From contig OX485803.1 of the NCBI GenBank assembly GCA_950295325.1, positions 62,387,554 to 62,451,553 on the forward strand: a stretch of 64,000 nt of DNA, in the 5' to 3' direction. This document shows, piece after piece, positions 1 through 64,000 of this stretch. The notes beneath the pieces were generated by a model. That model was not told where the DNA came from. It worked only from the letters and a program-made list of their open reading frames with translations, and did no database searches. The stretch is from Polytrichum commune. Taxonomy: Eukaryota; Streptophyta; Polytrichopsida; Polytrichales; Polytrichaceae. The translations under genes and the position numbers were made by a program. Each line of letters opens with the position of its first letter. The first letter of the stretch is position 1.

Positions 1-1688
1 TTTGAAGGTGACCATGCAGAGGGACATCCATGAGAGGACGACAGCGCTTGACAAGGAGCGGTTTGAAGTGGCATGCCTGCGGCAAGACATCATTGATGAG
101 TACGAGAAGAAAAGCGGGGAGCTCCTGGATTACCTCAACAGCATGGAATCTGCGTTTGAGCGGCAAGGGCGGGAGTTCGATGTCCGGGAGGCCGCGCTCC
201 TCAAGTTGAACGAGGACCTCAAGCATGAGCTGAGTTGTGGGTCCCGGTTGAAGTGCAAGGCTGAGAAGGTGTTGATGTCCAAAACCCAGCACCAGCTGCA
301 CGAATGCAAGACGAGCTGGGAGGTGGAGCGAGCACTTGACATCCTCAAGGAGGAGTCCTCGGAGTACGAGAACAAGTACAGGAGTGAGCAACGGCGTGTC
401 CAGGTTAGTAAACGCTTAGCAGAATTCTCCGTTTCTCCAGAATTTCCCTTCAGACCCAGTCATTCCACCCTCCCATGAAATTTCTGGAATTGTCATTGCT
501 TTCAACATCCGATATGACATTAAAAGGAAGAAGAATGTGGAGGCATTCAAAACCTTTTGTGAAGAAGGGGCGTTGCAAAGTGACACGGAGTTATTAATGG
601 GGAGAACAGAAATTGTATCGCCTATTGGTTGTTAGTTCGTTTAACCATGTGAACCACATGGACAGGAGGGGCGTTCCAAAGTGACACGGAGTTATTTATG
701 GGGAGAACAGAAATTGTATCGCCTATTGGTTGTTAGTTCGTTTAACCATGTGAACCACATGGACAGGAAGCGCCACTTGCGGGTGCCACTGACATTTGGA
801 TGGTCTTTCGTAGCTATTAGGGAAAATGAGTCCCAAGTAGGTTAGTCTCGCCGAAACTAGTGCTAATGAGTAAAGTGGCGAATCCCGAATAGGGGACCCA
901 GCATCTGCGGAGTTGTTCACTTGCAGTTGTGGTGGTGATGCAACAGGAATTAGAAGTACTTGTCCACGATCTCCAGCGGGACGTGGAAAGGAGCGAGGAG
1001 GTGTCACTCAGGCAGAAAAGGAGGATAGAAAGAATGAAGAAGCGAATGGATGAGGAGAATCAGGAGCTCCGTCGCAAAGCTGCTTTGGGTTGGATGTTGG
1101 GCAGCCTATCTGGTACCACATCATATCAACAAATTGTGTCGTCGTTGTATGATCACATCCACAAAAGATTTGCAATTAGGAGTCGCTCTTGGTTTTGGAG
1201 TTGTCTTCAATGCATGGAGCAGGAGCGGAGCGTGAGTTGATGTGGATGGCTTTGCAGATATGTACTTGCGTCTCGATTCAGGGGTTGGCGCACCTGGCAT
1301 CCTGAAGCTGGTGAGAAAGGTGCAACGGGAGCTTGCATCCGGGAGCAATGTCTTCGAGGGACGAAACCTGCCACCCAAGGGTGAGTATGATTTGATCCAG
1401 CGAGAGATCATGCGCCTCATCCGCCAATCCCCCAATGCAGGCACTCGATCCACCACAACCACGAAGCCAGTCAACAAACCCGTGGAGTCTTGTGCCATGA
1501 TCAAGGAGGCCGCGTTGAAGAAACCTTGGGAACAGAAGCTCGCTGGGGACGCTGATGAAGCGACCACCAAGCGACGGAGGCGGCGATGGCGCAACTGGTG
1601 GGACCACAACCTGCCAACATCTGCAGCGCAGCTGCCGCAACTGCGCCCGCAAAGCAGACCTGCCACCGCTCCGCCTTCCCCCTTGTGA
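1..1688 (+). CDS. Coiled-coil protein, unknown function, 5' end outside window
   Basis: I do not recognise this gene. The first visible exon (to 403) is open at the left edge and encodes a long charged helix rich in Glu, Lys, Arg and Leu, with no Pro before residue 130, typical of a coiled coil. A GT donor follows codon 'VQ' at 403. An AG acceptor at 946 keeps the phase and continues the same kind of helix (QRDVERSEEVSLRQKRRIE). A further exon probably begins near 1257, after TTTGCAG, and encodes KLVRKVQRELASGS, then an Arg/Lys-rich stretch (TTKRRRRRWRNWW) and a Pro/Ala-rich tail ending at the stop at 1686-1688. The splice between about 1100 and 1256 is not settled. Coding exons are GC-richer than the flanks. 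Coiled-coil character is seen directly; any role (tether, cytoskeletal) would be speculation. Confidence 0.55.
566..768. repeat. Tandem duplication, about 101-bp unit x2
   Basis: Units at 566-666 and 667-768 match except at about two positions (TTGC/TTCC and TTAA/TTTA). Each ends with a small palindrome, CCATGTGAACCACATGG. The duplication lies in the intron between 403 and 947 of the coiled-coil gene. Confidence 0.9.
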
Positions 1689-1892
1689 GTGCCTCTCCAT
1701 ACTTGTCCTCTTCAAGGCCCGCTCCATGGTCGATGCCTCTTAAGTGGCTCGTTCTCTCAAGCGGACCTGGACCTCTACCTTTGGTTGCTAGGTGGTTCGG
1801 TGAAGATCAAAGAGCAAACATGTTTCAAAAAGATTGGACTACGTTTTCAAATATTCATAACCACACTCAATAGTGAACACAATTGCGGGCTG

Positions 1893-1975
1893 GGGCGAAC
1901 CAACCTATACACTAGTTCCTTGAAGGCAAGGGTTTATGCATCCAACAAGGAACGAGTGTATGGGTTGGTTCGCCC
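1893..1975. repeat. Hairpin-forming inverted repeat
   Basis: Arms 1893-1922 and 1946-1975 (GGGCGAACCAACC and its complement) pair at 28 of 30 positions around a 23-base loop. Weaker pairing extends outward, so this may be the core of a small fold-back MITE. It lies just past the 3' end of the coiled-coil gene. Confidence 0.8.
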
Positions 1976-2466
1976 AAATCCAATTGGGGGAGTTGTGTAT
2001 GTATTTGGTTAAGGAATCAACAAACATGCACTTGAGCTAATTAAGCATAACTAATCCACGGGAGGTCCGATTGCCAATTCGGTTTTGTGTCTATGCTTCC
2101 TCGTAGATTTGCTAATGCAACATGAGTTTTTCTGTGTAAATCTAATCGGTAGAAGTTGGAGAACATGAAAATTAAACCAAATAACACCCACATACCTTAC
2201 ATGACGTCATGTTTCCAAATCCCCACAAAATATGACTTTATAATAGGTCTCAATTCCTAAGTCCCGATCACATATACAACGGACATGGTGGTTGTGGTGG
2301 TGGTCACGGGGTGGGTTGTCGTCCCACCATTCTCTCCCGTTTCAAAAAGGTGGAGGAACACATGTGCAACGGGCCAGGACAGCTTAGGTCCAAGCTCGTC
2401 TAAATATACATTGGGCAACATGGGTAGACGTGGTCCCTGCGCTGGTCAAGACAGCACAAGTCCAAG

Positions 2467-2690
2467 CTACATTGATTATCCCAAGTAGTACGTGTTACTA
2501 TTTGGAGTTACGCAGTGCAATAACATCTTACTCATGAGTTCAATCTTTACTAACAAAAGTTCAATAAATTGTTTGAACATTATAGAACATGAATGACTTT
2601 TCTTGGTAAAATATTACATTCTCAATAAAGAGATATAGCACCTCGTAACTCCAAATGGTAACACGCACTAATTGGGATAATCAATGTAGT
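2467..2690. mobile_element. Small fold-back (MITE-like) element
   Basis: Arms at about 2467-2513 and 2643-2690 (outer ends CTACATTGATTATCCCAA) are inverted copies of about 47 bp with roughly five mismatches, around a 130-bp AT-rich centre. There is no coding capacity and I could not fix a target-site duplication. Confidence 0.65.
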
Positions 2691-3848
2691 ATCCTACATG
2701 GCAACAAGTATGAAGCCAAGAAGTTGGGGCTTTACTTTGGAGTTGGGTTGGCTGAAAGTGGTGGCTCAACTTCAAGTCCCAATGATTCTTTGCATTAAAA
2801 ATTAGCAGGAATTAATCATATCTTGGCCATTGTATTGGAAGAGTTGTTTTTTACTTGGAGGAGAAGACAATGGGTTGTTTTGTCTTTCAAGTTGTGTTTA
2901 TGTCAGCTTTTTGTGCCTATTGATGTAGTAGGGTTTCCCTCAAAAAACATTCACTTGTTATAGATGGAAGATTTACCTCAAACCCAGCCTTATGGAATTA
3001 GTGAACAAGAATTTGTTGCTCCAGGGAATTTTGTTGCTCCAAGTACCATATGATTCCACCCATCTTTGTTTCAAAGAAATGTGGGTCATAACAATCTTAA
3101 TAATGATAGAGCCTGAACTTAATGAAATCCTATGCAATTTGGCGCACATCACCAAGCAGATCCAATACCTAATCGATTAAACCCTAATGCAATTCTAAGC
3201 TCTCTAGCGATACATTCTCTTAAATGTGTACCAAGACTATTACAATAATGTCCTAGAATTGTGCACAAGAACCTGAATGTTGATGGACTAACATGTTCAC
3301 AAATCCACACAATCTTGGAACCTGACATGCTATTCTTGTTTTCCTAATTTTGCCTCATTCAACAATCAAAACAGTCATCATTATCGATCAGGCATTTTGC
3401 TCATTCATCGCAACTTGACGTATTAACAAAATGCCAACAATGGTATGTTTCACAATTATGAAGAGTGTGATCTCTTCTTAATTGCATGCCTAAGGAAGCA
3501 TAACATAGTAGATTTCAACATATAAGTGGTTAAGTGGACTTGGCAAAATGGCGAAATGTACGAGCCTTGCACTTTGGACTTTGTCCTTCACACTAAAATA
3601 GCCCAAGTCACATGAAATGCAAAAGGGCCCATGAAGTTGGGACTCTCACCTCTACGTGGGACTTCACAAAGTGGGACTCGGGATATCAGTGTAAAGCAGG
3701 CCTTGTATGTATGCACACACAACCACCTTCCAATTCTCAAGCATTTTAGTGTTGGAACACTAACCTAGAGTGAATATTTGTTTACCCAAGCAATTATTTA
3801 AGCCACTATCTTCCATCCAATAGCAAAACATGGTAAAATCCTCATTAC
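2691..3848. other. Intergenic, nothing recognised
   Basis: AT-rich sequence. The only frames are about 60 codons with no family likeness, and I see no repeat structure or RNA gene. Confidence 0.5.
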
Positions 3849-3926
3849 CTATATAAACCCATCAAGTGATACCACCAGTCCAACACTGGTTGAGTTGTAA
3901 CCCTCACAACTCGATTCTGTGCTGGC

Positions 3927-4620
3927 ATGGATATAATGTGCAGCTTGAATTTGGAGAGTTGCCACCCACCCCTTACACAGAACAATGGTGCGGACACCTC
4001 CAGGCTTCTGCACAACAAACCCACATACGGTGAGGTAGTGGACTTGAAGAAGCAAACTCCAAACTCCAAGAAGAGCACATGGGCAGAGATCCGGCTCCTG
4101 AACAATGACGAAGCCTCGCGGGCTGCAGCATGGGCATCCACCATGGAGGTGAAGGGCCTGCTCAAGGGGTTGGAGACCAGCATGACCTTCCTCATGTCTC
4201 ACGAAAGACGGAGACGTGCTTGACAGATTGGGTGACAACTATGCACACAAGTTCTGATACTACATGTTTCTAAATCTCGTTCTTATCAATTCATTCATTG
4301 CAGGCTTCAGGCCATCTTTGAGTGAGCTTTACGTTACCAGGAATGATCCTCATTTCAAGATTACTCAAATTTTTGACAACTCAAGTTGTCGCAGGCTTTT
4401 GTGCTTCGGTGATGAAGCTACAACATGTTTGTTTTGAATCTACGACATGCAGCGGACCTTTGCATATACTCTCCAGGTTTCAGAGAGACCACTTTGCGAA
4501 GTCCCTTTTTCCCATGCAAAAACGACAGCAGTCTTGGTCGGGTATGTGAAATGTGTCCTCCAAAGAGGTTCTGGTTATGCACGTTGAGGGATGTACTTGG
4601 GAACCTTCAGTTCTAGGTTA
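3927..4620 (+). pseudogene. Broken protein-coding remnant, family unknown
   Basis: A 98-codon frame from 3927 has natural-looking composition (EIRLLNNDEASRAAAWAS, MEVKGLLKGLETSMTFLM) and ends at 4223. In the next frame, with no splice signal between, comes LTKDGDVLDRLGDNYAHKF, ending at a stop near 4254. After an acceptor-like TTCATTGCAG (about 4303) another protein-like stretch, PSLSELYVTRNDPHFKITQI, runs to an in-frame TGA near 4437 and then resumes as MQRTFAYTLQVSERP. Coding-like segments broken by a frame change and a stop suggest a decayed gene. Alternatively it could be a real gene with unrecognised splicing. I do not recognise the family. Confidence 0.35.
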
Positions 4621-5316
4621 ATATCGAGGATGTGCCCAGGTGACACCTCATTCTCAAAAAACTAAAATGGTAGCTGAACCAGAACTTTCACAAGTTGGAG
4701 CAGATAGGTTAGGTATTTTGTCTGCACGACAGTGATTTTGAAGAAGCCGAAGTCACAATATGAGGGATAAAAACGAGAACATTGAAGCAAATCAATCAGA
4801 AACACCCACACAATGCAGATGGGGGTAGAAAGAGTAAAGAAGAGTCAGGGCGTTCCATTTAGGTTTTCCGTCATTTCACTCTTATTCACTCCTGCTTCCA
4901 ATGTGTACTCAATTATATCTTGCAACTAGCCATCAATCTTCTACCACAAATGCTGCACCCTCTTCTCTTTTCACTCTTAACACCTATGGCTATGAAACTC
5001 CTACAGATGAAACCCTGACACTCTTCCAATACTCGGAGTGTTGTTCTTGTGCAATCCTGTCAGGTTATGTTATAAGTAAGAATTAGCCACCGGTGCAGGG
5101 CAAAAATGAGTCTCTGAGTACATGATACCCTTCAGTTAGTTTACCCTTAACCTGATCGTACCAGGTAGATCCCTGGTTTCTTCCGACTCAGGTTCAATAT
5201 GATCCAGAAACGTCCCAAGCCCCCATTTCTTTGAAGAGAGTTGTTGCAATACGGAATTCCTATCTACACCATACCCAAAAGATGCAGGAAGTTCATTTAA
5301 AAAATAAAGAGCAATT
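4621..5316. other. Intergenic, nothing recognised
   Basis: No convincing coding frame, repeat or RNA gene. The right end (about 5280-5316) lies just beyond the probable poly(A) site of the TRAF-like gene on the - strand. Confidence 0.5.
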
Positions 5317-5322
5317 TTTATT
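5317..5322 (-). terminator. Probable poly(A) signal of the TRAF-like gene
   Basis: TTTATT on the + strand reads AATAAA on the - strand, about 60 bases past the stop at 5383. The spacing suits a short 3' UTR, but this is motif evidence only. Confidence 0.45.
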
Positions 5323-5382
5323 CATTTCCATTTTGTAACAAAGAGGGACACCTGGAACTGGGAACCAAAGATTTATAATAAA

Positions 5383-8300
5383 TTAAGCAGGAGGGTACCA
5401 AGGGCCCACAGTTCCATTGATGTGTCCATTACCATGAACACTCATCCCATTTGCCATAATTGTAGGCATCCCCACAGCTATGGGAGGTGGGCCAGCATAC
5501 ATGCCTAAAGGCAGAGAAATTGGAGAGTGGTTCGCCATGGCATCCACCATGTGCTCCGCACCCCCCGCACCTCGCTGTTGCTGCAGCTGCCGCACTGATC
5601 GCAGGCCTTCATCATGGATCCTGGCCAGAGTCTCTAATTCACTCAGGGAGAGTGTTTCCAGACCAGCCCCATATAGTGGGGCATGTCTGGACATCTCTTC
5701 CTGCAGAGATGCCTCTAACGTCTGAATGTAGTTCTGCAACAGTTGAAAGATAGCCTATTAGTTTTATGCCCCTAGCACTGAACTTAACATCATCTGGTTG
5801 ACTGTATTCCTATTTGCCACAAGCATGATGCAGGACATTGGAAGTCTTTGTCAATGTGAAGGAGATCTGGAGAAAATTTATCATCAATAAGTAGTGTGTT
5901 TTTCACTGCATGAAGGAAGCCTCAAGATCGTGGTGCAGCATCCACAGAAATGCAAGTGGTACCTGACAAGCATGAAGCTTAGACTCCATTCCATCAATGT
6001 AAGCTTCACAGCGTATGACCTGTTCCTCCTTCTCCCTGAGACCCCCCTCAGTTTGTCCAACTGTCTGAGTGAGTCGGCGGATCTCATCTTCAAGAGACTG
6101 CCGAATCTCTTCTCTGGTGATGGACTCAGTGGCATACCGTTTGATGTCCTCATCAAACCGCTTCCGAGCTGACTCGGCACTCTTCAGCCTCTCAGCTAGT
6201 ACATTCTTCTCTTTCATCACTCTCTGCAGATTGTGTAATCAAATGTAAATGTTGAAAAAAAGTACAACCACATGAAAGCATCCCTATAACTACACTAAAG
6301 ATCCGATTTGGTGCAGCCCACACTATTCATCATCGACACACATTGATTGTCTTGCAATCACTGGGTGGCAACTAGAAATGGGTTCATATGACACTTGGTG
6401 CTACATGATAAGTCATGAAGACCATTCTAATTAACAGGGCACACAAATTTTAATGCCATACTACATCACATGTTTAGTGTACTACTTTCAAGATCTAAGC
6501 AAGCCTATAGGACAAGCAACTTGATATGTTCAAAGTTCGCTCAAATATCTGATCTCGGTGCTTTGATTTCAGCATACCTTGAGTTCATCCCGTTTCCGTG
6601 ACTTCAGTTGAGCCAGTTGAGCATCTGAATCTCTCAGGCGCTCCTGTAATCCTTTCTTCTCTGTAAGAAGCTTCCCTATCTCCTCATCACGCTCAGACCG
6701 AACCCACTCAAGTTGATTATCTGCTTCCCGAAGCTGCTCTGCCATGTCTTTCTTTTCACGGCCTAGTCTGTCAATCTCAACTTTCATTTCCGCCTGCAAC
6801 AACAAGAATCTCGTTACTTCAACAGAACAGATCCATTCAAAACTTTTCAGCCCCAATTGGAGAAGATTTTATTGAAGTGCCGGTTAGTGCAAAATGCATG
6901 GAATCCCTAATTGATTCAGTTCTCAGCAGTCAATATTCTGAATAAAAAAAGTGCAGACATTTTATGTCTTCAGGGGTACTTTCTGTTACCACTTATTGAG
7001 GATAAAAATAGAGTTATCAAGCTATGCAGTCTTCCCTTAAAAATATCAAGTCAGGGAACCTAAATGGCACAATATCAGCATCAAATATAGTGCACTTTGT
7101 TATCAATTCTAAGCCTAGCATGTTATGGGAACTAAAAATTGCATAAACGTCTCTTTTTTAGTGATATCCATGATGTAATCCTGAAGTACATGTTCCAGAC
7201 TACAGTTAGAGACTTCCCATACAAGAAACTGTATAATTGTGGTGGATGCTAACACTAACAGTGTCTTCCTTCAAACTTGAAGAGCTTCAAACAAACCTAA
7301 ACTTCACAATTTAGTTGTTCTAAGAGAATCCAATATATGTGGTATCCTTCACATTGACAACATCTTCAGACATGTCCCAATCAAGTCTCACATTCAAGTA
7401 TCCACATACCTTCAAGCGATTTTGTGCAATGTCCGCATCGGTAAGCCTCTGGGAAAGCACAGCCTTCTCTCGAGCCAAACGAGACAACTCTGCTAGACGC
7501 TCAGTTCTTGAACGAGCAATATCCTCTTCTCTTGCCCGAAGCTGCTGCCACAAGACATTTCTCTCTGCATTGGCTGCTTCGGCTACCTTCCGCATCATGC
7601 TAAGTACAGGACGTGCAGTCCCTTCTTCCTCACGCACCAGGAAAGTGAGTATGTCCATCCCCAGTTCTACCTCATGGGGGCCACTGGTACTACTTGTTGC
7701 TCGTTCCACAAGACCCCTCAGCATACGTTCACGATAACCCTCACCACCATACACTTTAAACATAACAGCATACATTGTGGACACAAATTCACGAACTCGG
7801 AGGTCACGCGAAAGGGCCAGAGCCTCTGCAAGCTGGAGAACTGATGGAAAGTCATCATCATCTTCAAGAGGATGTATATAATCGATACCTCCTCCACCCG
7901 GTGTGCCAGGCATCAGTGGATCTTGTATGTGGGCAGCTGTAGCACTTGCAGCAGCAGCACTTGCACCCATGCGAGTGCCTTGAATAAGCCTTTGAGACCG
8001 CCGTCTCTCAAGAACCATCACAACTGATTGTTCACCAAAGGCCCGCCGAGCAATTGCTCGCTCAAATACACGTTGGGCTTCTATCCTCAGGCTTGACATT
8101 GTCAACATCTCAACCAGAAAGTCCACATCAGCAACCCTCCAACAAGATGCTGCAACCTGTTCAGCTGCTGCCTGGATAAGAAGACCAATCCAGTAAACAA
8201 GGTCAGCACAAGAGAGGCCAATACAAAATGGTAGAAATAAAGTATAATACATAACATTGCGGATCACTCTACAACATCAATGTAAGGGACTGGAAAAGCA

Positions 8301-11300
8301 AACCTGCAACTGTGCTGCTGCACCACCATCATCACGAGTAGCTCCAAACATCAAGGTTAAGCCTGCCGCTGCAACGTCAGTTTCACTGCGCTCAGAGTCA
8401 TTGTCAATGTCCCTCAGGAGTGCTTCAGCAACATCCGTGCAGCTGCTTACAGTGCTTCGCACTACATCCAGCACACGAGGGGAGACAGCAGGGCCCAGCT
8501 TCTTGAGCCTTCTCCGTACTGCCCCAGCCTGATTACAGACAATATTGATGTTTAGAATTAAACAAGTATTGTAAACAAATGAACAAGATCAAGTATAATT
8601 GTCAGTAACCTTCAGTAGCCAAACACATACAAAATCTTAGAAAGACAAGGATGTAATGAGATGTAAAAACAATCCAAAAAGCACAAAACTTAGCTTGCAC
8701 CTTATGAGAATCTCAACCAGATAAATTTTGGAATTTCCTTCTGTTTTATTGTGAGCTCCATTACATTATCTTTATTAAGAGGAAGTCAATGGTAATACTG
8801 CGTGAATTGTAACATACCGCAAGTGGTAATCGCTGGCATTCAGTAGCAGCCTTGAAGACAAAGCTCATCACTGCTGCTAATGGATCATCAACTAACTCAG
8901 GTAACACATCTAATCCCTGCTGCAAAACCTGCTCCCATACATCACTGCTGACCTCCAGTTGGCTGAGTGCTCCCAACACCTGACGAAAAAACAAGAAAAC
9001 GCCAAGTAAGAGGCAAAACAACTAGCCTGATATGTGTACATTCCATCCACAAATTGAATAATAAATTTCATGTAAGAGGAAAGATCACACCTAAATTTCA
9101 TAGCATCATGCACCCCATACATAGAACATAGAACAATGCAGCCGCAACCTCATACAAGCCCATGAATTGGTCAAAAAATATGTAGAAATTGCATGTCAAC
9201 TCTTCAAGGCTTTTAAAACGGAAATAGACTGCTACGGGGAAGCTCTGAGATTCATGAGCTAGTATGGATACACAAAAGACAGGAAAGAAAGCTTCCAAAT
9301 ATTCCCTCCAGTGAAGAGTTTTATCTTCAAGTGAAGCACAAAACCAAATGAGAACATGCAGAGTGCCTCTAGCCTTCCAAAGCAAGAACTACTGAATAAG
9401 CATCAAATTAACGAGGACAAATCTTCCAAGAGCAAGGTGTAGAGATCAAACCGGCAGGCGCATGGCAGGTTCAGCATCTGGTTTCTGAAGTCGTTCCAGC
9501 AAAGAATATGCAGCTAAAGAATGCTCGGACGAATCTACCAGCTTTGGCACCAGAGCTATCAAATCCGGCTGCAAATGCTTGGGAGCCTTGTCCAACACCA
9601 GTGCAATCTTCTGCGCTGATTGTGGCCTTCGACGGGGCTCAGGTACACCTTGAGGTACAGCCCCCTCTAAAGCTCTCAATGAATTTACTATCAGTCCTAG
9701 GAGCTCATCTGATTGCTCTGGCCACTTTGGCTGAACACAAATTTCACACAAACCCCAAAGTTTGAGTTAATAATATGTCTTCATTGACTATTGTACACTG
9801 CGCTGTACTCTCCTAGCATGTAAAAAGCCAGCTTTCCATCAGAAAGTTCAATCACAATTTGGTTCCTAAGCTGGAAACCCATTACACGCTCTGTATTTTC
9901 ACTGCAAACATGTACCACTGAGGAGCTGAACCAAATAAAACAGAAGCAAGTGTGCTGGAATACTCAAAAAGTGGCTGAGGCACCTTTTGAAATTGGCTAT
10001 TGAAGGTATTGTTAGTGGCATCTGGGGCAAAAGTTTCTTGGCCCAGTGCAGGCTCCACCTGTGGCGAGGGGACAGAAAGTGCTGCAGCCCTTCCCACTGG
10101 CATATCTACAGCCAACGAGTCACTGCTTTGCACAGCCTGTGCTCCTGCAGAACCATCACCTCCTATTTCTAGTCGCTGCTCAATTGGACTTAGCCCACTC
10201 TCTCGAGTATCAACAGCTGAACCACCACTTCTCCAGTCCACTCCAACTGTTGCTGAGGACAACTTTGCAGCCTGATGTTTCACATCACAACTAACTTAGT
10301 TAGACACAGAAATTTGTTACCTGCCTCCTATGCAAAGCAAATTCCACAAATATTAGGCCCCTGATTCAATTGAGTCAACTTATTATTGCAAGTCATGATG
10401 GAGGTGATATATGATGCTTCAAATTTGGCATTCAAGAAATCATATATCACTCTAGCTATATTTTAATAACATTGAGTTGAACCCAGCCAGTAACATTTTA
10501 GAAAACGAACTTTGATTGTGCACATATATTGATACATCTCAAGTGGAGCTTCGAATTCATAGAGTAATCCAAGTAGGATTGTTGTTCAGAACAAAAACAC
10601 AACCCTGAAGGGACTCTCATGCTATTACTCTGTGAGCAACAAGTCCGGATGATCTCCTCTACATGAAGATTGCATAGGTGAAGCTCTGCTACTCCAGACA
10701 AGGTGTTTAAATTGATTAGAAATCTATATAAACTGCTGCAAACTTAGTCAATCCAAATTTAAAGGTAGGCCCCAATTTAATGTTTGTCAATTCTGGAAGA
10801 CCATCAGCAACACAAAGTCCTTATTGTTAGAATTTTCAGAATTTACTCAGGATATGGTTGATGTCGCATACACAGTTTAGCATATTCAGTTTGAGTACCA
10901 AGATATGTTGCTCTCTTATATGAGGCAATCGGTTCTAATCCCAAATGTTACTCACTTCGCAGATGTGTCCTACATTCATAGCAAAGGGTTAATCTGTTGG
11001 CCTGCACTTAGAGCTTACCAGAAAGTTTTCAAGACTGGACATCTAAATCAGACAATGAGACAAAACTACATAGTGTAAAGTCCTGTCGTAGTTAGGTTCA
11101 AAGGGTAAATTAAAATGTCAGTAATTTTCTGCTTCTTTCAGGTAACGCACCAAGGTGGATACATTACTGAATGCGTGCGTCTGACAAGGAATGGTGTTGT
11201 CCACTTTGAAGCTGTTGTTAGACCACCCTGTGCCAAGGAAAGATTCTACTCACGATGTTCCCGTCTGCGAGTCCTCCCCGAAGCTTGTTATCACCTCCCA

Positions 11301-14300
11301 CATCACCAGACTTCTTTGCTTCTGATGGTTGACAGCATTCAACCATGATATCTAGCAGAAGATCAACTATGGCTTGCTGTAGCACTTTCACTCCCATCAG
11401 AAGGTTCATAAGGCTAGGGGATGATGCCTCCCCTCTTCCTGCTGCATTTTTGCCTCCAGCTCCTCCAGAACTTGCTGTTGAAACTTTAGTTGGGAGAAGC
11501 AACCGCTTTACCTTTGCAGGGTCATCTAAGTATACCCTCAAGCCTGAAACACAAAAAATCACCTCTTTCTTAGCCACTTTATCAAAATTTCTGGAAGAAA
11601 CAACTTCTCATGTGATCTTTACAACATAGTTTTATCAAGTTATTAGCTAGTGACATAAGTTAAAAATCAATCTAATCCTTGGTTTTTTAACAAAGCAGCA
11701 GAAAAAATTGCTACTAACAAAAAGTCTATCCTTCTGTATTTCAAAGCAATAGTCCTTAATCCACAACAGACATCATAGAATCAGAGTACTAGACTAGGTT
11801 AATGTGCAAATATGTGAACTGCAGAAGAACACACCTGCAAGGAAGGCAGCTACAGCCCCTGCATCCATCAACAACTTCTCTCGCAAAGTGACCTGTAGCT
11901 GGGATGGATCCAGTAAGAGGGGCGGGTTATCCCCGTAGCTCAAATGGAATCCAGCCCTTGCTAACAAGCTTCGGAATATGTCTTCTTCATCACCACTAAT
12001 ACCATCACTATCGTCAGAATCTAAAAGCTCATCTGGATCAGTGGAAAGCGCATCCTGCTCCTCATCCGAGATCAAAACCTGCAAGTAGTTGGATTGTGTA
12101 AATTTATTTTGTGTGGTCCCAACCAGCAAATTCAATTCTTCAATGCCCAAGAATGATTCATTTCACATGTTGCTGTGCATCTGGTGTCTATGACGTTTAC
12201 AATGAACTAGATCAAAAATTTCAACTATACTAATAGATGCCCTGTCACCAACAAGATCAATTACCTCCAGATCCGAGAACTCAAACCATGGACAGCAGTC
12301 AAGGATCTCACACACAAACACCACAGTGTCACGGACCAAGAATCCAGCATCAGCTTCCACCATGTCTGACACCTTCATGAACTGCAAGACTGAATTGTTC
12401 CAAGTCTTGGTGCATATTGAAGACTCTTTCCAAACTGTGCGATCTGCATGCTTTTGATTCACTACTGCCATGCGGTACCTCACCCAGAAGTTCCGGTCTG
12501 GATCTGCTCCTATTGATTGGTCACTTTCTAGGTAGATACAGAGTGTGTCAAAGGATTCATATACACCTGCAATTAACAGAGTTCCACATGTCAATTGGCC
12601 ATTTGCAAGAAAAACATATTGAAAGTAAGCAAACAGCTCAGACATTGACGTCCTCAAAACTATGCACATTGTACTCTCATGTGTCATGGTCCATCAGAAT
12701 GTATCATGATTGAAAGAACCATCATGATTGCAAGAACGATTTATCATCCTTAAATACTGTAAAATGACGTTGTAGCAATTCTTTCCAGCAACTGATATCC
12801 ATGATAGTTGATGCATTGCCACATTCCATCCAGTTGACCATATTCAACTCCAAACAGTTCTCATAAAAATTTCTAGTTAAGCTACTAGCATCAATCCCCA
12901 TGGGATGACACCAAACTCTAAATGCTTATACCACATAAATGTTCAATGAACCTATAATATTTAAGTTCTTGAATAGGGAAATAACCTATAAATGCTTAAT
13001 TCACGAGGTACTATGCTTGAACTTCGGACACAAGGTTGGTTATTGAGGTCCAATAAATCAAATTTCATTTTCATGCTGGATAGTGCCCTTAGAAGACAAT
13101 TGCAGAACTGTGACCTAAAGAACAGATAATCATCAACATCACTCAATTTTGCTTACGTGTACATAAAAGCCATCCCTCAACTAAGTGTGTAAGAAACCAC
13201 CCACCTATGCGAAGCTCACAACCTCCTGCTTGGAAAAACTTGCTGAAAATCTTGCGAGTCTCCATGATTTCTTTGAATGCCAGAAAATTTTCTACACGCC
13301 ATGTAAAATTTCCACGATTGACAATTTTGCCTGTCTCATTTCCACCTGCTACAGCTGGGGCCTCCCCTTCATACTCGGGGAGTTCCAGCATTGTGGACAT
13401 TTCTTTCAATATCAACACCTCTGCAGAAAAAATAACCATATCTTGCACCAGGAATCCAGAATCCTGATCAAAAAGGCTGGTAAGAGTGACAAATTCACGC
13501 CATCCCCAGTCTTTGGCAGCCTTTGAATATCGATTTTGAGACTCTTTTGTGACAGATCGGTCCTCTGTTCGTTGATTTACAACTGACAACCGGTGGCTCA
13601 CAAAGCAGCTCCAGTCAGCAGAGGTATTGCGAGGATCTGTTACCTCGAGAAACATCGATAGATGGCATGGAGGTTGTGATTGACCTAAACCATAGTCACC
13701 ATACATAGCAATTAGGTGCAACCCATCAAAGGTCAGGAGAGCTTGCATGAAGTAAGGCGAACCAATTGTGATTGCTTACAACCACCCAACTAATGTTCCA
13801 GGTATCAAACAATTGAAAAAAGATTCACACATTTACAATCTGCCCTTGTCTTTTAAAGAATGGCATTATTCACCAGACGTTTACTTGCAAAGTCCATCCA
13901 AACCCTCCGTGATCATCATGTGCAACAAGTATACCTCGAGGGTAGACAATTAGTCGACAATCTCGGTTACCAACTTGAAACCTCCGACTCTTGATGCAGA
14001 GGCCAGTGATCTTCCGCTTCTTAAGCAGATCCTTTAGCCGAGTGAAATTTTCAATTCGCCACATGAACTTGCCTTGATACCCATCACTCTTCTTTGCATT
14101 TGCTCCTCGTGCACTTACTGGCCCTATATTTTTCGAGAATGTGCTAGACTCTTTTATCACATGAAAGGAGGCACTAAATACTGCAGTATCATCTACCAAA
14201 TAACCCATCTCGGGAGCCACAAAATCAGCCATCTTCATGTAATCGTTCCATCCAAGACTAGTGTTGTCCCCACTCTTGTTGTCAGCTGCAAACCGCCCAT

Positions 14301-15312
14301 ACGAGTCGCGGTGCATATGGTTCATCCCTGCCCGCTGGTTCAACACAGACATACGAAACAAACACCAGCAACTCCGCTCGGGGACGCTCGACTTCTCCGT
14401 GTCCTTACTTTCTAAACACATGGACAAGTAATCTATACCACTAACGGATGATTGGTACACACTTAACCTCAGATTACATTCCCCAGCTGGAAACACCGGG
14501 CTCATGATTTTCTGGGTTTTGATCATCTCCTTGAACAAAGACAAATTATGCACTTTCCATGTAAATTTCCCACTGAGCACTTCAGGAACAGGCCCCACAG
14601 TCACAGGCAATTCATTCTCCCTGGAGAATGACACTGATTCATGCAGCACTAAAATCTCAGCTGTAATAAGCACCGCCTCGTTAGCAACGAACCCCCCCTT
14701 CACATCCAACACAGTAGACGACGGCGTAAAATCACACCATCCATGTGACTTCTTTTTCCCAGAGAATCTATGCCACGAGTCTCTCTGTATGGATTTCGAC
14801 TCATCCCTCTGATTCACTACACATAACCTATAGCTCGCGAAGCAATCCCACTTGGAGGAGGAAGATCCCCGAGGATCGGTGACTTGCAGGTAAATCGAAA
14901 GGTAACCTGGCAATGCCTGCGAATCTCCCCTCGGGTACACCAGCAAGCGGCAGTCATACCCTCCCACTTCAAAGTAGCGGCTCCAAAGCGCACGTGCTTT
15001 CACTTTCGCAAACTGCACAATCGTCCACTTACATACTGCTGCGTGCTCCCCTCTCTTCTCCACGATCACAGACTCCTGCCCGCCTTCTCGTGGCTCGTCT
15101 CCGTTCTCTCCTCCCCTCGCCACACCATTCTTCTCCCCTCGCACTGCCACCATTGAATTCTCCATGCCCCCCCCGCTTACCGCCACGGCTACCGCAGCAG
15201 GAGCAGCAGCAGCGGCCTCCACCACCGCTGCTCCTGCTGCTCCTGCAGTTGTTGATGCCGTCGTCGTCGTCGTCGTTGTTGCGTCTTGCACGCAATTCGG
15301 CATGCTCGCCAT
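5383..15312 (-). CDS. Large TRAF-like protein with four MATH domains and C-terminal coiled coil
   Basis: Thirteen exons join in frame to 1,745 residues: 15312-13935, 13684-13205, 12566-12265, 12078-11835, 11543-11254, 10271-9984, 9730-9452, 8979-8818, 8528-8304, 8171-7410, 6793-6578, 6223-5963, 5733-5383. The N-terminus has Thr and Ala runs. Four MATH/TRAF folds follow, at about 93-232, 250-395, 415-565 and 590-720, with recurring CRLLVYPRG and VVNQR motifs. The middle is helical (KWPEQSDELLGLIVNSLRAL). The C-terminal 300 residues are a coiled coil ending HGNGHINGTVGPWYPPA. Layout and wording match, from memory, the Arabidopsis TRAF-like protein of about 1,670 residues (At2g25320 type). MATH domains bind peptides, so a scaffold role is likely, but no enzyme motif is visible and the function is unproven. 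The start is the first ATG of a 459-codon first exon. Confidence 0.9.
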
Positions 15313-15700
15313 CTCATCCCCTCCGACGCCCCCTCCTCCTCCTAATCCGACTCCGTCCTACTCCCCTCTCCATACCCTAACCCTAACCCTTCCTCCTCTT
15401 CCCATTCCTCTCTGCACCTGCATCTCCTCTCCCTCTCTCCCTCCCTCTCTTCCTCCCTGTGATGCGCTTCTCTCACTGTTGTGCCGCTATGCAGTTTGGT
15501 GTTCCCAAGGCCCTGTGGCCTGTGGTGATGTCCGAGGAAGCTGCCATGACCTTGGAGAGGCAGCCAGCAGCAGCAGCAGCAACAGCAACTATGTGAGGCG
15601 CCTTCGTTTTATGTTAGTCGCCGCAGCAAGTGCAGCAGCAGCGGAGGCGAGCAAGCAAGCCTGGCGGAGTGGTTAGCGTCCTTCATAACGGTGTTTTGCC
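15313..15700 (-). promoter_or_regulatory. Leader/promoter of the TRAF-like gene with telomere-like motif
   Basis: The stretch just upstream of the TRAF-like ATG is pyrimidine-rich on the + strand. At 15373-15390 it carries ACCCTAACCCTAACCCT, which reads AGGGTTAGGGTTAGGGT on the gene's strand. Telo-boxes of this type are common near starts of plant housekeeping genes. CAG-rich runs near 15567-15660 may belong to the leader. No transcription start can be fixed by eye. Confidence 0.45.
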
Positions 15701-15893
15701 CTGAAGTGCCACCTCAGCAACAGCAGCATCGCCACCTCAGCAAACAGAAGCATCGCCACCTCCACCTGGCCTCCCTTCTTTCAAGATTCATTCCTTCATT
15801 CCCTAAGGTAAAATATTTAAAAGTTGAGGACTACACCAAGGGATACTTCACACCTAAATTTAATTGCTACTTATACCAATCTTAATGGTGGAG

Positions 15894-18135
15894 AAAACCT
15901 AACTTCAAATTAGCCTTAATGTCATTTTATTCAAACCTATAGACAACTTTGCCAAAGATGTCACATATCTATCGTGGGTTACCACATTGTAATTGGTATT
16001 TAGTGTCACTTGCTATTCGGGATTACACATTGCTATCACTATTTATTGAGGATGTAATATTTTACCAAGCAAAGTGTTTCGTGTTCTATAGTGTCTGAAC
16101 AACCTATTCAACTTTTGCTAGTAAATATTAGACTCGTGAATAAGAAGTTATTGCATTGTGCGATTTCAAATCGTAAGTGACACTAAATACCGTACATGGT
16201 GTACTCCTATTTACACATGATCATCGTTAAACCCATCTTGCTTGCAATGTGTCAACATGTCATTTGATAACTATTGAGTCACTAGTCACTAGCCAAATGT
16301 GAATGTAGATAAAAAACAACCACATCATTAAGAATAGATACCCACACGTGAGAATCGTGTCTAAATATTGTACTTATAGTCACCAATTCTATTTCTCTTT
16401 CTCAATACCAATTGTAAACCGCCTGTGTAGTGTCACCAACACTGAATGTAAACCTAACACTATTTGTCATTCCTCGTAAAAAGAAATGGAGTTTGTAGGT
16501 TCACAATGTTGCATTTATTGTCACTAACTGAGTGATTTCTTGTCCAACTTTAAATCATCCATGACAATAATTCTTTATGTCATGTTAGGATGCAAAATAT
16601 ACCAAGAAATGGATGAACTATGTGTAAATTGGGATAACAATGTTTGTAAACTCGATCACAAGAAGGTGTCACTAGATAAATTACCACGGTGACATAAAAT
16701 GCCATGTGATCCTAAATACAATATCTAGGGAATACTTAAATGTATACCCACACTACTTAGAGATATTGACAATCCACCCTCTTTCGAGTATGTACTATAT
16801 TAATAACAAAATACAATCTTTTTGTGGTTGTATTGCAAGTGAATAAACAAAGTTCACAAATTTGTAATATGGTATTGATCCAAGGTAATTTGCATGGAGA
16901 AATATGCATCCTAATTGCACATAGTTATGTAGAACGTGAGGAGACTAAATGACAAGCTTCGGGTTGTCATTTTAGAATCTAAGTTATAATTCGACTAGGT
17001 ACACCATGAAGAAAAAACAATTTGAAGATTTAGTCCAATCTCTTTAAAACATCTGTCTTTATGATATTTGCTCTTTATTCCACACCAAACAACATACCAA
17101 TCAAATATAAGGGTCCAATTTGAAAAATCAACCATCTTACGACCCATCTACCTTACTCCCACATGTAAAATAAAATGTCAGTGAGTGCATCAATGTTTTA
17201 TTTAATGTGCAACTTTGATGGGGCAGTTCTCATACCATGATGAAAGGCAATGCTTGGGGAGATTTTTGCGCATAATTGATCATAATCCCAGTGTTTCCAA
17301 GTCCAACTTGTTACATGTTATGATATATCGGTTTATATTTAGTGGCTTGAGGTATATTCCTTAGATTTTTCTAAAACGATCGTTATCATGCCGAAGTCTT
17401 GAACTTGAACTAGATATTTCTCAAACTCAATTGGTTCATCTATAAGTAGTGGGTTGGTTGTCTATGTTCATTGATGAAAGATGCTCTTCGAGCAAAGAAA
17501 AACATATAGTGACAACAAAACTCCAAGGAGTTTTGAGCGTGGTCAATTGGCCGGGCTTAGACAATAAAACATAATTTGGGTTAGTAAGTTGTTCAACGCA
17601 ATGTTTTGGACTAGATAGCCAATGAGAGTAGAGTGGATGACGAGTTGTAGGAATAGGCATTTATTCACCTTCTCAAGATACTTATTAGTCATAATCGACG
17701 ATCTCATGGACAAAATATGAGAAATATAGAGGACATCATATTTCCATGGATGAAAGTATGTGATGAGTCTTGCTTCATCTTTTGTTATTGGATGAGCCAT
17801 CAGTTGTGCATCGAAGTTCCAATTCGTGGTTACTTTCCCTTTTAATGCCTTCAAGGCATGCTCCTCCCCCTTTTTTTTTTGAGGAAATTGGTCAAATATG
17901 ATTTATAGGGTGCTTTCCATCCAGAATATCCAGAGGAGTCGAAACACAGTTGGAGAAATTTCTCACCACGAAGAAATTAAAACCAAGTACAATTTGGTTT
18001 ATGATTTTTTTTTAGTTGTGGAACTTCCATTGCATTCGATTCTTATGCTGGGAGAATGCAAAAGGCACATAGGCATGTTTCAGTTGACAAACCATTACAT
18101 TTGCAACTGTATGAGGGTTTTGGATACTGGATTTA
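15894..18135. other. AT-rich spacer with repeat fragments
   Basis: No gene recognised. AAGTGACACTAAATACC near 16170 is the inverse of GGTATTTAGTGTCACTT near 15997, suggesting a decayed fold-back element of about 200 bp. 17040-17165 resembles the 3' part of the dispersed repeat described at 32163-32510. 17220-17480 resembles the interior of the MITE family at 18981-19699. A 103-codon - strand frame at 17543-17854 resembles nothing I know. Confidence 0.5.
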
Positions 18136-18707
18136 GGGGCACTTTATATTAGGGCCCATTTGGCGGCCGGCCCATTTGGAGTTGAGCCTACTGCTACCTT
18201 AAGTGGGCCTTAACTTTAGCCCTACTTTACAAAGTGGGCCATTGAGTGGGCCTTGCAATATAAAGTCCATAGGCCCACTTGTAGGGCCCAAATTGGAAAT
18301 TCTACTTTAAAGTGGGCCTTCCAAATGGGCCTAGGGACTTTATATTGTAAGGCCCAATCCACGGCCCACTTGGGCTTAAATGAATTATGCCCTTGCTTGA
18401 ACTAAAGTCATAAAACCATAAAGTTATAAAGTCATAAAGTCATAAATGACTATATGACGGAAGTTGGGTGAAGTGGGCTGTAGGTGCGAAGTGGGTCTCC
18501 ATAAACCCTCGACCCATTTTTTTGCCTTAGGCCCGGTTTTTTCACTCCAAAACGCCGCCATGTTACCCGCCACGCAAGCTTTAGGAGAAGTGGGCCGACT
18601 TTCAATATTAAGCCCTTGGACCCATATTAAGACCCATTTGGACAATCTAAGCACTCTGATTGGTTGATACCTAGGGTTTGGAAATGGGCCCTAATATAAA
18701 GTGCCCC
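18136..18707. mobile_element. Tourist/Harbinger-like MITE, 572 bp
   Basis: The ends are inverted copies: GGGGCACTTTATATTAGGG at 18136 and its complement ending at 18707, identical for about 26 bp. They are flanked by TTA at 18133-18135 and 18708-18710. A TTA duplication plus GGG-starting TIRs is the PIF/Harbinger signature. There is no transposase. The interior is packed with GTGGGCC/GGCCCAC motifs and a short array of TCATAAAG (about 18410-18447). Confidence 0.8.
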
Positions 18708-18980
18708 TTAGGCTTAGGCTTATTAGACAGACAGATTCAAAACATGGCCATCTACTTGTCGCACTAAAGCAACGAGAGTGAAGCAGGCATCACCCACTAG
18801 AGCTGTCCAGAAAAGTCAGGACTATGCATCCTGGATTTGGAGGTGAATCTCCACGATACTTATTATTTGGATTCAAAGTTTGACAAGAGTTGTATAGTCC
18901 GTACTAAAGTGTAGTCGGACCAACACTTTAAAGTGTATTAGTGCAACGTCAACACACTTCCATCTTTCGTCAGTAGCTTA

Positions 18981-19699
18981 AGGCCACTTTACACACGAGA
19001 CCGTGAGGGCCTGAGTTCATGGCACTTCAAGCACTCTCATTAGTGGAAAAGGCGGAGCTGGTTCAAGTTTGCTTCACACTACGTTCGAGGGACAAACTGA
19101 GTAAGTGAATGCCAGATGGATGTAAAGTCTACCTAGATTCTTACATGGCATCGAATGGATCGTGTTTCATGGTCACTTGGACTATTTTCAATAACCATCT
19201 CTTGGAGATACTCCTAACACAAAAACGGGAGACCATGGCACTCCAAAATCTCACAACCAATGGTGTATTATATTTTATTATGTATGAGGACCTGCATGAA
19301 TAACATCTCATTGAAATAACATTTGGTTGAGGACCTGGTCTCATTTCACTTGAGGGCATGTGACCACAGTACATGAATTTGAAAGTGGTTGGGACCACTG
19401 CTCAGGGAGAACCGGCGGTTAGTTACAGATGAACTGGCTGAGTTTGAGAAATAACCAGTTGAAGTTCAACACTTCAGGAGAATTACCGATCATTCTAGAG
19501 GAATCTATAGAATATACCTCAATTGAATGAAGCGAAACCAGAAGATGTCAACATGTAACCAGCTGGATTTAGAATCACTAGAATCTTGACCGACTATACC
19601 CAAAACCGTCCTGGGCACTGATTGCGGTGGCCTTTGGACACTTCTTTTGGGCTCTCTCAATTTCATGGTCATGCTCTAGGACAATGTGTGAAGTGGCCC
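18981..19699. mobile_element. Harbinger-like MITE, family GGGCCACTTCACAC, 719 bp
   Basis: The left end AGGCCACTTTACACAC and the right end TGTGTGAAGTGGCCC are inverted copies, next to TTA on the left and TTT on the right (a degraded 3-bp duplication). The interior is an inverted relative of 44640-45416, for example GGAGACCATGGCACTCC near 19228 against its complement near 45172. No intact coding frame. Confidence 0.7.
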
Positions 19700-20321
19700 T
19701 TTGGTGCTATTGGGAATCACAGTCCTCATGACACAATTACAATTACTGAACAAGAGATTGGCACAGCAGCTGAGTTTGACTCCGATAGATTGACACTGTC
19801 TGTACAAGATGAGGATAGAGCCTTCAAAAGTACTTCAACCTCGTATGAATTTATCTACAATGCGATGTATATAGGTGGCAACCTGAGCACACACTGAACA
19901 CACTGAGAAGGAATTGTCGCATACGAGCAAAACTCTCATCCATCCAACATAAAATCCCTGAAACCCGGAGTTTACTATACGGGACAAGTTTTGGATGGAT
20001 GAGAAGTATGCCCTAAACAACACTAGGTCTGTTTTCTATCATGTTGCACCATACTTGATTCTTGAATTTGTCGAGTTGCAGGAAAGGCACATATGTACTG
20101 CCGATGTGAGAACAAGTTGTGTGGAGTCACAATGTAAACACGTTTTCCAAACCTGACCTGAATCTGATTTGCAGTTTTCACTCATTACAGCCATGCAGCA
20201 GTCTGCTGCAATGTCAGAAACAAATAATACTAGTCAAACGAGTCAGATGACGAGAAATTCATATGACCACAACCTATTACAAAGAGGAAGTCAAAATACA
20301 GTCATTGGTGATAACAGCGAT

Positions 20322-20363
<42 letters not shown>

Positions 20364-20910
20364 GCGTAACGTTTTCCGATTTCGGTTGATTGATTTGATT
20401 GGAAGAAAGCATTTGAGGCCACTTTTAACATTTGACCTTCATAAAACCCTCTGTTCAACACCCGGGGAGCCAAACTGGGCATTTTGAGTATACGAGGGTT
20501 TGCATCTCCATTGGCAACAATTTGGGTGAGCTACATTATACAAGACTGAAACTTTAAAAAATTAGTAAACACCAACAAAATAGCATCGTATGGAACATTT
20601 GTGGGTTGCTCAAAGAGGTACATTGACAGTAGGGGATGAAATAACTGACTCAAAGATATTGAGTCAAAGGTCCCCCACTACAAACTCCGCTACAAGCATA
20701 CAAAGAATTGATGCCAAGCTGCGGCAGACCAGAACTGACACTGCTCTGACCTTTCCCCACCTCATAGGTGATTCTAGGATGTATATGCAAATGCGCTTCA
20801 AATCTATCTGTGTAAGCAGTGTGGAGATCCACACCACTGAGAAGAGGGGCTTTCAATCTGCACAAAGGGGAGAGCAAGGAATAAGGAAAGAAGAAAGTCC
20901 CAACATCCCT
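19700..20910. other. Downstream flank of DRP2, probably including its 3' UTR
   Basis: No gene recognised. The part nearest 20910 should be the DRP2 3' UTR (- strand), but I cannot place the poly(A) site. It contains an (AT)n run at 20326-20356. Confidence 0.4.
20326..20356. repeat. (AT)n microsatellite
   Basis: About 31 bases of uninterrupted AT dinucleotide. Likely length-variable. Confidence 0.95.
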
Positions 20911-23628
20911 CTAGTATTTATACATGGGAGCACCAGTTGGAGGAGGGGGTGGTGGAAGTCTTCCTGGAGTGCGCCGACTAATGCTTCCTGCATCACCATT
21001 TTCGTCACCATCACCATGATTGCTACTTCGTGAAATGTGTCGACCGTTTGCAACAAGGGGAGAAGCACTTCTGGCCGAACGGGAAGGTGAGTTAGAATAG
21101 CTGGGTTTGGTTGTTGCTGCCTCCTCAAAGGCCACACGCCAATCCTCTGCTTCAGGCATCCCACCTGTTTTGGACTCCGCTGAAATTGCAAAGCCACAAT
21201 TCAGTAAGATAGAGCACTATAAAGAAAGTAAATGTATCCTTAATTTAACACACACACACACACAATTATTTCTTTCAGCCAGCATATTGAACTCACAGGA
21301 GTCCTGAAAGCCAGAGGAAGCAGCTGTGCGTGCTTCCTGTAAGCTCAATTGTTTGGTCAATTTGGTCAAAGCTGCTGCTTGCTTGTGACATCTTTCTCGG
21401 CGAGCCTTCACTTCTTGATCCTCCTGTAAAAGTTCTTCAATCCTACCAGTAGCCTGCACACTGTAACTTACACAATAATTAAAATGAATACAAGAAGCCT
21501 ACTAATGAGCCACAAAAAGAAGCAAGGTTGAGGTAGGCATGATATTCTATCATGATATCATAGTGCAGTATGTACCTGATAGAACTATATAGCTGATTGA
21601 GCATTGCATCCTTAGCCCTCTCAACTTGACAAAGAACAACAGCCTGAAAAGTCAACCAATTTGAGTAGGAATAAATCAGAATGATAATCAGTGAAGATGA
21701 TGCCTTGACAAAATGTTTAATCTCATTGGAGGTTTCACACATTAAAATAATCCCACTCACTTGTTAAAAAACGGAAGAAATTAAATAACATGTCACTGTT
21801 GGGCATTTCACTCTCTGATGTTTGTTCCAAGATATCAAAGAGTATACATCAAAGAGAACTCAAACTGACAACTTTAGAACTTAATCTCTTCACAAGGTAG
21901 GCATCTAGATTGTAACATGTAACAACTTCTAGAGCAATCACAACAGCTACCACAGTTCCTAAGACTTACTTTAGGAACATTTGCAGCCAGGCTGTTTAAA
22001 ACAGCCTCCACATAATCTCGAACTTCCTGAGCCATTAGCCGCAAATCCTCCTCAGGGTCTGTTGGCCTCCTCAGGACTGAGGACATTTCCTGATGGAAAA
22101 AGGGAGCCAAATATTACCTATTCTGTAGAGGCGTTGCTTAAAAATAAAGAAGAGCTGTACAAATGAGTTCACCCTTCAAAACTTAGAAGGGGGTTTTTTC
22201 AGACTTTAAAAAAACAAAAAAAATTCTGCAGCAGAGAGTAATATCCTTCCAACAATATCCAAACCTGATACAGTGAAATGATATCAACTAGAGCTGTTTT
22301 CTTGACACTTACTACAGAAGAATCTGTTGATGTAGAGCGCGATAAACTGCTATCAAAAACTGTTGAATTTTTGATAGAGGAATCTTTTGCAGAACCCCCT
22401 TTGCCTGGAGGCTCAAGGCAAGCTCTAATCTTTGACATCCATTCGAGCTTCTCAGCCATGTTTTCAGCTTTCAAAATGAGTGAATGATGTGCTGCCAACC
22501 CAAAAAAGGCCAGCTAGAGACTGTTAGAACTTAGAATGCAAGAACTCAAAACTTTTAAGTCTTAATTGTCATCAGTACTGAAGACTTTCACAAACCTACG
22601 GTCCTGCATGACAATTAGTGTATATCATGTGCATAATTATACACGTATTGTGCTTCAATGAAGCAGGTAACTTGCATAGAATTTTAGAAAACAACTGTAC
22701 ATATAACTAGACCTCACACAAGTCCTAAGGAATACTTGGAATGCTAAGTACCTTTCAGAACTGTCTTATAGGCAACTTTATGACTGACTCTGAATATGAG
22801 GTTGGCAGTTGGATCCTCTGCAGTTCCATTAGAAGCCTTCTTTGACTTTGATGATTTTCCATTTGACTCCTCTGCTCCATTCTCCTTCTCAGGTCCATCT
22901 TCAAGAATACATTCGTCCAATGCAATAACACCTCGGAAATTCCTTTCCTCGGGTTTTTTTGTATATGCTAGCTGCAGGCCAGAAACAAAAAGTGTGAATT
23001 GCAAAACCAACCCTTATAGACTAACCTGGACAAAGCTAGAATCTCTGATATTACCAACCGCTCACTGATACCTCTCACTATATCATAAGTTAACTCATCT
23101 TTGGATCTTTCTCTACCTATTTAGAGAATATGTGAGTTTATGCTTACCTTGCAAGTCTTTTCATTCAAGACAAACCAGCGCTTGGTCCAGTCATTTTTAT
23201 CGCTTTGCTTCAAAAGAAAGCCTGACATACATGGCAAAAGTACTTGGTTAGGAGATCTAATTCAAGGAACCAACATATTCTATGAACTCATATTTCCTAT
23301 CTGCAAGTGCAGACTATAGTGAAATAATAGACAAAAGAACTAATACCTGCAGAGTTATCACCAATAACCTGCAAGGTGGATGGTGCATCCTTGCTATCCT
23401 TCTTAGCTTCCTCTGCTTGCCCTTTCATAGCCTTCAGATTTCCACCAGATCCCACGTTTGTTGGAGCAGTTGCCTGTCAAATGCTCAGTAAACATCAGTT
23501 GAAGTTCAACATAAAAATGTTCAAAAATGTTCCTTAAGATGTGTCAGTGGATGACACATGTTACGAATATTGAATGTTCTAAAATTATCTGATCATCTCT
23601 ATGATTGGGTACAAGGTAACATGCTGGA

Positions 23629-23659
<31 letters not shown>

Positions 23660-26600
23660 ACAACTCTTTTTTGTGTATCACCAAGAATAAGATGTGAAGG
23701 TTGGAGATTTTATGTCACCAATAGTACCACAAACCCCATCTTTGGGACTTTCAAATGTGTTCGTATATACCACAAGATATTATTATCCAAGTATGCTCCA
23801 AGTATTTCCGCACGGAGTTGCCCAGATCTACAGTGATTTAAGTCCAAATATATATTTATGACTTGATTATGCACTTCAATGGTTATGGAGAAAGCGTCAC
23901 AGAAGCTCGTAGGATCATTTGCTGAGAAGGGAATGAGGACCAGAAATCTAATAAATATGTATCCACATCAGAATAAAGCTTACAACACACCTTGCTCAAC
24001 AATGTCTGCTCTGCATCTGATGCCTTCTTGGTCTGCCGACCTTTCAATTCATCTTCTTTTCTTAGCCTATCCAACCTGCACATGTGATAAGAGTGTGATT
24101 CACTGAAATTAACTATCAAGCTAATGTCTCAACTAGACATAATACACAACACAATCAACAAGTGCTGCATAAATGAACAGACCTGTGGCCTGCACAAATA
24201 CAAATACAACTATTCAAACAGACACACCTGCGTTGGACAAGCCTGATAAAGTGTTGAGGTGGAATGAATGCCCGCTCCATGTCAACAAGTGCAATAACCA
24301 TCTTCTTAGATTCAACCCTGTATTCGTCCAATGCTGCACTAGCAATCCCCACAATCTGAAAGCAAAAAGCCGACAAAAACATAACATCATGACTATGTAG
24401 ACAATGTGCATCAGATACATGAAACATTGTCTCTAAGAAACAAAATGCAATGTATACAAAGGCACCAGAAAGCCAGGTTTTCTTGCTTCAGGAAAAAGCT
24501 AGACATAACAACAAAGGTCACACATACCTCTCTCTTGAGGGGTGGATATCTTCCCAATCCAGGAGTCCCACTTGCAGCAGCAGACACTATATCAACAAGA
24601 ATGCGATGAACCTGATTGCAAGCCTCTTCAGGGTAAGTAAACAATAAAAGCATCAAGCTAAACAGAATCTCAAGTCCATGTTGAGATATGCAAGTTTGAA
24701 AAAGTAACACTGACATCACAACACAACAAACAGCTCCTGTTTTCTAGCAGCTGTTTTTGGTTAACTGATTTGCCCCAAATAACATGTTGGATAGAAAATT
24801 CCATTTTGTCAATCATAGTGTCTTGAATATAATTTGGATAGGATCTGGTGACAGTACATACCTCATCCACACAACTTTTTGCAGGGTCTTTTGCCAACTC
24901 TAATGCTTTTCGTACAAGTGCTCTCAATCCCTTCTCAGGCGAGAGGAGATAAGGTTGATAACCGTCTGCTTCTAAAACAAGCTGTCACAGAAGAAATCAG
25001 CCAGTCAGAGAAGGTAGAAATATCTTTCAAGCATTATGTTGAAGACAACAGACAGCAAGCCAGGTCAAAAATGACGCAATCATGAGCTGGCTTACTTTCT
25101 TGATACTGCTGATCTCAAACATCTGATCCAGGGGTAAACTCTTGATTCTCTTTGGAAGAACCCCTTCAAAGCTTGCCACAATTTTCCAACCTTGACCCTG
25201 TGGGGTATCCAGTGATGATTTAAATACAAGAATGTCCAACAAACGCCAACATTACAGAAAAGAAAAAAGATACAGGCCAGATTAAATGTATATGTCAAAG
25301 CAATGGCGTAAAACAAAGCACAAGCAATGAAGAAGAGCCAGACTGAATTGTGAGAGGAAATAATACAAAAAAAACAAAAAATGATATCAAGAAATGCATG
25401 AATAGCTATATGTAAAAACTTCAGAAATACTGTAACTAGAACGGCTGAAGAACATTGGTAAGAAAGTGTACATTGCAAGTAAATTTTATGACAATACTTC
25501 ACAAAGAGATCATGATTCTTATTGTCAAGTGTAATGACAAGACACCTGGTACTACAGATATAATATTCCAGATACACCAAAGCAATCTACGTGATCAAAG
25601 AGTTACCAACCTCTCCTGTATTAATATGTTGGAGAAATGTATCTTCAAACTCTCGACAAAGCTCCAAAGCCATTGCACGTGTCCCTTCTGAAGTCTGAAC
25701 CCTTTGCTCCCCTAACCTCACTAATTCCTGTTCAACAATCTGCGATTTTCCTTCCAACCTGATCAACATGATACCATATGATGAGATTAGAGGCAAAATC
25801 GCTCAAGCTCTAAATTTAATCAAGACAAAACCAAGACATGGCATCCTAGTCTTGCAATATCTCACCAAACAACTACCCTCACTTGGGTATTACTTTCTGA
25901 GTTGATTGTTCACGACGGCTGACAATAGTGAAGCATGGCATTGTCAGACTTTGCCACCATTTCCCACCTAGTTGCAGTCAGAATAAAGGTCACAAATTGA
26001 TGAAAACACTAATCAATGCTTTCTCCAAATGTGGAACTTAAAGATATTGAAAAACTAAACAACTGAGAACAATTCAAACCTCAACAACATTTGAGGACCC
26101 CAAATAACGTTCGGAAACCTACATGACCAGTCTTGCCATCCTCGTATTCAAGGACTGCATGGTTGACACTACAATTTGCACGACTACTAAGATATCAGTG
26201 GATCGGATAGGAGGATCTTTGTAAACCATGAAACAAAAAAACCTGATATCTGGTATCGACATCAGTACAATGAAACAACCATATTGCAATATATCTCCGA
26301 TTGTCAATATTGCAATACAATATTCTTTGGTAGTCACATACCCAGACAAAATGTTTGGAAGACGTTGCTTTAGTCGAGTTCGAATTTGGTGGGCCAAGGT
26401 TTCCACAAGAGCTATTCGCCCTAGCTTTGCTGATGGAGCACCATTCAAAATAGACTTCAAGGTCTCCATTTCAGCCTTCCATGCTGTTTCTAGAGAGTCT
26501 TCTGAGCTGGAATGAGCAGCAGCTATTGAAACTGACTGGCCAATTAAAGCAACCCAAGGAATGTCCATGGTAGAGGGAGGGCCTTGACCAGAAAGGAGAG

Positions 26601-29600
26601 CATTTACTGCAGCTAAACTCCTTGCATCTGAGGCTGCTTGGTCAACTTTGCTAATCACACCTACAGTCCTTGTTCCTGTGAAGTCATTCAGACCACACAC
26701 CTGGTGAGGACAGCTTTTGACTTCCAAATCCTGCATTCAGACGTCTACACTTACCATCATGCATACATTTTGATTCTTTAATGTCAGATGTACCATGAAA
26801 AACTACAACATGAGGGATTTTGATTTCAAAGCTGACCATCTGAGTCTAGATCTTGAGCCAATTTTAAAGCACGTGAAGCAGAGACATCACGACATGAAGC
26901 AGCCGGTATTACAACAAGTAGTATTGTGTCATTGTGGGCAGCAAGGTCATGGGCCTGCACAAGAGATCCCAAAAGATTTATTTCAATTTACCACATGGCA
27001 GAATATCATACTACTCAATAAGGGATGAAGACACATGCACAACAGGCCTCAATCACAGATACACAAAATAATCCACAATTCTGACTTTGTGAGCAGCAAA
27101 ACTATTAGTATTAATTATGTCAGTGAGAAAAATTGGTAAGTCACTCATACAACAAGGCATTCCAAATTTTCCTTGTACCCATGCACATGTACTGAAAAGG
27201 AGACAATTCCAAGGGCATTTTACTTACAGGTGAATCATCAGAGGAAGAGCGTGAGTCAAGTCCAGGAAGATCAATCAACTTCAGAGGTGGAGCTGGACAA
27301 CAAGACAAGAAAACTATTATATCCGGGCTCTGTATATTCAAGCCTGACAAAGGACGTAGTATACAAAGGTACAAAAGATACAGAAAATACACAGACAATA
27401 GACATATGGCACTCACCTGTGCTAGATCTAAGAGTAAGGCGAATCCCATCAGTTCTTCCTCTTGAAGCACTTGAATTTTTCAATCTGCCTTGCAATGAAT
27501 GGCGAACATCACCTACACAAGCCAATCATCAAAGTAGAGTTGAGCAAACACATTCAGAATAGTTTACAGGTAGGTCTTAGTGTTGGCAACCCAAGCTAGT
27601 GACAAATGCATAAATACTTCACAAGAAAATTCACTCACTGGCAGATACATTCTGTGTCCTTCCTTCTAAAACAACAGCTAGTCCTCTGTTGCCCCCACGC
27701 TCCATGTCAATAATGATAGGAGCGCGTGTAGCTCCATTTTCTCCCGTTGGCTGCAGAGATGATCAGCATAGTTTCAAATCAGTATTAACAATGCAACAAA
27801 GTAAATAAGGTCCCAACATGTGGATGTGATAATAGTTTTGGTCCATTTGCGTTCATTCACGAAGAATAGACATCGACTTTCATAACTCTATATAAGCTAT
27901 AAAAGTAGAAGATATATATATAAGAGCCATTCCTCTTTGCTTGCGGGCAGATTGAAGTAACCCAGGACTATCAGAGATGAAATAAACAAGCTCCAACATG
28001 TCCAGTTAAACATCACATTTTCTTATGAACAAAAACACTTTTAGCTTTAAAGTTCTTCAACACCTCAGAATCAGAAAAACTTTCTAAGATAGACAAACAC
28101 CCTCATGCATCAATCACAAGCTAAGAATCTCATGCAGGTATAGCCTACTTATAAAGGAAAGGAGGACATGTCTCACTTAACGTTCCAACCTATCCAATAC
28201 AGAATACTTGCATTTCTCAGGAAAACCACAGGCACATACCAGGACAGGATGACCAATGAGGCTGTTGAGCACTGCTGACTTCCCTGCACTCTGGAGAATC
28301 AAGCCACAAGAACCAGAAGTTGAATAAAAATTACAAATTTGTGAAAGAACTGATTCACAGAGAAAGCACAACAATATATGCAACTATATAGTCGACTATA
28401 TGGAGATTCGGTTATGAGTAGATTCACAAAGGCACTACTATGGTGTGCAACTTCAACAAATCCACTACAAAGAACAGAGTATGAGACCACAACCCCATTT
28501 CCAACTGTATAGATATCTATGAAAATACATGAACAAAATCATTAGTTCCCAACCATGCTTATAGAATCCCTTCCGAGGCTCTTAACTTCTTTACTCTCGC
28601 ATCTTAGAAGAAACTATAGAATTAGCAAACTTGCTGGTCAGGCAATGCAATGGGGTAGCAACACTATCGGATGTCCTATAATCCCTAAAGTTGCTCTATC
28701 ATCTGAAGTTGAACAAACTTTCTAAAGTAGAAGATAATCTTAGTAACACTTCTCATGAGTAAAATATCATACGGATCTTAGATGGAGAATGTTTGAGGAA
28801 TCTTTAAAGTTGGGCTTGGATGGATCTAGGGATGCAAATAGAGTGCAGAGATGCTGCAGCTCCTAATACGCTCTCAGTTGATTTTTATCCATTTTATTGA
28901 GGAACCCAATATGAACTTTGTACTGAAGTAGGTAAGGAGTTTCTTAAAGTTCACCTGAAGTCCTAATTATTTCCCTATCCTCCACTAAACTAACAACAAA
29001 CCTACAAGGAGCATGACTGTAATCTGCAGCACCTCATTAACATTAACAACAGTGAACAGTGCATAGCCCAATCATTAAGTGTTTGCAGATACTTTAGTCT
29101 TTCAGTGGTTGGTAATCTTCAAAAATTACAAAGACCACGCTCATACTACGTGATGGACTCCATTGTCAGAATGTCCTACACTCGGGATGAAATGGCAAAA
29201 TCCTAATATACAATTTATGGCCAATTTGCATGCACCTTCTCCAAGATGGGAAACCACAGCACGAAAACCACTAAGAACGAGGTTTGAGATGATTGCATAA
29301 CTTTCCGAGAAAGTTTATTTACTCAAAAACCGATATACTTGAAAAACTTCTAGACAGAAGAGTGTTGATATGGACTGCAAGCTGCAATTCCTAAAATGCA
29401 CAATCCCTCTGAAATTTCATCAAGTACCTAGGCGCATGAATTTCTGGTAACGATATATGCAGTATCTTCTGTTGATCCATCATACTACATCCTTGAATTT
29501 CATCAAGCACAATCACAAGAATCTGTCATCCAATATAACACCTCCAGCATTTCTCTCAGAATATGACAACAGTATTAACCTAATGTGTGGCCTCAGGGTT

Positions 29601-30332
29601 TGACCTAAACGGGGTATAAATCTCAGTATCGCCTCGTATCTAAGTGAACCCTCATAATCCTTGACAAGAACTGCTTGTCTCGCTTCAATGCTAAACAATC
29701 AACTGGTCGGAATCATAACAGCCCATAGTCTGAGTAAAATGCTTAAGCCGGATCCTACCTCCTCTGAAGATATCAATTCTAAAAATCGGCTGGAAGACAT
29801 GGTGTGCGCCACAAATGACACATCTTTTAGAAACCTATAGACCAAGAGCAATTAGGAACAAGGGACGACCTTCACGGCATGGATCCAACAAAAGGTTGAC
29901 ATCCAGGTGCTGAACTGCAGTAAAATGACTTCCACTACTATAGATCCAGCGTCTTCCTAAAGCAAGAAGAGCTCACAAATCGGAGGATAATCGAATCCTC
30001 TGTATCTGGCAATCGAGCTCGAATCTAATGACGTGATTAAGCTAAAAGAACGAATGGTCTTGCAATGGGTGAAGAGGTCCAGGTCCACTGAATGAATGCA
30101 GAGCATTAACCAATTATAATGAACTCTGAAAAATGTGGAGGAAGAAAGGATCAACACAACTGCTTACCACATTCCCAAGAGCAACCGCACTCAGAAATGA
30201 CGTGGAAGACTTAGGCGCGTCCCCTTCTTCATCTGCCAGAAGAGCAGAAGCTTGTTGCATTGTATCTGCAAGCAATATTAAATTTTCCATAGCACCCGCA
30301 AACCGCTCGGTGGCAGCTCTATGATCCCCCAT
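20911..30332 (-). CDS. DRP2: Plant dynamin-related protein 2 (GTPase with PH domain)
   Basis: Twenty-one exons join in frame to 958 residues: 30332-30168, 28290-28240, 27750-27639, 27512-27417, 27292-27228, 26954-26837, 26675-26342, 25758-25611, 25197-25096, 24981-24862, 24611-24528, 24355-24228, 24075-23991, 23473-23347, 23221-23148, 22971-22752, 22491-22265, 22089-21970, 21643-21576, 21460-21297, 21179-20911. The GTPase domain shows P-loop GNVSAGKS (53-60), DLPG (149-152) and SKVD (211-214). The stalk follows, then a PH domain from about 579 ([11 protein letters not shown]), a GED from about 753 ([19 protein letters not shown]) and a basic, Pro-rich tail ending [16 protein letters not shown]. 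This order matches Arabidopsis DRP2A/B (about 920 residues), which act in scission at the plasma membrane and trans-Golgi in clathrin-mediated traffic. All key residues are present. Exon 20 begins at TTACAG/TGTG, not the nearby GCAG, because only that keeps the frame. Confidence 0.95.
28291..30167 (-). other. Long first intron of DRP2
   Basis: At 1,877 bp this is the longest intron of the gene by far. It falls after GNV and before SAGKS, inside the P-loop codons. I found no coding exon, element ends or RNA gene inside; a 61-codon frame at 29513-29698 has no family likeness. Long first introns often hold transcription-enhancing sequence in plants, but nothing specific is visible. Confidence 0.6.
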
Positions 30333-31185
30333 GGTTAAAACCAATCAGATCGGATTACGACCACACCAAGTCGATCTCGATCAGCTCACTTCTCACTTTG
30401 ACACGATCCCTCACAACAACGACGATGATGTTGAGCTTCAGCCGAAGCTCAAATCCTTGAGATAACCAGAAATTTACCCGCCCTGTAATAGATGGAGGAC
30501 TTCACGGAAGTCGGAAGAAGGTATTCCGAGAAAGAAGTGGCTCATTGAGGGTTAGGGCAGCGAGATCCAGTACCAAGAGGGCTACCGCTCACCCTGTTGC
30601 TTCAATCTGCTCAATCACTAACACAACAAGACAGTCAACAGTCTGTCTAACAATCTGCCCCCTCCAAGCTCTAGTCCCTGTCGATCTGCCTTTGCAAGGC
30701 TCCTCCAAACGCATTAACCTGGACCAAATCACACACTACACCGAGGCGGCCAAAACCCTCGCTCCATCCGAATTTGCTCCTCGCTCCAGTCAGTCTCGTT
30801 GAATCGGACCTACGTTACGATCTGGGGCGACCTGTGGAGACTCTCCGGGCGGTTCCAAGGAGTACCCAGCCAGATGTCTCGTCCGTAAGTTGCTCTTGAC
30901 GCCGTCCACGCCAGCTCCTTCGCGCTGCGAAACTCGCTCGAAGGCGCTTCGCAGCACCGTGACCACGACGACGACGACGATTCAGGACCGACTCCGTGCG
31001 TCCCTGCAGCCCCGACGCGAGTCTGCCTGCGCGAGATGAAGCAGAAACGAAGAAAGAAGCAACACGAAGCTTGAAGGTGGGCCCTGCTGGCTATGGCGGA
31101 CCCCCTCTTCGTCTCTCTGCACCGAACCCTCCCCCCGTAGACTTGGCCCCTCTCCCTTCCTTGCCTTTGAGAACCTTCTGTTCCT
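30333..31185 (-). promoter_or_regulatory. DRP2 leader/promoter region
   Basis: This GC-richer stretch upstream of the DRP2 ATG carries GAGGGTTAGGG at about 30547-30557, a telo-box-like motif. Long frames on both strands here (for example 30810-31295) have low-complexity Ser/Arg composition and no family likeness, so I treat the region as leader and promoter. Confidence 0.4.
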
Positions 31186-32040
31186 ACGCTCCCAATTATC
31201 GGTTCCCCGTGTTGGGATCTGGAGGTTGTGGGTCCCATTTCGGCCCAGGAAACCTTGGAGAACATGTGGGAACTTATTATATCCTTAGATCCCAACCCTG
31301 GCAGCGTCTGTGTTCCCTGTGATAATGGGAACGTGTTCTACAACGCCCTACACCCGTCGCTGATGGGAACATATCATCTCCACGCTCCCAGTCATCCGTT
31401 CCCCATGTTGAGGCCAGACCTTGTGGGCCCCATTTCATTCAGGGGAACCACTGGGAACAGTATATTTTCTTTGATCTCAACCATAGAAGCGACTTTGTTC
31501 CCTAAATTCCCTGTGTTGCGGACTCATTCTAAATGGCATTCAAGACTAGGTACAGCTGGGGAACAGAAGGTATTCCCAAATGTGAGATCTATGTTCCCAT
31601 CATCGAGAGCCTGGCCTTCGCCCTATCGTCGAACCTGCGTACCCAGGTTCCCAGTTGTGACCATTTCAGCCGTTCCTAGGTGTGAACACGCTCTAATGGA
31701 CCCGATACTCAGCCCAGTTGGGAACAATCGGTGTTCCTATGAGTGGGAGCTTGTTGGTGCCCACCAGGGAGAGCCTAGGCTTGGTGGGCCTTTTGTTGCC
31801 CCCTGGAGAACTGGTATTCTCATGTTCCCAGTTGTGGGATCTCGGTCAATTCAGACGTTCTAGAGATGGGAACGAGAGCCAGGCGGCCCCAGGATATCGG
31901 CATTGACCTTGTGTTCCCACGCTCCCAATCATGGGCGCTTGGCTACGATTCAATAAGTTCCTGCGTTCCCTCCGTTGGGAACAACAGCTGGTTCATCATT
32001 GGAGAGGCCAGGACAGAGTCGTCCCTCATGTTCCCTTAAC
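31186..32040. repeat. Block dense in GTTCCC/GGGAAC with diverged tandem units
   Basis: About twenty GTTCCC or GGGAAC hexamers lie within 850 bp, many as facing pairs. Larger units can be aligned: 31186-31322 and 31379-31518 share CACGCTCCC/CTACGCTCCC, CGTTCCCC, TTGTGGG, CCCATTTC, GGGAAC and TGTTCCCT in the same order at a period of about 193 bp. Diverged further units follow to about 32030. A 211-codon frame at 31228-31863 runs through it without any family likeness. Confidence 0.6.
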
Positions 32041-32162
32041 TTATTGAACCCCCAATTCTTCGCACTGCAATCAAACACCCTTGTTGATGATAGACACACT
32101 TTGCATAACATGTAGGTATACATAAGGTACATGGGTCTTAAATGGTTACATTTCCCAACTAG

Positions 32163-32510
32163 CCCACTTCTCCTAGGGTACAAAACACGCAATTAGTACA
32201 AGATGGTTAGTGAATCCAAATTGAGGCCATGGTCACTTTTCTCATAATTTTCGAAGCTCGAATGCATGTCTTACTCATTACCAAAGTAAAGATTCTTGTG
32301 CTCATTGAGTGGACATATAGGTTCCCTTAATGATGTTGACAGTTGAACCTGGAATGATTATCATTTTTTGAGTGCAAAGTCCACTTTCTTTTGAACACGC
32401 ATCTTTTTGTATCCGTTCTTGGAGCTACACCAAATCACATACCACTCAAATATAAGTGTTCAGTTAAGATAAGTAACTAAATTAGGGACGTTTGTCTTAG
32501 AATGGCCCTA
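32163..32510 (+). repeat. Dispersed repeat family R2, copy 1
   Basis: Shares a long, ordered set of phrases with copies at 46206-46510, 47121-47460 and 52085-52580: GGTTAGTGAATCCAAATTG, TTCTCATAATTTTCGAAGC, AAGATTCTTGTGCTCATTGA, GGACATATAGGTTCCC and ACCACTCAAATATAAGTGT. No coding capacity. The element class is unknown. Confidence 0.7.
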
Positions 32511-35128
32511 ACGGCCATATTCAAAACATTTTGTGCCAAGTCTAAATGACCATTTGGCATGTGGGGTGGCTTACTTGATTTGGAAGAAAGGACACCTTCC
32601 ACAAAGCAAAATTCTCTCTTTTCCTTGCCCTCAATCTAGGCCATTGATCTCCATGATCGGAGGGTCCAAAGAAGAGGGCACTAATATTATGTTTATTAAC
32701 CCCTCTAGGTTTTCTTAGGCCTCCAAGGTTACCTAGTCCAAGGTTAAGTTGTATGGCCTATTGTGCACTCAACATGTCTAGCATTAAATGGCATGAGGAA
32801 CTTAAATAGCAAACCAAACTTAATAGTTTTGAATGGCCCAAATGTCTCGAAACGGGGTATATAAAATAGGGATTATCTAGCAAAAGCAAACTTGTGACTT
32901 GGATGTTAAATTTACTTATCACTCCCATAAATTTAAGCTTGAAGTTTCATGGATGGTTTTCCTCTATACTTCATGAAGTGCTCACATCTCAAATGGAAGT
33001 TTTATAAATTGATCGCTTTGATAGCATATTATCCTTGCAACTTACACCAATTCATTCTATAGTCTCCATAAATTTACATAATCATACCAAACAATGCAAT
33101 TTGTGATACTCAAATGTTTGAGTTTTTTAAGCTATGAAATTGCCTTAATTCTTAACTCATCCTTAAAGATTCGGAGGTCCATTGTGGGCCTCAAGAAGTT
33201 GTATGAATGTATTTAATCACAAACTATTCTCTTTAGTTGATGATGTCAAAATTGATCCCATCTAAAATTAACCCATCCATTAATCATATTTTTTTGACCC
33301 CATCATTATAGACATGAAACAAAAACCTAAAAAGAATTGAACTTGTAACAATAGCCTATATTAAAATACACACTATATATACTTCTTTTCAACATAATAT
33401 ATTGATGTACACTTGCATTGTGCCGTGATTGTTTGTTTTTATATATAGTGTTTCCTTGTTAAGCCCTCCAAGTCGATTTCAACATTTTGACATAGTTGTC
33501 GCTACTATTATAATGCGTGGTGACTGAATGCAAATGGAAGGTAACAATCACAAACATTATGTGAAAGACCAAAGTTTCCTATGTTGTAGTTAGTATAAAA
33601 CCACGTGTTGGACATAATCCAAATCATAGTTGCTTTGAGCTATCATCAGTGATACCAATATTTATGTTGTCTAGTGTTTCCAAGTGTCCATTTGGTCCTA
33701 ATAAAGTAGACAAAACAACATAATGATATTCAAAAACTTGATTTTTTCAATTCATGCCAACAACCTATTCAATATGGCTTCCAAGTCCAACACATCGAAG
33801 GCCGTAGCCATGCTATGCATACTTCGGGTATTGGCGCCATGGATGCAAGGGGAGGTCTACGAGATAATGGTGCATTTGCACAAGCTTCAAGTCTAAACTT
33901 TGATGGACTACCTCAATAGGCTTTTGATCTAGTTTATGGCCCCGCAAATGTCAAACAAGTTATGTTCCAGAGGGCAATCCTACGTATGTTCCACTCTTTG
34001 CCCCATTGATGATCCCACGTGGAATATCTATGGCACTCTTTATCGATGGGTCAGTTCAAGTGCATAGGCACATCACTCCATTATAAGTATTGATGTCAAA
34101 ATGTGGCTTAAGAATTCACAATTCTATGTCAAGCAAACACCGGAAATACCAATTTATTTGAATTGATATTGATATTCTAAATAATTTATGGGCAAAAGAA
34201 TTCAAATTGTGTACTCTTCATGTAGTAGGCAAATGAATGCAATATGTTTGCTAGAGACAAATTTTGGTTATAAGCATGTACATAGAGATTCAACATGTAT
34301 TCGCATAATTACTTGCAAGTTGGAATAGACAATTCTAACTAGAATAATGTCTTGTAGATTACACATGTTCCAAATATGAATGCATGTGTGAATAAATGTA
34401 GAACCTTATAAAGATGCACATTGAAACTTATGAACCTTGATATGCTAAGGAGACAAATCAAGGTCATGAAAAAGAGATCAAGGGTAGAGCAAGATTTTGA
34501 CCTAGGGGGGGCTAATCTTAAATATGGAAATATCCAATATATATTTTATTTTCAAATTTGATTATAAATTGAGAAATTTGGAGTCATTGAGGTGACATCC
34601 CCATAATTTTTTTGATAATGTCATTAATATAAGCTTTGGCAATGGTCTTTTAAATATAGGTGATCATGAAATCAACCATCCAATTGTTGCCAATAGACAT
34701 CGCCAATAATAAGCAGATGTCCAACTTTCCTTCAATGCACTCATAGAAAACATTGCAAAAAAAAATTCGTAGTCGTTTTCCCATTGCGGTTCTTTTGACC
34801 AACATGCTTTGCAATCGCTTTACAACTACAAGTTTTTATGGGTTTTACCAACTAAAACGTTAGGAATTTGGAGGCTTATAATATATTGTTGGAAAGGTCT
34901 TGAAACCACCTTTCCAGCAATGTATTATACACCCCGTGATAATTAACGTTGCAATCACTAAACATAAAAGAGAATTTTGTAGTCGTTTTGACATAGTTTT
35001 CTGCTAGTGATGTCAGGTGGAGGCTGAGCCCCCACTCTAATCCTCCCCCTTGGATCTGCCCCTAGAAGAGATTGACTTGGGCCCGCTTTGCAAATTTTTG
35101 TTGCAACCATCGTAGACACTCCAACTTT
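32511..35128. other. AT-rich spacer, nothing recognised
   Basis: No gene, RNA gene or element ends seen. 33780-34080 is locally more GC-rich but closed in all frames. The C-terminal motifs expected for the neighbouring PIF1-like remnant were looked for on the - strand and not found. Confidence 0.5.
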
Positions 35129-38100
35129 CTAGTCCCACCAACCTCTCAAGTCCATCACACAAACAATTGGCCATGGATTTGTGGGAACTATGTGTTTTGC
35201 TAGTTTTTGGTACTCCATAGTTGAGTTGTCCTCTAGTGTAGAAAATTTAACAATGAAACCTCTTCGTTCATTCATAAGCCCCACACCTAGCTCTAGGTTT
35301 TTGGTAGGCATCATGTACATGAGATATCCGCTTTAGGCCTTGAAGGAAAAGTAACTCTTTAAGATTTTTCTAAAGGAAACAATCCATGTTAGATGTCATA
35401 AGGCTATAATGTAGAAGGCATAGAGGGCAAACTAAACAATGAGAAAAATGTACTTGAGCTCATATACAAAGAGGTTGGTTGCAGTTGTCCGTAAATTGTT
35501 GAGTTGCCTTCGATCAAAGTCATTTAGAGCATCATCCTTGGCGGTATATGTAAGCATATCATTACCCAAAGCTCTTAAATAATGATCATTCTCATGGCTA
35601 ACATCCATGATTTTGATGGTAAAGCATGGTGAATTCAAGTCCACTATTAACATTTCTTGAAGAGCCATTGCAATGCCTAAGTTGTTGTAGAGTATTAGGT
35701 GAACACACTCCTCAACGAATCCCATTGAGCATGCTTACAAATGTTTATATCTTACTATCAAAGACTTTGAACTAACTCTAGTTGCACATCAAAAAAAAAA
35801 ATGTCACAACAACTAGCTTGGAAAACAAAGTACTTTTATGGGTTTTTAGTTTCACAAGTGGTAACTGGTAAAAATCACATGTTACAACTAGTTGCATATC
35901 TTCCCAAACCTTCTCTACTTTCTTTCCCTTGATACATCTTGCAATATGTTCCAAAGTGTCAAAAAACTATCCATCTGTCATATTAATCTCATCCATAATC
36001 AAGGCCTTGGCTTTTAGCCAACATTCTCCTACATTCGGGTGCAAGCACGGTCAAGTATACCAAACAATGCTCCGGTACACTAACCATGATTGTTTTGGTC
36101 AAACACCTATAAGTAGTAGCAAAGTGTTGTTTAAATTGAATTTTTTTCATGGTGATCTCTATTGTTATATTAAATACTCAAATTCAAAATATCAAGACGA
36201 GATCTTCATAAGTTATCATTAAAAAAAATGCTCAAACAAAATGGCTAAATATGGTTTTGGATGTAAATTTCATGACCTTAAATATTTTAAAATTAGAACT
36301 TGTTTTCATATTCCTTGAATTCATTATAAACTTGAGGGCATCATTTAAAAAATTATAAGAAAACAACAATTTATGTTATTTTATCATAGATATGTCTTTT
36401 TAATAATCACTTGTTCGATATCACCTACTTGCACACCACTTGCAACATCTTCTAGTACATGTAGAGTTTTCTTGAATTTTTTCCTCAACATGATTTGCTT
36501 GGCTTTGTAGATCAATGTGTTATTAATTATTTATGATTTTTTTTCACATAATTCAAAGTTAGCATATACCGTAGTTTAATAGCAGGTTCAGCACAAAATA
36601 ATTCTAAAAATAGATGTCTAACATTTTGGAATATTATTGGCATTTTTTGCCGAACATAAAATTAATTATTTTTCAAAATTGCCTAAAAGTATGAAATTTT
36701 TACTTCTCACTAGAGTTTTACTTACAGTGGAAGCATATGTGAATTTTGAAGGAGAGAAGGTGCTCCTTTTGTAATCAAGCTCACGTACATTAGTCCACAA
36801 AGAATATGGGTTAAGAAGTAGCAAGACTCTAGGCGAGGCTTTTCAAATGTGTTGTACACAAATTTTTGGAGTCCAATTGAGCATAGAAGATGAAGTTTTT
36901 ATAGAATTTTGTCTGCTAACAAAAGTTGAGAAATCAATCCTTCTTCCACCTCCAACAAGTTTTGTGTCAAAATAAGTCTTTATGCAAAAGATATGGACAA
37001 AACATTGCAGCCGTGTAAAGATCAAAAAATTAAAATGCGTTCATAACAGTTTTTTGGAGCTCATTTGTGCATAGAAGATCAACTTTTTTGGAATTTTGTT
37101 GGTCTAAGAAAAGTTTAGAAATCAAGTAATATTTCACCTCCAACAAATTTTATGTCATTTGAAGACTCTATGCAAAAGTTATGCATGTTATAAAAATGAC
37201 GTCTAACTAGGTGCTTCACCTCAAAGTTTACATATCCCATATGCATTGTTGAACACAACTCCACTCTACTTGCATAAAGCACAGAGCATTCTCAACTCTT
37301 CACTCACATCTTACTTGTCATTCAATGCAAGAGAGATGTACAAGATATAAGTTGAAATAGAAAATTAAAAATGAATGTAAGCCGAATTTTTAAAAATTAA
37401 AAGAGAAAATTGCCGAAAATATGAATATACTATTTTTAGGTGCCGAACCTACTTTTTGAACTTTAATTAAATATTAGGCAGCAAGTTGCCTAACCTGCTA
37501 GTAAACTACGGTAGTCTTGAATCAATTTCACTTAAAACCTATGTATGGTTTAGGAGTTGTCTTGCCTTGCCTTGCCTTGTACTCGTTCCTCTTGCTAATC
37601 TACAAGAAAATATCTTGTTGTATCAGTAAAGATTAACATGGAAAACATGATGTTTGTAGGTGAAGCTTTGAGAAAAATGTTAGTAGTGATCATAGGAGTT
37701 GCATTCAACAAGATTTGAGGAGGAGAAACCAAAAAAACATGGGTAATTATGTCTATTGCACACCTTGAGACCTATGACCACATAATCATTTAGAAAGTCG
37801 ACATTGCACATAAAGAGGAGAATGACCAAAATCCTAAAACCCTCATAAGATCCATATTTATAATTTGTTCCCAATTACAAAATAAGTCTCATGCTATACT
37901 AAATGTATAGAGTAGACGCACAATATACCCTTGTGTTGGGGTAAGATATTGGCCAAGTGACATGTCAGTCATCATGCTTCAATTCACTAAATGATAAAGT
38001 TTCACCTTTGTTGCAAGTTGTTATTTGGTCTCATTTTCGACCCCATTCCCAACAAACTAGTGAACAATCATGCCTCCAAAGCCACATGTTGTTAATCTAG

Positions 38101-38265
38101 TTGAAGCAATCACAAATAAAACATCTTCACCATATTTACTATTAAGTACCCATAATGCATCATCTAAGATGAATGTTTTTCATGTCCCAGCAAATCTTGT
38201 CACAAACTCAAATTTTCCCTTTGCAATAACTTTGAGAACTTGCATATGTTACTTTTAGGGAGTTG
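35129..38265 (-). pseudogene. Decayed PIF1-like DNA helicase, broken by stops, frameshifts and a TIR element
   Basis: Reading the - strand from about 38260 downward, helicase motifs appear in PIF1 order. Motif I is decayed: KGKFEFVTRFAGT, then a stop and KTF, against GSAGTGKT. Motif Ia-like IASTRLTTCGFGGMIVH follows. After the TIR element (36569-37511) comes motif II, KAKALIMDEINMTDG then a stop (about 36010), followed by LVVTCDFYQLP (family GDFFQLPPV). Then come YTAKDDALNDFDRRQL (35432-35725 frame) and MPTKNLELGVGLMNERRGF (35129-35320 frame; family KNLELGxGLVNGARG). The last third of the helicase is absent. PIF1 helicases unwind DNA and also occur as the helicase half of Helitrons; no HUH Rep motif was found, so a host-type gene or an orphan Helitron piece are both possible. 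Confidence 0.75.
36569..37511. mobile_element. Non-autonomous TIR element, 943 bp, copy A
   Basis: The ends are inverted: CCGTAGTTTAATAGCAGGTT at 36569, and at 37511 the complement of CCGTAGTTTACTAGCAGGTT. Both are flanked by TA (36567-36568, 37512-37513). A near-identical copy lies in inverse orientation at 57952-58895. TA flanks suit the Tc1/mariner superfamily, but the TIR is not the Stowaway consensus. No transposase. It sits inside the PIF1-like remnant. Confidence 0.85.
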
Positions 38266-38957
38266 GTGTGGCAACTTCTAGAACTCATTGAATAGTTGTT
38301 GTCATCTTTGTTGCGTTCATAGTCATAACCAATTTCACAATTTTTAGATGCAATTCAATTCAAACAATAAACGCACATATTGGATGATTCAATGAGACAC
38401 CATGATGGAAAAGTTGAATCATTGAAGTTTATAAACACATGAAGAGTTGCTAGATGAGGAAGCAAGTGGCATTGTTTTGGCATTTGGAGGAAATGTTTGT
38501 TTCTATGAAGACTCCCAAGATACAAAATGATTTATATAACAATTAGAAGGCATGATAATTTGTCTACCATAATAAGGATTGCTGTAATGGTTTGCTTGCG
38601 GTAGTGTTGTGTGTTGGAGATAACGATCCACCAACTCAAGCGCTCCAGGAGTGATGGCGAAGCGGAACTCGGTTGCAGAGAAAACTCGCCAACCACTCTT
38701 GGGAGTCTCACAAAGCCCATTTAGGAGTAAGTGAGAAACACCAAAGAATGTGAAGAACAACCATCAGATAACTGGTAGAACCCAATAGGTAACCAACCAA
38801 CTAGAACAACGAGGAGTGCAAAGCAAAAAGCGTGATATGTCGAAAAACGACAAACACAACACAAGAAGAAACCATGATGCTACAACATGCAAACACTGAG
38901 GAGTTGGACCCAAATGAGAGAGGGAGAATATATCAAATCTATATGTGGATCTAGGAG
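38266..38957. other. Spacer upstream of the helicase remnant
   Basis: A - strand frame at 38503-38760 lies where the N-terminal part of the PIF1-like gene would be, and includes GWRVFSATEFRFAITPGALE. I do not recognise it as any helicase part. Nothing else seen. Confidence 0.3.
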
Positions 38958-39970
38958 ATGCAAGAGGAGGAAAAACATCACACACTATCAACATTAGAGT
39001 TTTACCCTGCACTCATAAAATGGGTGCACATAAGCACCATTGCCTTGTGCCTACACACACCACAACACTCATCCATCAATGCTAACCCCCACAATCTACC
39101 CACCAAACTATCACCCACCAATGACAACACCCACAATCTACCCACTAAGTTGTCACTTTTCCACTTCAACTTCAACAAACTACCCACAAAATTTTCACCC
39201 ATCAATGACAACTCACCCACTCAAATGCCACTCCTCAATACCAAACTACACAAAACACTCATCAAACTACCACCAAGGTCTACCTCCACAATACAAAAGG
39301 ACTCCACGCACAATAATATCACCATCGCCACCCACACAACACAAAACCACACACACAAAGGTAAGCAAAACCACTTGCACTTACCACCAAACAAGCACAC
39401 ACCCCAAGAAGCTCCAAAAATGCAACTAACACACTATCTATAAACTTACCTCTAAAAAGATATTGCCACCTCCCCTTGCCTCCCCGTGTTGTCCCATGTC
39501 TGCTCCACCCATCCCATAACCTCACAAAAACCCATACACGACAACCAAAACACTGCCAAAACATCAACCCACTATAAGAACAAAATACACCCAATCCAAC
39601 CTCGCGAAAACTCTGAAACCCCGACTTCTACCAGTATTCGACACGACACCTAGACCCCAACAAACTCACACCCTCAAATCAAACAAGCTACCCCCCCTTT
39701 AGGCAGATTACTCGAATCACACGATCAAGCCACAAATACCACCACCCATGACTGACCAATTGCCAAAACACACAACTTGCACGAACAAACCACAAACACC
39801 GCCACCCACAAAACATTGACAACGCATTGCATCAACAAAAGACACATCCTTCTCCCTATTTGCTCTCTTTTCACCACCCTCAACACCCATCGTAGACATA
39901 TTGAATTCCCTACTCTTCCTTTCCTAGAATTCTTATGCACATACTTCCCTCGTTCACATCTTTGTCTACG
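38958..39970. other. Strand-asymmetric C/A-rich kilobase
   Basis: The + strand is almost G-free over about 1 kb, made of C, A and T with short recurring phrases such as CCCACAATCTACCCAC and CACCCATCAATGACAAC. The two + strand frames (38958-39443, 39040-39429) are Thr/Pro/His/Asn-rich by composition alone and look like no protein. The same bias, in the same relation to a retrotransposon 3' end, is seen at 59590-60540. This could be the decayed body of a C/A-rich non-LTR element. Confidence 0.5.
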
Positions 39971-40389
39971 TCAACATACGAGTCGGAAAATGAAATATTG
40001 GATGTGTGCTCTGCATGCTCAAATCAGAATCAAGGCTTTCTTGGTCTAGCATTTCGGGTTGTATGATGTATTCCACCTTTCTGGGTCGAGGGTTTGACTT
40101 CAATAAATGGAGGTGAATGACAATATTGTCACAAAGGGGATCTCAAACTCGAGAGATGGCTGGAAGACAAATAAAGCATTTGCCATTCATTTTTGTGTCT
40201 CCAAGTGTAGTACTTTGCATATCACCGACTTTATGAATCGCCGCTGCTGCTCTTATACGCAACATCAATGTGAGGTTGGTGGAATTGCAAAATGGGAATT
40301 CATTCTACTAAGATTTATTTGGTTTGCAATTGAGCCATGCTCAATTGTTTTTGATGCAATGTACGTAATTTTCATGTTTCACTAAGACC

Positions 40390-40697
40390 TGCCCCAAACA
40401 CTAGACCCCCCATAGATAAAGCCATAAAACTTTAGTAACTAAGCCACTCTCCTCCATCCACCGACAAATGCACTAGAGACTTGGCGACCCAAACCATACT
40501 AACAATCCCCCCTAAAAACTAACCATTTTGGTTCTTGTTACTAGTAACTGGTGACTATAGTGTCTACTCTCGAAAGGGAGGAGTAGATCTTTACCTCCAT
40601 ACCTTTGTCCTGTGGGCATCGGATTGGAGTAGGATCGAACATACACTTCATTCACGTCGGTCTCCTCCGGAGACCGAAGTTTTTCTTCTTCTTGTTT
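40390..40697 (+). mobile_element. Non-LTR retrotransposon 3' end, copy 1
   Basis: Collinear with the reverse complement of 59450-59700. Both run through a CCCTAAAAACTA stretch, a palindromic TTACTAGTAACTGG (TTACCGGTAACCGG in the other copy), GAACATACAC, an 8-bp stem hairpin (CGGTCTCC, TCC, GGAGACCG) and a TTC-repeat tail. A hairpin followed by a short 3' tandem tail is typical of a non-LTR 3' terminus. No coding sequence is recognisable in this copy. Confidence 0.55.
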
Positions 40698-40708
40698 CAC
40701 TAAGACTA

Positions 40709-41921
40709 GGTCTCTTTAAATACCCCCGACAAGTGTTGCACGCGTCAGGGTGGTGGGCATGGGCAACACTGAAAAAAGCTAGAGCCTCGGCCCCCTGACC
40801 TTGGCCTAACCCTCGCATTCTTAAAGGCCGCTTGTCCATATAGCCTAGATTGAGTGCACTTCATTTTCAAGATCCAAAATCCAATATATATGTTCACTTC
40901 CATTGAGTAAATAAGATATTGATCGGTATTTCCTTCTTGAAGTGAAACCGTCAATAAAGCATGTAATTAACTTGGAAGTCAAAAACGCGACAAAACCCTC
41001 ATTAGCATCGAGGTTATAATTTTTGTGACTTACCGTTGAAAGAGTCTTTGTCATTTTAAAATTGGAACTAGAATTAGTGGTTTATTTTTAGTATGTTTAT
41101 TTTATAATATTTTAGTTGATACCTTCTACTTTCACAAAGTATTCATACACACTCAAACTAATTAAGTGTGACCAAATGTAATTAAGTCCAGATAAACTGT
41201 ATTAGGAGGCAATTCAGCGCAAGGCCTAGGTTTCTATTAGTATTCATACACATTCGAACTAATTAAGCCTAATTAAATGCAAGTAAGTGCATTCAGCCTA
41301 ATTAAGTGTAATGAAGCCTAAACAAGTGTAATCAAGCACATCATTCCTCATATCCAAATAAAAGAATGATTAAGTGCATTTTAGAATTAATTAGGCTTAT
41401 TTAATCTGATAAGCATACTTACTGATTTAATTGGGCTTAATTGGGCTTAATTATAATTATTTACACTTAATTACACTTAATTAGTTTTAATGCGTATGAA
41501 TACTTTGTGAAAGTAGAAGGTAATAACTAAGATATCGTAAAATAAACATACTGAAAATAAAACACTAATTTTAGTCTCATTTTAAAATGACAAAGACCCT
41601 TTCAACGATAATGAGAGTTTTGTAATGTTTTTGACTTCGAAGTTAATTACATGCTTTATTGACGGTTTCACTTCGAAAAGGAAATCCCAATCAATTGCTT
41701 ATTTACTCAATGAAAGTGTGAACATATATATTGGATTTTGGACCTTGAAATTTGAAGTGCACTCAATAGGGTTATATGGACAAGCGGCCTTCAAGAACGC
41801 AAGGGTTAGGCCAGGGTCGGAGCAGGCTAGGGTCAAGGGGCCGAGACTTTGGCTTTTTAGGTGCTACCCCTGCCTGCCGCCATGACGCGTGCAACGCTTG
41901 TCGGGGGTATTTAGAGAGACC
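40709..41921. mobile_element. Long-TIR fold-back element, 1,213 bp (Mutator-like candidate)
   Basis: Arms 40709-41168 and 41471-41921 are inverted copies of about 455 bp. Outer ends are GGTCTCTTTAAATACCCCCG on the left and the complement of GGTCTCTCTAAATACCCCCG on the right. The centre (41169-41470) consists of degenerate ATTAAGTG-type repeats. Flanks CACTAAGAC (40698-40706) and CACTAAAAC (41922-41930) could be a 9-bp target duplication with one change, though two bases (TA) separate the left one from the arm. Very long TIRs and a 9-bp duplication suit Mutator-like elements. No transposase. Confidence 0.7.
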
Positions 41922-41930
41922 CACTAAAAC

Positions 41931-44092
41931 TCTTGCCTGAGGTTACGAACTTTGGCTCAGTTCATCATTGTCATCATCAAGTACAATGATTTCTCTCATT
42001 GTATTGTCAAACACAATAACATCACATGTGCTTTTATAATTAATAAACAAGGAATTATAGACAAAGGATTGACTAAAACGTTCACGGCAACATATGGGAA
42101 CTATCTTGGAAGGTAATAAAAAACACAAGATTATAGAGCTCATTAAATTTGTTAAAATCCTTCCTAAGTAAGCTCCAACATTGCTAAGTCATACTTCTAT
42201 TCATGTATTTACTACAATACTGTAATCTGTGAAGAAATATCAACAGTTGAAGATAAATCATAACATAATAAAATATCTAAATTTAAATTTAAAACAACGA
42301 CATTCTTCACACTTAAATCAATTTCTTTAAGTGGTGTTGATTTCTTCTCGATAATGGGTCTACAAAGTTGTAAAGAGGGAGACTTCACGGTGATCTATTC
42401 TTGACTCAAACTCCCTTGAGGTATATAGGCATTAAAGGGGATACTAGAAGTTTAATAATGCCATTTCATCCTCCATGAATGAGCTTATGTAGACACCACG
42501 AAGCTCTCGTTGCCAAAGAGACCGTCAAGAAATAGTCAATGTTCCTACCTAGTTGTGTCACACAAATTTAAGTCTATGATTTTATTGGACTTTGGTCTAT
42601 GTCATGGGCCCCTTGACAATCCCTAAGGCATGCATGCTTTTCATGGGCGCTGCTTTTTTGATATCACAACTCTATTTAAGTGGAGTGTGGTTAGGTGTGG
42701 ATCCAAGAACATGCATTAGAAATACATCATTTGTTTAAAAGGGATTGAATTGCATGTTCAAAAATTGTTAACCGATCTAGGTTGAAAGTCAACACAACTG
42801 AGGGGGTGGCAGGGTGGGGAGGATACGTCATGTGAGGGGTAACACATAAGTGGTGAGGGAGAAACAGTGTATGATATTACACCCCACTAGAATCCTATAC
42901 CTGTGGTGTGGTGTGGTGATTGTAACTTTAGTTAAGTGTTGGTGATATGAATGGGAAGTTCAAACCAATTGCAATCAACAAACATAAATCGTTTACAAGA
43001 GTTCAAACACTATCAACCTCGATAATAGATTTTGGGTATTAGGAGACATTCAACGAAGTTATTAAATGCATCGACAATAAGTTTCCCAAACAATGAACTA
43101 TAGAAGACGAACCAACATTGATGCATGGAAAGAGGTCCCTCCTATTTGCATACATAGAAACAACCCCGTGAGTCATTGTCTATTAAATAAAGTGGAAAAT
43201 CAAAAACCATAATACACATACCCAACTACTCACCAATCTTGAAGTGGTTTAGCTTGTATTATGAGCACAAGCACCTACACACTTCTTTGCATTACCCTCC
43301 ACAACTTTGTCATCTGCATATAGGTTGCACACAAAACATCTAGACCTATGCTGAACGGCAAGTGCAGCCATGACTGCCATAATTTGTGCGATACCCTTGA
43401 ATATTTTAACACACATCCATTCACTTGCCCTTACTCATTCCATTTACACATGAAAACCCAGTATTTCCATAATCAACCAATTAACCACTGAATTCATTAT
43501 AGGAGGAATACAAATATTTTTTTATATGTTAGTTATACAAATGTGATTCTTTGATAGTACCTCGCAACTTCTTTAACATTTATAAAAATTCTTAGAGATA
43601 TCATGTTTATAGCAACACATTATAATATGTTTTAGCCCTTATGTTACTGTAGGTAGAACATAGGGGGTTAACTTGGGAGTCACTTTGTAGACGGTGCCCT
43701 CTAGTAAGCTTTATATACACTTGCTTTTGGAGATAATCGCGAGTTAGTGACTTTGAATTCCTCAAACAAATAGTTGGTGAGTAAAGTCCACCACTTTAAA
43801 TGGAAGCATTTGCCCAAAATCAAAATGAAATAAAAGAATGAAATAATTAATTTTTTTTTAAAAAACTATTGGATGAAATTGTCAATATCTTCTACTGTTT
43901 CTATGCGAATGGTTTCAAACTCGATTGAAAATTTTTTCCCTCCCTTTTAGACTTGTCCTCGTTAAGATTTAAAAGTCTAAATATGAGTTTTCAGTATTTT
44001 TGAAATATTATAATTTCAATCAAAGCCACCTAGGGAGGACGGTATTATAAGACACACATATAATAAATTATAGATTTCATTGAATAGGCTTA
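41931..44092. other. AT-rich spacer, nothing recognised
   Basis: No gene, RNA gene, element ends or tandem array that I can support. All frames are short. Confidence 0.5.
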
Positions 44093-44629
44093 GGGCCACT
44101 TCACACATGACCCAAGAGCCGTGACCTTGTAATGGTGAAGACCATTGACTCCTATCCAAAGGCCATACTATGGGTGTTGGGAAAGTCATTTTATATAGTC
44201 TTGGGCCCTCAAGCATAGTGTGAAGTGAGAATGAACCATGTTGCGGGATCATAGCATATTTTGTTGGCGGGAAAAGATGGAAGGATTTGGTTTAATATTG
44301 TATGTCTCAAACTTTATCAATTTCAGAGAATTACTTGGTGGTGTTTGTCTGTATTGGAATATGCCTTGCAATCTGTCCTGAAATTTGTCATGTTGGAAAA
44401 ATATATTAAAAAAGTCACGATCTCCCAAAATTTGTGTCAAGCGCACCTCTTGGAGGTGGGTCTGATGCAAATTCCAGTAGACCATGCACCCTTATCCACA
44501 ACCTGCCATGTAGGACTCCATGTAGGCTTTTCATCCATGAACTTTACTTTGTGCCTCTACCTTTTTGACCAACGAGAGCTCTTACATTGCCATGGTCACG
44601 GGCCTTCATCCTTGTGTGTGAAGTGGCCC
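44093..44629. mobile_element. Harbinger-like MITE, family GGGCCACTTCACAC, 537 bp
   Basis: Ends GGGCCACTTCACACATGA and TGTGTGAAGTGGCCC are inverted copies with perfect TTA on both sides (44090-44092, 44630-44632), the best-preserved member in the window. The - strand frames inside are not transposase-like. Confidence 0.8.
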
Positions 44630-44932
44630 TTAGGCATGTTGACGATGAGTGCCATCTTGACTAGGTTTTCAGTCTCCAGGGAGATTTTTGGGCATAGTTG
44701 CTCAAAATCCAATCAACCGGTTACAGGTTGTGATCTTTCGGTATTTCTTTATTAGTTCGAGGTATATTCCATAGATTCCTCGAAGATGATTGGTCCTTTT
44801 CATGAAGTCTTGAACTTCAACCAATTATTTCAGAAACTCAACCCATTCATATGTGACTAATGGTTGGTTCTCCCTATTCATTGTAGGTACTTTGAAAACA
44901 ATAGAAAAAATAAAAATACAATGCTAAACTTA

Positions 44933-45416
44933 GGGCCACTTCACATACAAGCCAACAGCCGTGACCATGGAATTGTGAGAGCCCAAAAGAAAGTGTCCAA
45001 AGGCCATCCCAAGACACATCTAAAACCATGTAGTGTGGTCATGGACCCTCAAGCGTATTGTGAAGTCATATGTGACCGGGCCCTCAACTGAATGGTATTT
45101 CACCGAATTTTGATTTATGCATGGTCCTCACATACGATAAATATAATCCATCAACGGTTGTGAGATTTCGGAGTGCCATGGTCTCCCGGTTTTGTGAGAG
45201 GTGATTTTTGAAAATAGTCCAAGTGACCATAAACACGGTCCATTTGATGCCGCTTGGGAACCCGTGTACACTTTTACATCCACCTTGCATTCACATACTC
45301 CGTTGGTCCCTCAAGCGTAGTGTGAAGCGAACTCGGACCGGCTCCGCCTTTTCCACCAATGAGAGTGCTTGGAGTGCAATGGTCACGGGCACTCAGTCTC
45401 GTGTGTGAAGTGCCCC
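44933..45416. mobile_element. Harbinger-like MITE, family GGGCCACTTCACAC, 484 bp
   Basis: The left end GGGCCACTTCACATAC after TTA (44930-44932) and the right end GTGTGTGAAGTGCCCC before AAA are inverted copies; the right duplication is degraded. The interior matches 18981-19699 in inverse orientation. The 44640-44890 stretch between this and the previous element also matches the interior of 18981-19699, so a larger ancestral element probably spans 44093-45416. Confidence 0.7.
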
Positions 45417-45947
45417 AAATGTAGGCCATTTTTATTGAGTTCTAGTTGGCACGAAGGAGAATAAATCAACAACTAGGTATTTGAAAGTAGGGGCCTACGT
45501 ATCTATCTATGTGGCGCATGAAATTCGAGCTTCGAATGAGCGTCGCGGTCGGCACCTGCTTACCGGAGCTCAAAACCCCAGTGGCATAGTGGAGCACAGC
45601 TGCGGATGATGTGCAGGGGCCACTTCCCTGTGTTCGTGAATTGCTTGTGGAGTGGTTCGGATTAAGTGAAGGGTCTATGCAAGTCAACTTAGTTGGACTT
45701 CGAAGCCAGGAGGTTTTGGCATACCGGAAGCTTTGGGATCGCTGATTCACTGCATATTCAGCGAGAGGGATTCAAAGGTTCGGGTGCTTGGGTTGAGCAG
45801 AGGTTCCATTGGTTGGAATCTACGGAAGTGTTGTGAATGGCACGTCAGGAGCAACAACATCCTTGAAACAGAGAGCTGACGATTTTGTGGAGTGTGTGTA
45901 CTATACGAAAACCCTAATTGGCAACGCATCGGGCAGCAGCAGCAGGC
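45417..45947 (+). promoter_or_regulatory. Leader/promoter of the FYVE-ankyrin gene
   Basis: GC-richer stretch before the ATG at 45948, with a telo-box-like AAAACCCTAATTG at about 45908-45920 and a short CAG run (45934-45944) just before the start codon. It begins directly at the end of the MITE at 45416. Confidence 0.4.
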
Positions 45948-48900
45948 ATGGCCGACCCTCCCCCACATGAGGAAGGCTCTCATTGCAGGGTTTGCAACTG
46001 CGCCTTCACCACCTTCAAGCGCCGGGTACGTGTTTGTGATGTTCCATGCTATGTGAGATGATGATGTCTGCGTAAGAGGTATTGGTGTGGCAGTCTCCTG
46101 AGCAGATTTCTCTCAGATCTGATGTCCCTCTTTACATGTCTTCACGGATGTAAGGTAGACGTGTGTTATTTGAAAACATTACTATCTGCACCCACTTTTT
46201 GTAGGATATGAAGCACACAATTGTTGCGAGAGGATTAGCAATTCCAAATCGTGCGCTTAGCCATTTGCCTCATAATTTTGGGAGCTCAAATGAATATCTG
46301 ATGCATTGTCACAGATGAAGATTCTTGTGCTCATGGAGTGATCATATAGGTTCCCAATCATGTTGAGCATTGAGCCTAGAATGGTTAGCATATTCTGAGT
46401 GCATAGTCCAATTTCAAAACACTTGTCTGTTTGGTGTCCGTTCTTAGATCCACACCTAACCACATACCACTCAAATATTGGGGTCCAGATTATTGCTGTG
46501 TCGGAATTAGCCACGTGTACCTTAAAAGAGGCGGCTCCGATGTTGCCACTGGTGTGAATTATGGCGTTGCTTAATCTTGCATCAAGTTGGTCTAAGTGTA
46601 TACATATTCCCAAAACGTAATTGGACATCATGAGAATTAGAGGGACCTGAAGAACTTTGAAAGGAACACTTTGAAAAGGACAAGTGTGGACAAGCCAGCC
46701 TGCACCTGATCTCCCCCAAGAGCAAGCCCTGACATTCCCATGTGGTTGGTTGAAAATATCTGGTTCCCTTAGATACCCCCACTATGATCAGGTGCACTAT
46801 AGGTAGTAGGATGCACAGGAAACCAAATGCTAGGAAGGTCACCTATTCCAGCCCTAGGTGAGTCAACCTTGGAGTTCCCATAGGATCTGGGTCAAGGCTG
46901 TTTTTAAGCCGCCCTTTTACGGATATAGTTTCAAATGGTAAAGAGATTATGCATTCATTTGAACACAGTCCATGCTTGATCTCCTAAGCTCAGATGATTG
47001 AATTGATCTTTGGGCTGTTTAACTGGCGGGACAGTTTTCCAGAATGAGCTGATGCACTTATTAGTGCATTACAGTAAGTGGGCCTTAAATGGACACTTTG
47101 AGAGCTGCACCCACTCTTTGTAGGTCATGAAAGATGCAATTAGTGTGAGATGATTGACAAATTCAAATTGTGGCCATAGCCATTTTCCTCATAATTTCTG
47201 GAGCGCATATGAATACCTTGTTCATTATCAAAGTGAACATTCCCAAGCTCATTAAATGGCCATGTAGGTCCTGTCAGTTATTGTTGACTATGGAGCCTAG
47301 AATGGTTAACAAATTTCTAGCACATAGTCCAATCTCTTTTAAACATATGATGCCTTTTGGGTGTCCATACTTAGATCTACACCTAATCACACACCACTCA
47401 AATATAGGTGTCTGACTGAGAAAAGCGATTGAGTAAGGCCCATGTACCTTAAGGCATTTTTTTCAATTCTAGCATGCTCTATTATATTTTTGGAGGGTTC
47501 TCTGTTTGTTAAGTTTTGCATTACTCTGGTTGTGTGCTGATGATTCCCTCAACACACTGGTGTTTGAATTTAGTCATGAATTGTTTCTCTAAGAAAGTTT
47601 GCTATTTCTGCTCTTGTTTGTGCTAGTTCACATACGTCAGGCTCTTTAGCTTCCTGGGTCATATGCACAAAGATTGAGGGAAAGAATGGCAGTTATGCTC
47701 CTCATGCACAGGAAAGTTTGATTGCTTTGCGACAGCAGTTCATGTTACTTAACAGTGATCCCTTAGCTTCTGGTGCTCACAACAGTGTGATTGGAGCTAC
47801 AGACACCTATTTGACATTCTCTTTTGCATGTGATACAGCACCATTGCCGTTGCTGTGGTAGGAGCCTCTGCAATGAGCATTCCTCTAACCAAAAGGTAAG
47901 CAGATATTAAAGATGCGATATCTGGATACTGTTTGTTTTAATTTCTGGAAGCGTCATCTAATTGCATCGAGTGAGACATTGCAATTATTCCAGCAGCTAT
48001 GATGTCATCAGATGTTTCGTCAACCACCTTCTTTCCTCTGATAGCGTAACCAATAATCTCACAGCTGAGATGACATGGTTTGTGCTCATTTAGCAGTACT
48101 TATTATGGTTTTTTTGTTATATCAACACATGTATAGGCTCTTCCTCAATTTGGAATATACACTCCAGTTCGAGTTTGTGATGACTGCTGCAAACCTCCCA
48201 AGTAAGTTGCTTCAAGTTGGGGTCTGTTGTAAAAAATGAGGTTTTTGTGAAGCGAGTGTCATGAATCGTTTTCCACTTTGATCACAATTGAAGCCATTGC
48301 TGGCTCTGCTCGTGATAGTTAGGAACGGGAGCTTTAGTTTTGGCTTTGTAACTCGTGTTGTGATTCCATAAGGAACTAATGTATGATACTGGATTTGAGC
48401 ATGCATATCTTGGAGGAATTGTCACGACATGTACTTGGTACATAAGTTGAGCTATGTGGCACCCTCATCTACAACCTAATTCTGTTATTGTTGACTTATG
48501 CATTAGGCCCAGAGTCAAGCCTGCTATTGAAAATAGTCGGGGATCTGTTGATGATGCAAGCGCCTCTATAAGTAAATTAAACCTTTCTGAGGGGACTTCT
48601 TTTTTCAATAAAGATGAAGAGGCTACTCCTGCTCCACCAGCAACTCCAGCCTTTGAGTGCACATGTGGCATGCCTCTCTGTATATGTGAAGCTCCCACTC
48701 CCATTGCAGAGGTACCTTACAAGTTTGAATGCTTATTCTTAGCAGTTAATTTGAGGATAAATTGAAGGTTGTCGAATTCCTAGAAATGACTGTTTTTCTG
48801 CTGTTTGTTTATGGCTTCTTTGCTAACACAGTGGATTCTGTTGTAAGGTGGTTGCACCTTATCCAGTTGCAAGTGTGGCATCAGCTAAACCAAAGAAAGT

Positions 48901-51327
48901 ATCAGCTACTCAGAATCCAACACCTCTTGCAAGAACATCCTCATATGGAAGCACTATGCCTAGGTAGAAAGTCTGATCAGATTCTGTGGTCATGGTTGTT
49001 CTCATTTTTCCTTCCAGCACAGTTTATTACGTTGGTGGTTATTATTCCTTTACATATCTGACGATATAAGTGGCCCCTTGAATTTCTGTAATTAATTTTG
49101 GCTGCCTCATTATGTTTGTAAAAGGATTTTCTTTCGCTGTATTGGTCCTCAACAAGTCATACTGTTGATGCAGTCTATTCTTCCAAAGTGGAGGACAGCC
49201 TTCTCAAGGAACTAGCCGTGCTTTCTCGAATTCATATGATTTTACTGGAGAGGTACTTCTTATTAGTCTTCTGACCAACTTGTGTTTGGATACCTAGTCA
49301 TGCTGATTATATTGTTCTCCAAGTTTTGCACTCTAGGGTAGTAGAGGAGAACCATTCTTCCAGTCATCATAGGCAAACCTCTACCTGCCTTCTTTCCAAC
49401 TGTGGGGCTTCTTTTGTTGTGATAGGATTTTGCTTGTGTGCAACTTTCCTATGTAGGACATTTCTTAAGCTCAAAACAACTGTCCACTGGAAAGCAGTAT
49501 AATATTCTGTGAAGATTAGGTCAGCTGTGACTAGTATGGGGGGGAGCACATCACATGGGATTGATTTCTGACCATGCACTTCCTCCAGCTAAGCTATGAC
49601 CTTGTGTTCAATATACAATGGTTGTTGGTCAAGATATATATTGACTGGTTCAGGATAAAATATTTGAATTAGAAGGTTGTGTACCTTTCGTCCAGAGTAC
49701 TTCAGGATACACCCTACTCATGGAGTTTATTATGCAGCACTACCTTAATCAACTAGATTTTTTCTTCAAAGTTCTTAATAACAGTCTTGAATGTGAGCTG
49801 GAGGTCTATCTTGATTTCGTTCATCTCCGGGATATCTATCAGAGCACTTAGGCTGAATAGTTGATGAGGTGACCAAAAGTTTGGCAATTGATATTCAAAT
49901 ATTGCTGTGGATCTTAACTTACAGGGCTTAAGGGAGGCGGTCAAGGCTGGTGATGTTTCTGCCGTGAAAGATCTGTTGGCTCGGGTAGGTTTCAAATCCA
50001 ATAGCTGTGATAACAGATCTAAAGAAAATCATCATAGTTGCTAGCTCTGCATCATTCTGCATTTGTCCAAATTCCTTGTCTGTCCCTGCCCATAGGTTCC
50101 AGGAAACCACACTTAAACCACATGAAGAACATTTCTTCCCTGCAGGTTTTCTGATGATGTTGTAGTTAAAAACCTTTTGTTACAGTAGTTGTGTGTCACT
50201 AAATTGTATTGCATGTGCTTTGTTTTCAGGGCTTAAGTGCTAATTATGTTGACAAACAAGGCATGTCACTGCTACACTTGGTGAGTCTTACATACCTGCC
50301 AGTGCTAGGATTCTTTGTAGTGGAAATCTACAAAATTTCTATTTAGTTTTTATAAAGGAGGAAAGGTATCCCTCAATAGTTTTCTAGGATCACATCTAAA
50401 TATATATCATATAGAGGAGACATGCCCATAACCAAGCATTTAAGAGATTCTGTGCCAAATGTGGAGAAGTATAAGGCGGTGCAAATTTTTCCCGTGTAGG
50501 AAGATAGAAATCAGGACTGCAAAATTTTCGGTAATTTTATTCCTTAAATTGAAATAATTGTGAATTTTTGAAGCCAAAAGTTGGCCCGAACACATTACCA
50601 ATGTCTAGAGTCTGCCATAACTTCTCATTTTGAGATGAATTCCTCCTCATTTTAGCACACAAAACCAAGAACATGTGTCATGGCACTATCGATTCCCTAG
50701 TGATATCATAACTGAAGTCTGGTGGGTGAGCGGTCTACATGGAAACTCAACACTTAGGCATCATGAAAGGTGGAACCTTATTTTAGTCACCCGCAAAAAA
50801 AAAATTACTGAATTGAATCCTAGCCTAATCAAAATTATGGCACCCTGTAGATTCCCAACGGGGTCCTGTTTGGGAATAGATGGTTCTACTCTAGTGATCA
50901 TTGTTCTCCTGCTGCAGTAATAACATGATTCCTTCATCACTTGTTCTGCAGGCTGCGATGTTCAACTTCACAGAAATTACATTTATACTAATGGATGCTG
51001 GCGCCAATGTGCAAGCTAAAAACTCACAAGGTGAGAGCAGTGTTCTATCTTTGCAATTGATAGACTTGAGAAGAAATTTGCTGGATGAGGTTGCTGTTAT
51101 GTGGCATAGGTCATCACAGATCATCAGAAAATATTGAGCATTTATTGCAGATAGATAATCAAGTTGTACTTTAAATGTGCATGTCTTCGCCTAACTAAGC
51201 ATCTAGGCTGGCGGATGGTGGTCTTTAACTTTCTCAAATTGTTATTTCAGGTGAAACTGCTGTAGACTGTGCCCAAACAACATTGGGATATAAAATGCAG
51301 CAACGATTGGACAATGCAAAGAGATAG
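45948..51327 (+). CDS. FYVE zinc finger and ankyrin-repeat protein
   Basis: Ten exons join in frame to 288 residues: 45948-46025, 47839-47895, 48137-48201, 48507-48711, 48848-48963, 49174-49252, 49925-49984, 50230-50280, 50952-51030, 51251-51327. The FYVE finger spans 10-66 with zinc pairs C13/C16, C29/C32, C37/H40 and C59/C62, the basic patch RRHHCR (25-30) and RVCDDC. A linker (68-200) is Pro/Ser/Ala-rich and carries a cysteine knot, CTCGMPLCIC (118-127). Residues 201-288 form ankyrin repeats (GLREAVKAGDVSAVKDLL, GMSLLHLAAMFNFTEI, GANVQAKNSQGETAVDCA). FYVE fingers bind PI3P on endosomes, so an endosomal trafficking role is inferred. Plant relatives are often labelled Vps27-like. Exon 1 joins exon 2 within the finger. 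Confidence 0.85.
46206..46510 (+). repeat. Dispersed repeat family R2, copy 2 (in FYVE intron 1)
   Basis: Matches copy 1 through GGATTAGCAATTCCAAATCG, TTGCCTCATAATTTTGGGAG, AAGATTCTTGTGCTCATGGA, ATCATATAGGTTCCC and ACCACTCAAATATTGGGGTC. Same orientation as the host gene. Confidence 0.7.
47121..47460 (+). repeat. Dispersed repeat family R2, copy 3 (in FYVE intron 1)
   Basis: Matches copies 1 and 2 in the same order: TTCCTCATAATTTCTGGAGC, ATTATCAAAGTGAACATTCC, GGCCATGTAGGTCC, CACTCAAATATAGGTGT. It lies in the same intron as copy 2, in the same orientation. Confidence 0.7.
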
Positions 51328-52084
51328 GGCTGGCAATTGTAGTCATTGAGTTCTGGGCTTTCAGCTTGTGATTCATATAATCTCCATGGGATGTATCATG
51401 ATTGACTTCAGAAGGTCAGTTTGAAGTGCAAGGTCAAGCCTGCTATGGAGACTTTATTTGGTTAGAGAAAGACCCAAAGTGCCGAACAGCTCAAAATGCC
51501 CTTCGCTATGTTCTGGGGTAATTTACATGGATGTACCAAGAATAAGTGCTTTAGGAGGGCTTAGTCTTAATCAGAGAAACAAGAATTATCTTCCTGACTC
51601 ATTAAGCACTTGCCTTGCAATAGAATTTTCTCATCCTTGGATATGTGTAGTTTAAAATGGAAAGCAAATGTGTGTGTGTGTGTAGTTTTGAATGTGTGAT
51701 TCATATGATATTTAGGTTTATCTCTCCTCTTGCTTGATTAGAGAATTTTAATGTTTCTCTGACTTTGTCCTGTATATAGATGTTGGCAGTCTATGGTTGT
51801 TTGGTGGTAAATTTGCTTGTTTTTTGAATTCATGGTGTCAACATACATTTGGTTGAGATTCTATGCATAGGAGTAGCATCTGGCACAAATTGGGAATGTG
51901 GTAGAGAAGTGGTTTGTAATATGCTTGAGAGGATGCTTGAGGGGAGTTCCTTTGAACCGATAGCTGTATACGTTTCCATGGTTGGGGGTTGTAAAAGTTA
52001 GGAGTCCAGGAAAAAGGTTTCCTAGCCTTGAGTGGACTCGTGGAGTACAAGAGATTGTATTCAAAAAATGGGAAACTAATCAGT
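51328..52084. other. Downstream flank of the FYVE-ankyrin gene
   Basis: The nearest few hundred bases should be the 3' UTR. A (TG)n run lies at about 51670-51684. No gene recognised. Confidence 0.4.
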
Positions 52085-52580
52085 TTAGAATGGTTATCAT
52101 ATTTAGGGCACGTAGTTCAATCTTTTATAGACACATGCCCTTTTGGTATCTGTTCTTGGAGCCAAAGCTAACCATATATTACTCACTATAGATGTCCCAT
52201 CAAGATAAGTAACCCAATTAGGCATGTCTACCTTACCCAACCCAACTTCTCGTATATGAAACATGCAATCTGTAGGAGATGGTTAGCAAATCCTAATTGA
52301 TGCCATAGCTTCTTTCCTCATAACTTTTGGAGCTCATATGAATACCTATTTTGTTTATTATCAAAGTGAAGATTCTTGTGCTCATTCAATGGGCATATAG
52401 GTCCCCTGGGTTATGTTGCCTATTGAATTGAAAATTGTTATCATATTTTGAGCATGTTGTCCAATCTCTTTCAAGCACATGTCTTTTTTGTATCATGTAT
52501 TGGAGCCTCATGTCTTTTTGGTATCCAACTTAAATATAGTGTCCAATTAAGAAAAAGTGACCTTGTTAGGCATATCTACA
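52085..52580 (+). repeat. Dispersed repeat family R2, copies 4 and 5 head-to-tail
   Basis: 52085-52240 matches the second half of the family unit (AGAATGGTTATCATATTTAG, CCCTTTTGGTATCTGTTC). 52240-52580 matches the whole unit again (CTCATAACTTTTGGAGCTCA, AAGATTCTTGTGCTCATTCA, GGCATATAGGTCCCC). The unit may therefore be a tandem or a longer element. Confidence 0.65.
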
Positions 52581-54528
52581 TGAGGGGATGAAGTTTTAGA
52601 TGCAAGCATGCGAGAATGCATGCAACTCTGCAAAGATGTTTTGGTGATGTGGTGGCTTCTTGGGATAAATTGTCATGTGGGAAGAGCAATTGAAATTCTA
52701 AAATCTCTGAGGCATGAGAACCGGTTCATAGCACTAGCAGTGTGAACTTGCACTTTGGAAAAGTGATACAAGTTTTATAGCAAATAATAACGAGTTTTAG
52801 CTAGGGTTGAGTGCAGGAGGGGCTTAAGCAATATATTTTGTTTGTAAGCTTCTATACAATCATTATCCCCTATTATTATTGGTCCATTGCATAAAGGTAA
52901 ACCTTTGTATCCAGTCTCACCATGTTGCACTATGTATTGTATTTTGATTCATCAAAGTAATGCTTCCTCAAAAGCTTGATTGGTGTAGCACGAACATAAG
53001 TTGGCATGATTACAAAAAGACAACAAGATTCATGAAATCATAAAAACTTGGAGGCACCCACAACCAGTTGTTTTTTTTTATCCTTTCTCTCCCTTACAAC
53101 AATAACACATTTCTTCAAACATACTAGATTCCCCCCAAAACTTCGTTTCCGCACATGTTTTGTGCACCTCCTCGTTATAATTTCTACAACAATTTCTATA
53201 TGATAAAAACGCTGTCTCACATTACAACCCTGTTATCTCCACAGGCGGTTTCAGACGGGAATGTTGGGGATCTCAAGAGGCATATAAATTATGATGGACT
53301 TAATTCTACCTAAGTGGACTTTTAAACCAAAAACCCTTCAAAAAGTATACCAAAGAGGCAAATGAAGTGTTGGGAAGGGACTTGGAAGGGTTTAGCTGCG
53401 GAGCCATGGCTATGGCTCTCAAACCCTAGCTTCCTGCAAGTACCTCGATCAATCTCTGTCGAAACGTGAGCTTCGGGAGGAACCGGGGCTGGGGCAGTGC
53501 ACAATTTGGAATTTTGATTTTCGTGTCGGTGGTGAAGAAGAGGAGCCAAGGGGTCGTTGCCAAATCTGTGATGTAGGTGTCCCAGGTTTGTGATTAAGAG
53601 GAAGTTTGTTCTAATGGCATGTCTGTTCTTCAACTTGATCATCATCACCTTTTTCTCTGGTTTGATTTCAAACAATCCAGGAATGATTTACCTACACAAG
53701 TTCTCCGAATGTGATCATCTCTTGAGCTTGTTGAGGGATGTCTGTGTTGGAAATGTGGTTTTATCGTTGAATGTCACGGTTTTCGGGGCACATTATTGAT
53801 TCTTTTGTGAGTCTCTGGAGTCCGAATTTGCACAATGGCTGGGAATGCATTTCATCTAGGGTTTCCTGCACATGACGAGCAAGCCAAGACGGTTCCCCTC
53901 TTTGCATTAGAAAATTATTTCATTTATTCTCGTCTAGTCCAGATTGGGATTTCAAGCGAAAATTCCTCTTTGAAGGTTTAGAGGTTCAGAGCTCAGTTCA
54001 TATAATTTGAGGTAGAATCATTTCAAAAGCTAGACTTGTATGGTGAAGGCACTGCACTGACTTTCTGTAGTTATTGATTCTACCATCTGTGGAATGGGTC
54101 TCTCGTATCTTGGTAAGGGCCAATCAAATGCCATGGATTTAAATTCGAATCTCGGACTTCTCTGTATATCCAAATCTGTTCAATACACTACAGACAACTC
54201 TGTCAAGTCACTTTGCTACAGGAAATTCAGACTCCAGTAAAGACATCTGGGGTCTGAGTCTTTTTTGAGGTTTTGAGAGCTTGAATTTGCAGGGGAACAT
54301 GTGTCAAAATTATTCTTAGCAGACAGACACTATACTGAAACAACTTAGGTTAGGCATACGGGCACCTGAGCAATGCATTTGTCTTTGCTCTATCTCATCC
54401 GACTTTGCGTTATGAGATTCGGGGTTGATTAGTCGTCCAGGATTGTGTACTTGGATCTGCTTGTCAAGATGTGGAGCCATTCTAAGCTCTAATGTGTTTT
54501 GTGGTGCTACAGAGCTTGTGCATGATAG
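52581..54528. other. Intergenic and probable leader of the TCAIM-like gene
   Basis: No gene recognised to about 53200. Telo-box-like motifs AAACCCTAGC (53421-53430) and CTAGGGTTTCC (about 53857) mark a likely promoter and leader for the gene starting at 54529. Small upstream ATGs occur, for example MAMALKP and a stop near 53406. A 69-codon frame at 53590 has hydrophobic composition only. Confidence 0.4.
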
Positions 54529-57293
54529 ATGTGGGCATGGCGGATCCTGGTAAGGCACAATCCTCTTGGACAAGGAGGCTATAATGTGTTGCGTCCATCG
54601 TTGCAAGCTGCACGATGGGCTCATAATGAGGCACACACGCCTCCCAAGTTCAAGCAAGAACTACGGCGCCTTTATAAGCTCATTCACCCAGATCTACTCC
54701 ACAATTATCCTTCCAAGCAGGTACCATCTAGTTTCTTTACTTTGTAGTACTATTTTGGTGAAGTTTGGGTGTTCAGTATGACTTTCAGTGAAGATATGCA
54801 TAACTTAAACGGAACACATGGAACTGGTCTTTTTTGTAGGTCAGTATATAGTAAAAATTCAGATTAGATTTTCTGAAGAAATTGAAAAGAAAATTTCATG
54901 AAAGGTTCATGTTCTGCTCAGTAATCCTAGACTGAGAACCTGCTAAAGATGGACTGACAGAAGTTTGCAATTAACATGCAGGCAACCAATTTACGTTCCT
55001 TTCAGCTGCTACAGGAGTATTTGAATGCTGCAAAGGGTGGAAACACCTCTCATCGCTTCATATACCACTTTGAATTTTTTATCAGGCGTGCTGATAATAA
55101 TAATGGAGATGCAAACAATGACAATGTACTGGAACGAGTTGAAGTCTCACTTCCCCTGCCGCAGGTCAAGTTTCATCCACAAAGAGGAACTGAAATGTTG
55201 CCTGGCACAAAAAGTGCCATTGGGAAACTATTTGCCGCATGTGGGTTGTCTGCTGAAGTTACTGGAGGGTTAGCTGGTGATGAACCGGTGAGCCTCTCAG
55301 ACTTCTTCCAACAAGCTTCAGAGCGGCAAAGGCAGAATGAGGCTTCAGTTTTAAACCTTGAACAGCAGGTAATGCTGACTGCCGCACTTGGAAAACTTTT
55401 ATCGCAATTCTCTGAGAGATTAGATGTGTTGTTTTTGTCCAGCTAGGTGCCTTCTGCTGCACCTATATTTTATCCTATCTGAAGTCTCCATCTTTTTGTG
55501 TTGATCTGTCATTATAATTTGGCATCATCAATAGTAAGTCAATAAGTATGATTGCTCTGTGTAGAATTCTGAATAGGTGTAGGGCCATCCATCTCAGCAA
55601 CTTCTTATTTTAGAACCTCATACCAGAATTATGTTGTTGCAGGTCATCATGGTGAAGAATGCTATGCGAATGAGAAGTGGGATAACAGTGTCTTTTCTGC
55701 CAGCTTTAGCAGATGCACCTGTTGCAATGGTGATGGAAGCTTTGGAAAAGTTGGCAAAGGTGTTAGACAGAAGCAAAGATATTCCTTTATCTGGTTTTGC
55801 AATCATGGTAGGTGACTGCTATGGGATTGATGCACTTGGCAACCTTTGGATTGATCACAATGACAGAACCGAAATGTGGACCCAGTTCTTGCATACGGTA
55901 CGCACATTAGAACTGTCAGTGTAGATATTACTTGTTTTCTTCATATATCTGGAACTAGATTTACATGCATCATTTGTGTGAAATGCTGCTTGAGCAGTTT
56001 GTGAAACAGTGGCTATGATGATTGGCACATAAAATGTGGAGTACTGCAACCTCTTGAAAGACTTTCCGGTGTGTTCTATATTTAATTACTTTTCTGATCA
56101 TGTTTGCAGGTGGATCTGCCAGAAGCAGCAGCTCGGAAAGTGGCAGCAAAGGAGCGACATTCAAAGGAAGTAGAAGTTGCAAAACTCATGCAAGTGGCAA
56201 TGATCTTTACACATGCTTCACTGGCTGTCTCTCCTGCATATTCTCTTTTTCTATCAGGAATGGCAGAAGGTGCTAAGATTCATGGTTCCATAGGTGGCGG
56301 CAAGTTCAGTGAGCTGCCTGTACGAGTTACTGGTAAAAAATTTCTTCTCGGCTACTCTGTTCATTTTGCAATTTTTATTAACTAACGTATAATAGAGTTA
56401 CCCTTTAAGTTAATTAGGCTTTAGGTCTTGAGTTGGTCCCCTATGATTTTTCATTGGCTGTTCTGCATACAAAATCAATCATTTCTTTTCACTTGTGCAT
56501 GCTCGGAGGTTGTGTTGATTTTGAATGAAGAGCAACATGTTTCGGTTCATTGAGGGCCAAACACCTCTTGGCATTCTTTAATGAGTTAGTCAATATGGAA
56601 TGTTCTTCTGTCAAACCTCCAAGCGTTAGCGAAATTGGAAGGTGTTGTATGCAAAATAACCAACTCCCAAGCAAAAGCCATGTTGAGTTAGAGGATAACT
56701 CTAATATGGTGGCATTTCATTTGAATCAGATGGTTGACTGAAATGCATTTGGCTTGAATTTCAAACTTGTACGAATGGTCCCACATTTCAAAACCTCAAC
56801 TGCCTAAATCGTGCAGCTTACAATCAAACATGGCATTTACTGATCAGATGTGTTTGTTGTGGCAGAGGCTAATCGAGAAAGAATAGAGCTGGGGGGGAAT
56901 AGTAGTCAAACATCAGGTTGTTACATCGATGAAGATGCTGGGGCTGTTTTAGTTCCTGTTTCAGCCAATTATTTGGTAATATCTCAATTCATATCGCAGC
57001 GAGGTGAAGCAGCACTCACATATAAGAATAGACACGAGGATACGGAAAGAAGGCTTGGGGACCTCAAGGTACAAGCAAGAAAGAAGTTGAGACTTAGGCA
57101 CTTGACATTTGATCCTGTGCTTACCAGGGATCAACAAACATCTGCTTGTGTGAGGTTGTTAAGGAGTGCGCCAGACTTGTTGAGATACACAGAGGGCTTG
57201 TCTCTCTGCATTTCCAATGAGTTTCGGTTGCCCCTACCAGGCTCCAAAGGGCTAGCATGCCTTAAATGGGATTTCAGCGTGTCTGATTTGTGA
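54529..57293 (+). CDS. TCAIM-like mitochondrial protein (DUF4460/DUF4461, J-like HPD motif)
   Basis: Five exons join in frame to 494 residues: 54529-54720, 54982-55368, 55643-55897, 56110-56332, 56866-57293. The first 35 residues are Arg-rich and lack acidic residues before Glu34 (MWAWRILVRHNPLGQGGY), as in mitochondrial presequences. A DUF4460 region follows with KFKQELRRLYKLIHPDLLHN, where HPD (53-55) is the J-domain signature. The rest matches DUF4461, ending LACLKWDFSVSDL. Layout and length match animal TCAIM (about 496 residues), a mitochondrial protein. In plants the role is unknown; a J-protein partner of mitochondrial Hsp70 is a reasonable inference from HPD. All four introns have clean GT-AG ends. 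The frame at 54976-55446 is exon 2 plus read-through. Confidence 0.88.
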
Positions 57294-57371
57294 TGTTTGT
57301 CTATTACCTAATTGTCTGAAACTCTCACTACATAGTGGTTGCACAGGGATCTCAATATAGAGTCAATAGAT

Positions 57372-57600
57372 CTCCTGCCTGAATATCACGTAAGGTCAAT
57401 CCATATTTGCCTACGGTGTGTGGCCCTATTGTGGACTTCCAAATTCTGCAGACGATTTTAGATGTTTGATCAGATTGGAAAATGCTTTATCCGATTAGTA
57501 AGTATGGATCACAAAGATTTTCGTTTCAAGTTCAGAATTGGAGTTCAGATGCAAAAGTTGTAAGAGGGCAAAGTTCTCTTTCTCGTAAAGTCAACACATA
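57372..57600 (+). repeat. 229-bp inverted repeat, arm A
   Basis: The reverse complement recurs at 63771-64000 with about five differences in 229 bases. This arm starts 79 bases past the TCAIM-like stop, so it may lie in that gene's 3' UTR. The partner reaches the window's right edge, so the true repeat may be longer. Confidence 0.9.
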
Positions 57601-57951
57601 AGGTAAATGACTCATTCTTGACCAGCCCCCATTTTCGTAGCATAGGGTGGTCTATTCCTGTGCAACTTGACATGAATTATTGATCAGTTTTGACATTGTA
57701 TGATCAAAAATAGAAACACCACATCCTTGGGTAGCAGGGTATGAGGTGTAGATTGAAAGCATGCTTATGTGCCACACTTATTTATTACATGAATCATGCA
57801 TTATTGATTTTGAAACCAACCGTTGGTTGGAAAGAGGGTAAGCTATATAATGAGAATAGGAAAGAAAAATATTGACTTCAAAATCTCATGCTAACTTAGC
57901 TTTTGAGGAAAAAAGATTTGCAAAAATATGAATCTCTTTTGAACTCTATTA

Positions 57952-58895
57952 CCGTAGTTTACTAGCAGGTTAGGCAACCTTGCTGCCTAAAATTTAATTA
58001 AAGTTCAAAAAGTAGGTTCGGCACCTAAAAATAGTATATTCATATTTTCGGCAATTTTCTCTTTTAATTTTTAAAAATTCGGCTTACATTCATTTTTAAT
58101 TTTCTATTTCAACTTATATCTTATACATCTCTCTTGCTTTGAATGACAAGTAAGATGTGAGTGAAGAGTCGAGAATGCTCTGTGCTTTATGCAAGTAGAG
58201 TGGAGTTGTGTTCAACAATGCATATGGGATATGTAAACTTTGAGGTGAAGCACCTAGTTAGACGTCATTTTTATAACACGCATAACTTTTGCATTGAGTC
58301 TTCAAATCACATAAAATTTGTTGGAGGTGAAAGATTACTTGATTTCTAAACTTTTCTTAGACCAACAAAATTCCAAAAAAGTTCATCTTCTATGCACAAA
58401 TGAGCTCCAAAAAACTGTTATGAACGCATTTTAATTTTTGATCTTTACACGGCTGCAATGTTTTGTCCATATCTTTTGCATAAAGACTTATTTTGACACA
58501 AAACTTGTTGGAGGTGGAAGAAGGATTGATTTCTCAACTTTTGTTAGTTGGACAAAATTCTATAAAACTTCATCTTCTATGCTCAATTGGACTCCAAAAA
58601 TTTGTGTACAACACATTTTGAAAAGCCTCGCCTAGAGTCTTGCTACTTCTTAACCCATATTCTTTGTGGACTAATGTACGTGAGCTTGATTACAAAAGGA
58701 GCACCTTCTCTCCTTTAAAATTCACATATGCTTCCATTGTAAGTAAAACTCTAGTGAGAAGTAAAAATTTCTTACTTTTAGGCAATTTTGAAAAATAATT
58801 AATTTTATATTCGGCAAAAAATGCCAATAATATTCCAAAATGTTAGGCATCTATTTTTAGAATTATTTTGTGCCGAACCTGCTATTAAACTACGG
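57952..58895. mobile_element. Non-autonomous TIR element, 944 bp, copy B
   Basis: Inverted copy of 36569-37511, with ends CCGTAGTTTACTAGCAGGTT and the complement of CCGTAGTTTAATAGCAGGTT, TA on both sides (57950-57951, 58896-58897), one base longer than copy A. Identity is very high along the whole length, suggesting recent movement. No transposase. Confidence 0.85.
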
Positions 58896-58994
58896 TATTC
58901 TACAAAGGGAATTTTTTTTTGAACATCACACACATATATATGCTAAATTGCTTAGCTAGTTGGGAATGTGTTATTTACCTTAGGCTCTTGCAAT

Positions 58995-59170
58995 TATATT
59001 CACTAAGAAATCTAGAATGGTGTCAAGAGTTTCCAACACATAGTCTAATATCATTGTGACACATGTCTCTTTGGTGTCCCTACTTAACTAGAATCCTTTC
59101 TGAATGATGCTCAAATATAGATATCTCTAATTCAAAAGAGTAACCTCATAAGGTCCATATAACTTATCCT
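58995..59170 (+). repeat. Dispersed repeat family R2, 3' fragment
   Basis: Diverged match to the second half of the R2 unit (TAGTCTAATATCATTGTGAC, ACATGTCTCTTTGGTGTCC, CTCAAATATAGATATCTC). Starts about 100 bases after TIR element copy B. Confidence 0.45.
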
Positions 59171-59449
59171 AATTGCAAAATTTGGTCATGCTACCCCAAG
59201 ACTTGAGAAAGTGATGACTAGGTACCACCTACTTCAGAACTATAGGTTCATCATGTGAAACGTACCCATAAACCTCTCAAGGTCCACCGACTCTCTCATT
59301 ACAACCCCATTGACATGGAGAGATCATGTTTCTGGTTGTGCACTCCAACCGTTGACAATTGGGTAGAAACATGACATTCTTTTGCACTAGGCCCATAATT
59401 TAGGGCTGACATAGTTGTACATAGTTGGATGACTTTTGCTAGAACACAA

Positions 59450-60540
59450 TAAGAAGAAGAAGAACTCCGGTCTCCGGAGGAGGCCGGAGTGACTAGAGTG
59501 TATGTTCGTAGAACATCCTTAGCCACGCCCTAAGGCAATGGTGTTGGATGTAGAACTACTTCACCCTTTTTCAGGGAGTCGACCCTATATTAGTAACAGA
59601 TAGCCGGTTACCGGTAACCGGTAGTATGTGGTAGTTTTTTAGTGGGGTTTATCTAGTAAAGTGGCGTTCCTTATATGTTGGGGTGTACCGAGCTGTGATA
59701 TGGGTTGTTTGGTTATCCTAGGTCTTGAAGGTTTGCAACAGATTGTTTGTTCTCTAGTCTACGTTTATGGACTAGTATTGAATGTGCATATTATGTGGCG
59801 ATAATGTTAATTTGTTGGAATGCGTTTTTTTTTTTTTTGAGAGGGAGTTTAAGTATTGTTTCTAGGTTTTGGATTGATGGAATGTGTGTAGTGGCTCTTG
59901 CACCTGCGACTAGTACCATGAGTGCGGCTACATTCCAACCCCTTGTGGTAATGTTATTGATGAGCGGTTGGTATTTTGTGGTTTTTCTATTGAGGGTTTC
60001 TACTGTAAATCTATCATTGCAGTATGTAAATTCTATGAATTGTATTGTGATTCCGGTTGTAGGGGTTTTTGGTGGGGGGTGGTTATATGGATGTCCTATG
60101 ACGCATAGTATGTCTGGTTTAAACGTGGCGTTGCACTGGCATCTATGGGTGCCACATGTGCATGGTAATAGCCATGCTGGCACGGTATTTTCTTGAGGTC
60201 GTTCGTTGTACGTTCCCGCATTCATGAGTGTGTAGTGTCTAGATATTTTATTTGATAAAATTAATTTGCGTATTTCCCATACAACTTTGTTATGTCGTTT
60301 TGTTATGAGTGCGTGAATGTGTTGTTGTTTGCATTTGAGTAGTACATGTAACCATGTATCTGCATCTGATGAGTTGGAGCTGGGACACGTTTTTGATGGG
60401 TAGGCTTCTCTACCAAAAAAGAGTTGCTTACGGGCATGGCCCATGTATTCCATAGTTCTGCTTAATATTCCATACACATTGGACATGACCGTCCATGAAT
60501 CCACAGGCTTGAAAGCTAGACATGACCGGACTAAACAACA
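59450..60540 (-). mobile_element. Non-LTR retrotransposon fragment with endonuclease domain, copy 2
   Basis: On the - strand this runs from a 5'-truncated coding frame (60504-59791) through a 3' UTR to a hairpin and TTC-repeat tail at about 59450-59480. The UTR is collinear with 40390-40697 (copy 1). The 5' boundary near 60540 is uncertain. The - strand is strongly C/A-biased. Confidence 0.65.
59791..60504 (-). pseudogene. Retrotransposon C-terminus: zinc knuckle and restriction-like endonuclease (RLE)
   Basis: 237 open codons form the C-terminal part of a larger retrotransposon protein; the reverse transcriptase itself is missing. Visible in order are a partial CCHC knuckle (C40, H53-X4-C58, with an expected Cys near 37 absent), the RHN motif (residues 70-72, in KRHNKVVWEIRKL), a Cys-rich insert (CTCGTHRCQC, 115-124), PD at 130-131 (FKPDILCVIG), E158 (FIEFTYCNDR) and K174/K177 (NRKTTKYQPL). 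RHN, then PD, E and K is the pattern of the PD-(D/E)XK endonuclease at the end of R2-, NeSL- and Utopia-type non-LTR elements, which cuts target DNA for target-primed reverse transcription. The frame is open to its stop, so decay is recent or slight. The assignment rests on motif order only. Confidence 0.65.
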
Positions 60541-61840
60541 ATTCCTAGCAATATGTGATTTTATTATTTATTTGAATATGTTAAGTTTTGTGTCATGACT
60601 ATGCAAAACATTATTAGGTCATGTACCCGAGTTCTTTAGATGTATACATGATATTCATCTACTTTATAATTGGCAAGTCACTGGCAACCTGGACTCTCAC
60701 GTACCCATGCATGTATGCCGTATATTAGAAATTGAACAAAGCCTTCTTTTTTTCACTAGGTGCTCGAAGGTCGGGAACAAACCATGTTAGAGAAGTTGGA
60801 GAACATTTATGTGGTAGATTGAGATGATTTGCGTACCGAGGCGATTGATTTTGTATTCGAGCACCACGCATTTCTCTTTGAGCATGTTGTTCCGCCGAGC
60901 CTCCGCTTCCGCCATGTTTGTGGTCGTTCCTACGCTTCATGGTGGATGCAATGCGGTGAGTTCGACGGCATGAGGGAAATCACGAAAGCAATGAGATGCG
61001 AATTCAAAGAGAATACGATTCCCCCAAAGAAAGCCCAAAACATGAATGATTTTGCACATCTTGAGGTGGGAGGCAATGGTTTGAGATTGGGATACCTTGC
61101 GTCGATGAGGTGTTGGAATATTTGAATGAAAGGAGTAATTCCACCTTAATGCGTTGCGCTGCAATGGGTTGATAGGCAATTCGCCCGCTCCTCGAACGAG
61201 AGTCCTTCCGAGAGGAGGAGGAGGAGGAGGAGGAGGAGGAGGAGGAGGAGGCTCATAATAGTGGAGATCAAGCGGTTACTTTACACGTTTACTAGTGTAT
61301 TCCCAAGTGAATGATCTTCTAGTTGCACTAACACATGTAGTTAGTTAGTGTTGGAAACCTTTTGGAGTTGCAGTGTGATGTAACATGCGTGTAGTTTTCC
61401 CCTTGTCATCACATTCAACTTGAACCAAAATCTACCTAAGACATACTAGGGCCTTTCCATTTTTGACCGTGTGAACGTGGCCGGGCTTCATGGCACCTCA
61501 CAAACTTCTCTTTTGTGATCATAAGGACACCATTGTAAATGTTATTTTCATAATTTGATAAAAAAACAACGCAGTCCATACGGCGTACACGATTGAGAGG
61601 ATATTAGCGGGCGTGACGATGGACGGCCTCTTTCAATTTTCTTATCCCTCCCAACCATTGTGTGCATTAAAATATGATTTCAACCTCGTAAACCCACCAA
61701 GACTTGAATGAAACGCTTGTTGGAGGCTCGTACGAACCACGGTTGCTTAGGCCAATATATATAACTAACATGTATGTCCCGGTGCCCATGAAGGTGAAGG
61801 GGTAAATAAATAAATAAATAGGTGGTCGCTTGGAATTTGT
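60541..61840. other. Spacer with GA-rich microsatellite
   Basis: A 98-codon + strand frame at 60829-61125 (VFEHHAFLFEHVVPPSLRF) and a GAG array at 61211-61251 could belong to a decayed gene with an acidic tail, but I recognise no family. An (AAAT)n run lies at about 61803-61822. Confidence 0.35.
61211..61251. repeat. (GAG)n microsatellite
   Basis: About 13 uninterrupted GAG units. Confidence 0.95.
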
Positions 61841-62102
61841 GTGGCCCCCACTACCACCTATGCGAGTGGAATGACGGTGGACGTGGCAATGGGGGGGCCT
61901 GTTTCGTCTCTCTCCCTTCCCCTTTGGAACAACCGGGAGGGAGTTGAGCTCGCAGCGACGGAGCGGGAAGCGAAGCGCAGGACGAACTACTGCTGCCGCG
62001 GCCGGGTTGGGCTGCTCTTCGTGGCGAGGAAGGGAGTGGTCGCGGAGCCTCTCACCGAGCCATTCGCAAGGGACCGTAACTCATCGGCAAATGCTGCTCC
62101 AG

Positions 62103-62271
62103 GTGAGTGTATTGCTTTCCCTGCGCTGGCTTGGGACGGGGGTTTTGAATTAGGGTTTTGGAACGCATTTTCTTCCGCCCTTGCAACAGGGGGGGGGGGG
62201 GGGGCGTTGTTGTGCGTGGGAGCTTCTGGTGCGCGCGCGCCGAGTCTCAGAGTCGTCGGGTGAATGCGCAG
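62103..62271 (+). other. Probable 5' UTR intron of SmB
   Basis: TCCAG/GTGAGTG at 62103 and TGCGCAG/G at 62271 are good donor and acceptor sites upstream of the SmB ATG. The intron holds a run of 16 G (62189-62204), a (GC)n stretch (about 62231-62240) and a telo-box-like TTAGGGTTTTG near 62151. Inferred from splice signals only. Confidence 0.5.
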
Positions 62272-62375
62272 GAGGCAACGCTGCTGTGCGTCGGATCGAG
62301 TTGGAGGATTAGGAAGGTCGCGACACCTTAGGGTTGAGTGAGAAAAGGGCAGGGTCGTTCGAAAGCGGGGGCAAG

Positions 62376-63302
62376 ATGTCGATGTCGAAGACGTCCAAGT
62401 TGTTGCAATATATAAATTGGCGGATGCGCGTGACGATACAAGATGGACGACTGCTGATTGGCAAGTTCATGGCGTTCGATCGCCACATGAACTTGGTGCT
62501 CGGCGACTGCGAGGAGATTCGTCGCGTGCCTCCCAAGAAGGGCAAGACGCAAGAAGAGAGAGAGGAGAGGCGGACTTTAGGACTGCTCCTTCTCCGCGGA
62601 GAGGAGGTGATTTCCATGACAGTGGAGGGGCCTCCCCCTCCCGACGAATCCAGGGCTAAAGCAGCAGCAGCCGCAGCAGGAGGTCCAGGAGTGGGACGAG
62701 CTGCAGGACGAGGTATTCCCACTGCGCCCGCGAACCAAGCTCAACCAGGTCTGGCAGGGCCCGCGCGGGGGGTGGGAGGCCCGGCTCCCGGAATGATGCA
62801 ACCGAGGGCTCCAGTGCCGCAAGTGTCCGCAGGTCCAGTGACCTACAATCCCGCCCCGGCCGTTCCGATTCCCGGAGTGCGCCCTCCCGGTCCTCCACCC
62901 GGTCAGTACGCTCCTCGCCCAATGCAAGGTCCTCCAGGCGGTCCTCCTCCTGGCATGCGTCCCCCGGGGCAGATGATGTCCGGGCCTCCGGGACAAGGTC
63001 CACCGCAGTATGGAGGCCCTCCCGGTTCCAGACCAATGCCACCACCTCCTGGCCCTCCTCAGCATGGCATGCCTCCTCCTTACGGGCAGCGCCCCATGGG
63101 CCCTCCCCAAATGATGCGAGGGCCTCCTCCTGGAATGGGAGGGCCCGGAGGTCCCCCCAGGCCAGGCATGCCCCCGGGTATGCAAGGCCCACCTAGACCT
63201 GGAATGCCTCCTCCTCCTGGTGCACCACCTGGAATGTATGGCGGTCCTCGGCCAGGAATGCCCCCTCAACAGCAGCAACAGCAACAACAGCCGCCGCAGT
63301 AG
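62376..63302 (+). CDS. SmB: Small nuclear ribonucleoprotein-associated protein B (SmB)
   Basis: 308 residues in a single exon. The Sm fold fills about residues 5-85: [19 protein letters not shown] (Sm1 side), [17 protein letters not shown] (RNA-contacting loop) and [20 protein letters not shown] (Sm2 with the LRGxxV/I signature). The rest is a low-complexity Pro/Gly/Met tail with PPGM and GPP repeats, ending in a Gln run ([13 protein letters not shown]), as in SmB/B' proteins. SmB is part of the heptameric Sm ring on U1, U2, U4 and U5 snRNAs. The start is the ATG at 62376; the frame is open upstream without another ATG. Lack of a coding intron contrasts with the multi-exon neighbours. The long antisense frame at 62577-63380 is only a composition shadow. 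Confidence 0.95.
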
Positions 63303-63770
63303 TAGTGGATGGAGGACAAAAGAAATGAGATGCTTTGTGTCAGCTGGCCGCATTTCGGCACATTCTGGAAGTGGACACAATGGTTCCTGCCTGCCTCAAG
63401 TAGACAACGAGGTTTCGGACGTGAAGGAAGTCGTGCGGCGAGGCAGGGAAAGGTGTTTCAGAAGCAAGACGAGATGAGGGGTTAGGTAGGGATTTTGCGG
63501 GACACTTTTGTAGAGATGATTAGACCGACTAAATCTCATCATTGAATAGTTGTGCATTCTGTAACTTGTTCACTCTTCCGAGATGAATTTGACAACTTGG
63601 TCAACTTTTCCAAGATGAATTTGACAAGTACTGACCCGTTTTTTTTTTTTTTTATCTCTTTGTATCTCCTATAGTTTTGTTTTGCATATAATGTTTTTAT
63701 TTGTGAGGTGAAATGGAGGGTCCCTGGTTCAAACCTGCATTTAATTCCGAGGAGCACTTCTCTTTGTCAA
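63303..63770 (+). other. Downstream flank of SmB
   Basis: Probable 3' UTR followed by spacer, with a 15-16 base T run near 63640. A tandem-like pair, AGATGAATTTGACAA at about 63581 and 63614, is seen. No gene. Confidence 0.4.
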
Positions 63771-64000
63771 CTATGTGTTGACTTTAAGAGAAAGAGAACT
63801 TTGCCCTCTTACAACTTTTGCATGTGAACTCCAATTCTGAACTTTAAACGAAAATCTTTGTGATCCATACTTACTAACCGGATAAAGCATTTTCCAATCT
63901 GATCAAACATCTAAAATCGTCTGCAGAATTTGGAAGTCCACAATAGGGCCACACACCGTAGGCAAATATGGATTGACCTTATGTGATATTCAGGCAGGAG
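63771..64000 (-). repeat. 229-bp inverted repeat, arm B (reaches window edge)
   Basis: Reverse complement of 57372-57600 at about 98 percent by eye. The pair encloses 6.2 kb containing TIR element B, the retrotransposon fragment and SmB. Confidence 0.9.

Follow-up and report, generated by a model that had tools for sequence, protein, structure and literature searches.

The locus and its open reading frame

The window, as we call the whole stretch of 64,000 nucleotides that was analysed, carries on its minus strand an ORF at 59791-60567 (P0001), which is open for 258 codons from stop to stop and occupies 59791-60504 when counted from a GTG. Its neighbours are a DUF4461 frame at 56844-57290 and an LSM-domain frame at 62313-63299, the latter SmB-like by inspection. 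The window contains five frames of at least 258 codons. When it was Markov-shuffled as a whole, one shuffle in 60 produced such a frame, and of 300 shuffles of the surrounding 1.8 kb none did.

The ORF displays the motif order HX4C, RHN, KPD, E, KX3Y, which is the order of R2. At 60331-60387 lies a degenerate CCHC knuckle, which retains the first Cys, the His and the last Cys (HX4C; H74/C79) and has lost the second Cys, as judged by a spacing rule from PMC5678591, which treats knuckle spacing and the fold of the restriction-like endonuclease (RLE). This is followed by RHN (60289-60297; residues 91-93), a Cys-rich stretch, CTCGTHRCQC (60133-60162; residues 136-145), the predicted catalytic motif KPD (60112-60120; residues 150-152), Glu 179 within IQFIEFTYC as the predicted second acidic catalytic residue (60031-60033), and KTTKY with a candidate catalytic Lys (59971-59985; residues 195-199). 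A regular expression for this order, composed after the ORF had been seen and with its spacers widened so that the ORF would pass, matched 3/3 R2 controls (R2 proteins from PDB alignments) and found nothing in 300,000,000 residues drawn at random with the composition of the ORF. The ORF and its motifs are present as the preliminary description had reported them.

Pfam returned no family for the window ORF, and the NCBIfam and PDB sequence searches gave weak matches only, none bearing on it. Single-sequence AlphaFold models reached pLDDT values of 33 and 32, which carry no confidence, and a Foldseek search with the first of them, at a pLDDT too low for confidence, had 147 matches when E was allowed to reach 10 and none at E 0.001. 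When the knuckle and RHN part (residues 54-110) was compared with individual R2 proteins, no shuffle was as good against R2Bm (0/2000), and 411/2000 and 182/2000 were as good against R2Tg and 9nl2; residues 172-242 were insignificant against each of the three. A three-sequence R2 profile was not significant; among the 1607 window fragments the ORF took second place (E 0.44), and hhalign gave a probability of 1.2%. Since only the R2Bm part was significant and the R2 profile was not, comparison with R2 alone fails to settle the identity of the ORF.

A relative on contig PUPH01000029.1

A single real relative came to light, namely the C-terminal part of an ORF of 1375 aa (608-4732) on contig PUPH01000029.1 (L003; 4856 bp). 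It was obtained by a scan of genome contigs with a query alignment, in which one of 39 pattern matches was confirmed. The window ORF aligned to this C-terminus with a Smith-Waterman score of 108 (z 15.5; 0/3000 shuffles as good) and by BLASTP with 39/146 identical residues (27%; E 1e-7). Among the 1607 window fragments, phmmer gave it the top rank (E 3.8e-7, against E 0.99 for the runner-up), and as a query against the whole 1.8-Mb bin of L003 it recovered L003 at E 1.5e-5. Residues 1-110, 54-110 and 111-170 were each unequalled in 3000 shuffles, and the resemblance of later segments was modest (33/3000 as good for residues 145-242, 13/3000 for residues 172-242). An open frame that arose by chance with chance motifs would be in keeping with the empty Pfam search and with an insignificant R2 profile in which the ORF came second; against the shuffles with L003, the homology that continues beyond the stop (below) and the absence of the motif from 3e8 random residues, however, its probability is negligible.

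The two proteins have in common the knuckle, RHN, P-x-W-L-x-P, PD, E-x-x-Y-C-x-D, and the C-terminal tail and end. RHN, KPD and Glu 179 were placed both by motif and by alignment to L003, the candidate Lys of KTTKY being offset by one residue from the closest Lys of L003. A C-terminal CCHC knuckle followed by an RLE with RHN, PD, D/E and K, the arrangement of RLE-type non-LTR retrotransposons in general, is therefore found in the window, with a degenerate knuckle and a Lys of uncertain register. Together with the regular-expression controls, this homology bears out the earlier reading of a partial CCHC, RHN, PD, E and K as RLE-type, the partial knuckle included, as its second Cys is indeed missing. 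The spacers are long: RHN and PD are separated by 57 residues in the window and 64 in L003 against 31 in R2Bm, and PD and E (or D) by 26 and 64 against 12. Of the two features that had been put forward as possible marks of a distinct clade, the long gap from PD to E is, like the long spacer before it, common to L003. The Cys-rich insert is not shown to be such a mark, as one of its four cysteines aligns to a Cys in L003 and three do not.

Three reconstructed RLE sequences and one reconstructed RT sequence were drawn up after the window ORF had been read, and may lean on it. Two of the RLE sequences, as the query alignment of the above scan, matched L003 (47% identity, E 2e-63) and the third fits it at z 38, and because of these matches the reconstructed sequences are taken to reflect a real family. 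Their own comparison with the window ORF (z 10.6 to 19.3) and a combined profile of L003 and reconstructed sequences, which placed the window ORF first (E 3.4e-14), were both set aside as main evidence on account of this possible bias.

On the L003 ORF, Pfam identified RNase H (E 7.6e-14) and PCIF1_WW (E 1.4e-7), both above cut-offs, and a RING-type finger below cut-off that is PHD-like by inspection; we take the PCIF1 domain to be of the cap-methyltransferase type. Finger, PCIF1 and RNase H stand in this order in the open frame upstream of the knuckle-RLE, some 140 residues separating RNase H from the knuckle, whereas the window has the 3' part only. Neither RT nor APE was found by Pfam on the 1375-aa ORF, and RVT_1 was not found in the genome bin of L003, the contig itself being 4.9 kb. 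The contig was binned as Thermoplasmata and is foreign to this archaeal bin, because its tetranucleotide profile and GC content deviate from those of five compared bin contigs: its profile correlates with theirs at -0.09 to -0.35, against 0.67 to 0.89 among themselves, and it has a GC content of 0.565, theirs being 0.43 to 0.48. The domains suggest a eukaryotic source, which we infer to be an alga. It is an observation in its own right that a single frame unites a RING/PHD-like finger, PCIF1, RNase H and RLE without RT on a contig foreign to its MAG; beside this ORF, at 13-216 on the minus strand, lies a piece of a ParA/MinD-like frame (Pfam AAA_31, E 1.1e-4, below cut-off).

Extent and decay of the window copy

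Homology to the L003 C-terminus starts at ORF residue 21 (60507) and takes in the knuckle, the RLE and the C-terminal tail over 59716-60507 on the minus strand, a region of 264 codons with one in-frame stop. This stop, a TAA at 59791-59793, breaks the frame ahead of the conserved tail. The L003 protein terminates in a basic tail, which the window frame past the TAA matches, and a second, probably original, stop codon at 59713-59715 coincides with the end of the L003 protein. The previously assigned interval of 59791-60504 thus does contain the ORF but misses 25 codons, as the homology reaches the stop at 59713-59715. The 49-residue window tail, which extends beyond both the A-tract and the TAA, was equalled by only 2/5000 shuffles in its fit to the L003 tail, and by 12/5000 in its fit to the whole L003 C-terminus; the post-stop piece alone was weaker (17/5000 and 70/5000, respectively). 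When the L003 tail was compared with 12,774 six-frame window tiles, the top two both came from this place (score 41, next 39), and the score against L003 rose from 108 to 123 when residues 1-290 replaced residues 1-258. Over the same 264 codons the other minus frames have 13 and 16 internal stops and the plus frames 20, 5 and 23.

As the homology crosses the in-frame TAA to the stop where the L003 protein ends, the window copy is most likely a pseudogene. A host gene exon, that is, a domesticated RLE nuclease under selection, would account for there being a single internal stop in 264 codons and for the retention of the predicted acidic catalytic residues; we nevertheless regard it as very improbable, given a stop ahead of the conserved tail, the lost knuckle Cys and an unconvincing coding homology upstream. 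The 40 codons upstream of the ORF bear no resemblance to L003 (2010/3000 shuffles as good), and the match of 140 upstream codons to the part of L003 between RNase H and knuckle is doubtful (z 1.9; 60/1000).

An A-tract at 59825-59838 was considered as the poly(A) tail at the 3' end of the element and rejected, since coding homology runs beyond it; it is internal to the coding homology. Further downstream, the minus-strand RNA of 59440-59570, a stretch chosen by eye, folds well (z -3.28; 0/200 shuffles as good) into a hairpin followed by a TTC-rich tract, and the longer stretch 59440-59712 gave z -2.18 (2/200); this could be the 3' UTR end of the element, or of a LINE or SINE, and is offered as a lead only. 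Direct repeats scored 6 at best at the TTC-rich tract, and no target-site duplication in the window rose above the null. The best direct repeat, the 9-bp TGTTGGAAT (59813-59821 / 61111-61119), was discarded with a score of 9, as 60 random anchors had a median of 8 and values up to 10. Two weak tblastn pieces at about 20.0 kb (E 0.5) were also dismissed as a second copy, as they form no coherent frame and are absent among the nine family-profile fragments listed.

Comparison with known RLE elements

The preliminary description had placed the element in an R2/NeSL/Utopia-like clade. R2 (R2Bm, R2Tg and 9nl2) shares with the window the order HX4C, RHN, KPD, acidic residue, KX3Y, but has the shorter spacers given above for R2Bm and is not known to carry RNase H. 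R2 elements target 28S rDNA and NeSL elements the spliced leader. Rfam at E up to 5 found no rRNA, U2 or SL RNA match over 57-63 kb, so that neither the 28S insertion typical of R2 nor insertion into the U2 snRNA gene, as in Utopia, was seen there; three matches fell below gathering scores (SNORD34, algC and Chlorobi-1). Utopia specificity varies by family, according to PMC4640811, which also describes a C-terminal zinc finger and RLE as in the window. Utopia differs in that its RNase H, described only from oomycete Utopia (a group treated in PMC5348765), is located upstream of RT. For NeSL of nematodes, a Ulp1-like protease is described. The relative carries RNase H and, on its ORF, no RT; Rfam gave neither rRNA nor U2 over 57-63 kb, and of the R2 proteins only R2Bm was significantly similar, in part. 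The R2/NeSL/Utopia-like placement is not upheld.

Among the RLE clades outlined in PMC4640811, Dualen combines APE and RLE. Dualen/RandI has in common with the relative that RLE and RNase H occur in the group, together with green algal hosts (PMC4640811 and PMC3747384); such elements are described from Chlamydomonas in PMC8226300, listed for green algae only in PMC4438587 and mentioned for cryptophytes in PMC12747079. Of the Dualen/RandI set of APE, RT, RNase H and RLE, two members were recognised on the L003 ORF, RNase H through Pfam and RLE through its homology; APE and RT were not found on it by Pfam. Kinship of the window element with Dualen/RandI, which was compared by description only, is possible.

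Interpretation

Taken together, the minus-strand region 59713-60507 is probably what decay has left of the 3' coding part of a retroelement of the RLE type. It lies between two genes, and the lineage would be akin to the alga-like protein with RNase H, CCHC and RLE; in this reading we place good, though not full, confidence. The presence of RNase H on the same L003 ORF supports a retroelement, as this domain is common in such elements. Tblastn of the L003 ORF and the reconstructed RT sequence against the window at E up to 1 matched the RLE part only, and no RNase H was found in the window. As RT was found neither in the window nor on the L003 ORF nor in its bin, the LINE label rests on the company of the domains. 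The term retrotransposon, used in the preliminary description, says more than the window shows: some 0.8 kb of coding sequence from a 3' end, interrupted by an in-frame stop, where searches for RT found none.

Alternatively, the source of the window piece might resemble the L003 ORF itself: a gene or non-autonomous element without RT, which would either use the RT of another element or be cellular. The only real relative is without RT on its 1375-aa frame and RVT_1 was not found in the bin, as this would predict; an RNase H and CCHC-RLE end, however, fits a retroelement, and an RT could sit beyond a contig that is only 4.9 kb long and foreign to its bin. We therefore consider such an origin unlikely, and favour the decayed retroelement end.

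In a working element of this kind, nucleic acid would be bound by the knuckle, while a nick made in the target by the PD-(D/E)XK nuclease would let reverse transcription start there (target-primed reverse transcription). The predicted acidic catalytic residues are kept in the window copy, which may have been inserted with 5' truncation through LINE-type mobility. One stop in 264 codons would point to a fairly recent origin. Stop-making changes are expected at 34.75 per unit divergence with transitions weighted half, so that at a divergence of 0.15 substitutions per site at most one stop would be seen with a probability of 0.034. Unless it was under selection, the copy has probably diverged less than this. 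The substitution rate in grasses is about 1.3e-8 per site and year, which would place its age under some 12 million years if the host is, as we presume, a grass.

L1 and RTE LINEs use the APE endonuclease. In flowering plants, to which the host probably belongs as judged from gene content, nearly all LINEs are of the L1 clade and RTE occurs in several species, according to PMC3747384. Our literature search, which did not extend to Repbase and subscription journals, found no paper that deals with RLE LINEs of maize, of angiosperms or of land plants, nor any RLE LINE of flowering plants in the titles and abstract starts among the matches listed. That flowering plants have, or recently had, a separate RLE lineage common to green algae, with long spacers around PD and active within about 0.15 substitutions per site, is a tentative proposal that we hold to be rather less probable than its converse. 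If true, the young RLE fossil would imply that the lineage was either acquired by transfer or has persisted unnoticed in plants from the green ancestor onwards, and the presence of working RLE elements in plants would become testable.

Other searches and observations

Eight scans of viral contigs yielded no relative of the window ORF; the pattern hits L001 and L002 were discarded as short frames without family likeness, L002 being antisense to a 1040-aa ORF. By tblastn, P0001 had no match among plasmids, nor had P0002 among plasmids and phages. In 389 genomes of the phylum of G001, drawn from a larger group, P0002 had one match, which was G001 itself. ARAGORN reported no tRNA in the window. 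On the plus strand, a 100-aa frame without a Pfam match lies in 60823-61251, and after it GAG is repeated 13.3 times (61212-61251). The minus strand of the window further carries a cluster of MATH-domain frames at 12163-15312.
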